NCBI GenBank assembly: GCA_900696525.1
Contig: CAADGL010000012.1
Span: forward strand, 62,001 to 126,000
Reading direction: 5' to 3'
Origin: an uncultured Planctomycetota bacterium
GTDB taxonomy: Bacteria; Planctomycetota; Phycisphaerae; UBA1845; Fen-1342
Length of the DNA stretch: 64,000 bases
Notes under the pieces: model-generated
Told to the model about the DNA's origin: nothing
What the model saw: the letters and a program-made list of their open reading frames with translations, nothing else
Database searches by the model: none
Made by a program: the position numbers and the translations under genes
Part shown: piece by piece, positions 1-64,000 of the stretch
Layout: every line of letters begins with the position of its first letter
How positions within the stretch are numbered: the first letter of the stretch is position 1

Positions 1-595
1 GCGTGGCCCACGAGTTGTCGAACGCGGTGACGATGCCGCGCCCGCGCGCCCCCGCGACGACAGCCCGGATGTCCACAATCTCGAAATGCCCGCTGGTCGG
101 GCTCTCGAAATAGATCAGCCGCGTCTGCGGCCGGCACGCGCCGAGCAGCGCTCCCGCCTCGCTCGTCGTCAGGAACGTCGCCTCGATCCCGAAGCGCGCC
201 AACTGCCGCAGGTAGGTCTGCGTCGGTCCGTAGACGTGCGCCTGGGCCACGACGTGGTCGCCCGCCTTCAGCACGGCCCGCAGCGCCGCGCTGATCGCCC
301 CCATGCCCGACCCAAACCCGTAAGCCCACGTCCCACCCTCCAGCCGCGCCAGCTTCGCCTCCAGCATCGCCGTCGTCGGGTTCCCCACGCGCGTGTAGTC
401 GTAATGCGGCCCGTCCCCCCGCCGCCTGTTCCAGAACGCCTCCGCGTCCGGGTAGATGAACGTCGAGGTCTGGTAGATCGGCGGCGCCGCGGCCCCCTGC
501 TGCTCCGCCGGGTCCTCGGCGTAGTGCGTGCAAAGCGTCTCGAAGCCGCAATTCGGCAACGGGTCGTCATAGACGCGACGCGGCTTGAGCTCCAT
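1..595 (-). CDS. Cys/Met metabolism PLP-dependent (trans-sulfuration family) enzyme, truncated by window start
   Basis: Own translation of the minus strand from ATG at 593-595: MELKPRRVYDDPLPNCGFETLCTHYAEDP...PIYQTSTFIYPDAEAFWNRRRGDGPHYDYTRVGNPTTAMLEAKLARLEGG...GSGMGAISAAL...FESPTSGHFEIVDI. Typical of cystathionine gamma-synthase/lyase-like enzymes. The ORF track lists only wrong-frame ORFs here. Confidence 0.9.
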   Translation of the reverse strand, partial: MELKPRRVYDDPLPNCGFETLCTHYAEDPAEQQGAAAPPIYQTSTFIYPDAEAFWNRRRGDGPHYDYTRVGNPTTAMLEAKLARLEGGTWAYGFGSGMGAISAALRAVLKAGDHVVAQAHVYGPTQTYLRQLARFGIEATFLTTSEAGALLGACRPQTRLIYFESPTSGHFEIVDIRAVVAGARGRGIVTAFDNSWAT

Positions 596-651
596 TCCGG
601 CACAGTGTCCCCGCCCCGGCGCCCCGGTCAAGCGCCCGCGGCCCGGCGCGC

Positions 652-1395
652 TCATGCATCTCCAGCGCCCCCGAACGCTCGCTGCCGCGCCGCGGCGCGG
701 CGCTGCTCATAGACCTGCTCGCATTCCGGCGGGCGCACGTACAACGGGAGGACCTGCTGGCGTTCGAGGAACCGCCCGGCGACGATCAGCGGCCGCGCGG
801 CGCCGACAACCTCCTCGGCCAGCGGTCGCCAGTAATCCTCGGGCGCGACCCGCCCGCCGGCCGCAACCACGCGCTCCCGGTGCGGCGCGACGCCCGCCCC
901 CAGCGCAACGAATGGCGGCGCGATGCCGGCGAGGAACTCCGCCGGTGCGACCGCCGCCGCAGGCGCCAGAGCATCGAGTGCTCCGTCCGGTCTCAGGTTG
1001 AACGCCGCGGCATAAGCCAGCCCGCCGCGGGCATCCAGCATGACCGCGAGACGGCCCGGGCGCGGATTCAACCGCAGCGCGTTGCGCGCGATGACCTCCA
1101 GCGTCGGAACCGCGACGACCCGGCATCCCGCGACGGCCATGAGCATGCGCGCCAGGGCCGCGGAGATCCGCAGCCCGGTGAAGCTCCCGGGCCCCTGCGA
1201 CCAGCAGAGCACGTCCAGCTCGGCCGCGCGGCGGCCGTGCCGGCTCAGCAGCTCCGCGATCAACGGAAACAGCTCCGAGGCGTGCCGGCGCTCAGCCGAC
1301 AACAGGCGCGATTCGAGCAGCCGGTCTCCGCGCCACAGGCAAACGCTGCCGCGTGCGGCCGAGGTCTCTACGCCGAGCAACCATTGCGGTGACAT
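652..1395 (-). CDS. tsaB: tRNA threonylcarbamoyladenosine biosynthesis protein TsaB
   Basis: MSPQWLLGVETSAARGSVCLW...ERRHASELFPLI...GPGSFTGLRISAALARML; TsaB N-terminal signature. Start taken at the internal Met of the 652..1428 ORF. Confidence 0.9.
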   Translation of the reverse strand: MSPQWLLGVETSAARGSVCLWRGDRLLESRLLSAERRHASELFPLIAELLSRHGRRAAELDVLCWSQGPGSFTGLRISAALARMLMAVAGCRVVAVPTLEVIARNALRLNPRPGRLAVMLDARGGLAYAAAFNLRPDGALDALAPAAAVAPAEFLAGIAPPFVALGAGVAPHRERVVAAGGRVAPEDYWRPLAEEVVGAARPLIVAGRFLERQQVLPLYVRPPECEQVYEQRRAAARQRAFGGAGDA

Positions 1396-1464
1396 TGGAC
1401 GCATTGTAGCCGGAGTGCTTCGCGCCACGCCGTCAACGGCAAGCGGGAATTCGCCACTCGCTGG

Positions 1465-1542
1465 CGCTCGCGGCTCGTAACGCTCGCGGCTCGTAACGCT
1501 CGCGGCTCGTAACGCTCGCGGCTCGTAACGCTCGCGGCTCGT
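1465..1542. repeat. Tandem 16-bp repeat (CGCTCGCGGCTCGTAA), about 5 copies
   Basis: Read directly; copies start at 1465, 1481, 1497, 1513 and 1529 (last one truncated). Confidence 0.97.
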
Positions 1543-1584
1543 CGGGCGATCGCGTCGGCCGCGCTGTGCGCTTCGGCGGGGGCT

Positions 1585-2880
1585 TCAGGCCGTCAGCGGG
1601 CTCACGACCAAGCCGCTGGCGAGCTTCGGGAAAAAGTACGTGCTCTTCTGCGGCATCAGGTCGCCCGCCGTGCAGACGTCGCCCAGCTCCTTCATCGTCG
1701 TCGGCTGCATCAGGAAGCAGCAGCCACCCGTGTCGCGCGCCTCCTGAACAGCGGCGGAGGCCGACTTCACGTAGTGAATGTCAAGCGCCTGGCCCTTGGT
1801 GTGGCGGCCGATGACCCGGTCGAGCAGCCACGCGTGGAGGAAGGCGAGCCCGAGCCGGCGCCACGCCGCACTGCGCTCCGGGCACACGCCGTCCAGCAGC
1901 GTCTCCTTCCAGGGCCGAAGGACGTAGAAGCCCTCCCCGGCCCCGGGCGCAGCGCTGAACATCCCCACCGCTTGCGGGCCGAATTTCTCAAGCCGAGCCG
2001 GCACGTCGTCTGCGCCGTCCGCCGGCAGGTGCGCAATCTCGACGTCCGCATCGCCCTTCAGACTGGCCGGCGGAAACGCGACGCCCGGGACCACGCGATG
2101 CGTCGGCAGAATCAGCAGGCCCGGGTCCTCCATCGCACAGAACACGCACATCACGTAGTTCGCCGGATGATCCACCGGCAACGGCCCCTCGCGCTGCGCC
2201 AGCCACGCGCGGTACAGCATCGCCGTGCCGTAGCGGTGGTGGCCGTCGGCAATGAACGTCGGCCGCGAAGCCATCAGCTCACGGACCTCCGAGATCACCG
2301 TCGGATCGGTCACGGCCCACAGACGGTTCTCCACCGCGTCGAGCGTGCCATGGACGAGCGGGTTGGGGCCGATCGCCGCGGCCAGCCGCGCGGCCACCGT
2401 GTTCTCTGGGTCCGGGTAGAGACCGAAAATGGGGCTGAGCGTGGCGGCGGTGGCCTTCATCAGCGCCAGGCGGTCTTCCTTCGGACCACCGAAGGTCTGC
2501 TCATGCGGAAAGACGCTTCCCGCGCCAAAGGGCTCCAGCCGTAGGCGGGCGAAGAACATCTTTCGCACGTGGGCGCGGCCGGCGTGAGTGTAGGCCTGGT
2601 AATAGACGTAGATCGCCGGCGCCGCGTCGCGGAGCATGCGGCCATTTGAGAGCCAATCCTGGAGTTGCCGGCGGGCGCGCTCATAGACTTCAGGGGGGCC
2701 GGCGTGCTTTGGGGGCGTGTGGGGCAGGTCGACCAGGACGAAGTTGTCCGGGCTGCGCGCCAGGAGGGCTTGCCTGTCGGCCTCCGACAGCACGTCGTAG
2801 GGCGGCGACAGCAGCGACGAGACATCAGCCTGGCGATCGGTGGCGTAGCGGATACCCGCGAAAGGCAGGACGTAACTCAT
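1585..2880 (-). CDS. DUF1015 family protein
   Basis: Starts MSYVLPFAGIRYATDRQADVSSLLSPPYDVLSEADRQALLARSPDNFVLVDLP; contains FIADGHHRYGTAMLYR. The long ORF 1585..7089 is an artefactual upstream extension. Confidence 0.88.
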   Translation of the reverse strand: MSYVLPFAGIRYATDRQADVSSLLSPPYDVLSEADRQALLARSPDNFVLVDLPHTPPKHAGPPEVYERARRQLQDWLSNGRMLRDAAPAIYVYYQAYTHAGRAHVRKMFFARLRLEPFGAGSVFPHEQTFGGPKEDRLALMKATAATLSPIFGLYPDPENTVAARLAAAIGPNPLVHGTLDAVENRLWAVTDPTVISEVRELMASRPTFIADGHHRYGTAMLYRAWLAQREGPLPVDHPANYVMCVFCAMEDPGLLILPTHRVVPGVAFPPASLKGDADVEIAHLPADGADDVPARLEKFGPQAVGMFSAAPGAGEGFYVLRPWKETLLDGVCPERSAAWRRLGLAFLHAWLLDRVIGRHTKGQALDIHYVKSASAAVQEARDTGGCCFLMQPTTMKELGDVCTAGDLMPQKSTYFFPKLASGLVVSPLTA

Positions 2881-3028
2881 GCGGCAGAGTCCCCTTTCAA
2901 CGCCCGCCGCCGTGCCTCGGACCGCGCAGGTCCCGAGCGGCAAAGGCGTCAGGGTTTGGATTATAAGTCCTCGATGGCAATCGGGTAAGGAGGGCGGGCG
3001 CAATCGTCTGCGGTTCCGCAACGTTTCG

Positions 3029-3057
3029 TTGACTCGACACTTATGAAGCACTAGATT
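3029..3057 (+). promoter_or_regulatory. Candidate sigma70-like promoter upstream of the FG-GAP lipoprotein
   Basis: TTGACT - 17 bp - TAGATT, about 80 bp before the start codon; an SD-like CTGGAGG precedes ATG 3139. Confidence 0.5.
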
Positions 3058-3138
3058 AGCGGTTGGTGGGCGCGTGTTCACACCAACCCGCCTTAGCGAG
3101 CTGATTCGAGCGTCTTTACTACCCTCTGGAGGTAGCCA

Positions 3139-6100
3139 ATGTCGAACCCGCGTATCGGGCGAGCCTGCACACGGTCTTTTGCGCTGTTCGTCGGCCTCGC
3201 ATTCGGCGTGCTGACTGGGTGCCCGCCTGTGCCTCAGCAACCCAACGTCCCCACGGACGAAGAGCCCAATCAAACCACTCAACCGCCGGCCGACTCCAAC
3301 AGCACGATCGACCGGCCGATTCCTCCGCCCGTCCTCGACGACGACACCACGACGGTGATCGGCGGCGGCGGCGGCGGCGCCAACCCGCCCGGGGGCGGGG
3401 GCGGCGGCGGCGGCGGGCAGGGCCAGCAGTTCATCTTCCTGAACGTCACCGCCCCGGGCGGCAACCTGCGCATCCGGCCAGGCGCAATCGTCGACGTCAA
3501 GTTCGAGTTCCAGGACTCGCAGGGCGCCGCTCAGAAAGTCGAGCTCCTCATCGCCCGCGACGACAACGCCGACAACCAGCCCGACGGCGTGCCCGTGCGG
3601 ATCATTCCGATCAGCGCCCAGGGCGGCAGCAACACCTTCAGCCTGAACACGACTACCATCAGCGACCTGCTCGTCAACGGCTACGCCCGGTTTGTGTTCG
3701 GCGTGCGCGTCACGACGCTCAACAACACCGTCTACCAGGACTACTCGAGCGGCTCGGTGGTGATCGACGACACGGCGCCGACGGCCACCTGGGTCGGCCC
3801 GCTTGACGACGCGCTGACCAACCGCGTGTCCTCGTGGCCGGTCACCGTCAGCACCACGGACAACTCGCCCCATACCGTCCGCGTCCTCCTCGACAAGGAC
3901 ACCACCCCGCTCAACGGTAACGAGTTCGAACTGATCGCCCCCGCGAACATCGCCGCCGGAACCAACACGACGACCTTCAGCCCGTCGCTGCTGCCCTTCC
4001 CGGTCGGCACCTATTACTACTATGTCATCACGTCCGACGGCATCGACCCGGCGGACGCCTTCTACGCCGAACGCTCCGCCGGCGACCCGATCAAGATCCG
4101 ACTGACGAACCGGCTGATCGGCAACGTCGATCTGGGCAACCTCGGCAACAACCTGGGCGGAATCTTCCAGGGCTTCAACTTCAACGACCTGGCCGGCTCC
4201 TCCATCCGCAGTGTGCCCGACCTCAACGGCGACGGCCGCAACGAGCTCGTCGTCGGGTCGCGCTTCGGCAAGCCGCGCCTGATCGAGAACAACGGCGTCG
4301 GCTTCGGCGAAGCCTACCTGATCTACGGCTCGGCGCAGCGCTTCACCGGCACGCGCACGCTGAACTCCGTCGGCACCACGACGCCCGGCCTGGTCTTCTT
4401 CGGCATGCGGACGCCGCGAACCGCCTCCATCGCTCCGCCCAACCAGAGCACGCGCTGGACCTCGGGCCTGTCCGACATCACGGTCATCCCCGACATGGAC
4501 GGCGATAACCTCCCGGAGCTGGTCTTCAGCTTCCCGCGCGTCGAGTCGATCAACCTCGGCGAGACCAACCCGACCATCCAGCATCCGGAGCTTGCGCCCG
4601 ACCTGCCCAGCATGGGCAATCTCGAATACAACGCGTTCTACGGGCTGTTCCCGGTCTGGCATCCGAACGAGGCGCAGCTCACCCGCGGCGGCATCATCAT
4701 CGTGTCGAGCCAGAACGAGATGCTCCAGAATCCGGGTCTGCTCAACCGCAAGTCGGACCGCGTCATCGACCTCCACGAGGTCGGCCAGCTCTTCACCAAC
4801 ATGAGCCGTCCTTCGCTGATCCCGTACATCCGCAACGCCCGCACCCGTCTCGATGGCGCCATGCAGTGCGCCGACTGCGACTTCCTGCCGCCCAACGGCT
4901 GCGACCCCGGCGATCCTGACGCCGATCCGCCGGCGCCCGGCAATTGCGGCGAAGACGAGTGCGTCCTGGCGCTCGGCGAGGAGCTGGACGGCCGCGAGAA
5001 GCTCCTGATCCGCTACGAGGTCTTCTGGGACGTGGTCTTCAACAATCAGGGCCCCGGCGGCTTCCACCAGCCGTGGACCGCCGTCCCCGCGAATCCGCCG
5101 CTGGCCAGTCCGCTCTCCTTCCCGTTCACGCCGCCGCCCTTCGGCGCACCGCCCTTCCCCTTCAGCTTCTACCCGAACCTGTGGGCGTTTGATTCCATGG
5201 GCAACGGCGGCGGAGCGTGCGGCGACATCAACGGCAGCGGGTGCGAGGTGACCAACCACTGGTTCTCGTGGTCGCCGACGCTGCCGGGCACGACGCTCGC
5301 GGGCACGCCGTCCTGGGCTACGCAGGGCAACCCGGTTCAGACGCTGCCCACGTGCTACCCGACCAATCCGTGCATCACGGACGTCGAGCCCGAGGACGGA
5401 CCCTGCCCGGCCCCGAGCGCTCCATGCACCAACCCGGCCCTTGATGTCGCCGCCGGCGGCAGCACGGCCTGGACCGGTTTCTACGGCCCGACGACTTCGG
5501 CCTACACCAGCAGCGCGGCGGGGACCTTCCCGTCGCCGACCGGGGCGCGCGTTCTCGGCCAGCGGGTCAACGACCGCTTCGGCACGGCGATCGGCTCCGA
5601 CGGCAACTGGCTGTATATCAGCGCTCCGGAGCGCACCGCGAACGACGCCCCGTACGGCTCGGACATCCCGAGCCTGCCCGGCACGCGCAGCAAGTCGGGC
5701 ATCGTCTACCAGCTCCGCACCAACGCTCCCCTGCCGCCGGACGGCATCACCCGCACGCAGCTCTGGATGGAGCGCGGCACGCGCCAGGAGCAGGACCCGA
5801 ACTTCCCGGATGATCCCAACGCGATCATCACGGTGGGCCTGAGCTGGCCGTACGTCGACGCCCAGCTCCCGAACCGCGTCGATTACACGATGCCCGTGCC
5901 GCACAACTACATCATCGAGTCCGTCGGCTCGACCCGCGGCAATCCCGAGATCGGCCGCGCCGATCGCCTCTTCGGCGATCCGCAGCAGCCGCAGTGCCCG
6001 CCGGGATACGACCCGGCGACCGACTCGCCCGACGCGTCGGCCATCAACTCCTACACGCCGTATCCCGCCGGAACCTCCGGCTACTTCGTCGACCGCACGC

Positions 6101-7038
6101 CGCAGATCGTCGGCCCGCACGCCAACGCGAAGATCGAGTTCGTGCGGGCGCTGGGCGACGTGAACGGCGACGGCATCCGCGACTTCGCGGTCGGCTCGGC
6201 CGAGGTCCGCTCGAACGTCGGCCAAGGCACGGGCGACAAGGTCGGAGCGATCTTCATCGTCTACGGCCGGCCGACCGGCCTCGAGGGCGACTACCTCCTC
6301 GAGCAGCTCGCGCTGAACCGCAGCGATCCGAGCCGCCTCGCCGGCATCCTCGTCAAGGGCGTGAGCCCGGGCGAGACGCTGGCGCGCGTTTTCGCGGACG
6401 CCGGTGATTTCAACGGCGACGGCTTCGCCGACGTGGTCATCGGCAACGAGGGCGCCAACAGCAACACCGGCGAGGTGATCCTGCTCTTTGGCTCCAGCGT
6501 CGAGAACGCCCCGAGCAGCCCCGGTCCGGGCGATCCGGACGGCGTGCCCGGCGGCGGCTGGACGCCCGATACCATCCCGCTGGAACGCGCCATCCGCTTC
6601 GTCGGAGCGAATCCGGGCGACCTGGCCGGCGCCAACGTCTCCTCCGCCGGTGACGTCGATAACGATGGCAAGGCCGATCTGCTCATCGCCGCACCGGGCG
6701 CCGACGGCGGCCGGGGCGCCGTGTACCTGATCTACGGCTCGAGTGATCTCTTCGGCGAGATCAACCTGGGCAGCCTCACCATCACGAACACCGACGTCGC
6801 CTTCGCGAAGTTCGTCGGCCGCAAGCTCGGCGACGCGCTCGGCGGCGGCATGAAGATCGTGACGAACACCGATCCAGGTGGCGGCTCGACCACGGCCTAC
6901 TCGCAGGGCCTGTCGCCGCTGGGCGACATCGATGGCGACGGAAACGCCGACTTTGCGATCAGCGCGATGCTCGCGGATCCGGGCCAGAAGGTCGACGCAG
7001 GCGAGATCTACATTCTGTACGGTCGCACCGGCCCGTAA
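3139..7038 (+). CDS. FG-GAP/integrin-alpha-like repeat lipoprotein
   Basis: Lipobox-like signal (ALFVGLAFGVLTGC), repeated DLNGDGRNELVVGSR, GDVNGDGIRDFAVGSAE, GDFNGDGFADVVIGNEG, GDVDNDGKADLLIAAPGA and GDIDGDGNADFAISAM motifs; poly-Gly linker. Confidence 0.9.
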   Translation: MSNPRIGRACTRSFALFVGLAFGVLTGCPPVPQQPNVPTDEEPNQTTQPPADSNSTIDRPIPPPVLDDDTTTVIGGGGGGANPPGGGGGGGGGQGQQFIFLNVTAPGGNLRIRPGAIVDVKFEFQDSQGAAQKVELLIARDDNADNQPDGVPVRIIPISAQGGSNTFSLNTTTISDLLVNGYARFVFGVRVTTLNNTVYQDYSSGSVVIDDTAPTATWVGPLDDALTNRVSSWPVTVSTTDNSPHTVRVLLDKDTTPLNGNEFELIAPANIAAGTNTTTFSPSLLPFPVGTYYYYVITSDGIDPADAFYAERSAGDPIKIRLTNRLIGNVDLGNLGNNLGGIFQGFNFNDLAGSSIRSVPDLNGDGRNELVVGSRFGKPRLIENNGVGFGEAYLIYGSAQRFTGTRTLNSVGTTTPGLVFFGMRTPRTASIAPPNQSTRWTSGLSDITVIPDMDGDNLPELVFSFPRVESINLGETNPTIQHPELAPDLPSMGNLEYNAFYGLFPVWHPNEAQLTRGGIIIVSSQNEMLQNPGLLNRKSDRVIDLHEVGQLFTNMSRPSLIPYIRNARTRLDGAMQCADCDFLPPNGCDPGDPDADPPAPGNCGEDECVLALGEELDGREKLLIRYEVFWDVVFNNQGPGGFHQPWTAVPANPPLASPLSFPFTPPPFGAPPFPFSFYPNLWAFDSMGNGGGACGDINGSGCEVTNHWFSWSPTLPGTTLAGTPSWATQGNPVQTLPTCYPTNPCITDVEPEDGPCPAPSAPCTNPALDVAAGGSTAWTGFYGPTTSAYTSSAAGTFPSPTGARVLGQRVNDRFGTAIGSDGNWLYISAPERTANDAPYGSDIPSLPGTRSKSGIVYQLRTNAPLPPDGITRTQLWMERGTRQEQDPNFPDDPNAIITVGLSWPYVDAQLPNRVDYTMPVPHNYIIESVGSTRGNPEIGRADRLFGDPQQPQCPPGYDPATDSPDASAINSYTPYPAGTSGYFVDRTPQIVGPHANAKIEFVRALGDVNGDGIRDFAVGSAEVRSNVGQGTGDKVGAIFIVYGRPTGLEGDYLLEQLALNRSDPSRLAGILVKGVSPGETLARVFADAGDFNGDGFADVVIGNEGANSNTGEVILLFGSSVENAPSSPGPGDPDGVPGGGWTPDTIPLERAIRFVGANPGDLAGANVSSAGDVDNDGKADLLIAAPGADGGRGAVYLIYGSSDLFGEINLGSLTITNTDVAFAKFVGRKLGDALGGGMKIVTNTDPGGGSTTAYSQGLSPLGDIDGDGNADFAISAMLADPGQKVDAGEIYILYGRTGP

Positions 7039-7070
7039 GCGGGCGGCATCGGCCGGCAGATTGCCGAACG

Positions 7071-7113
7071 CAGGGTGAGCCCGAGCCATGTGGTCGGGCT
7101 CACCCTGTTTTTT
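7071..7113 (+). terminator. Rho-independent terminator of the FG-GAP lipoprotein gene
   Basis: Perfect 14-bp stem CAGGGTGAGCCCGA / TCGGGCTCACCCTG, 9-nt loop, followed by TTTTTT. Confidence 0.93.
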
Positions 7114-7536
7114 GGTCTTCCGCGGTCATGCCGCGTGACCTCCGCGGCGAAGCGGGCTGCGTGTCGCTTGGGTTCGGATTCGCGGATTCGACGCCGACCG
7201 GGTCCGCTCCATCGCGCAGCGCGCAAAAAGACTTCCGGAATCGAACCCCGCTGGGTCAATCCCGGAAGTGCGCCACGGCTTAGAAACAGCCGCAAAGTCC
7301 GACATTTCAGCGACCGTCAGGCCGGCCAGGCGGTTGACGATCCGACCGGGACACTATATCCGATGGGTATCGGGGTGTCCATGGCTTGCGGCACTAATGA
7401 GAAACAATTTGCATATAACGCAACTCGCTGCTAACAAGGAAATTATGCCACGTCCGTGCGATCAACCGTGGCGATCTCCGCCCGCCAAGCCATCGTCCTA
7501 TAACAGTCCGGGAGCGGTTCTGGACGAGGCCGCCGC

Positions 7537-8505
7537 ATGACCGCCGCCGAACAGCCCCCGCGGCGACGTGCGGCGGCGAGCGCCACCGTCGTACAGGTCG
7601 CGCGTCCGTGTCGTGAACACGTGCGGATCGAGTGCGCGATGCGCGACTTTGCCGAGCCGCTGCCCGGCCAGTTCGCGCAACTGCTCTGTGCCGATCCGGA
7701 CTCGGCCGCGCCGCGCGAGCTGACCTGGAGCGACGACGAACCGCCATTGCTCACCCGCGATGACTGGCGCGAATGCAGCGCCTATCTGCGCCGGCCCTTC
7801 AGCATCGCCGACGCCTGGCGCGATCGCGAAGGCCTCACGCATCTTGTCTTCATCTCGCGCGCCGTCGGCGTCGGAACCGGCTGGCTCGATCGGCTGCGCC
7901 CCGGCGACACGCTCAACCTCACCGGCCCGCTCGGCAGGGGCTTCGATCTGCCGGCTCAGCCGCGCCCCCTGCTGCTCGTCGGCGGCGGCGTCGGGATACC
8001 GCCGCTGCTGCTGTTGTCGCGGCGCCTGGCGCAGATGGCCTGGCGCGACGTCGTGGTGATCTTCGGCGCCACCAGCGCCGACCTGCTGCCGGTGCCGCTG
8101 CTGGCCGAGCCCGACCCGCGCGGCACGGCGACGCGCTGCATCGAGCTGCCCGGTGACGCGGCGTTCCCGGCGATCGTGACGACCGACGACGGCACGCTCG
8201 GGCTGCGCGGTCGGGTCACCGACGCCCTGCGAGCCTGGGTCGAGACCGCTGGCGAGGCGGCTGGCGGCGCCGTCGTGATGGCCTGCGGCCCGGAGGGCAT
8301 GCTCGCGGCCCTGGCCCGCCAGACGCGCGATCTCGGCCTGGCCTGCCAGTTGTGCATCGAGCGGCAGATGGGCTGCGGTCTGGGCACGTGCCTGTCGTGC
8401 GTCGTGCGCGTCCGCGACGCGTCCCGTCCCGCCGGCTGGCGCTGGGCGCTGAGCTGCACGGAGGGCCCCGTCTTCGAACGCGACGCGCTGTACGACTATT
8501 CCTGA
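7537..8505 (+). CDS. FAD/NAD-binding oxidoreductase, dihydroorotate dehydrogenase electron-transfer subunit (PyrK)-like
   Basis: RRPFSIADAW, GPLGRGFDL, LLVGGGVGIPPLLLLSRRL, MACGPEGMLAAL and C-terminal CQLCIERQMGCGLGTCLSC [2Fe-2S] ligands. Confidence 0.85.
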   Translation: MTAAEQPPRRRAAASATVVQVARPCREHVRIECAMRDFAEPLPGQFAQLLCADPDSAAPRELTWSDDEPPLLTRDDWRECSAYLRRPFSIADAWRDREGLTHLVFISRAVGVGTGWLDRLRPGDTLNLTGPLGRGFDLPAQPRPLLLVGGGVGIPPLLLLSRRLAQMAWRDVVVIFGATSADLLPVPLLAEPDPRGTATRCIELPGDAAFPAIVTTDDGTLGLRGRVTDALRAWVETAGEAAGGAVVMACGPEGMLAALARQTRDLGLACQLCIERQMGCGLGTCLSCVVRVRDASRPAGWRWALSCTEGPVFERDALYDYS

Positions 8506-9521
8506 CGACCGGAACCACTGGCCGCGCCCGACGCAGCCGCTACCGCCGCGCCCGCGAGCCGGCGGGCGAGTGCGGCAACAAGCGATTGCAGCAGAACAAA
8601 CGCCAGGACGAGCAGGCCGACGAAGATGCGCGTCCACCAACTGCTCAGTCCCCCGTGAAACGTGATCAGCGTCTGGATCAGCCCGAGAATCAGTACGCCC
8701 ATCGCCGTGCCCGCGACGTAGCCTGCGCCGCCGCTCAGCAGCGTGCCGCCGATGACGACGGCGGCGATGGCATCAAGCTCAAAGCCCGTGCACGCCGCCG
8801 GGTTGCCCGACTGCGTGTAGCACGCATACACGACGCCGGCCAGCGACGAGCACATACCGGAGAAGGCGTAGACGCCGACGCGCGTTCGCCCGACGGGCAG
8901 GCCCATCAGCCGCGAGGCATGCTCGTCTGCGCCGATCGCGTAGATCGCCCGCCCCCAGCACGTCGTGTGCGCCAGGCAGATCGCCAGCACAAGCCACGCT
9001 GGAAAGACGACGGCGACGACCGGCAGCGCCAGCCGCTCGCCGAGAGGGATCGCCAGGTCCTGCACGAGCGTCTGCTGAAAGAACCCGTGGCGGATGCCGA
9101 GCGATTGCGGATGCAGCACGAAGGCCAGGCCGCGCGCGAGGAACATCCCCGCGAGCGTCACAAGAAACGCCGGCAGCCGAAACCCGTGGATGAGCCCGCC
9201 CATCACGGCGCCGAACGTCGTCCCCAGCAACAGGGCCGATACGATCGCCGACGCCGGATCGACGCCCCACGGGCCGACCAGCGCCGCTACCCACACGCTG
9301 GTGAACGCGACAACCGCCCCGACCGACAGGTCGATTCCGCCGGAGATGATGACGAGCGTGGCCCCGACGGCCGCGATGCCGAGGAACGAGCTGTCCGCCA
9401 GCAGGTTCACCAGCACGCGCGGCGAGCCGAAGTTGGCGAAGCAAAGGCACCCCGAAGCGTAGAGCCCGGCGAGCACGACGGCCGTCGCCGCCAGCGGAAT
9501 GAGCTTCGGAGACACCGTCAT
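8496..9521 (-). CDS. Sugar ABC transporter permease (RbsC/YjfF type)
   Basis: MTVSPKLIPLAATAVVLAGLYASG...GATLVIISGGIDLSVGAVVAFTSV; hydrophobic permease. Stop overlaps the convergent PyrK-like gene. Confidence 0.9.
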   Translation of the reverse strand: MTVSPKLIPLAATAVVLAGLYASGCLCFANFGSPRVLVNLLADSSFLGIAAVGATLVIISGGIDLSVGAVVAFTSVWVAALVGPWGVDPASAIVSALLLGTTFGAVMGGLIHGFRLPAFLVTLAGMFLARGLAFVLHPQSLGIRHGFFQQTLVQDLAIPLGERLALPVVAVVFPAWLVLAICLAHTTCWGRAIYAIGADEHASRLMGLPVGRTRVGVYAFSGMCSSLAGVVYACYTQSGNPAACTGFELDAIAAVVIGGTLLSGGAGYVAGTAMGVLILGLIQTLITFHGGLSSWWTRIFVGLLVLAFVLLQSLVAALARRLAGAAVAAASGAASGSGRQE

Positions 9522-10540
9522 GGCGCGGTCCTCGCGCCGGCGACGATGCGGCGGAGGCGGGCGCGCATCACCGGAGACTGGAGCAGCGCCACCGCCAGGA
9601 TCACGAGCGCCTTGGGAACGGTGGCGACGTCGGCGCTGACGTTGCGCATGTACATCGTTGTCGTCAGGGTCTGGATCAGCGCGGCGCCGATCAGCGAGCC
9701 GCCCAGGTGCAGCCGCCCGCCCGTCAAGGCCGTCCCGCCGATCACCACGGCCATGATCGCGTCCAGCTCGAGCGTCAGGCCCAGGTTGTTGGCGTCGGCG
9801 CAGCGGATGTTGCCGGCCGCGACCAGCCCGGCGGCTCCGGCGCATAGCCCGCACAGGGCGTAAGCGGCGAGCCGCACCGGCCGCGGGCCGATTCCGGCGC
9901 AGCGCGCCGCCCGCGGGTTGTCGCCCACGGCCTCGACGAACAGGCCCAGCGCCGTCAGCCGCGCGAGCGTCGCCAGGCATGCCCACGCCCCCGCGACGAG
10001 CACGATCGGCGCCGGCAACCCCACGATCGCACCGCTTCCAAGCCATGAAAGCCGCGCATCGGTGAAGGTCACGATCTGACCGTCGGTGATGAGCTGCGCG
10101 ATGCCGCGCCCCGCCACCATCAGGATCAATGTCGCCACGATCGGCTGCATGTTCAGCCACGCGACCAGCACGCCATTCCACGCGCCGGCCAGGAGCGCGA
10201 CGCCCAGCGCCACCGCTATGGCCGCCGAAAAGGGCACGTCCGGGTGGTTGACCAGGACGGCGGCGACGGCGGCGCCGAGGGCCATGACCGCGCCGACCGA
10301 CAAGTCGACGCCGCCGGTCGCGATGACCAGCGTCATGCCCAGCGCCAGCAGCATCACCTTGGCGCCGTGGTTGAGGATGTCGATCAGCACGCCGTAGAAC
10401 CGGCCGTCGCGCAGCTCGACCTGAGCGAAGCCGGGAGTGAAGGCGAAGTTGAACGCCAGCAGCAGCGCCAGCGCCAGCGCCGGCCACCACAGGTGCATGG
10501 ACCAGGCGTGAGCGGCGGAGAGCGGCCTCTCAGGCGGCAT
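9518..10540 (-). CDS. Sugar ABC transporter permease (RbsC/YtfT type)
   Basis: NHGAKVMLLALGMTLVIATGGVDLSVGAVMALGAAVAA...LELDAIMAVVIGGTALTGG; overlaps the next gene by 4 bp. Confidence 0.9.
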   Translation of the reverse strand: MPPERPLSAAHAWSMHLWWPALALALLLAFNFAFTPGFAQVELRDGRFYGVLIDILNHGAKVMLLALGMTLVIATGGVDLSVGAVMALGAAVAAVLVNHPDVPFSAAIAVALGVALLAGAWNGVLVAWLNMQPIVATLILMVAGRGIAQLITDGQIVTFTDARLSWLGSGAIVGLPAPIVLVAGAWACLATLARLTALGLFVEAVGDNPRAARCAGIGPRPVRLAAYALCGLCAGAAGLVAAGNIRCADANNLGLTLELDAIMAVVIGGTALTGGRLHLGGSLIGAALIQTLTTTMYMRNVSADVATVPKALVILAVALLQSPVMRARLRRIVAGARTAP

Positions 10541-12101
10541 CGGCGCCCCCGGTGATGGCGCGACGGATGCGCTCCGGGCTGACCTCGGCGCCGGCCAGCT
10601 CGGCCACCTTCGCCCGGTCGCGCATGACGGCGATGCGCGCGCAGCTCGCCGCCAGCTCCTCGAACTCGCTGCTGATCAGCAGCAGCGCCACGCCGTCGGC
10701 GTGCATCCGCCGCACCAGCCGCATGATCTCACCCTTGGCGCCGATGTCGATTCCGCGCGTCGGCTCGTCGAGAATCAGCAGCCGCGGCTCCGTCGCCAGC
10801 CAGCGCGCCAGCAGCACCTTCTGCTGCGTCCCGCCGCTCAGCGACGACACCGGCTGCTCGCGCGAGACGACGCGGATATCCAGCGCGGCGATCAGCCGGT
10901 CGACCAGCTCGACCTGCCGCCGCCAGGCCAGCCGTCGGAACAGCCCGCGTCGGCCCTGCAACGCCAGCAGCACGTTCTCACGCACGGACAAGGCGGGGAC
11001 GAGCCCCTCGCCCTGGCGGTCCTCAGGGCTGAAGCCCAGGCCCAGGCGTACGGCGTCTCGCGGCGAGCGCAGACGCACGCGCCGCCCGTCGATCAGCAGC
11101 GCGCCGGCGTCGGCGCGGTCGAGCCCGAACAGCAGCCGCGCCAGCTCCGTACGGCCGGATCCCAGCAGCCCGGCCAGGCCGACCGTCTGTCCAACGGGGA
11201 TCGACAGGTCGGTAGGCGCGACCTGCCCGCGCCGCTCGAGTCCGCGCGCCTCCAGCAGCGGACGGCCTGGCGGGCCGGAAGCGCTCGGCCCAGCGGGCGT
11301 GCGAGCGCCGGGCTTCGCGGCGTGCTCAATCGCGCGGCCGATCATCGCCGTCACCAGTTGCTCGCGCGACAGGGCCGCCGTCTCGAAATCCCCGACGCGC
11401 GCCCCGTCGCGCAGCACCGTCACGCGGTCGCTGATCGCGAACACCTGCTCGATGAAGTGCGTCACGAACAGGATGCCCAGCCCCTCGCGCCGCAGCCGCC
11501 GCAGCACCGCGAAGAGCCCGCCGACTTCGGCGGCATCGAGGCTCGACGTAGGCTCGTCGAGGACGAGCAGCCGGGCCGAGACGTCGAGCGCGCGGGCGAT
11601 CGCGACCATCTGCCGCACGGCCAGCGAGCACGTCGAAAGCTCGCGCCGCGGATCGAGCTCCACGCCCAGGCGCGCCAACGCCGCCCGTGCCCGCCGCTGG
11701 ACGGCCCGGCGGTCGATCAGGCCGAAACGAAGCGGTTCGCGCCCGAGGCAGATGTTCTCCGCGACCGATAGCGTCGGAATCAGGCGCACCTCCTGGTAGA
11801 CGGTGCTGATGCCGAGGGCTTCGGCGGCGCGCGGTGACGCCGGCGCGATCGCCACGCCGTCGAGGTGGATCGTTCCACCGTCGCGCGGCGCGACACCCGT
11901 GAGCACGTTGATGAGCGTGCTCTTTCCGGCGCCGTTTTCGCCCATCAGCGCGTGGATTTCGCCGCGGCGCAGCGTGAGATCGACGCCGGCCAGCGCCCGC
12001 ACGCCGGGATAGCGCTTGACGACGCCGCGCATGGCGAGGAGCGGCCCGTCGGGGCCGGTCGCGTGCCTCGCGGAGTCCTCGCGGCGCGTCTCAGATTCCA
12101 C
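10530..12101 (-). CDS. Sugar ABC transporter ATP-binding protein, two ABC domains (RbsA/YtfR type)
   Basis: MGENGAGKSTLINVLTG Walker A; LLVLDEPTSSLD and LLILDEPTRGID Walker B; LSGGTQQKVLLARWLA signature. GTG start at 12099-12101 inferred; an internal ATG at 12030-12032 is possible. Confidence 0.9.
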   Translation of the reverse strand: MESETRREDSARHATGPDGPLLAMRGVVKRYPGVRALAGVDLTLRRGEIHALMGENGAGKSTLINVLTGVAPRDGGTIHLDGVAIAPASPRAAEALGISTVYQEVRLIPTLSVAENICLGREPLRFGLIDRRAVQRRARAALARLGVELDPRRELSTCSLAVRQMVAIARALDVSARLLVLDEPTSSLDAAEVGGLFAVLRRLRREGLGILFVTHFIEQVFAISDRVTVLRDGARVGDFETAALSREQLVTAMIGRAIEHAAKPGARTPAGPSASGPPGRPLLEARGLERRGQVAPTDLSIPVGQTVGLAGLLGSGRTELARLLFGLDRADAGALLIDGRRVRLRSPRDAVRLGLGFSPEDRQGEGLVPALSVRENVLLALQGRRGLFRRLAWRRQVELVDRLIAALDIRVVSREQPVSSLSGGTQQKVLLARWLATEPRLLILDEPTRGIDIGAKGEIMRLVRRMHADGVALLLISSEFEELAASCARIAVMRDRAKVAELAGAEVSPERIRRAITGGADAA

Positions 12102-13245
12102 GCTTGCGACGATACCACTCCCGGGCTGACTTGTGGATGGCCTTCCAGCGCGCCGTCTCCTCGGCCCGGGCGCGGGCGTCGGTCTTTCGCTCCAGGAAGG
12201 CAAGCTCCCGCCGCTGCTTGTGATACGCGGCCAGCCGCTCGGCCGGCAACGCCCCACCTTGCACCGCGCGCTTCACGGCGCAACCCGGCTCCTGGTCGTG
12301 CGTGCAGTCGCGGAATCGGCAGCCCGCGGCCAGGCCGGCCACGTCGGAAAAGGAAGCGTCCACGTCGCCGTCGTCGCTCCAGAGTTGCAGCTCGCGCATG
12401 CCGGGCGAGTCGATCACCACGCCGCCGGCGGGCGTGAGCAGGAGCTGGCGGTGCGTCGTCGTGTGGCGCCCGCGCGAGTCGTGCATCCGCACCGCGCCGG
12501 TGCGCATCGCCTCGCGGCCCAGCAGCACGTTGATCAGCGTCGATTTGCCGGCGCCCGAAGACCCGACCAGCGCCACGGTGCGCCCGGCGCGCGCCAGCGG
12601 CGCGATCCGCTCGCGCAGCCGCTGCGGGTCGTACATGCTCACCGCGATCACCGGCACGCCGGGCGCGATCGCCTCGACCTGCGCCACGCGCGTTTCAACG
12701 CGCTCGCCGCCCGTGTCGCACAGGTCGGCCTTCGTGAGCACGACCGCCGGCGCCGCGCCGCTGGCGTAGGCAAGCGTCAGGTAACGCTCGATCCGGCGGA
12801 GGTTGAAGTCTCCGTCCAGACCGCAGCAGATGGCCAGCGTATCAACGTTCGCCGCGAGCACCTGTGCCTGAACGGCGTCGCCCGCCGCCTTGCGGACAAT
12901 GCAGGAGCGCCGCGGCACGACCGCCTCGATTCGTCCGCCGGCGTGGCCGGGCGACGTCAGCACGGCGACCCAGTCGCCGACGGCCGGCCACTCGTGCGCG
13001 GGGCCATCGTGCCGAAGCGCGCCGCGCAGCGACGCTCTCAGCGCACGGCATGGCCGGCCGTGCACGGGGTGCGCCGGCCGCGTGTCCGGCGCGACGGCGG
13101 CGTAAACAACGTAGCTGTCTCGATCCTGCCGCGCGACGCGCGCCGGCAGAATGTGCGACCCGCGGGCGTCGACACCGGCCAGCGCGCGGTATCGCGCCTC
13201 GATGTCAGGATTCCAACCCAACTGCGCAAGATTCACGTCAGTCAC
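12091..13245 (-). CDS. rsgA: Small ribosomal subunit biogenesis GTPase RsgA
   Basis: Circularly permuted GTPase: VLTKADLC, VGSSGAGKSTLINVLLG, DSPGMRELQLW; zinc region CRFRDCTHDQEPGCAV. GTG start (VTDVNLAQLGW) inferred; the ORF extends to 13410. Confidence 0.92.
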   Translation of the reverse strand: MTDVNLAQLGWNPDIEARYRALAGVDARGSHILPARVARQDRDSYVVYAAVAPDTRPAHPVHGRPCRALRASLRGALRHDGPAHEWPAVGDWVAVLTSPGHAGGRIEAVVPRRSCIVRKAAGDAVQAQVLAANVDTLAICCGLDGDFNLRRIERYLTLAYASGAAPAVVLTKADLCDTGGERVETRVAQVEAIAPGVPVIAVSMYDPQRLRERIAPLARAGRTVALVGSSGAGKSTLINVLLGREAMRTGAVRMHDSRGRHTTTHRQLLLTPAGGVVIDSPGMRELQLWSDDGDVDASFSDVAGLAAGCRFRDCTHDQEPGCAVKRAVQGGALPAERLAAYHKQRRELAFLERKTDARARAEETARWKAIHKSAREWYRRKRGI

Positions 13246-13668
13246 CTCGTATCGCGCGAGCGCGCGCCTGGCGCGCTGGTGCGCGACGAAAGAACCATCG
13301 GGCTCTAAAGAACTCAGAAACCGCCCCGCGCAAGCATGACCGCGCGCGAAAGCCGGCCGCCGGCGCTCGGCCGGGCCTGCCTGGCGCGCAGCAGCAGGCG
13401 GACACCGCAAAGCGCGGTGGGCGACGTCGAGGCTTGCTCGCTAGGGGTGCGTCGAGGCGTTCAGCTTATCGGAATGAACGCGAACTTCAGGCCCGCACCC
13501 GACGAAGGCGCGCCGCGACGACATGGCTGGCGACAATCGGCGACACAGGCGTCCTCCGGGGTGCGGGGTTTGTGTAAGGCGGGTCGCGCGACCCGCACAT
13601 AGGACAATCTAGTGGACCGCGTGGAGAAAAGCAAGCATCCATGCGGAGTGCAGAACCCAGAAGCGCCG

Positions 13669-14913
13669 CTACAGCGGCTCGAGCCGCCGCAGCAGCAGCC
13701 CCAGCGCCGCCTGTGCGGCTCGCGTGCGGACCATCTCGCGCGGACTGTCGCCCAGCCGGATCGTCCGAGCCGCGGCACCATCCGCTGTCGCCAGCCCGAG
13801 ATACACCAGGCCGACCGGCTTGCCGCTCGAATCGCTCTGCGGGCCGGCGATGCCGGTTGCGGATAGGCCGTACGTCGCGTTCATTCGCTCGCGGACCTGC
13901 CGGGACATGATTTCGGCGACGGGCTCGCTGACGGCGCCGTGGCGCTGGATCAGCTCCCTCGGAACGTCGAGCCATTCTTCCTTGACGCTGTTCGCATACG
14001 CCACCACGCCCCCGACGAAGCAGCGCGAGCTGCCCGGCACGTCGGTGATCAGCTTGCCGATCAGCCCGCCCGTGCACGACTCCGCCACGGCGACCGTCTC
14101 GCCGCGCTCCCACAACCGCCGGCACAGGGCGTGTGCCAGCGTATCGTCGCCCGTGCCGAAGACGGCACCGCCGAGCCGCTGCCGCACGGCGGCTTCGGCC
14201 TCGTTGAGCATGCGTTCGGCGGCCTCGACCGTTTCGGCCAGCGCGTTGATGCGCACGCCGATGATGCTCATCTCAGCGGTGGTGCCGACTTCCGGGTTTC
14301 GTCCTCGCCGCATGAGGTCATGCAGGCGCTGACCCACATCGGCTTCCGTCAGGCCGTAGCTGTTCAGCCGGCGGCTGAGCAGGACGGGTCCCTCCTGCGC
14401 CCCGCGCAGCCGCGGCGCGACGCCGGCCGCGAACATCTCGCGCATCTCGATGGGCACGCCCGGCAGCGCAAAGCACGTCGCCCGCCCGAGCGGCATCACG
14501 ATGCCCGGGGCTGTGCCGACCGGGTTCGGCAGGGCCTCGCCGCGGCTCGGCCGCAGGGCCTGTACGACGTTTTGTTCGGGCATCTGGCGTCCGCGCGCCT
14601 CGAAGAACGCCCTGATCTGCGCCAGGCTCGCCTCATCACAGACGAGCGCGTCGCCGCTCACGTCGGCCAGGGCCTGCCGCGTCAGGTCGTCGTCGGTCGG
14701 CCCCAGCCCGCCGGTGAGGACCACGACGTCGGCCGCCGCCGCCGCCGTGCTGAGCACGTCGCGGAGCGCGGCCAGGTCGTCTCCGACCACGCACATGCGG
14801 GCGCAGCGCACGCCGGCCGCGGCGAGCTGCGCCGCGATCCAGGCGCTGTTGGTGTCGCGGGATTGGCCGAGGATCAGCTCGGTTCCGCTCGCGATGATCC
14901 AGGCGGTGCGCAT
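13669..14913 (-). CDS. cinA: CinA family protein (competence/damage-inducible, nicotinamide-nucleotide amidase type)
   Basis: MRTAWIIASGTELILGQSRDTNSAWIA...VVLTGGLGPTDDDLTRQALAD...VAVAESCTGGLIGKLITDVPGSS...LSATGIAGPQ. Confidence 0.93.
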   Translation of the reverse strand: MRTAWIIASGTELILGQSRDTNSAWIAAQLAAAGVRCARMCVVGDDLAALRDVLSTAAAAADVVVLTGGLGPTDDDLTRQALADVSGDALVCDEASLAQIRAFFEARGRQMPEQNVVQALRPSRGEALPNPVGTAPGIVMPLGRATCFALPGVPIEMREMFAAGVAPRLRGAQEGPVLLSRRLNSYGLTEADVGQRLHDLMRRGRNPEVGTTAEMSIIGVRINALAETVEAAERMLNEAEAAVRQRLGGAVFGTGDDTLAHALCRRLWERGETVAVAESCTGGLIGKLITDVPGSSRCFVGGVVAYANSVKEEWLDVPRELIQRHGAVSEPVAEIMSRQVRERMNATYGLSATGIAGPQSDSSGKPVGLVYLGLATADGAAARTIRLGDSPREMVRTRAAQAALGLLLRRLEPL

Positions 14914-15068
14914 GTGTCGTCGCATTTGCCCGGCCGGACGCGCCCGCATAGGCTCCCATGCGGCGCCGCCGGCAGCGGGCTGCGCCGTCAGTGTAGCATG
15001 CTTCCTTGTGTGAAGCCGCACACGGCGCCGCCCGCCGCTGTCACCGGGCGGGCGGCAGGGAGCTCCGC

Positions 15069-16112
15069 GTGCAACTCACTTCACCCTTTCACGACGCGCG
15101 GAGCTACACACCCGCGCAGATCGCGTGCGATCGCGGTGCGCACCCGCCGCTGCACTTCGGCGATCCGGCCGCCGAGTACGCGGCCGCGGCCGGCTCGGCG
15201 GCGCTGTTCGACCGCAGCGACCGCGGGCTGCTCGTGGCCCGCGGCCCGGATCGCGCCGGTTGGCTGCACGCCCTCGTCAGCAACGCCGTCAGGACGCTCG
15301 ACCCGCACGCGGGCAACTATGCCTTCGCGCTCGATCAGCGCGGGCGGGTGCTGTTCGACCTGAACGTGCTTTGCCTGCCGGACGTGCTGTGGCTCGACAT
15401 CGATCGCGCCGCCCTGCCCGCGGCCAGAGCGCATCTGGAGCGCTATCTGATCATCGAAGACGTGCGGCTCGCCGACGAAAGCGCCGCCTGGGCGCGCCTG
15501 GGCATCTGCGGACCGGCGGCCGCGGCGCTCGCGGTCGAGCGCGGCGCGGGCCAGGCTGCCGCAATGCCGGCGCTGGGCAGTGCGTGGGCCTCGGACGACG
15601 TGCTCCTTGTCCGGCACGACTTCGCCGGTCCGCCCGGGTTCGAGCTGTTCGTACCGCCGGGCCGGGCCGCCGCGATTTGGGACCAACTGGCGGGGCGGGG
15701 CGCGCGGCCGGCGGGCCTGACGGCGCTCGACGCGCTGCGCATCGAACACGGCATCCCCTGGCTGGGCCGCGACATCGACGACCAGGTCGTCGCGCCCGAG
15801 ACCGGCCAAGTCGAGCGCGCCATCAGCTATCACAAGGGCTGCTACCTCGGCCAGGAGATCGTCGAACGCATGCGCTCCCACGGCTCCATCGCCCGGCGGC
15901 TCGTGCGCGTCGAGTGCGACGCCGACGCCGATCTCGCACCGCCGCTGCCCCTGCGCCAGGCCGAACGCGAGGTCGGACGCCTGACCTCGCTGGTGCGCCA
16001 CCCGTGGCGGCCGGCGCGCGTCGGATTGGCGTATTTGCGGACGACGGTGGTCGAAACCGATGGGATCAACACCGGCGATCCTCCCCGTGCGGTGCGCGTG
16101 CTGCCTGGCTGA
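15069..16112 (+). CDS. ygfZ: YgfZ/GcvT-like folate-binding protein
   Basis: GCVT-fold features and diagnostic KGCYLGQEIVERM motif (ISYHKGCYLGQEIVERMRSHG). GTG start at 15069 inferred. Confidence 0.85.
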   Translation: MQLTSPFHDARSYTPAQIACDRGAHPPLHFGDPAAEYAAAAGSAALFDRSDRGLLVARGPDRAGWLHALVSNAVRTLDPHAGNYAFALDQRGRVLFDLNVLCLPDVLWLDIDRAALPAARAHLERYLIIEDVRLADESAAWARLGICGPAAAALAVERGAGQAAAMPALGSAWASDDVLLVRHDFAGPPGFELFVPPGRAAAIWDQLAGRGARPAGLTALDALRIEHGIPWLGRDIDDQVVAPETGQVERAISYHKGCYLGQEIVERMRSHGSIARRLVRVECDADADLAPPLPLRQAEREVGRLTSLVRHPWRPARVGLAYLRTTVVETDGINTGDPPRAVRVLPG

Positions 16113-16186
16113 CGCGATCCCGGGGGACGGGGGGGCAGACGGTCGCACCACGCCGTGCGTTCGCATCGCCGGCGGTGGCGGCAAGC

Positions 16187-16259
16187 GGGCCAGTAGCCCA
16201 ATGGCAGAGGCAGGGGACTTAAAATCCCCACAGTGCGGGTTCGAGTCCCGCCTGGCCCG
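16187..16259 (+). tRNA. tRNA with anticodon UAA (nominal Leu, codon UUA) but class I short-variable-loop cloverleaf
   Basis: Hand-folded: GGGCCAG acceptor / CTGGCCC, D-arm GCC-CAATGGCAGA-GGC, anticodon arm GGGGA-CTTAAAA-TCCCC, variable loop ACAGT, T-arm GCGGG-TTCGAGT-CCCGC, G73, no encoded CCA. All stems complementary. Confidence 0.9.
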
Positions 16260-16334
16260 TCGGAGCCCGCCGCGTTGCGGCGGGCGCCGGCAGCAGAGCA
16301 GGGGCGGCGTCGGCCACAGAAGAATGGAGAGTCG

Positions 16335-16625
16335 GTGATTCTCAGGACGATCCGGGGCCTGTTTCGGCGGACACCGGCACGGCCTCAGCCGATGTCGCCG
16401 TTGCACGCGCGCGTCGCCGAGATCATCGCCGGCGTGCGACCGCTGATTCGCGCGGATGGGGGCGACATCGACCTGCTGGCGGTCGATGACGACGGAACGG
16501 TGCGTGTCCGGCTGCGCGGCGCCTGCGCGGGCTGTCCGGCGAGCTTCATGACGCTGCAAGTGACGATCGAGCGGCGGCTGCGCGAGCAGGTCCCGCAGGT
16601 TCGAACCGTCGTCAACGTGCCGTGA
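16335..16625 (+). CDS. NifU-like C-terminal domain protein (Fe-S scaffold)
   Basis: VAEIIAGVRPLIRADGGDIDLLAVDDDGTVRVRLRGACAGCPASFMTLQVTIERRLREQVP; CxxC of NifU_C. GTG 16335 or ATG 16392 start. Confidence 0.88.
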   Translation: MILRTIRGLFRRTPARPQPMSPLHARVAEIIAGVRPLIRADGGDIDLLAVDDDGTVRVRLRGACAGCPASFMTLQVTIERRLREQVPQVRTVVNVP

Positions 16626-16722
16626 GGCGGGGCACGGTGCAATACCGGCGTGAATGTCCGACAGCAGGCTGTGAGGAAGCCGGGCCGCCGAAGCCGAATG
16701 GCCGGGCATCGCGCACGGATGA

Positions 16723-17331
16723 CTATCGCCCCGTCGCGGGTAGCGCCGCCGCGCCGCCGCCGCAAGCGAGCCGCACGGCCTGTTGCAGAGCCGTGGTCCG
16801 GGCGGGGTCTTCGGTGGCGATCAGCAGGCCGGTGAGCGTCGCCGGGTCGAGATCGATCAGCGGCTCGCCGCTGCGGGTTGTGAGGCGCCACTGGGCGCGT
16901 TCGATCCGTGCATGCAGGTTGCGCGCCGGCCAGGGCCTCGTGACGTAGACGAACCCCGTTCCGACGTAGGCGGCGACGGCGTCCCCGCTGCGGACGACGT
17001 AGCGCAGGACGGCGCTGGTCTGGCTCGGGTCGTCGTGCGTCTTCGAGGCCTTCGGCCGCCAGTACACGTGCACTTCGAGCAGTTGCTCGATCGGCGGGGC
17101 GTCCGCGACGTCGCTCGGCGTGACAGCCCGCGCGACGATGTGGTAATCGCGCACAGCGTCCTGGCGGAACGCGCATTCGTCAAAGCCGGCGTGAAGCCGC
17201 CTGGGCTGCTCCGAGCCTGGCCGGGCCGTGATCTCCACGTACGAGGAGGCGGGTCCGCAGCCCGCGAAGCCGCCGACGGCCAGCAGCGCGCCGGCCAGGC
17301 ACGCACGGGACGACCGGCGATTACTCGACAT
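16723..17331 (-). CDS. Hypothetical lipoprotein
   Basis: MSSNRRSSRACLAGALLAVGGFAGCGPASS: signal peptide with lipobox GFAGC; rest unrecognised. Confidence 0.65.
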   Translation of the reverse strand: MSSNRRSSRACLAGALLAVGGFAGCGPASSYVEITARPGSEQPRRLHAGFDECAFRQDAVRDYHIVARAVTPSDVADAPPIEQLLEVHVYWRPKASKTHDDPSQTSAVLRYVVRSGDAVAAYVGTGFVYVTRPWPARNLHARIERAQWRLTTRSGEPLIDLDPATLTGLLIATEDPARTTALQQAVRLACGGGAAALPATGR

Positions 17332-18190
17332 CGACGACCGCCGTTACGCGCTCCCGCGGCGCGGGCCGGACCTCGATACCGAGCAGCGAGAGCGAATCGC
17401 GCTCGACGATGCCGCGCAGCTGCTCGCGCGGGATGGCCATGAGGTTGGTGCCCTGGCTGAGCTGGTTGATCGAGTACAGCGCCTCGATGCAGGCAGCGGG
17501 CGAGCGATAGGGGAAGTCGCTGCCGAACAGCAGCTTCTCCATCACGCCGCACTCGTAGGCCCACATCAGCGCGTTGTATGTCAGCCAGCGTCGCGGCAGG
17601 AGTCCGGAGACGTCGGCGAACACGTTGCGGTGCTTGCCGAGCAGGGCGATGGTCTCCTGCACCCAGGGGAAGCCCATGTGCGCGACGACGATCTTCAGTT
17701 CGGGGTGCTGGGCCGCGACCTCGTCGAGCAGCAGCGGCCGCGCGAACTCCATCTTCGCCGCCGCGTGCCGATGGTTCTGCTGAAAGACGACCGGCAGGCC
17801 GCGCTGGGCGCAGGCCTCATACAGGGCGCAGGCTCGCGTGTCGGCGGGGTGGAAGTCCTGCAACGCCGGCGAAATGGTAACGCCCTTGAGCCGCAGCTCG
17901 TCCTGCGCCTGGGCCAGCTCGTCGAGGCAGCTCGGCTCCGTCGGGTCGATGCCGGCGAATCCGACGAGCTTGTCGGCGTGGCGCTGGACGTACTCGGCGA
18001 CGAAGCGATTCGGGATCTCGGCATCGAGGTAGCGGCTCTTGAAGGCCAGCACGATCGCGCGGTCAACCGGGTCAACCGCCTCGATGTGCCGCGAGGCGTC
18101 CGCCTGCATCGCCGCGTCCAACGTCGCCAGCGCGTCTCCGCCGAAACGGGTGTTGCTCTCCCAGACGTGTGTATGGCAGTCCACAATCAT
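17321..18190 (-). CDS. Amidohydrolase (metal-dependent TIM-barrel hydrolase) family protein
   Basis: MIVDCHTHVWE at N-terminus, IVVAHMGFPWVQE, KLLFGSDFPYRSP. Confidence 0.88.
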   Translation of the reverse strand: MIVDCHTHVWESNTRFGGDALATLDAAMQADASRHIEAVDPVDRAIVLAFKSRYLDAEIPNRFVAEYVQRHADKLVGFAGIDPTEPSCLDELAQAQDELRLKGVTISPALQDFHPADTRACALYEACAQRGLPVVFQQNHRHAAAKMEFARPLLLDEVAAQHPELKIVVAHMGFPWVQETIALLGKHRNVFADVSGLLPRRWLTYNALMWAYECGVMEKLLFGSDFPYRSPAACIEALYSINQLSQGTNLMAIPREQLRGIVERDSLSLLGIEVRPAPRERVTAVVDVE

Positions 18191-18485
18191 GGCTGGATGT
18201 GTCTCGCGAATTCCCGAAGCAACCCAGGTTCCGTAGACGGCGATCCGTCGTCGCCGCCTGCGCCAAGGTGTCTACCCGACCGCAGGCGAGATGCTACAGG
18301 ATGAGCGAAAGACGGGCAACAGCCCGGTGACGGGGCGTCGTCAGTTTTCTTGGCGTCTCTGCCGAACCTCTCGACGCTCACCTGTTGTGGCTCACGACCG
18401 ACACCGTAACAATAGCTTGGGGTTGAAACGTCCGACCGTCACGCGGCGCACGGAGCGCAGCCGACGTTCGACGGAGCCTCCTCGA

Positions 18486-19328
18486 ATGCTCGCGTTTCAC
18501 AACGTCCGAAAGGCGTTCCGCGCGACGGTCGCGGTCGATGGCCTGTCGCTGGAGGTGCGCCGCGGCGAAGTGCTGGGGCTGCTCGGTCCGAACGGCGCCG
18601 GAAAAACAACGAGCGTGAACCTCGCCGTCGGACTTCTGGCGCCCGACCAGGGGCGCGTCGAGTTCGCCGGCGGCAGCCCGCAGCAGGCCGCCGTCCGCCG
18701 ACGAATGGGCGTCGCCCCACAGTCGCTGGCGATCTACGACGAGCTGACCGGCGAGGAGAACGTGCAGTTCTTTGCGCGCATGCATGGGCTGCGCGGCGCG
18801 CCCCTGAGACAGCGCAGTGCGCAGGCCATCGCGCTCGTCGGACTCGACGACCGCCGCCGCCAACGCGCCGGAACCTACTCCGGCGGCATGAAGCGGCGGC
18901 TGAACCTGGCGGCCGCGATCGCGCACGAGCCGGAGCTGCTGATCCTGGACGAACCGACGGCGGGCGTCGATCCGCAGTCGCGCAACGCGATCTTCGAGAA
19001 CATCGTGGCCCTGCGGGCCCGGGGTGTCACGGTGATCTACACCACCCACTACATGGAAGAGGCCGAGCGCCTGTGCGACCGCGTGGCGATCGTCGACCGC
19101 GGCCGGCTGCTCGCGCTCGACACGGTCAGGGGGCTGGTCGCGGCGCACGGCGGCCACAGCCGGCTGCACGCCGTCACCGAGCGGGGTGAACACACGATTG
19201 AAGCCGACGACCCGGTGGCGGAACTGAACCGCTTGCAGGCGTCGGAGCGGTTGCTGCGGTTCGAGCTCGAGCGGCCGAGTCTCGAAGCGGTCTTCCTGAA
19301 TCTGACCGGGCGTACGCTGCGCGACTGA
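18486..19328 (+). CDS. ABC transporter ATP-binding protein (ABC-2 export type)
   Basis: GLLGPNGAGKTTSVNLAVGLL, YSGGMKRRLNLAAAI, LLILDEPTAGVDPQSR, TTHYMEEAERLCDR. Confidence 0.94.
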   Translation: MLAFHNVRKAFRATVAVDGLSLEVRRGEVLGLLGPNGAGKTTSVNLAVGLLAPDQGRVEFAGGSPQQAAVRRRMGVAPQSLAIYDELTGEENVQFFARMHGLRGAPLRQRSAQAIALVGLDDRRRQRAGTYSGGMKRRLNLAAAIAHEPELLILDEPTAGVDPQSRNAIFENIVALRARGVTVIYTTHYMEEAERLCDRVAIVDRGRLLALDTVRGLVAAHGGHSRLHAVTERGEHTIEADDPVAELNRLQASERLLRFELERPSLEAVFLNLTGRTLRD

Positions 19329-19342
19329 AGGAGACGAGCCGG

Positions 19343-20620
19343 ATGGATGCCGTGCTGGCGCTGGCCCTGAAGGACCTGCGGCTGCTGCTGCGCGACCGGG
19401 TCGGCTTCTTCTTCACGTTCTTCTTCCCGATCCTGTACGCGTCGTTCTTCGGGATGATCTTCTCCGGTCAGGCCGGGCAGCGGTCGGCGATCCGCATTCA
19501 CGTCGTGGACCACGATGCAACGCCGGAATCGCGCCGCTTCGTCGAGCGACTCGCGGCCGGCGATCGGCTCGAATGCGCGATGGTGGAGAACGAAGCCGCC
19601 GCCAACGACGCCGTCCGCCGCGGGCGCGTCGCGGCCTGCCTGGTGCTGCCGCGGGGATTCGGAGCGCGCTACGCGCATCCCTTTGCCCGCGGGCTGCCGG
19701 AAATCGAGCTGCGCATCGATCCGTCGCGCGCCGCCGAATCAGGCATGCTCCAGGGGCTGCTCGCCGGCGCCCTGTTCGGCAGCGTGCAGGACCTGATGAC
19801 CGATCCGAACGCGCTCGGGGCCATGGTCGATCAATCGCTCGCCGAGCTCGACCAGGCCGGCAGCCAGGTCGATCCGCTCATCAGCGGAGCCCTGCGCGCG
19901 TTCCTCCCGGCCCTGCGCGCGTTCGTCGAGCGCATGCCGCGCGGCGCCGGCGGCGGCCTGGCCGGGGCGATGGAGCCGAAAATCACCATTACGCCGATCG
20001 AGCGCCAGCGCTTCGGCCCGCGCAACGCGTACGAGATCTCCTTCCCGCAGGGGATCGTCTGGGGCATGCTCGGCTGCGCCGCGGGGTTCGGAATCGCGCT
20101 CGTCCAGGAGCGCACGCGCGGCACGCTCATGCGCCTGCGCATCTCCCCCGTATCGCCCTACCAGATTCTCGCCGGCAAGGCGCTGGCCTGCTTCCTGACG
20201 ACCGTGCTCGTGGCCGGGTTGCTGCTCGGATTCGGATACGTGGTGTTCGGCGTTCGTCCCGGGTCGTGGCCACTGCTGAGCGTGGCGGTGCTGTGCGCCG
20301 CGGTCGCCTTCGTCGGCATCATGCAGCTTCTCTCCGTGCTTGGCAGAACGGAGCAGGCCGCCGGCGGCATCGGCTGGGCGATCCTGACGGTGATGGCCAT
20401 GCTCGGCGGCGGGATGGTGCCGCTGTTCTTCATGCCGACGTGGATGCAGCAGATCGGCAGCATCAGCCCGGTAAAGTGGGTCGTCTACGCCCTCGAGGGC
20501 GCCATCTGGCGCGGCTTCTCTCCCGCCGAGATGCTCCTGCCGTGCGGAGTCCTCGTGGCGATCGGCGTGGTGACGTTCGCGATCGGCGTCCGCGCATTCT
20601 CGTGGTCCGATGCGCGCTGA
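19343..20620 (+). CDS. ABC-2 type permease
   Basis: 15 bp downstream of the ATPase; MDAVLALALKDLRLLLRDRVGFFFTFFFPILYASFFGMIF and C-terminal membrane segments. Confidence 0.9.
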   Translation: MDAVLALALKDLRLLLRDRVGFFFTFFFPILYASFFGMIFSGQAGQRSAIRIHVVDHDATPESRRFVERLAAGDRLECAMVENEAAANDAVRRGRVAACLVLPRGFGARYAHPFARGLPEIELRIDPSRAAESGMLQGLLAGALFGSVQDLMTDPNALGAMVDQSLAELDQAGSQVDPLISGALRAFLPALRAFVERMPRGAGGGLAGAMEPKITITPIERQRFGPRNAYEISFPQGIVWGMLGCAAGFGIALVQERTRGTLMRLRISPVSPYQILAGKALACFLTTVLVAGLLLGFGYVVFGVRPGSWPLLSVAVLCAAVAFVGIMQLLSVLGRTEQAAGGIGWAILTVMAMLGGGMVPLFFMPTWMQQIGSISPVKWVVYALEGAIWRGFSPAEMLLPCGVLVAIGVVTFAIGVRAFSWSDAR

Positions 20621-20849
20621 GCCGTCCGCCCGCCGCCAGGCGTGGCGGCACGGATCGCATTCCATGCGTGCGTTTATCAGTCGCGGCGCCGCCATCGTGG
20701 CCGCTGCCGGAACGCGTTTCGTCAGGTCAAAGTTGGTTAGGCCAAATACCGATTGGAAGACTAGGAGCAGGCAGAGCAAGCCGGTCTTCAAGCGGGTTCC
20801 CGCGGGCATTTCGGGGCGCCGTTGCCGACCGTCAAGGGGGAGCGTCTCC

Positions 20850-22394
20850 ATGAAAGCGACACTGCTAGAGCGCGTCCGCGCGGGCGAGAACCTGCCTTCG
20901 CTGCCGATGGTGGCGGTCGAGATTCTGCGGCTGGTGCGCAAGGACAATGTCACGGGCGACGAGCTGGCGGCGGTGATCCAGCAGGATCCGGCGATGACCG
21001 GCCGAATTCTGAAGGTGGTCAACTCGTCGCTGTTCGGGCTCTCGCGGCAGATCGCGTCGCCGAAGCAGGCCGTGAACATGCTGGGCCTGCGGACGGTCAA
21101 GGTGATGGCGCTGAGCTTTTCGCTGGTGGACGCGGTGCGCGCCTGCCAGAGCGATGGGGTGTTCGACTTCGAGGCATACTGGCGGCGCTCGCTGACCTGC
21201 GCCGTCGCCGGACGGCTGTTGGCGCGCGCGGTGGCGCCGCACGTGGCGGAGGAGTCGTTCGTCAGCGGGCTGCTGGCCGACCTGGGCATGATCGCGGCCT
21301 GGCGCTGCGCACCCGAGCTGTACAACCCGGTCCTGGAGGCGGTGCAGGGGGCCGAGCGCCGACTGGATGAGGTCGAGGTCGAGCACCTGGGGCTGTCGCA
21401 CGCCGCGCTCAGCGCTGCGCTCCTTGGCGCCTGGGGACTCCCGGCGCTGATCTGCGACGCCGTGGCGGCCCACCATGACGAGGGCATAGCGGGCCTGGAG
21501 CCGGCCACGGCCGAGTTGGCGCGCCTCACGCAATGCGCCGCGCTGGTCGCGGAGCTCTTCTGCCGCGAATCAGGACCTGCGACGCTCGAACAGGTCAAGG
21601 CCCGCTGCCGCGATTCCCTCGGCATCGAAGCCCAGGCCCTGGAGCGCGTCTTCGATTCGCTCGACGCGCACGTGCGCCAGCAGGCCGCCGTGCTCGCCCT
21701 GCGCGTCGGTGAGACGGTCGACTACGCCCGGCTCCAGCTCGACGCCGCGTCGCACCTGGCGAGCCTGAGCATGCAGGCCGAGGTCGAGCGCCTGGCCTCG
21801 ACGACGCAGGCCGCCCAGACACGCGCCGCGCTGCACCGCGCCAACCAGCAGCGCGAAGCGGCGCTCGAGGCCGCGACCACCGACAGCCTCACCCGTCTCG
21901 CCAACCGCAGCGCCTTCGACCTGCGGCTCGTGCGCGACCTCGATCTCGCCCGCCGCCAGGGACTCGAACTCGGCCTGATCCTGCTCGACGTCGACCATTT
22001 CAAGCGCCTGAACGACACCCACGGCCATCGCGCCGGTGACGCCGTCCTGCGCGCCGTCGGGCAGTGCCTCGCCGAAACCGTCGGCGACGAGGGCTTCGCG
22101 GCGCGCTACGGCGGTGAGGAGTTCGTCGTGCTGTCGCATCGGCTCGGACGCGAGCGCATCGCTGAGCTGGCCGAGCGGCTGCGCGTGGCCATCGCGCGTC
22201 TGAGCGTCCAGCACGACCGGCAGCGGCTGCGCATCACGGCGAGCCTCGGCGTCGCCTGCGTCAAACCCCGTGCGGAGGCGACCAGCCCCGAGCAGTTGCT
22301 CGAGCTGGCGGATCGCGGCCTGTACCAGGCCAAGCGCAACGGACGCAACCGCGTCGAGACCGCCTGCGAGGCGGCCGCGCCCGCCAACCCATGA
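20850..22394 (+). CDS. HDOD domain - GGDEF domain signalling protein (probable diguanylate cyclase)
   Basis: LPSLPMVAVEILRLV...IQQDPAMTGRILKVVNSSLFGLSRQIASPKQAVNMLG (HDOD); DSLTRLANRSAFDLRL...DVDHFKRLNDTHGHRAGDAVL...RYGGEEFVVL (GGEEF). Confidence 0.93.
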   Translation: MKATLLERVRAGENLPSLPMVAVEILRLVRKDNVTGDELAAVIQQDPAMTGRILKVVNSSLFGLSRQIASPKQAVNMLGLRTVKVMALSFSLVDAVRACQSDGVFDFEAYWRRSLTCAVAGRLLARAVAPHVAEESFVSGLLADLGMIAAWRCAPELYNPVLEAVQGAERRLDEVEVEHLGLSHAALSAALLGAWGLPALICDAVAAHHDEGIAGLEPATAELARLTQCAALVAELFCRESGPATLEQVKARCRDSLGIEAQALERVFDSLDAHVRQQAAVLALRVGETVDYARLQLDAASHLASLSMQAEVERLASTTQAAQTRAALHRANQQREAALEAATTDSLTRLANRSAFDLRLVRDLDLARRQGLELGLILLDVDHFKRLNDTHGHRAGDAVLRAVGQCLAETVGDEGFAARYGGEEFVVLSHRLGRERIAELAERLRVAIARLSVQHDRQRLRITASLGVACVKPRAEATSPEQLLELADRGLYQAKRNGRNRVETACEAAAPANP

Positions 22395-22504
22395 GACGCG
22401 CCGCCGGCGTCGCTCCGCTGACGATCCTGCGCCACGCGGGATGCCCCAGGCCCACCTTTCCGCTATAACGACACGCCGGCGGCGGGCGCTGGGCGGCGGT
22501 GTCG

Positions 22505-23671
22505 ATGGCCGAAGTCACACTCGAACGCGTATGCAAGACCTACGCCGGCGGCGTGCGCGCCCTCCGAGACTTCTCGCTCACCGTCCCAAACGGGCAGCTC
22601 GTCGTGCTGCTGGGCCCGTCGGGCTGCGGAAAGACCACCGCACTGCGGCTCATCGCCGGGCTCGACCGGGTCTCGTCGGGCGTCGTGCGCATTGGCGGGC
22701 AGGTCGTGAATGAAACCCCGCCCCACTTGCGCGACGTCGCGATGGTGCTCCAGGAGGACTCGGTCTATCCGCACCTGACCGTGCGCCAGAACCTGGCGCT
22801 CGGCCTGCGGCTCAGGCGTCAATGGTCCCCCGCGGCCCGCCCGTGGCGCTGGCTGCTGTCCGCCGAGTATCGCCGCCGCGCCCGCGCCGAGCGCGCGCAC
22901 ATCGAAACCCGCGTGCGCGAGGCCGCCGAGGCGCTCGGCATCGGCGCCCTGCTGCGCCGCTACCCGGCGGCGCTATCCGGGGGGCAGCGGCAGCGCGTCG
23001 CCGTCGGCCGCGCGGTCGTGCGCCAACCCGCGGTGTTCCTGCTGGACGAGCCGTTGGCGAGTCTTGAAGCGCGGCTGCGCGAGGAGCTGCGGCGCGAGCT
23101 GCGCAGCCTTCAGCAACGGCTGGGCGTCGCGACGCTCTACGTGACGCACGACCAGGAAGAGGCGATGACGCTGGCCGATCGCCTGGCGGTGATGTGCGCC
23201 GGCGCCGTGCGGCAGGTCGCGGCGCCGCTGCACGTCTATGACCACCCGGCCGACCGCGACGTGGCCGGCCTGGTCGGGTCGCCGCCGATCAACCTGCTCG
23301 AAGCGCGGCTGGCCGTCGAGGACGGGGCATGCCGCGTGTACGTCGACGAAGCGGCGTTCGACCTGCCTGCGTCCCTGCGCGACGCGCTCACCCCCCGCGC
23401 CGGCGAGCGCCTGACCCTTGGCGTCCGGCCCGACGCGCTTCGGCCCGCGGCTGTCGACGCCGGCCCGGCGATCTGCGCCGTTGTGCACGGGGTCGAGACG
23501 CTGGGTGATCGGGTGCAGGTGATCGCCGATGCGCCGCGGCTGCCGCGCCTGGTGTGCCGCTGGGAGCGGGGCGGCGTCGTGCGGCCGGGAGAGGCCATTC
23601 GCCTCGTGCCGGACCTGGCGCGGGCGCACTATTTCGCGGCGGACACCGGGCGGAACCTGCTGGCGCACTGA
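22505..23671 (+). CDS. ABC transporter ATP-binding protein (MalK/UgpC/FbpC type)
   Basis: LLGPSGCGKTTALRLIAGLD, LSGGQRQRVAVGRAVVRQP, FLLDEPLASLEARLREE, THDQEEAMTLADR, C-terminal TOBE-like region. Confidence 0.93.
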   Translation: MAEVTLERVCKTYAGGVRALRDFSLTVPNGQLVVLLGPSGCGKTTALRLIAGLDRVSSGVVRIGGQVVNETPPHLRDVAMVLQEDSVYPHLTVRQNLALGLRLRRQWSPAARPWRWLLSAEYRRRARAERAHIETRVREAAEALGIGALLRRYPAALSGGQRQRVAVGRAVVRQPAVFLLDEPLASLEARLREELRRELRSLQQRLGVATLYVTHDQEEAMTLADRLAVMCAGAVRQVAAPLHVYDHPADRDVAGLVGSPPINLLEARLAVEDGACRVYVDEAAFDLPASLRDALTPRAGERLTLGVRPDALRPAAVDAGPAICAVVHGVETLGDRVQVIADAPRLPRLVCRWERGGVVRPGEAIRLVPDLARAHYFAADTGRNLLAH

Positions 23672-23683
23672 GAGCGCCGCGCG

Positions 23684-24148
23684 TCACACTTCGAGGCTGA
23701 GCGCGCCGGCGGAATGGCCGGCGCCAGCGGGTGGATCGGCCTGGGCCGCGGTGGCAGGCTGCGCTGCGCGCGAGACCTTGTCGATGAGCAGCCGCCAGGT
23801 CTCGCGCTGGTGCTCGAGGATGCGCAGCGCGTCGGCAACGGCCTGCGTGTCGCGCTTCATGCTGGCTTCGACGAGCCGGCGGTAGATGAAGTTGTAGAGG
23901 CCGGCCATCTGGTCGACGAGCTCGGGGTTAGCGTCGCGGTTCATGCCGTTGATGAGCTCGAGCACAATGCGCTGAGCGCGCTCCAGCGCGTTGAACGTGC
24001 CCTCGATGTCTCTTTTCTCCAGGGCTTCGCGCGCCTTTGTGGAGAAGCGGATCGCGCCGTCCAGCAGCATGAGCTGAAGCTGCTCGGGCGTCGCGGTCAT
24101 GACCGCGCTCTTGAGGTACTCGAACGACTTGTGCGTGGCCTGGCTCAT
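23684..24148 (-). CDS. fliS: Flagellar export chaperone FliS
   Basis: YLKSAVMTATPEQLQLMLLDGAIRFSTKAREALEKRDIEGTFNALERAQRIVLELINGMN...LYNFIYRRLVEAS. Confidence 0.93.
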   Translation of the reverse strand: MSQATHKSFEYLKSAVMTATPEQLQLMLLDGAIRFSTKAREALEKRDIEGTFNALERAQRIVLELINGMNRDANPELVDQMAGLYNFIYRRLVEASMKRDTQAVADALRILEHQRETWRLLIDKVSRAAQPATAAQADPPAGAGHSAGALSLEV

Positions 24149-24229
24149 CTCACGTGATTCATCGGTCCTCCGGACGGCGGGCATCAGTCCGCCGCCCGCG
24201 CAGCTTGTGCCGGCTCGCCGGCGCCGGCG

Positions 24230-27200
24230 CTAGCGGCGGCTGGTGCTGAAGTTCGCGGCCAGCGTGGAGAGCTGCGACAGCACGCCCTGCTGCGACTGGA
24301 GCTCGGACAAGGCCCGCTCCATCGCCAGGAACTGGCTCATGTAGCGGGCGCGCTTGCGGAGCAGCAGGTCGTTCATGGCCGTGACGCGCTCGTTGATCTG
24401 CTTCTTCTGCGTCTCCAGCGCGGCGCCGCGGCTCGGTATGAGGCCCTTGTCCTGCGTCATCGCCTCCAGCTCTTTCTTCATCCACGGCGCCAGGCCCTTC
24501 TCCTCATCCGTGAAGAACGCGACCACCTCCGCCCGGTTCGACTCCAGCGCCGCGTTGAACTTCTGCGAATCGAAGCTCAGCCGGCCCTTCTCCAGCGTGA
24601 TGCCCACCTGGCTCAGCCGGCGGATCAGCCCGTCGGCCGGCAGCCCCGCGCTCGTCGCCAGCCGCTGCAACCGCCGCTCGATCGAGTTGACCGTGCGGTC
24701 GCCGAGCAGAATCCCGCGGCGCTCGGTCTCCGGGTCATAGCTGGTCAGCTCGGCGATGCGGTCCATGGCGCTGTTGAAGGCCGACACCAGTCCGTCGATC
24801 GTGTCGGTCAGGTTCGCGAGGTTCTCCGTCACGTTGACGGTCACCGCCTCCGAGGAAACGCCGTTGAGCGACACCGTGGCGCCCGGCAGCAGGTTGTTGA
24901 GCGTGTTGGAGCCGCTCGTCACCAGGATCCCGCCCTGCGGATCGTTGCCCAGCAGCACGCGCGCGTCGGCGGCGCGGTTCAGCGTGATGAAGCCGAAGTC
25001 GTAGCCCTCGGCGTCGACAATCAGCTCGCCCGCCAGGCCGGTGGCCCGCGACACGAGACTCAGACGGAATGGGTTGGCGCTGCCGTCGTTGAGGATGCTC
25101 GCCTGCGCCAGGCCGCGGCCGTTGATCTTCGCCACCAGGTCGTCGAGCGTCTGGCCGGCGTTGATCTCGATCCGCTGCGCGAAGCTGCCGTCGATGCGCC
25201 CGGTGTCGGATTGACCCGCGATGTTCAGCCCCGCCGCGGTCGTGCCGCCCTCATCGGTGATCTTCAGCGAGCCGCCGTCGATCGACTCGACCAGCAGCCC
25301 GTCGCCGGTGTCGTTGATCCGCGCGCGGGCGCCGACCGCCTGGCCGCGGGCGTTGATCTCGGCGATCACGTCCCCCAGCGTCCTGTATTGTCCCTGGCCG
25401 AGCTGCACGCTGACCGACGTGCCGGCGGCGTTGGTGATGCGGAACGTGCCGAGCGAGACGCCGGCGCCCTGGTTCAGGCTGCTGAGCAGCGTCGTCTCGG
25501 AGATGTACTGGCGCTGGAGGTCGGCGCCGCGCAACACCGGCCCCGAGCCCTGCGCCAGCCCGCTGAGCGCCGCGAAGTTGCCGGTCTCATCGCTGATGCT
25601 CACCGAGCTCGTGCCGTCGAGGCTCGCTACGACCAGCCGCGTGCCGGATGCGTCGTAGCCCGCCTCGATCCCCAGCCCGTTCGCCTCGCCCGCCTGGTTC
25701 AGCAGCCCGATCACCTCCGCCAGCGTCGCCGCGCCCGACAGATCGACCGTGGCGCTGCCGCTGCCGGCAGTGATCCGGACCTGCCCGGCGTTCAAGCCCG
25801 CGCCGCCGTTGAGGCTGCGCAGCAGCACCGAGTCGATGCCGCCGACGATGCGGGCGCCGGCGAGCGGCCCGTCGCTGGGCCGCTCGTCGAAGCCCAGGTC
25901 GTAGAGCGCTCGCGAGCCGCCGATCGCCGAGAGCTGCACGGCCCCGCCGTCCTGCCCGGCGATGCGCAGGCGCTTGCCGTCGATCGTCGCCTGGATGCCA
26001 AAGGTGTTGGCCTCGGCGAAGTTCACCGCGAGCAGCACGTCCTGGAGGCGATCGATCAGCAGCACCTCGCGGCCGGTGATCTTGCCCGTCGCCGACTCAC
26101 CGAGAATCCCCAGGTCGCGCGCCCCCGTCCCGGAGACATCCTCGATCTTCAGTTGGCGCGCCGCGCCGGCATCGGCGTAGGACAGGATCAGCTTGTTGCT
26201 GACGAGGTTCAGCCGGACGTCGGGGACGGCGGCCTCGATGGCCGACTTGATCTCGCCGATCGTCCGCAGCCCCGCCAGGTCGACCTCGTGCGTGTGCTTC
26301 GTCCCGTCGGCGTCCGTCGTCGTCAGCCGCACCACGCCCAGGTTCACGCCGCCGCCGTGGTTCAGCCGCTCGATGCGCGTGCCGCTCGTCAGGATCTCGC
26401 TCAGATCGACCTTGAAGCTGCCGACCGCGGTGCTGACGGTGAAGTCGCCCCCGGCCTTGGCGCGGCGGACGCCGTTGGCGTCGTTGAGGGCGGACAGGCG
26501 GGTCTGGTCGCTGAGGAACACGAGGTCGGCGCCGGTGAGCTCGCCGTCCGGCGAGAAGGTGTTTCCGGGGGCGAAGCCGAGATCGCGCGCGGTGGAGCCG
26601 CCGCCGACCTCGCTGATGCGCAGCGAGCCGCCCGTGGTCTCGGTGAGGACGAGCCGGTCGCCGCGGACCTGGGCGTTGACGTTGAGCCCGGCGTCGTTGA
26701 TGCGGTCGACGACCTCGCGGAGGGTGACGGCGTCGTTGATGTTGATGGTGGCGCTGGCGCCACTGTCGTCGGTGAGCTTGAACTTTCCTCGCTGCACGCC
26801 GGCGTAGCCGTTGAGCTCGTCGAGGCGGGTCTGGTTGTTGACGCGGGCCCCGGCGGATTCGAGGGTGATCACTCCGGGCGGCAACGCGCCGTCGCGCGTG
26901 GCGAAGCCGCGGCTGACGACCTGGTGCGTGCTGGCCAGTTGCCGCACGATGAACGAGTAGGAGCCGACGGGCGTGCTCTGCCCGCCGCTGACGCTGAGCA
27001 GATCCGGGTTGCTGGAGCTGATGCTGGTGCCGCTGAAGATGTCGGGCTTGGCGAGCGAATTGATGCGCGACAGGATGCCGGCGATGCGGGCGGAGATATC
27101 GAGCAGCGCTGTTCGTTGCGCGTCCAGGCCGGTTATGCGCGAGAGCAGGCGGTCACGCGGGCGCGCGTCGATGGCGATGAGCTGCGCGACGATCTGCTCG

Positions 27201-27247
27201 ATGTTCAGGCCGGAGATCAGCCCGACGCCCGATGTTATCGTACCCAT
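24230..27247 (-). CDS. fliD: Flagellar hook-associated protein 2 (FliD), large form with repeated flagellin-hook-IN-like segments
   Basis: MGTITSGVGLISGLNIEQIVAQLIAIDARPRDRLLSRI...; C-terminal coiled coil and GILLGDRTVNSIERRLQRL; adjacent to fliS. Confidence 0.92.
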   Translation of the reverse strand: MGTITSGVGLISGLNIEQIVAQLIAIDARPRDRLLSRITGLDAQRTALLDISARIAGILSRINSLAKPDIFSGTSISSSNPDLLSVSGGQSTPVGSYSFIVRQLASTHQVVSRGFATRDGALPPGVITLESAGARVNNQTRLDELNGYAGVQRGKFKLTDDSGASATININDAVTLREVVDRINDAGLNVNAQVRGDRLVLTETTGGSLRISEVGGGSTARDLGFAPGNTFSPDGELTGADLVFLSDQTRLSALNDANGVRRAKAGGDFTVSTAVGSFKVDLSEILTSGTRIERLNHGGGVNLGVVRLTTTDADGTKHTHEVDLAGLRTIGEIKSAIEAAVPDVRLNLVSNKLILSYADAGAARQLKIEDVSGTGARDLGILGESATGKITGREVLLIDRLQDVLLAVNFAEANTFGIQATIDGKRLRIAGQDGGAVQLSAIGGSRALYDLGFDERPSDGPLAGARIVGGIDSVLLRSLNGGAGLNAGQVRITAGSGSATVDLSGAATLAEVIGLLNQAGEANGLGIEAGYDASGTRLVVASLDGTSSVSISDETGNFAALSGLAQGSGPVLRGADLQRQYISETTLLSSLNQGAGVSLGTFRITNAAGTSVSVQLGQGQYRTLGDVIAEINARGQAVGARARINDTGDGLLVESIDGGSLKITDEGGTTAAGLNIAGQSDTGRIDGSFAQRIEINAGQTLDDLVAKINGRGLAQASILNDGSANPFRLSLVSRATGLAGELIVDAEGYDFGFITLNRAADARVLLGNDPQGGILVTSGSNTLNNLLPGATVSLNGVSSEAVTVNVTENLANLTDTIDGLVSAFNSAMDRIAELTSYDPETERRGILLGDRTVNSIERRLQRLATSAGLPADGLIRRLSQVGITLEKGRLSFDSQKFNAALESNRAEVVAFFTDEEKGLAPWMKKELEAMTQDKGLIPSRGAALETQKKQINERVTAMNDLLLRKRARYMSQFLAMERALSELQSQQGVLSQLSTLAANFSTSRR

Positions 27248-27384
27248 GCTCGCTCCTCCGACGGGGGCGCAAGGCGGGCCGGCCGGCGCGGCGCAGCCGC
27301 CTACGGTATATCGGGTCACGAGCGAGCAAGCTGCATTCCGATGTCGCGCCGGACGCGGGACACCGCATGCGAGCCGCCAGCGCG

Positions 27385-27544
27385 TGACCTGGCGGCGGAC
27401 GAGCGCACGAGCCGCGAGCGCCTGACCTGGCGGCGGACGAGCGCACGAGCCGCGAGCGCCTGACCTGGCGGCGGACGAGCGCACGAGCCGCGAGCGCCTG
27501 ACCTGGCGGCGGACGAGCGCACGAGCCGCGAGCGCCAGCGAGTG
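27385..27544. repeat. Tandem 38-bp repeat, 4 copies, ending in the dispersed 24-mer ACGAGCCGCGAGCGCCAGCGAGTG
   Basis: TGACCTGGCGGCGGACGAGCGCACGAGCCGCGAGCGCC at 27385, 27423, 27461 and 27499; 27521-27544 is the exact reverse complement of 1455-1478. Confidence 0.97.
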
Positions 27545-27579
27545 TCGGGTCCGATATCTCCCGGGTCTCGGGCGGATCG

Positions 27580-30500
27580 CTAGCCGGGCCCTGAGACCGC
27601 CTCGAGGCCCTCGACGGACGGCGTGGGGGCGAAGCCGCGGCGCAGCGTGTTCTCGGTGATGGTGCGCGCCTCGCAGAACTGGACAAGGTAATCCGGCCCG
27701 CCGGCGTGGGCGCCGAGGCCCGACAGGCGGTGCCCGCCGAAGGGTTGCGCGTCGACGCGTTCGCCGGTGATCCTGCGATTGATGTAGAGATTCCCGCAGC
27801 GGCAATCAGCGCGGGCGCGCTCCAGGTTCGCGGGGCTGCGCGAGTACACGCCGCCGGCCAGCCCAAAACCGCTCGCGTTGAACAGCTCGATGGCATGATC
27901 GAAATCGCGGGCGCGCAGGAGCGCCAGGACCGGCCCGGGGACCGGATCGCGCGCCAGGCGCGTCTCCGGAGGCACGTCGCTGAAGATCGTGGGCCCGACG
28001 AAGTAGCCACCCGTCTGCTCCACGAGCTGGCGAACGTCGGTCTCCAGCACGCAGCGCGCCTCGCGCCTGCCCGCCTCGACGTACTCGCGGACGCGGCGCT
28101 GCGCCGCGGCGTCGACGAGCGGCGGGATGGAATAGCGCGGGTCATCCGCCGGCCCGACCGATAGTCCGCGCGCGGCCTCGACCAGGCGATCGACGAAGCG
28201 CTCGTAGACGGCCTCCAGAACGATGCACCGCGCGCACGCCGAGCATCGCTGCCCGGCCTGCGCGAAGGCGCTCGACAGCACGCCCTTGACCGCATCGTCC
28301 ATGTCGGCGTCGGAGTCCACGATGATCGCGTTCTTGCCGCCCATCGCCGCGATCACGCGCTTCAGCCCCGGCGCCTCGCACGGGTGCTCCGCCGCGAGCC
28401 GGTAGACGCGAGCGCCGACGGCGGGCGAGCCGGCAAAGCCGATCGTGCACACGCCCGGATGGGCCGCCAGCAACTCACCCACCTCGCTTCCCGCGCCAGG
28501 AACGTAGCTCACCACGCCGCGCGGCAACCCCGCCTGCTCCAGCATCTCGAACCAGCGCGCGGCGACGACCGGGGCGGCGCTCGCCGGCTTCATCACGACC
28601 GTGTTGCCCGTGACGATCGCCGCCGCGGTCATGCCCGCCAGCGCCGCCAGCGGTGCGCTCGCGGGCGAGATGACGGCTGCGACGCCGCGCCCCGCGTAGC
28701 CGTACTCGTTCGTCTCGCCGGCCACGTCGCGCCGCCGCACGTCGCCGCTGAGACGCACGAACTCCCTGGCGTAGTAGTTGCAGTAGTCGATGGCGCTTGA
28801 GACCTCCGCGTCGGCCTCGCGCCAGGGCTTGGCGCACTCGAGCGCCAGCAGCGCCGCAAGATCGAAACGGGCCTGCTGCATCAGCCGCGCGGCCTCCAGC
28901 AGCGGCTCGGCCCGCTGCCGCGGCAGGCTTCGCCGCCACGACTCGAACGCTTCCCTCGCGGCCCGCACGGCACGCTCGACGGCGGCGGCATCGGCCCGGG
29001 CCACGCGGCCGATGATCTCCGCGGGCCGCGACGGGTTGACCGAATCGAACCACTGCCCGGTGACGACCGGCTGGCCGCCGATGATCAGCGGTTGCTGGCG
29101 CCCGAGCCCGCCGCGCGCCCGCTCGAGCGCCATCAGCATGCGGCGGCGTTCTTCCTCGCGCGTGAAGTCGGCGTTGGGCACGTTCTCAAACGGGTCCATG
29201 ATCAGCTCACCCCGCTCGAACTTGAGCACTGGCGGTTTCTCGAAAGGCGGCGTCTCGCGGCCGATCTCCTCCGGATCGCGCAGCAGCTCCTCGACGGGCA
29301 CGTCAGGATCCGCCGCGTTTCTCAGGAACGACTCGTTCGCCGTGTTCTCCAGCAGCCGGCGGATCAGGTACGCCATCCCCGGCATCATCTCGCCGTAGGG
29401 CGTGTAGACGCGGCAGCGCTGGCCCATGGCGACGGCGGCGTGCTTGATCGGGTCGCCCATGCCGTACAGCATCTGAAGCTCGAAGCGGTCGCCCGGCACG
29501 CCCAGCAGCCGCCGCAACGCCATCGCGTGCGCCAGGCTGCGGACGTTGTGGCTGCCGAAGCCGACGCGCACGTACTGATGCCGCTCGAGCAGCAGGCGCG
29601 AGACGCGCTCGAAGCAGGCGTCGGACTGCCACTTCTGCTCCCAGACGGGCCACGGCCAGCCCTCCTGGTCGTAGTGCACGGTCTCGGTGTCCCAGTAGGC
29701 GCCCTTGACGAGCCGCACCCAGAGCGGCGTCCCGCGGCGGCGGGCGAACTCCATGAGCTCGGCCGCGTCACGCTCGCAGTCCTTCAGGTACGCCTGCAAC
29801 ACGATGCCGAAGTGCGGATAGTCGCGGAATTCGTCCTCCATGAGCACGTCGCGGAAGATCGCGAGCGTGAGATCCTTCATGGCGTAGTGTTCCATGTCGA
29901 CGTGCAGGTGCGCGCCGCCCTCCAGCGCGCGGCGCATCAGCGGCCGCAGCGCCGCCTTCACCCGCTCCGCCGTCGCCTGCGGGGCGATCGCGTCGAAGCG
30001 CGAGAACAACGCGCTGAGCTTCACCGACACGTTCACGCGCGGCAGCCGCACGCCGTCGGCCTCGTCGATCTGCGGCTCATGCGGCCAGGCCTGGGCCTCG
30101 CGCGGCAGCGAGGTGAGCAGGTCGAGATAGACCCGCTGGTAATACTCCGATTCGCGGTCCGACAGCGCCGCCTCGCCCAGCACGTCCATTGTGAAGGTCA
30201 TGCGCTGGCCGCGCAGCCGCCGCACCGCGCGCGCCGCCGCCGCCGGGGTCGAACCCGCGATGAACCGCCCCGCCATCGCCGCGGCGCCGCGCTGCGCCAG
30301 CCAAGCGAGCAGGCGGGCGCGCGGCGAGTCCGCCCGCTCGAAGCTCATCAGCCGCGCCACCCAGCGCAGCAGCCCCGCCGAGCCATCCGCGGCCGGCGCG
30401 TCCGCCTCCCCGCGGCCGCCGTCCACCGACCGACCAGCACCGTTCCCGTCGCCCTCCGCGGAGGCGCGCGACCGCGACCCGCCAGAATACGCCGGATGCA

Positions 30501-30741
30501 CGAAGTACTCGCGCAGGTGCCGGGCGACGTCCGCCGCGCCGGCCATGGTGGGCAGCACGTCGATGAAGCGAAAGGCCTGCACCTTCAGCCAGTCGTGCCG
30601 CATGCACTGCTTGAGCGCCAGCTCCTGCCACCAGTTGGCCTGGAAGGGACTGGCGGCGGCCAGCCGCACGCGCTCGAACATCTCGCGGCCGATCTGTTGC
30701 GTAAGCTTCTCGACCTGGGCCTGCGTGACGCGCCCGGACAT
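27580..30741 (-). CDS. putA: Bifunctional proline dehydrogenase / 1-pyrroline-5-carboxylate dehydrogenase (PutA-like)
   Basis: PRODH: LPRVNVSVKLSALFSRFDAI...RLVKGAYWDTE...GSHNVRSLAHAM; ALDH: QRCSACARCIVLE, SALAxPAS-type segment, FGGHRLSGLGAHAGGPDYLVQF. Start at MSGRVTQ inferred. Confidence 0.9.
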   Translation of the reverse strand: MSGRVTQAQVEKLTQQIGREMFERVRLAAASPFQANWWQELALKQCMRHDWLKVQAFRFIDVLPTMAGAADVARHLREYFVHPAYSGGSRSRASAEGDGNGAGRSVDGGRGEADAPAADGSAGLLRWVARLMSFERADSPRARLLAWLAQRGAAAMAGRFIAGSTPAAAARAVRRLRGQRMTFTMDVLGEAALSDRESEYYQRVYLDLLTSLPREAQAWPHEPQIDEADGVRLPRVNVSVKLSALFSRFDAIAPQATAERVKAALRPLMRRALEGGAHLHVDMEHYAMKDLTLAIFRDVLMEDEFRDYPHFGIVLQAYLKDCERDAAELMEFARRRGTPLWVRLVKGAYWDTETVHYDQEGWPWPVWEQKWQSDACFERVSRLLLERHQYVRVGFGSHNVRSLAHAMALRRLLGVPGDRFELQMLYGMGDPIKHAAVAMGQRCRVYTPYGEMMPGMAYLIRRLLENTANESFLRNAADPDVPVEELLRDPEEIGRETPPFEKPPVLKFERGELIMDPFENVPNADFTREEERRRMLMALERARGGLGRQQPLIIGGQPVVTGQWFDSVNPSRPAEIIGRVARADAAAVERAVRAAREAFESWRRSLPRQRAEPLLEAARLMQQARFDLAALLALECAKPWREADAEVSSAIDYCNYYAREFVRLSGDVRRRDVAGETNEYGYAGRGVAAVISPASAPLAALAGMTAAAIVTGNTVVMKPASAAPVVAARWFEMLEQAGLPRGVVSYVPGAGSEVGELLAAHPGVCTIGFAGSPAVGARVYRLAAEHPCEAPGLKRVIAAMGGKNAIIVDSDADMDDAVKGVLSSAFAQAGQRCSACARCIVLEAVYERFVDRLVEAARGLSVGPADDPRYSIPPLVDAAAQRRVREYVEAGRREARCVLETDVRQLVEQTGGYFVGPTIFSDVPPETRLARDPVPGPVLALLRARDFDHAIELFNASGFGLAGGVYSRSPANLERARADCRCGNLYINRRITGERVDAQPFGGHRLSGLGAHAGGPDYLVQFCEARTITENTLRRGFAPTPSVEGLEAVSGPG

Positions 30742-30947
30742 CCCCGCTCTCCGCCAAAGCGCCGCCCGGCTGATCGGCGTGATTGCCAAACCGGCGCGTC
30801 ATCGTAGCCCTGCCCGCGGAGCGCGGCAAACGCCGCGGTCTTGCGGGTTTCCTGCCAGTCCGCGGCAATCAGCGCCGCCCCAAGCTGCGCGCCGCCCCGT
30901 ATAATCGCGCGTCGAAGCCTGCTCCTGCGCCCGGTCGAGAGCCCGAC

Positions 30948-31616
30948 GTGACGCCGGATGACAAGATCTGCTACTGCTACGACGTCCCCCTGCGGAAGCT
31001 GCTGAGCTTCGCAAAGCGCGAAAGGCCACGGCATCCGTCGCAGCTCTCGGAGTGCCTCGGCGCCGGGACGGGCTGCGGCTGGTGCATTCCAACGCTCTGT
31101 CGCATCGCGCAGTGGGCCGAGACCGGCGAGGAATTCTGGCATGCGCTTCAGCCGGAGGACTACGCGGCGCAGCGCGAGACATATCGACGGGAGAGGCGTC
31201 CGAGGCACACCTTCGACCCGCCGCCGCCCGCTCCGCCGACCGAACCCGCGTTATCGGCCGGGGCCGCGTTCGCGGTGCTCGAACACACGGCGCCCGATGG
31301 CGTGCATTGGGACCTCCTGATCTCCCTCCCGGGGCAGGAGCGGCTCGCGACCTGGCGTCTCCGGCACAACCCGCTTGTGGAGCCAGCCCCCATGCCCGCC
31401 GAACGCATCGCCGACCACAGGCGGCGATACCTGGAATACGAGGGGCCGTTGGAGGGCGGCCGGGGAATGGTGCGCCGGCTGGAGGACGGCGGCGCCACGG
31501 TGCTCGAAGCCGCGGACGAGCGCGTCCGGGTCCGCCTGGCTGGACGAGCGCTGCGGGGCGTCGCCGAGTTGACGCGCCGCGGACCGGAGTGGACATTCCG
31601 AATGGTTTGTGAGTAG
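30948..31616 (+). CDS. BFD-like [2Fe-2S] domain fused to a LigD-type phosphoesterase-like (DNA polymerase ligase N-terminal) domain
   Basis: N-term: KICYCYDVPLRKLLSFAKRE...ECLGAGTGCGWCIPTLCRI (four Cys). C-term: FAVLEHTAPDGVHWDLLISLPGQERLATWRL...IADHRRRYLEYEGPLEGGRGMVRRLEDGG. Single uninterrupted ORF; GTG start inferred. Confidence 0.75.
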   Translation: MTPDDKICYCYDVPLRKLLSFAKRERPRHPSQLSECLGAGTGCGWCIPTLCRIAQWAETGEEFWHALQPEDYAAQRETYRRERRPRHTFDPPPPAPPTEPALSAGAAFAVLEHTAPDGVHWDLLISLPGQERLATWRLRHNPLVEPAPMPAERIADHRRRYLEYEGPLEGGRGMVRRLEDGGATVLEAADERVRVRLAGRALRGVAELTRRGPEWTFRMVCE

Positions 31617-31751
31617 CCTTCGGGTTTCACCGGCGCCGGCGCAGCGTATCGCGGCGGCAGCCTGGCGTCTCGACTGGACGGGCGCCGTAACGCGGTCGTC
31701 CGGGTTGGCGCGAGACAACGAAGGCCACGTTCGCCCCGAGCGGAGGTACCC

Positions 31752-33257
31752 GTGACCACCAGCCACTACGCCGAATTCGAGCGCGCCACGCGCCAGTATC
31801 ACCTCCTCGGCTCGATCGAGTCGCTGCTCGACTGGGACCAGGAGACCTGCATGCCGCCGCGCGGCGTCGAGCAGCGCGCCGAGCAACTGGCGCTCGTGGC
31901 CGGCCTGGCCCACGAGCGGCTGACCGGCGACGAGTTCGCGACGGCGCTGGGCAAAGCCGAACGCAACGGGCGGGTCGACGAGTGGGCGTCGGCGACCAAC
32001 CTGCGTGAGATGCGGCGGCGGATGGAGCGGGCGCGGCGGCTGCCGACGGAGCTGGTGCGCGAGACGGCGAAGGTCAGCTCGCTGGCGAAGCAGGCGTGGG
32101 CGCGGGCGCGGCGCGAGTCGCGCTTCGAGCTGTTCGCGCCACCGTTGGAGCGGCTGCTGGAGCTGAAGCGCCGGGCGGCGGAGCTGATCGGTTTCGAGGG
32201 CGAGCCGTACGACGCGCTGCTCGACGAGTACGAGCCGGGGGCGCGCAGCGCCGAGGTGGCGGCGGTCTTCGACGAGTTGAAGAAGGCGCTGGTGCCGCTG
32301 GCGGCGGCGATCGCCAAGGCGCCGCGGAAGCCGGACGTGGCGCTGCTGAGCCGCTACTGTCCGAAGGAATCGCAGGCCGAGTTCTGCCGGCGCGTGGCGG
32401 CGGCGCTGGGTTTCGATTTTCAGTCGGGCCGGATGGACGTTTCGATGCACCCGTTCTGCTCGGGCACGTGCCCGCACGACGTGCGGATCACGACTCGGTA
32501 CGACGAGCGCTTCCTGCCGGCGGCGCTGTTCGGGACGATGCACGAGGTGGGGCACGCGCTCTACGAGCAGGGACTGGATGCGGCCCACGCGGGCACGCCC
32601 GCGGGGCAGTCCGTGTCGCTCGGCATCCACGAGTCGCAGTCGCGCATGTGGGAGAACTTCGTCGGGCGCTCGCGGCCGTTCTGGGAGCACTGGTTCGGTC
32701 CGCTGACGCAGCAATTCACGTCGCTGGCCGAGGTGCGGCTGGACGACTGGGTTCTCGCGATCAACAACGTGCGCCCATCGCTGATCCGCGTCGAGGCCGA
32801 CGAGGTCACCTACGGCCTGCACATCATGCTGCGCTTCGACCTCGAGCGGCGGCTGATGACCGGCAAGCTGGCGGTGCGCGACATACCGCAGGCCTGGAAC
32901 GACGGCATGAGATCGCTGCTCGGCATCACGCCCGACAGCGACGCCAACGGCTGCCTCCAGGACATTCACTGGAGCATGGGCGCCGTCGGCTACTTCCCCA
33001 CCTACGCGCTGGGCAACCTCTACGCGGCCCAGTTCTTCGAGGCCGCCCGCGCTGCCATGCCCGACCTCGACGACCACTTCCGCCGCGGAAGCTACGCGCC
33101 GTTGCTCGAATGGCTGCGCCGCAATATCCACCGCCACGGCATGCGCCACCGCGCGGCGGAGCTGGTGCAGGCGGTCACGGGCCGGCCGCTGTCGGCCGAG
33201 CCGTTCGTGCGCTACCTGCGCGCCAAGTTCGAGCCGCTGTATGGGATTAACGCATAG
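31752..33257 (+). CDS. M32 family metallocarboxypeptidase
   Basis: LGSIESLLDWDQETCMPPRGVEQRAEQLA...FGTMHEVGHALYEQGL (HExxH)...GIHESQSRMWENFVGRSRPFWEHWF. Confidence 0.95.
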   Translation: MTTSHYAEFERATRQYHLLGSIESLLDWDQETCMPPRGVEQRAEQLALVAGLAHERLTGDEFATALGKAERNGRVDEWASATNLREMRRRMERARRLPTELVRETAKVSSLAKQAWARARRESRFELFAPPLERLLELKRRAAELIGFEGEPYDALLDEYEPGARSAEVAAVFDELKKALVPLAAAIAKAPRKPDVALLSRYCPKESQAEFCRRVAAALGFDFQSGRMDVSMHPFCSGTCPHDVRITTRYDERFLPAALFGTMHEVGHALYEQGLDAAHAGTPAGQSVSLGIHESQSRMWENFVGRSRPFWEHWFGPLTQQFTSLAEVRLDDWVLAINNVRPSLIRVEADEVTYGLHIMLRFDLERRLMTGKLAVRDIPQAWNDGMRSLLGITPDSDANGCLQDIHWSMGAVGYFPTYALGNLYAAQFFEAARAAMPDLDDHFRRGSYAPLLEWLRRNIHRHGMRHRAAELVQAVTGRPLSAEPFVRYLRAKFEPLYGINA

Positions 33258-33317
33258 TGCAGGGTGCGGCGTGCAGAACGCAGTGTGCGGAGTGCGATGT
33301 GCACGGTGCTCAAGAGT

Positions 33318-33335
33318 CGGGCTGTCCTCAGCCCG
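33318..33335. repeat. Short hairpin CGGGCTG-TCCT-CAGCCCG
   Basis: Perfect 7-bp inverted repeat, read directly. Confidence 0.8.
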
Positions 33336-33377
33336 GAACTGAGAGAAATCAACCATCAGAACCCGGGAGCATCGTCC

Positions 33378-33505
33378 GGCGCAACCGCTCCATCACGGTC
33401 CGGCTTGAAGGCGCAACCGCTCCCTCACGGTCGCGGCTCGGATCGGAACCCCGGCGTGGATCGCCTGGCGCAACCGCTCCCTCACGGTCGCGGCTCGGAT
33501 CGGAA
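33378..33505. repeat. Direct repeats of GGCGCAACCGCTCCCTCACGGTCGCGGCTCGGATCGGAA (one partial, two full copies)
   Basis: Copies start at 33378 (partial, diverged), 33410 and 33467; the last two are 57 bp apart. Confidence 0.95.
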
Positions 33506-33514
33506 ACGCCTCCG

Positions 33515-33544
33515 CAGAGCCGGGCTGGGGACAGCCCGGCTCTG
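33515..33544. terminator. Strong hairpin CAGAGCCGGGCTG-GGGA-CAGCCCGGCTCTG between convergent genes (possible bidirectional terminator or repeat element)
   Basis: Perfect 13-bp stem with 4-nt loop; no T-tract, so terminator function is inferred only from its position between convergent 3' ends. Confidence 0.5.
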
Positions 33545-33576
33545 ACGTAGGTACGCGGTCCAGCGGAAAAACGAAT

Positions 33577-35793
33577 CTACTCGACGAACGCCACCGCACG
33601 CACATCGGTCGTGACGCCGATCGTCGAGAAATCAAGCCGCATCGAGAAGCTCCCGGCGGTGTTCGTCCCGAGCGACGTCGGCGTGAACGCGATCATGTCC
33701 TCGTCCTGGCCCGAAACGCCGGCCACCGAGAAGTTGCCGATCGTCGAAAGCAGGATGTCCCCGTTCGGCAGGATGCACGCCGCGTCCACATCCTCGTTCG
33801 TGGTCGAAAGCCCCACGTCGCTGCCGTCGAAGTACATCTGGAACGTGCCGGCGGTGTTGGCGCCCAGGCTGGTCGCGTTGAAGACGATCAGGTCGGCGTC
33901 CGTGCCGCTGACGCCGGACACGCTGAACGAGCCGAGCGTGGAGAGCACGAGCCGTCCGTCGGCCGTCAGAGCGATGGCGTCGACGTCCTCGTCGTTGGTC
34001 GTCAGCCCCACGTCGCTGCCGTCGAAGTACCACGAGAACGCGCCGGCGGTATTGGCGCCGAGCGAAGTCGGGACAAAGCGGACGATGTCGGAGTCATCCA
34101 CCGTGCCGGAAACACCCGGGATCGTCGCCGCCGCCGTGAACGACAGCAGCAGTGAGCCGTCGCTCATCCGGGCCAGGCCGTCGATCGCCAGCGACGACAA
34201 CCCGACGTCGCTGCCGTCGAAGATCATTGCCCAGGTGTTCGTGCTCTCGTCATAGGACACGACGTCCTGCGGCGCCACCGTCCCGAGCCCCGGCAGCGAC
34301 ACCGACGTCTCGAACACCAGCCACAGCACCCCCGAGGCCGGCGGCGGCGGGTCGCACTCGTCCGGCACGCCGTTGCCGTTGGCATCCTGGCTCGTACCGC
34401 CGGCGATGTCGCACTCGTCGGGCACGCCGTTGGCGTTGCAGTCCTGGCTGGTGCCGTTGGCGATGTCGGTGGCGTCGTCCACGCCGTTGCCGTTGCAGTC
34501 GGTGATGCCACCGCCGCCGCCCGCGAGCACGAGCGAGTTGTAGCTGTTGATGCGGCCGTGGCCGAAGATGTTGTCGACGCCGGCGGCGCCCAGGTCCTTG
34601 CAGCCCTGCTTGAGCACGGCCTCGACCTGGTCATGCGTGAGCGAAGGGTTGGCCGACCAGATCAGGCCGACGAGGCCGGCCGTCAGCGGACAGGCGAAGC
34701 TCGTGCCGCTCACCGCGGTGTAGGCGCTGTTCGACGACGAGGTCGTGGTGTAGACGCTCACGCCCGGCGCGGCGACGTCCACGAAGATCCCGTAGTTCGA
34801 GAAGCTCGCCTTGGCGTCGTTCGAGTCGGTCGCGGCCACGACGATGATGTCGTCCGCGTCGCGGTCGCCCAGCGTCAGGTTGCGGTTCTCGTTGCCCGCG
34901 GCCCAGACCAGCATGCCGCCCAGGTTCTTGATATAGGTCGCCGTCGTCAGGTTCGACGCGCTGTCCACGCCCGAGTAGCTGACGCTCGCGACCTTGTCGC
35001 CGCTCTCGATCGACTTGCGGGCCGCGTGCTGCAACACCGCCAGGCTCGAGCCGCCGCCCGTGCTGTTGCTGACGCGCAGCATGCGGTGGCCGAGGTTCCA
35101 CCCCGTGCCCGACACGCCGACGCCGTTGTTGCCGTTGGCGGCGGCGCAGCCGGTGGTCTGCGTGCCGTGCGGGTGAATCGGGCCGATCGCGCCGCCCTGG
35201 GACTCCCAGAGCTGGTCCACCGCGTTATAGGCCTGCCGGCGATTGAGCAGCAGGTCCTGGTGAGTCGTCAGCACGCCCGTGTCGCAGATGCCGACGCCGA
35301 CCGTCGGGTTGCCGGTGTGCAGGCCCCAGGCGTCGCAGCTCTGCATGCGCGAGGCCGCGTGGTGCCACTGGTTGCCCAGCAGCGGATCGTTGGGGCAGGC
35401 CACGGGGTAAACGATCCAGTTCGGCTCGACATACTGGAACAGCCCTGTCGCCAGCAGCTCGTCGGCGACGGCGTTCTCGTCCTTTCCGGCGGGGACCTCG
35501 ATGATGTACTCGTCGGTCTCGGGCACGTAGTCGATGCGCGCATAGGCGGACAGCGCCGTCGTTGCGAGCTGAGCCTGCTGCTGCGCCTGCGCATCGGTCA
35601 GCCCGCGCTTCATCCAGTCTTCGTGCTGGGTCGGCCGGGCGATCAGTTCGCCCGAAAACTCGCGCACATTGGGGATGGCAACGTAACGCGCGGTATTGCC
35701 GGACGACGCCGCTGCGTCAACCGATTGATTCCCCAGCGCCGGCCACGCCGCCGCCAGCGCGACCACGACCACGTGTCCAAGGACCGTCCTCAT
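33577..35793 (-). CDS. S8 (subtilisin-like) secreted peptidase with C-terminal Ca-binding and repeat modules
   Basis: Catalytic motifs GVGICDTGV (Asp), HPHGTQTTG (His), VSGTSFACPLTAGLVGL (Ser); signal peptide; DCNGNGVDDATDIANG...DECD; three copies of an FDGSDVGL-containing repeat. Confidence 0.93.
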   Translation of the reverse strand: MRTVLGHVVVVALAAAWPALGNQSVDAAASSGNTARYVAIPNVREFSGELIARPTQHEDWMKRGLTDAQAQQQAQLATTALSAYARIDYVPETDEYIIEVPAGKDENAVADELLATGLFQYVEPNWIVYPVACPNDPLLGNQWHHAASRMQSCDAWGLHTGNPTVGVGICDTGVLTTHQDLLLNRRQAYNAVDQLWESQGGAIGPIHPHGTQTTGCAAANGNNGVGVSGTGWNLGHRMLRVSNSTGGGSSLAVLQHAARKSIESGDKVASVSYSGVDSASNLTTATYIKNLGGMLVWAAGNENRNLTLGDRDADDIIVVAATDSNDAKASFSNYGIFVDVAAPGVSVYTTTSSSNSAYTAVSGTSFACPLTAGLVGLIWSANPSLTHDQVEAVLKQGCKDLGAAGVDNIFGHGRINSYNSLVLAGGGGGITDCNGNGVDDATDIANGTSQDCNANGVPDECDIAGGTSQDANGNGVPDECDPPPPASGVLWLVFETSVSLPGLGTVAPQDVVSYDESTNTWAMIFDGSDVGLSSLAIDGLARMSDGSLLLSFTAAATIPGVSGTVDDSDIVRFVPTSLGANTAGAFSWYFDGSDVGLTTNDEDVDAIALTADGRLVLSTLGSFSVSGVSGTDADLIVFNATSLGANTAGTFQMYFDGSDVGLSTTNEDVDAACILPNGDILLSTIGNFSVAGVSGQDEDMIAFTPTSLGTNTAGSFSMRLDFSTIGVTTDVRAVAFVE

Positions 35794-35958
35794 GGGTGAC
35801 TCCTCATCTGCTAGAACTCAGACGTGATGGTGCAACGGATCGGTACGCCGATCTGACGTCGATCTAGTCTACCGCCACGGCTCGGGCCGATGCAATAACG
35901 TCGGTTCGCGCCCGCCGGTGCGGCAAACGAGACCCTTACAGGCTCCGCTGGCCGGCCG

Positions 35959-36936
35959 CTAGAAGAACAGCCGGCCGAGTGTAGCAACGCCCAGGACGGC
36001 AGTGATCGCGCCAACCGCCCGGCGCATCCCCGTCTCGGGCAGACGCCGGACCAGAAGCGTCGCGAGCGGCACGCTGAGCAAGGCGCCCCCGGTGAGCGGC
36101 AGGGCGAGGTTCCACGCGGGCCAGCCGGCCAGCAGCACGTACACCACGAGGCCGATAAGGCAGGTTACACCCTCGGCCAATGACGTGATCGCGACGGCCT
36201 GGCGCGGCGAGATGCCCGCGACGACCTGTCCGCCGGTCACCAGCGGCCCATACCCGCCGCCGCTCAGCCCCTTGTTGAACGCGGCGAGTCCGCCCAGGAG
36301 CACGATGTGCAGCGGGCGGTAGCGCAACTGGCGCCGCGCCGTGCCGAGGATCATGGCGCCCACGCCCAGGACGATCGCGCCGATCGTCGCCGTCATCCAG
36401 AACTTCGAGATATGCACGGCGAGCACGGCGGCGCCGGCGGCTCCGACCAGCGTCAGCGCGAGCAGCAGCAGCGTCGTCTGCCAGGCGCGCGGATTGCGCA
36501 CGAAGTCAACGTTGCCGTCGCGATGGTGCATCAGCCCCGCCGCCAGCCCCGTCAGGCACTCGCTCATGAGCACCGCCGGCACGATCTCCAGCGGCTCAAA
36601 CCCGACCAGCAGAAGCAGCGGCGTGAGCGTCGTGCCGTAGCCCATTCCCAGGCTCGAATCGACGAACTCGCACGCCGCGGCCGCGAGCACGACGCCCAGC
36701 ACCATCGCTGGCGCCGCGAATTCGACGCGGACGCTGCTCAGTGCCAGCGCGCCGACGGCTACCGCGGCGATCGGCACGACGACGGCGGCGCTGACGCGCG
36801 TGCGGCGGGCGCTCCAGAGGCTGCGCAGCAGGCGGCGGGCGCGTTGCGGCAGGGACGCCACGGCGGTGGTGCGTGCCAAGGGCAAACGGGACACAGCGGC
36901 GGGATCGGAGGGTGCGGACCACGCGGAGTCGAGCAT
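35959..36936 (-). CDS. Sulfite exporter TauE/SafE family membrane protein
   Basis: GYGTTLTPLLLLVGFEPLEIVPAVLMSECLTGLAAGLMHH...LGGLAAFNKGLSGGGYGPLVTGGQVVAGISPRQAVAITSLAEG. Confidence 0.88.
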   Translation of the reverse strand: MLDSAWSAPSDPAAVSRLPLARTTAVASLPQRARRLLRSLWSARRTRVSAAVVVPIAAVAVGALALSSVRVEFAAPAMVLGVVLAAAACEFVDSSLGMGYGTTLTPLLLLVGFEPLEIVPAVLMSECLTGLAAGLMHHRDGNVDFVRNPRAWQTTLLLLALTLVGAAGAAVLAVHISKFWMTATIGAIVLGVGAMILGTARRQLRYRPLHIVLLGGLAAFNKGLSGGGYGPLVTGGQVVAGISPRQAVAITSLAEGVTCLIGLVVYVLLAGWPAWNLALPLTGGALLSVPLATLLVRRLPETGMRRAVGAITAVLGVATLGRLFF

Positions 36937-37004
36937 GGGGCGTTTCCTTGAAGGTCTATCGCGGCAGGCGGGGCGCGAGCGGCCGGCCGCGCAGAACTCT
37001 CAGG

Positions 37005-37021
37005 GGAGTGTAACACACTCC
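37005..37021 (-). promoter_or_regulatory. Palindrome GGAGTGT-AAC-ACACTCC overlapping a candidate promoter for the TauE/SafE gene
   Basis: Minus strand reads TTGCAC - 16 bp - TACACT, with the palindrome covering the putative -10; about 70-85 bp upstream of ATG 36936. Confidence 0.4.
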
Positions 37022-37218
37022 TATAAGAGTGCAATGGCGGCGCCTTTTTTTTTGCGGCCCCATCGGCATGCTCGCCTGTTTCGTCACGCTAGTCGCAGCG
37101 GAGCGTCTTCCCTCGCGTCGCAGGCCCGAAGCCATTCGCAGGCGGGTCCTCCGGCCGCCGCGCGCCCTCCGGACGACTGTCAACGAGAGTGCCGGATAAC
37201 CTCGGCTCGGGAGCGTGC

Positions 37219-46486: not shown

Positions 46487-46867
46487 ATGGCTAAAGATCA
46501 CCTGGAACTCCTCGTCATCACCCCGGAGCGCCAGGCGCTCGCCGAGCCCGCCGACTCGGTCGTCATCCCCGCCCATGACGGCGAACTCGGCGTCCTCGTC
46601 CGCCGGGCCCCGCTCATGTGCGAGCTCGACATCGGCCTGCTGCGCTACCGCCGCGGGAACGTCACGCGCCGCGTCTTCATCGACGGCGGCTTCGCCCAGG
46701 TGTTTCAGAACACCGTCACCGTCCTCACCGAGCGCGCCGTCACGCAGGATGAGGCCCCCGACGCCGTCGCCCCCGGCGCCCAGCCGCCCACCGAGGCCGA
46801 AGGACGCCGCAAGGCCGCCCGACGGCAGTCGGCGCTGCGCCGGCTCGCACGCGAGCGCAAGGACTGA
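46487..46867 (+). CDS. atpC: ATP synthase F1 subunit epsilon
   Basis: LELLVITPERQALAEPADSVVIPAHDGELGVLVRRAPLMCELDIGLLRYRRGNVTRRVFIDGGFAQVFQNTVTVLTERA. Confidence 0.9.
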   Translation: MAKDHLELLVITPERQALAEPADSVVIPAHDGELGVLVRRAPLMCELDIGLLRYRRGNVTRRVFIDGGFAQVFQNTVTVLTERAVTQDEAPDAVAPGAQPPTEAEGRRKAARRQSALRRLARERKD

Positions 46868-46887
46868 CCGTCAGATTACGATCGCCG

Positions 46888-47372
46888 TCAGATCACGACC
46901 GGCTTGCCCAGCTTCCGCCGCAGGACGGCGAACTGCCCCGTGTGCATCATCTCGTGCAGGCCGACCATGGCGAAGACCGATCCGACCGTCGGGGCGTAGC
47001 TGCGCATCGCCTCCGGCGCGGGCTGGTCGAGCTGCGCGTCAGGCAGGCGCTCCAGTGCCGCGAGCGCGGCCTCGCGCACCTGCTCCATCAGCGACAGGTA
47101 CGCCTGCTTCTCCGCGTAGCCTGCCGTGTCCGGACTCGACGCCGCGTCCCGCGAATGCCGCTCGGCGAAACCGGCGGGCAGCGGCGGCATCGAAACGCCG
47201 ACGCCGGACAGCATGTCGTGGGCGGAGCAGACCAGGTGGCCGAGCTGCCAGGCCAGGTGGTTGGCCTGCGGAACCGGGCGCATGAGCAGCTCCTGGTCGC
47301 TCAGGTCGGCGACGTACTGCTGCGTGATGAACCGGGCCGTGCCGATCGCCTCGCGAATGACCTCCTTGGCGG

Positions 47373-47376
<4 letters not shown>
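46888..47376 (-). CDS. DinB family protein
   Basis: MTAKEVIREAIGTARFITQQYVADLSDQELLMRPVPQANHLAWQLGHLVCSAHDML...LHEMMHTGQFAVLRRKLGKP. Confidence 0.87.
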
Positions 47377-49568
<2,192 letters not shown>

Positions 49569-49840
49569 GTGAACCTCCGTTCGGGCATTGTCCCCTTCTC
49601 GGGACGGGTCGGGCCAGAAACCAATGATTATGGCGTGGACAGACGAAGAGCGGCAAGCCCGTCAAGAATCGCCCGTAGCGGGGTCGGTCAGAGGTCGAGA
49701 GCCGGCCTCCGATCGGCCCTCTGAGTACAAACGCGCGCTCTTGGGCGGCGAACACCGGCTGGGGCCTGGCTTCAGAAAGCTGCCCGCGAGGGGGCGGGGC
49801 GCTGTAAACTCCTACGCTCCAGCGGAGCACGGACGGACCC

Positions 49841-52207
49841 ATGGCGCAGCCCGAGCTCGGAAACTGCCAAGACCCCGACCTTGTGCACGGCCTCGCGGAC
49901 GGCACGCTCGACGCCGCCGCCCGGCGCCGCGCCGAGCGCCTGCTGGAGCGCAGCGAGCCCTGCCGCGAGCTCTATCGCCAGTTGACCTACGGCCGGTTTC
50001 CGAGCGTGCCCAACTACACCATCATCGACCAGGTGGGCAAGGGCGGCTTCGGTGTCGTGTACAAGGCGGTGCACCACGCCAAGGAGCGCACCGAGGCGCT
50101 GAAGGTGCTGTTCAGCAAGACCCCGCTGCTGACGACATACTTCGAGAACGAAGTGCACCTGATCGCCCGGTTGCGCCACCCGAACATCGCGATCCTCTAC
50201 GAGGCGCAGTTGAGCGCGCCGCCGCTGTTCTACACGATGGAGTTCGTCGAGGGCGAGCGGCTGAACGACTACCTGAAGACGCGCGAGGTCTCGCTGGCCC
50301 ACCGCATCGAGATCATCCGCAAGGTCGCCCTGGCATTGGCCTACGCCCACGAGCAGGGCGTGGTTCACCGCGACGTCAAGCCGCAGAACATTCTCATCGA
50401 TTCCAGGAACGAGCCGCACCTGGTCGATTTCGGCATCGCCAAGCGCCTCGAGCTGCTTCAGGCCGGCCCCGCGGCCGCCGGCGCCGCCGAGGACGACGCT
50501 CCCGAAGGGCCAGTCGGCACGCTCGGCTACATCGCCCCGGAACAGGGCAAGGGCGGCGAGGTCGACGCCCGGGCCGACGTCTACTCGGTCGGGGCGCTGC
50601 TGTTTCACTGCGTCACCGGCGAGCCGGCCCGCCTGGCGCGCGACGGCCCGCGCTGCCTCCAGGTGCTGCGCGCGCGGCGCATCGGCCAGGCCGAGGACCT
50701 GGCGGCGATCATCGCCCGCTGCGTCGAGAGCGACCCCGCGCGGCGTTACCAGACCACCGCCGCCCTCGCCGCCGACCTTCAGAATTACCTCGAGGGGCGC
50801 GAGACCGCCGCCCGCAGGCTTCCGACGCTCTTCCTGCGGATCGTGCGCATCCTGGCCCTGATGATCCGCAACAAGCCCTACCAGTTGCGCTTCTCGGTGC
50901 TGGTCATGGCCGCCGTCCTGGCGGCCGCGGTCTTCTGGGGGCTCGGCGCCCGGCTCGAAACGCCGCGCCCCGAGCCGCAGCCGCGGACGGTCCTGGTCCG
51001 GTTCGACACCGAGACGGAGGAGGCGATCCGCGACGGGCGGCTCGGCGCCGACCTGCCCGGCCTGAGCTTCTACGAGCCCAAGAGCTACCGCGTCCTGCAC
51101 GGCAAGCTGCTCGAGCGGCTGGCCGCGGGCAACCCGCGCGTGATCGTCTTCGACTACATCTTCCCCGACGCCCAGCCCGAGTTCGACCCCGCCTTCGTCG
51201 AGGGGATCCGAAAGGCCGGCGCCCCCGTCGTCGTCGGCGTGCGCAGCTTCGACATCAACGGCGAGCCCGAGATCTCCGAGGCGCTGCGCGGCGTGATTCA
51301 CAGCTACGGCTCCGCGGCCAATGCGCATCCGCGGACGCACTCGACGGAGTTCGAGGTGCTGGTGGCGCTCCAGCGCGGGTTCGAGGATCTGATCCCCTCG
51401 CTGTCGCTCGCGGGCTTCGCCTGCTGGCGCTTTCCCGACTCCGACGCGCGCCTGCGGATCGAGAACCCGGAGTTCCTCGAGGTGCGCTACCTCATGCGCC
51501 GGCCGGTGCCCGGCCGGTCGCGCTGGCAGCCCCCCGACCTCGTCCCCTTGCAGCGCAAGTACACCATCGAGGGCAACGAGTCGTTCTTCTCACGCAATCT
51601 CGCGCTGTTCCGGAAAGGCGACGTCACCTACGTCCGCCGCGTCGCCGCCGACATCCGCAACCGCATCCCGTCGATCCCCTACCAGGACGTCTTCAGCGCC
51701 TCCGACGACCAGCTCCGCGCCTGGTTCGGCGGCAAAGCCGTGCTCATCGGCCAGATGCTGCCGCGGCAGGACATGCACCAGACCACCTCCGGCGCGCCCA
51801 TCTGGGGCTGCGAGGTGCAGGTCGCCGCGCTCGATTCGCTGCTGGCCACCGAGCACCGCCCGCCCGTCTCCTTCCGCGAGCTCATCCTGCGCGCCGCGGC
51901 CTGGGCCCTGATCGCCGGAATCCTCGTCACCGTCACGCCCGTGCGGCGCGTCAGGCGGCTGCGCGTCATCAGCGCCGCCTGCGGCGCCTCTTTCCTCGCC
52001 GGCCTGCTCGCCGCGGTATACACGGCGATGTGGATCACCGACCCCTGGCTCGTGCATTCGGGGCTGGCGCTGAGCACGATGCTCATCGGGGGCGGGCTGG
52101 CGTTCCTGGCCAAGGCGGTCCGCGACCGGCAGCTCCAGCTGACACCGCAAGCCATCCGATACTCCCCGACAGAAGCGGACCTGCCAAGCACGATCGTCGC
52201 CCGCTGA
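49841..52207 (+). CDS. Serine/threonine protein kinase with CHASE2-like sensor domain and C-terminal TM segments
   Basis: VGKGGFGVVYKAVHH, HRDVKPQNIL, LVDFGIAKRL, YIAPEQGKGG; then TM, VIVFDYIFPDAQPEFDPAFVEGIRKAGAPVVVGVR...GKAVLIGQM and three TM-like stretches. Confidence 0.9.
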   Translation: MAQPELGNCQDPDLVHGLADGTLDAAARRRAERLLERSEPCRELYRQLTYGRFPSVPNYTIIDQVGKGGFGVVYKAVHHAKERTEALKVLFSKTPLLTTYFENEVHLIARLRHPNIAILYEAQLSAPPLFYTMEFVEGERLNDYLKTREVSLAHRIEIIRKVALALAYAHEQGVVHRDVKPQNILIDSRNEPHLVDFGIAKRLELLQAGPAAAGAAEDDAPEGPVGTLGYIAPEQGKGGEVDARADVYSVGALLFHCVTGEPARLARDGPRCLQVLRARRIGQAEDLAAIIARCVESDPARRYQTTAALAADLQNYLEGRETAARRLPTLFLRIVRILALMIRNKPYQLRFSVLVMAAVLAAAVFWGLGARLETPRPEPQPRTVLVRFDTETEEAIRDGRLGADLPGLSFYEPKSYRVLHGKLLERLAAGNPRVIVFDYIFPDAQPEFDPAFVEGIRKAGAPVVVGVRSFDINGEPEISEALRGVIHSYGSAANAHPRTHSTEFEVLVALQRGFEDLIPSLSLAGFACWRFPDSDARLRIENPEFLEVRYLMRRPVPGRSRWQPPDLVPLQRKYTIEGNESFFSRNLALFRKGDVTYVRRVAADIRNRIPSIPYQDVFSASDDQLRAWFGGKAVLIGQMLPRQDMHQTTSGAPIWGCEVQVAALDSLLATEHRPPVSFRELILRAAAWALIAGILVTVTPVRRVRRLRVISAACGASFLAGLLAAVYTAMWITDPWLVHSGLALSTMLIGGGLAFLAKAVRDRQLQLTPQAIRYSPTEADLPSTIVAR

Positions 52208-52239
52208 GAATGCCGCCGCCTGCTTTCCGCTTCACCTGG

Positions 52240-52614
52240 TACTCTGGAGGTGCTCTGGTGGTTGGGGTCGGCGTAGAGATCAGTCAGGTTGATGTCCGCC
52301 AGGACCGAGTTCACGGTCCAGTCAACGCGCCACGGGCCTTCGTTCGGATCGTTGGCCTCGTTGGCGCGGGTGGGGAAGTCCGCGAACAGGTCGAAGCGCA
52401 GGTCCTCGTCCGGGTGTTTGGGGTCCGGGTCGGGCGGCAGGCCGAAGTGCAGCAGGTACTCGTTCCGCGTTAGGTAGCCGGCGGCGCTGGAGGTCCACTG
52501 GACGTGGCGCACATGCGCGGTCTGCTCCCGGGGGCTGTTCCTCAGCAGGTGTCGGGAGCATGCGGCCCTCCTGCTTGGGATCAGGCCACCGCAGAGTGGC
52601 CAATCGCCATCAGG
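52240..52614 (-). pseudogene. Coding-like remnant without a convincing start (unidentified)
   Basis: Open minus frame from TAG 52615-52617: DWPLCGGLIPSRRAACSRHLLRNSPREQTAHVRHVQWTSSAAGYLTRNEYLLHFGLPPDPDPKHPDEDLRFDLFADFPTRANEANDPNEGPWRVDWTVNSVLADINLTDLYADPNHQ, then runs antisense into the kinase gene. Confidence 0.35.
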
Positions 52615-52666
52615 CTACTGGACGTTCGCACACCGAGTCAATGGAAAAAATCATCCGACGGAGAGG

Positions 52667-53812
52667 TCAATCCAGCCATTTCTTGTCACGCAGCTTGCGC
52701 GGCAGGTACTCCTGCGTGCTGAAGCTCAGCCCCTTGCTCGACAGCGCCTCGAGCTCCAGCTTCACGCCCAGCGACTCCATGTGCTTGATCTCGCGCTGCC
52801 AGCCCTTGCTCTGAAACCATGGATACTCGCGGATCTCCCGCGCCCGCCGGCGGTCTTCGTCCGTCAGCGGCAGCGGCACGTGCGGCGGGATGTCGAACTG
52901 CTCGGCGTCGTAGCTGCTGAGGCCGACGAAGCGCGCCGCCGGCACGGCCATGCGCTGGCTTTCGTATGCAAGGTTGATCGAGCCCTGCTTGACGACGCTG
53001 TAGATGTAGTATCCCCAAGGGTCGTTATCGACCAGCACGTACACCGGGAGCTTCAGCTCGTGGTGCATGCGGTAGATCAGCCGGCGCACGCCGCGCGGCG
53101 GCTGGCCGCCGCCGTGAATCAGCGCGCATTGGTGCTGTTCCCAGAAGCGATCCTTGTTGAAGCGTTGCCACATGGCGTCTTTTTCGACGAGCAGGACGAA
53201 CTTGGCGCTGCTGCGAACGAAGCGAATGACGTCGGCCTCGACGATGCTCGGCACGGCCCATCCGCCGCTGCCCATGCTGGCGAGATTGATCGTGTCCCCG
53301 TTGTCCTCGATGGTCATGGGGGCGACCATGGCGCCGGCGGCCTTGGCGTGCACGCCCAGCTCCTCGCGCAGGGCGTTGACCGACACCTCGATGTCCTCGA
53401 TGACCGGGTCCGACTCTTCCTGCTCGTAGAAGATCAGCTCCTTGCTGCCGATCACCGGTCGCTTCAGCATGTAGAACAGGTCGCGCAGGCTGGTCGAGTT
53501 GTCCGTGTCGATCAGGTGCTTGCAGGCCTCCGCCACGCGCAGCGTCTGCATGAACTTCTTGGCCTGGCTGCCCTCGCCCCCGCGCCGCCCCAGCAGGCTG
53601 AAGAAGTACCGCCGCTGCTTGCCCTCCAGCAGCTCGATGATGCCCTTCTTCTCGTTGAAGCGCACGTTGCCGAGCGTGCGCGACGGAATGTCAACGTGCG
53701 GGTCCTCGCCCTGGCTTACCGTCGCGATCACACCTGCGGCGAGCTTGCGGATGCGCTCGGCGGCCGCGGCCCGGTCGCGCCGGACAGGCTTGGTGGCGGC
53801 TTTTCGCGGCAT
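52667..53812 (-). CDS. top6A: DNA topoisomerase VI subunit A (Top6A/Spo11 family)
   Basis: SLRDLFYMLKRPVIGSKELIFYEQEESDPVIEDIEV (catalytic Tyr region); Toprim LLVEKDAMWQRF...CALIHGGGQPPRGVRRLIYR...LPVYVLVDNDPWGYYIYSVVKQGSINLAYES; ELEALSSKGLSFSTQEYLPRKL. Confidence 0.93.
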   Translation of the reverse strand: MPRKAATKPVRRDRAAAAERIRKLAAGVIATVSQGEDPHVDIPSRTLGNVRFNEKKGIIELLEGKQRRYFFSLLGRRGGEGSQAKKFMQTLRVAEACKHLIDTDNSTSLRDLFYMLKRPVIGSKELIFYEQEESDPVIEDIEVSVNALREELGVHAKAAGAMVAPMTIEDNGDTINLASMGSGGWAVPSIVEADVIRFVRSSAKFVLLVEKDAMWQRFNKDRFWEQHQCALIHGGGQPPRGVRRLIYRMHHELKLPVYVLVDNDPWGYYIYSVVKQGSINLAYESQRMAVPAARFVGLSSYDAEQFDIPPHVPLPLTDEDRRRAREIREYPWFQSKGWQREIKHMESLGVKLELEALSSKGLSFSTQEYLPRKLRDKKWLD

Positions 53813-53967
53813 GAGCGTTCGGACTCCTTTCCGCTGCGGTTCTGAACCCGGTGAAATTGTCGCCGTTCGCGGCCGAAACCGGAAGCCCCGACGCGCCGCC
53901 TGGCACGGCCGCCAGCCGGCCGACAGCGGACGCCGGACTGCGGGCGCCCGACGGCTACAATCGTGGG

Positions 53968-54777
53968 ATGATCCGCCTGACACGCGAGGTGCGCTTTTCC
54001 GTCGACCGCGACTGGGCCGGACACATCGAGCTGTCGCGCGAGGTCACCAACTCGTGGGCCGGCTGGCCCAGCGCCGTCGGCGTCGTGCCGTTCCTGTGCC
54101 TGCGTGCGACCGTCAGCGGCGCACCAGACCCGTTTACCGGCTACCTGTGCAACATCTCGCGCCTCGATCGCCTGCTGCGCGAGCACGCGATCCCCTACAC
54201 GGCGGCCCGGCTGCACGCGCACGGCTGGCGGCTGCCGGCGGAGCGGCTGCTGCTGGGAATATGGAGCAGCGTGCAGCCGAACGTGCCGCGCGGGGCGACA
54301 CTCGAAGTGCTCGAGCTGGCCACCACGCCGTTCCTGCGCTACTCCATCCGAAGGGAGACGCCGATGCACGTGCGACTGACGCAGCAGTTCGAGTTCTCGG
54401 CCGCCCATCGGCTTCATGTTACCCGGCTGTCCGACGAAGAGAACCGGCGGGTTTTCGGCAAGTGCAACAACCCGCGCGGGCACGGGCACAACTACGTAGT
54501 CGATGTGACGGTGAGCGGCGCGCCCGACGCCGAGACCGGGGCCGTGCTGGCGCTGCCGCGGCTGGAGCAGGTCGTGCGCGAGCGCGTCATCGCGGCGCTC
54601 GACCACAAGCACCTCAACGAAGACACCGGGCTCTTCCGCGACGTCAATCCGAGCGTTGAGAATATCGCCCGCGTGATCTGGGGCCTGCTGGAGGGGCACG
54701 TGGCGCCGGCGCAGCTGGCGGCGGTGCGCGTCTACGAGACGCCGAAGACCTGGGCCGAATACGCGGGCGGGCAGTGA
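53968..54777 (+). CDS. Tandem 6-pyruvoyl-tetrahydropterin synthase/QueD-like protein (degenerate N-terminal plus intact C-terminal domain)
   Basis: C-terminal: RLTQQFEFSAAHRLHV...FGKCNNPRGHGHNYVVDVTVSG...LDHKHLNEDTGLFRDVNPSVENIARVIW; N-terminal: VRFSVDRDWAGHIELSREVTNSWAGWPSAVGVVPFLCLRATVSGAPDPFTGYLCNISRLDRLL. Confidence 0.85.
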   Translation: MIRLTREVRFSVDRDWAGHIELSREVTNSWAGWPSAVGVVPFLCLRATVSGAPDPFTGYLCNISRLDRLLREHAIPYTAARLHAHGWRLPAERLLLGIWSSVQPNVPRGATLEVLELATTPFLRYSIRRETPMHVRLTQQFEFSAAHRLHVTRLSDEENRRVFGKCNNPRGHGHNYVVDVTVSGAPDAETGAVLALPRLEQVVRERVIAALDHKHLNEDTGLFRDVNPSVENIARVIWGLLEGHVAPAQLAAVRVYETPKTWAEYAGGQ

Positions 54778-54955
54778 GCGAAACAGGGCGACGCAGGCCG
54801 CGCCCCGCGACCCTGACACGACGACGAGCCGTGCGGGCCAGCGCGTGAGGCGCCCGCACACCCGCGCCGCCGCGCGGCCGCGGGCAGGCGGCGCTGCCGC
54901 CTTCAGCGAGGCCGCAACCGGACGCGCGGCCGTTGCGGACGAGACGCAGGAGCGG

Positions 54956-55001
54956 AAAAACAGCGGGCGGGAACCGACCAAGTGTTCCCGCCCGCCCGCT
55001 G
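54956..55001 (-). terminator. Hairpin terminator downstream of the minus-strand FG-GAP/dockerin-like gene
   Basis: CAGCGGGCGGGAAC (54961-54974) pairs with GTTCCCGCCCGCCCGCTG (54984-55001, 4-nt bulge); AAAAA at 54956-54960 reads TTTTT on the minus strand. Confidence 0.8.
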
Positions 55002-55052
55002 CGTTCACGAAGGGGACTCTACGCTACAGCATTCCTTCGGGTCTCGCGCGAC

Positions 55053-57503
55053 TCACGGGCAGCTCTGGCCGAAGTCGCCCAGCAGCAACCCCAGGTCCGA
55101 TTGGCCGACGCAGCCGTCGCCGTCGATGTCCACATCGGGGTCGAAGCCGGGATCGCCCTGGCACTTGGCAAACGACGACAGCAACAGGCCGAGGTCCGCC
55201 TGGCCGATGTAGCCGTCGCCGTCGATGTCGCCCGGACACGGCGAGCCGCAGATCAGCTTGCGCACCTCGAAGTTGTCGATGCCGCCCTCGGTGATCGAGT
55301 TGTTGGGCGTGTCGTCGGTGGTGAACCGGACGCGCACGTTGGCGGTCGGAACGACGTAGTCGCTGACGGTGAAGGTCACGGTCTCCCAGTTCTGGGCCGT
55401 ACCGCTCGTGCGCTGCACGAACACCCACGACGCACCGCCGTTGTTCGAGATCTCGGTCACGAGCCAGTCCTGCCCGGTGACGCCCTCGTCGTCGCAGAAG
55501 AACCAGCGCGCGTACGAGATGTCCGCGTCGGTTCCCTCAAGATCGATCACCGGCGAGATCAGGCGCGTCGGGCCGCCGTCAACGTCGTACTGGCTGGCCG
55601 GTCCACCCGGCGGGCCGTTGCCCGTGACGAAGGCCATGACGCCGGGGCCCGCGGTGGCATCCTGGTCGGGCGCCGCCAGGCCGCCGGGGACGGCCGTGCC
55701 GTTCGGGATGGCCTGCTCCCAGGCGCCGTAGGTGAGGCCGGCGCCGTTCTCCACCGACCACTCGCCCACGTCACCCTCGATCTCGTCGCGATCGATCGAC
55801 AGGCCCGCCGCCGCGACCACGCGGTAGCTCGACGCCGGCGCGTTGGACGGGTCGTAGTACGTCCCGCCTCCGACCGCGTCGCCCGAGACGTAGAAGCGCA
55901 GCCGGCCGGCGCAAGGCAGCGCCGGCAGCGTGGCCTCGTACGTGTTGTTGCCCAGATACGTCATGGACGATGAAACGAAGGGCTGCTGGCCGACCGAGAC
56001 GAAGATCTTGCCCGACCCGGCCACGTGCTGCGCCCCGCCGATCGGCGTCACCGCCACGCGGAACGTTGTGCTCTCATTCACCGGCACCATCGACGGCAGT
56101 CCATCGGGGTAGGCGAAGATCAGCCCGGCCGGCGGCTGGTTCATCCAGACGGCGGTGGTGTTGCAGCGGCCGATGACCAGGTCTTTCCAGCCGTCGCCGT
56201 TGATGTCGAAGACGGCCACGTCGTGCGTGCCCTGGAGGTTGGCCGCGCCGATGCCCAGGGTGCCCTGCTCGACCAGCGACACGTTCGGCGTGTTGCCGAG
56301 GTTGCGGTAGATGTGCATGCGGCGGTTGCAGCCGGCGATGTCGATGTCGACATCGGTGATCAGCACGTCGCGGAAGCCGTCGTTGTTCAGGTCCTCGGCG
56401 TACGCGTTGCCGCCGAAGCCGTCGTCCCCGCTGAAGGCGATGGTGGTGAAGACGGCCATGCCCTGGGCGTTGTTGCCGGTGTTGAGCAGGTAGCGGTCGG
56501 TGCCGTCGTCGACGGCGATCACGTCCATGCGGTTGTCGTTGTTCAGGTCGGCGACCTGCACGAAGTAGGGGGCCGAGCTGTAGATGACGCTGAACCGGTC
56601 GAAGTACCCGTGGTTGGCGACGCTGTTGTAGCTGACGCTGATGCGCTGCGGGAAGAACAGGGCCGTGTCCTTCACCACGTCCTTGCGGTTGTCGCCGTTC
56701 ATGTCGGCGATGACCGACGACGTGCCGAAGGCCGATTGCAGCATCTCGGACGTCATCCGCAGCGAAGACTCGTCCGTGAAGAAGCCGCTGCCGTTGTTGA
56801 TCAGCAAGCGGTCATTCAACGGTTGCAGACCCTGGTAGTTCGGGTTGCTGGCCACCGATGCCGAGTAGTCGGTGAAGTACAGGTCGATGTCCCCGTCGCC
56901 GTCGATGTCCCCCGCCGTCACCGAGGCGAAGGCCGGCGGCGTGGGGAAGGTCGGAATCCGGTCGACGTCGCCGGCGTCGTAGCGGAAGCCCAGCCAGTTG
57001 CCGTTGGGATCGTTGCCGAGGTTGACGTAGACGCGCGGGTGCGAGAAGGACTTCGGCAGGCCGACGCCGAGCGTCGTCGCCGTGATGATGTCGAGCCAGC
57101 CGTCGCCCGTGACGTCCACCAGGATCACGTCGCGATCCATGGTGGTGTCGAGCAGCTTGGGGGCGTACTGGGCCGTGCGGTCGACCAGCACGCCGTTCTT
57201 CGCGTGCCCCTCGGCGATGCCTTCGTTCATGAAGAGCACGTTGCGGCGGCCGCCGGCGACCGTGAACGGCACCTTGCGCGCCACGACGAGATCGAGATCG
57301 CCGTCCTGGTCCACGTCGCCGATGGCGTAGGACTTCTCCTCGGGGTCGCTGGTGGTGACGGAAGGCTCGCCGACGAGGCGGGACGCGGTCTCGTTGACGA
57401 AGGTGGCCCAGTTCTGGGCCGCGGCCAGGGTGGAACCGACAAGCAGAAACGCGCCGACCAGGGTCAGTCCGCGCCGTTCGACGAGAGCGCTGTACGGACG
57501 CAT
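55053..57503 (-). CDS. Secreted FG-GAP/VCBS repeat protein with C-terminal dockerin-like Ca-binding tail
   Basis: Signal peptide; AIGDVDQDGDLDLVVAR, GDIDGDGDIDLYFTDY, VFDINGDGWKDLVIGR; C-term CPGDIDGDGYIGQADLGLLLSSFAKCQGDPGFDPDVDIDGDGCVGQSDLGLLLGDFGQSCP. Confidence 0.92.
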   Translation of the reverse strand: MRPYSALVERRGLTLVGAFLLVGSTLAAAQNWATFVNETASRLVGEPSVTTSDPEEKSYAIGDVDQDGDLDLVVARKVPFTVAGGRRNVLFMNEGIAEGHAKNGVLVDRTAQYAPKLLDTTMDRDVILVDVTGDGWLDIITATTLGVGLPKSFSHPRVYVNLGNDPNGNWLGFRYDAGDVDRIPTFPTPPAFASVTAGDIDGDGDIDLYFTDYSASVASNPNYQGLQPLNDRLLINNGSGFFTDESSLRMTSEMLQSAFGTSSVIADMNGDNRKDVVKDTALFFPQRISVSYNSVANHGYFDRFSVIYSSAPYFVQVADLNNDNRMDVIAVDDGTDRYLLNTGNNAQGMAVFTTIAFSGDDGFGGNAYAEDLNNDGFRDVLITDVDIDIAGCNRRMHIYRNLGNTPNVSLVEQGTLGIGAANLQGTHDVAVFDINGDGWKDLVIGRCNTTAVWMNQPPAGLIFAYPDGLPSMVPVNESTTFRVAVTPIGGAQHVAGSGKIFVSVGQQPFVSSSMTYLGNNTYEATLPALPCAGRLRFYVSGDAVGGGTYYDPSNAPASSYRVVAAAGLSIDRDEIEGDVGEWSVENGAGLTYGAWEQAIPNGTAVPGGLAAPDQDATAGPGVMAFVTGNGPPGGPASQYDVDGGPTRLISPVIDLEGTDADISYARWFFCDDEGVTGQDWLVTEISNNGGASWVFVQRTSGTAQNWETVTFTVSDYVVPTANVRVRFTTDDTPNNSITEGGIDNFEVRKLICGSPCPGDIDGDGYIGQADLGLLLSSFAKCQGDPGFDPDVDIDGDGCVGQSDLGLLLGDFGQSCP

Positions 57504-57685
57504 GCTTCCTCCGAGTTGTGCAACAACAAGCCAGCGATTCGCGGCCGGCCCAAACGCGAACAGGCCCGCTCCGAGAACGGATCAGGTCAGCAGCCTATGA
57601 GACCCGCTCCGCCACTGTCAAGATAATTCTTCGACTCCGCACGCACTGAGCGTGCCTCCGCCCCCGCGAGCCCTCGGCTTCCCCC

Positions 57686-64000: not shown

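Follow-up and report, generated by a model that had tools for sequence, protein, structure and literature searches.

According to a 2023 review (PMC9976931), a large variable region is one of the elements of leucine identity that are conserved in all domains of life. For E. coli LeuRS, A73 is crucial and tertiary pairs between the D- and T-loops matter, while the long arm and the anticodon are not needed, and a truncated tRNA-Leu without the long arm stays active; in class II contexts, changing A73 to G73 gives serine identity (PMC9976931). Human mitochondrial tRNA-Leu(UUR), an organellar tRNA of different sequence from the one described here, is leucylated without a long variable arm, by way of A73 and A14 (PMC9976931). 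Short-armed tRNA-Leu is already mentioned in passing in the literature: one mycobacterial tRNA cluster is reported to include a tRNA-Leu(TAG) whose variable loop is short (PMC6582537). M. tuberculosis Leu-2, -3 and -5 are stated to have long variable loops (PMC11541572), which leaves room for Leu tRNAs without them. Our literature search, which had most subscription journals outside its range so that such papers may exist, found none on recurrent replacement of class II tRNA-Leu(UAA) and none dealing specifically with actinobacterial class I tRNA-Leu(UAA).

The window (the whole 64,000-nt stretch of DNA analysed here) carries a class I tRNA gene with a UAA anticodon (Table 1). The preliminary description had presented it as a perfect 73-nt cloverleaf that combines a UAA anticodon with G73 and a variable loop of only 5 nt, and this is correct: ARAGORN calls a tRNA-Leu(taa) at 16186-16261, and the Rfam RF00005 match (E 3.6e-11, gathering score 29) covers the full model. 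The acceptor stem has 7 bp and the anticodon and T stems 5 bp each; the D-arm is TAGCCCAAT-GGCAGAGGCA, the anticodon arm GGGGA-CTTAAAA-TCCCC and the T arm GCGGG-TTCGAGT-CCCGC. When alternative folds were searched for, the minimum-energy fold was essentially the tRNA cloverleaf. With its five-nucleotide variable loop the gene falls into class I (4-5 nt), and it differs from canonical bacterial class II tRNA-Leu both in that loop, where the class II form of the sister families has an arm of 15-19 nt, and in having G73 rather than A73. It follows the consensus of class I tRNA-Leu(UAA) from relatives, Actinobacteria and phages in its D-arm (CCCAA..GG.AGAGG.A), its anticodon loop (YTTAAAA) and its short variable loop ending in U48, and departs from it at A73.

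Table 1. Features of the tRNA gene and its neighbours, in window coordinates
Feature	Coordinates	Strand	Evidence or remark
Class I tRNA-Leu(UAA) gene	16187..16259	+	ARAGORN; Rfam RF00005, 62.5 bits; homologue comparison
Anticodon TAA (reads UUA)	16220..16222	+	ARAGORN, position 35 of gene starting at 16186
Variable loop ACAGT, 5 nt	16230..16234	+	Replaces the 15-19 nt arm of sister-family class II tRNA-Leu(UAA)
Discriminator G73	16259..16259	+	A in all 23 family relatives carrying the short form and in all other class I homologues read
cinA, conserved family neighbour	13669..15021	-	Pfam PF02464, PF18146; synteny
ygfZ-like (GCV_T domain), upstream, conserved family neighbour	15006..16112	+	Pfam PF01571; synteny
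nfu-like (NifU C-terminal domain), downstream, start codon uncertain, conserved family neighbour	16329..16625	+	Pfam PF01106; synteny

Two other identities were considered and rejected. An allo-tRNA or selC-like tRNA would be expected to have extended stems and a long arm, while here the acceptor stem has 7 bp, the T and anticodon stems 5 bp and the variable loop 5 nt, the only extra being a possible C-1:G73 pair. A tRNA-Trp or tRNA-Ser does not fit an anticodon that is UAA rather than CCA or the missing long arm; moreover, Trp(CCA) and four Ser tRNAs of class II are encoded elsewhere in the genome.

The genome assembly (3.64 Mb in 22 contigs, 93% complete, with the gene inside a 787-kb contig) contains 43 tRNA genes. 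The four Leu tRNAs with anticodons CAA, CAG, GAG and UAG belong to class II and have A73; the only gene with a UAA anticodon is the short-armed class I one, present in a single copy. There is one LeuRS gene, of bacterial type. An additional class II tRNA-Leu(UAA), which the preliminary description had suggested looking for, was found neither among the 43 tRNAs read nor by a class II pattern search of the genome; at 93% completeness, and with further expected tRNAs such as Asp GTC absent as well, the assembly could have missed such a gene, a possibility that would require the same miss in all 26 other family genomes searched. The expectation that UUA would be very rare in so GC-rich a genome was borne out: it accounts for 124 of 449,916 codons, or 0.28 per 1000, in predicted genes of at least 200 aa, and occurs in 107 of 1077 predicted genes (counts from 1.66 Mb of genome pieces, with genes predicted by a simple codon-model script rather than a published gene finder).

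We consider it highly probable that the gene encodes the chromosomal UUA-reading tRNA-Leu of this bacterium, in a class I form that replaced class II tRNA-Leu(UAA) in the family. This reading draws on the structure of the tRNA, the mutually exclusive distribution of the two forms, synteny, A73 in the relatives and aliphatic residues at UUA positions; charging by LeuRS and conversion of the gene in place are what we infer from these and from published work.

A short-form pattern, GG.AGAGG.A....ACTTAAAAT, occurs in 18 of the 27 genomes of the family (the window's included) but in none of the 34 that represent the order's other families, and once slight variants of the anticodon arm are allowed the short form is present in 24 of the 27, that is, in 23 relatives as well as the window's own genome. 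The class II tRNA-Leu(UAA) pattern shows the reverse, with 0 of 27 family genomes and 31 of 34 sister-family genomes (Fisher p <1e-13 for each of the two contrasts). Two family genomes (G022 and G023, 93% completeness) have neither pattern, through missing sequence or a further variant.

The same exclusivity holds at a larger scale. In an even sample of 297 genomes across the phylum, the short form was seen in 27 and the class II pattern in 205; a single genome had both, where independence would predict 18.6 (p = 7e-14, a value that overstates the significance because it treats related genomes as independent). The looser class II pattern gives some chance matches in a backward-read control, which works against the observed exclusivity. 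Short-form genomes are found in ten families (f1, f11, f12, f21, f32, f51, f61, f68, f69 and f100), four of which (f11, f12, f32 and f61) contain both forms, so there was either more than one switch or a reversal. Within a single genus (g163), one genome (G172) has the class II pattern and another (G203) the class I pattern. The one genome with both patterns (G133, locus L295) has a class I copy carrying the variant GGTAGAGG, and this copy may be an extra mobile one, because the variant is shared with a plasmid copy (L039). The best reading of the distribution is that the class I form has recurrently replaced class II tRNA-Leu(UAA).

The preliminary description had also suggested checking whether the locus is conserved in relatives, and it is: the short-armed tRNA of the 23 relatives often lies beside cinA, ygfZ and nfu, with at least one of these genes near it in 15 of them, so within the family the class I gene is vertically inherited. 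Three class II loci of the sister families, read with 5-kb flanks, have none of cinA, ygfZ and nfu beside the tRNA, so synteny does not decide between conversion in place and gain.

Outside the family, most of the matches listed in a scan of public genomes were actinobacterial; Planctomycetota, Deltaproteobacteria, Parvularcula and Acidobacteria MAGs contributed a few. The actinobacterial class I tRNA-Leu(UAA) (Mycobacterium, Nocardia, Arthrobacter, Microbacterium) likewise has the D-arm TAGCCCAA..GGCAGAGGCA, the loop CTTAAAA and a variable loop of 5-6 nt ending in U, and likewise stands in for the class II gene; unlike the window's tRNA, it has A73, a different acceptor stem (GCCCC-type) and different T stems. 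In 35 genomes reached through their short-form loci, mostly Actinobacteria, there was no convincing class II UAA tRNA and one weak match. Thus UUA appears to be read by a short-armed tRNA, with no class II counterpart found, across the whole family, in scattered lineages of the phylum and in many Actinobacteria. The preliminary description had seen a departure from the class II, A73 norm for tRNA-Leu, and with respect to the textbook form this stands; the short loop, however, is ordinary in the family and in many Actinobacteria, and G73 alone is private to the window's tRNA.

The short form is also carried by mobile elements. Phages of Prochlorococcus, Pseudomonas, Acinetobacter, Rhodococcus and Streptomyces match it (one sequence was read from each of the first four groups), as do actinobacterial plasmids. 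These tRNAs share the body plan of the window's and have A73 in the sequences read, but they lie on phages, on plasmids and in tRNA clusters rather than serving as sole chromosomal decoder, and their anticodons include UAG, AAG and CAG as well. A Nonomuraea plasmid (L040) has class I tRNA-Leu genes with AAG and CAG anticodons at 4995-5068 and 5709-5783, and an Acinetobacter phage (L034) has one with a UAG anticodon at 484-556; short-armed Leu tRNAs are therefore not limited to UUA.

How the family came by its short form can be approached through the stems, which vary among class I copies, while the D-arm and variable loop are nearly invariant across phyla. The sister-family class II tRNA-Leu(UAA) (L190-L219) has near-identical acceptor (GGGCNAG), anticodon and T arms and the same A14, A15, G18G19, A20a, G21 loop, and differs from the window's tRNA in its 15-19 nt variable arm, its D-stem GGCG/GACGC and its A73. 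Between the family's class I and the sister class II tRNAs, the mean number of differences is 3.9 of 14 acceptor, 2.0 of 10 anticodon-stem and 1.1 of 10 T-stem positions. The corresponding figures are 8.1, 3.9 and 3.3 against class I tRNAs of the public-scan matches listed, and 7.2, 3.1 and 2.2 against class I tRNAs of other families of the phylum. That the family's stems are closest to those of the sister-family class II tRNA suggests conversion in place, in which the long arm would have been lost and the D-stem remodelled from TGGCGGAA..GGCAGACGC to TAGCCCAA..GGCAGAGGC, presumably through G9 to A9, G12-C23 to C12-G23 and G13 to C13.

Horizontal acquisition, in which the native class II gene gave way to a short form that came from a phage, a mobile tRNA array or Actinobacteria, would differ from our main explanation in origin only. 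It has a substantial chance of being right, if one short of even: the D-arm and variable loop also occur in phages and in tRNA arrays on plasmids, there combined with UAA, UAG, AAG and CAG anticodons, and these two elements are nearly identical across phyla, while the acceptor, anticodon and T stems of the family are much nearer to those of class II tRNA-Leu(UAA) in the sister families than to those of the other class I groups read. On sequence comparison, we favour conversion of the class II gene in place over acquisition; a chimera or convergence of the stems is possible. More tentatively, class II tRNA-Leu(UAA) may have been converted in place in several independent events that all led to the same D-arm and variable loop, with the long arm evolutionarily dispensable for the UAA isoacceptor alone. 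What makes the case interesting is that one isoacceptor has switched recurrently between class II and class I, each form excluding the other, and that G73 is private to this genome; lineages with the short form offer natural material on LeuRS recognition, on the change from class II to class I, and on why the UUA reader in particular is affected.

The short form keeps the class II tRNA-Leu loop A14, A15, G18G19, C20, A20a, G21, A22, together with U48 (numbering is by the usual alignment and is inferred). Because bacterial LeuRS is independent of the long arm and the anticodon, and because the D/T-loop core is shared with class II tRNA-Leu, a class I tRNA-Leu(UAA) with A73 would be expected to be charged by LeuRS in the same way as class II, through A73 and the D-loop/T-loop core. 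Counting against our main reading, the G73 of the window's tRNA removes the main leucine determinant.

The residues encoded by UUA fit leucine. Relatives alone gave too few sites, and UUA sites were compared with paralogues and PDB homologues as well, the PDB examples being picked from recognisable families rather than at random. Eleven sites could be aligned, several of the weaker ones poorly, and at every one of them the residue in the closest homologue is L, V, I, M or A, with Leu at only 4; at CUG control sites, Leu makes up 58% and Leu/Val/Ile/Met/Ala/Phe 86%. The site in a prepilin-like protein is Leu in all paralogues and homologues, that in a POT-type transporter is Leu, and that in AgcS is Leu in 6cse. 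In DnaG, residue 216 is Ile in 2au3 and Leu in 1dd9, and residue 341 is Ile or Val; the FolC site is Val or Ile, and four weaker alignments give Leu, Ile, Val and Ala. An NtrC-type regulator has Met and Ile, and Lys in one further homologue, which, together with the small number of sites, several of them weakly aligned, and of leucines among them, counts against the main reading. UUA codons in this genome thus align with aliphatic residues, Leu being the commonest, a result in keeping with Leu and unfavourable to Ser, Trp, Arg or Gln.

The only real anomaly of the tRNA is G73. A73 is present in 135 of 136 distinct short-form sequences and in L376, with all 23 family relatives included, and the sole G73 is the window's. 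It is either a recent substitution or an assembly error. An error at this position, with a true A73 and nothing unusual within the family, would be compatible with our main explanation, and is possible if rather unlikely: it would take a single transition in one 22-contig draft assembly, all 23 relatives have A73, and one of them (G001) follows it with the same TCG, but the gene is otherwise undamaged, has perfect pairs and lies inside the 787-kb contig.

If G73 is real, leucylation should be weakened and the tRNA would probably be a poor leucine acceptor, although a weakly charged UUA reader would be tolerable because UUA is very rare; such a copy would be a natural test of how much leucylation is needed under these conditions. 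A more radical possibility is a changed identity, as the preliminary description had proposed with Trp as an example, the tRNA being charged by the synthetase of Ser, Trp, Arg or another G73 family and UUA being reassigned or ambiguous in this genome. G73 occurs in the window's assembly only, the tRNAs with G73 in the genome are those for Arg, Asn, Gln, Glu, Ser and Trp, and LeuRS is excluded from E. coli tRNA-Ser by G73 (PMC9976931). We find this very improbable, since the features that those enzymes need are absent: the long arm for SerRS, CCA for TrpRS, C35 for ArgRS, and the anticodon bases for Gln, Asn, Asp and Glu (PMC9976931). The discriminators of the relatives and other homologues speak against it too, as do the continued use of UUA in genes and the aliphatic residues at the aligned sites.

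The further suggestion of a non-canonical role, or of an unexpressed pseudo-tRNA or tRNA-like element, is scarcely credible. We saw no sigma-70-type promoter match nearby, which is weak evidence in its favour. The cloverleaf is perfect and scores 62.5 bits; the gene is conserved and syntenic in much of the family and therefore no decaying pseudo-tRNA; and it is the only decoder found for a codon in use in about a tenth of predicted genes.

With our main reading retained, two small features surround G73. TCG follows it directly, so CCA is not encoded in the gene. On the other side of the acceptor stem, the C at -1 (16186) could, in the predicted fold, pair with G73 and lengthen the acceptor stem to 8 bp, and such a pair might move the RNase P cleavage site, as in tRNA-His.
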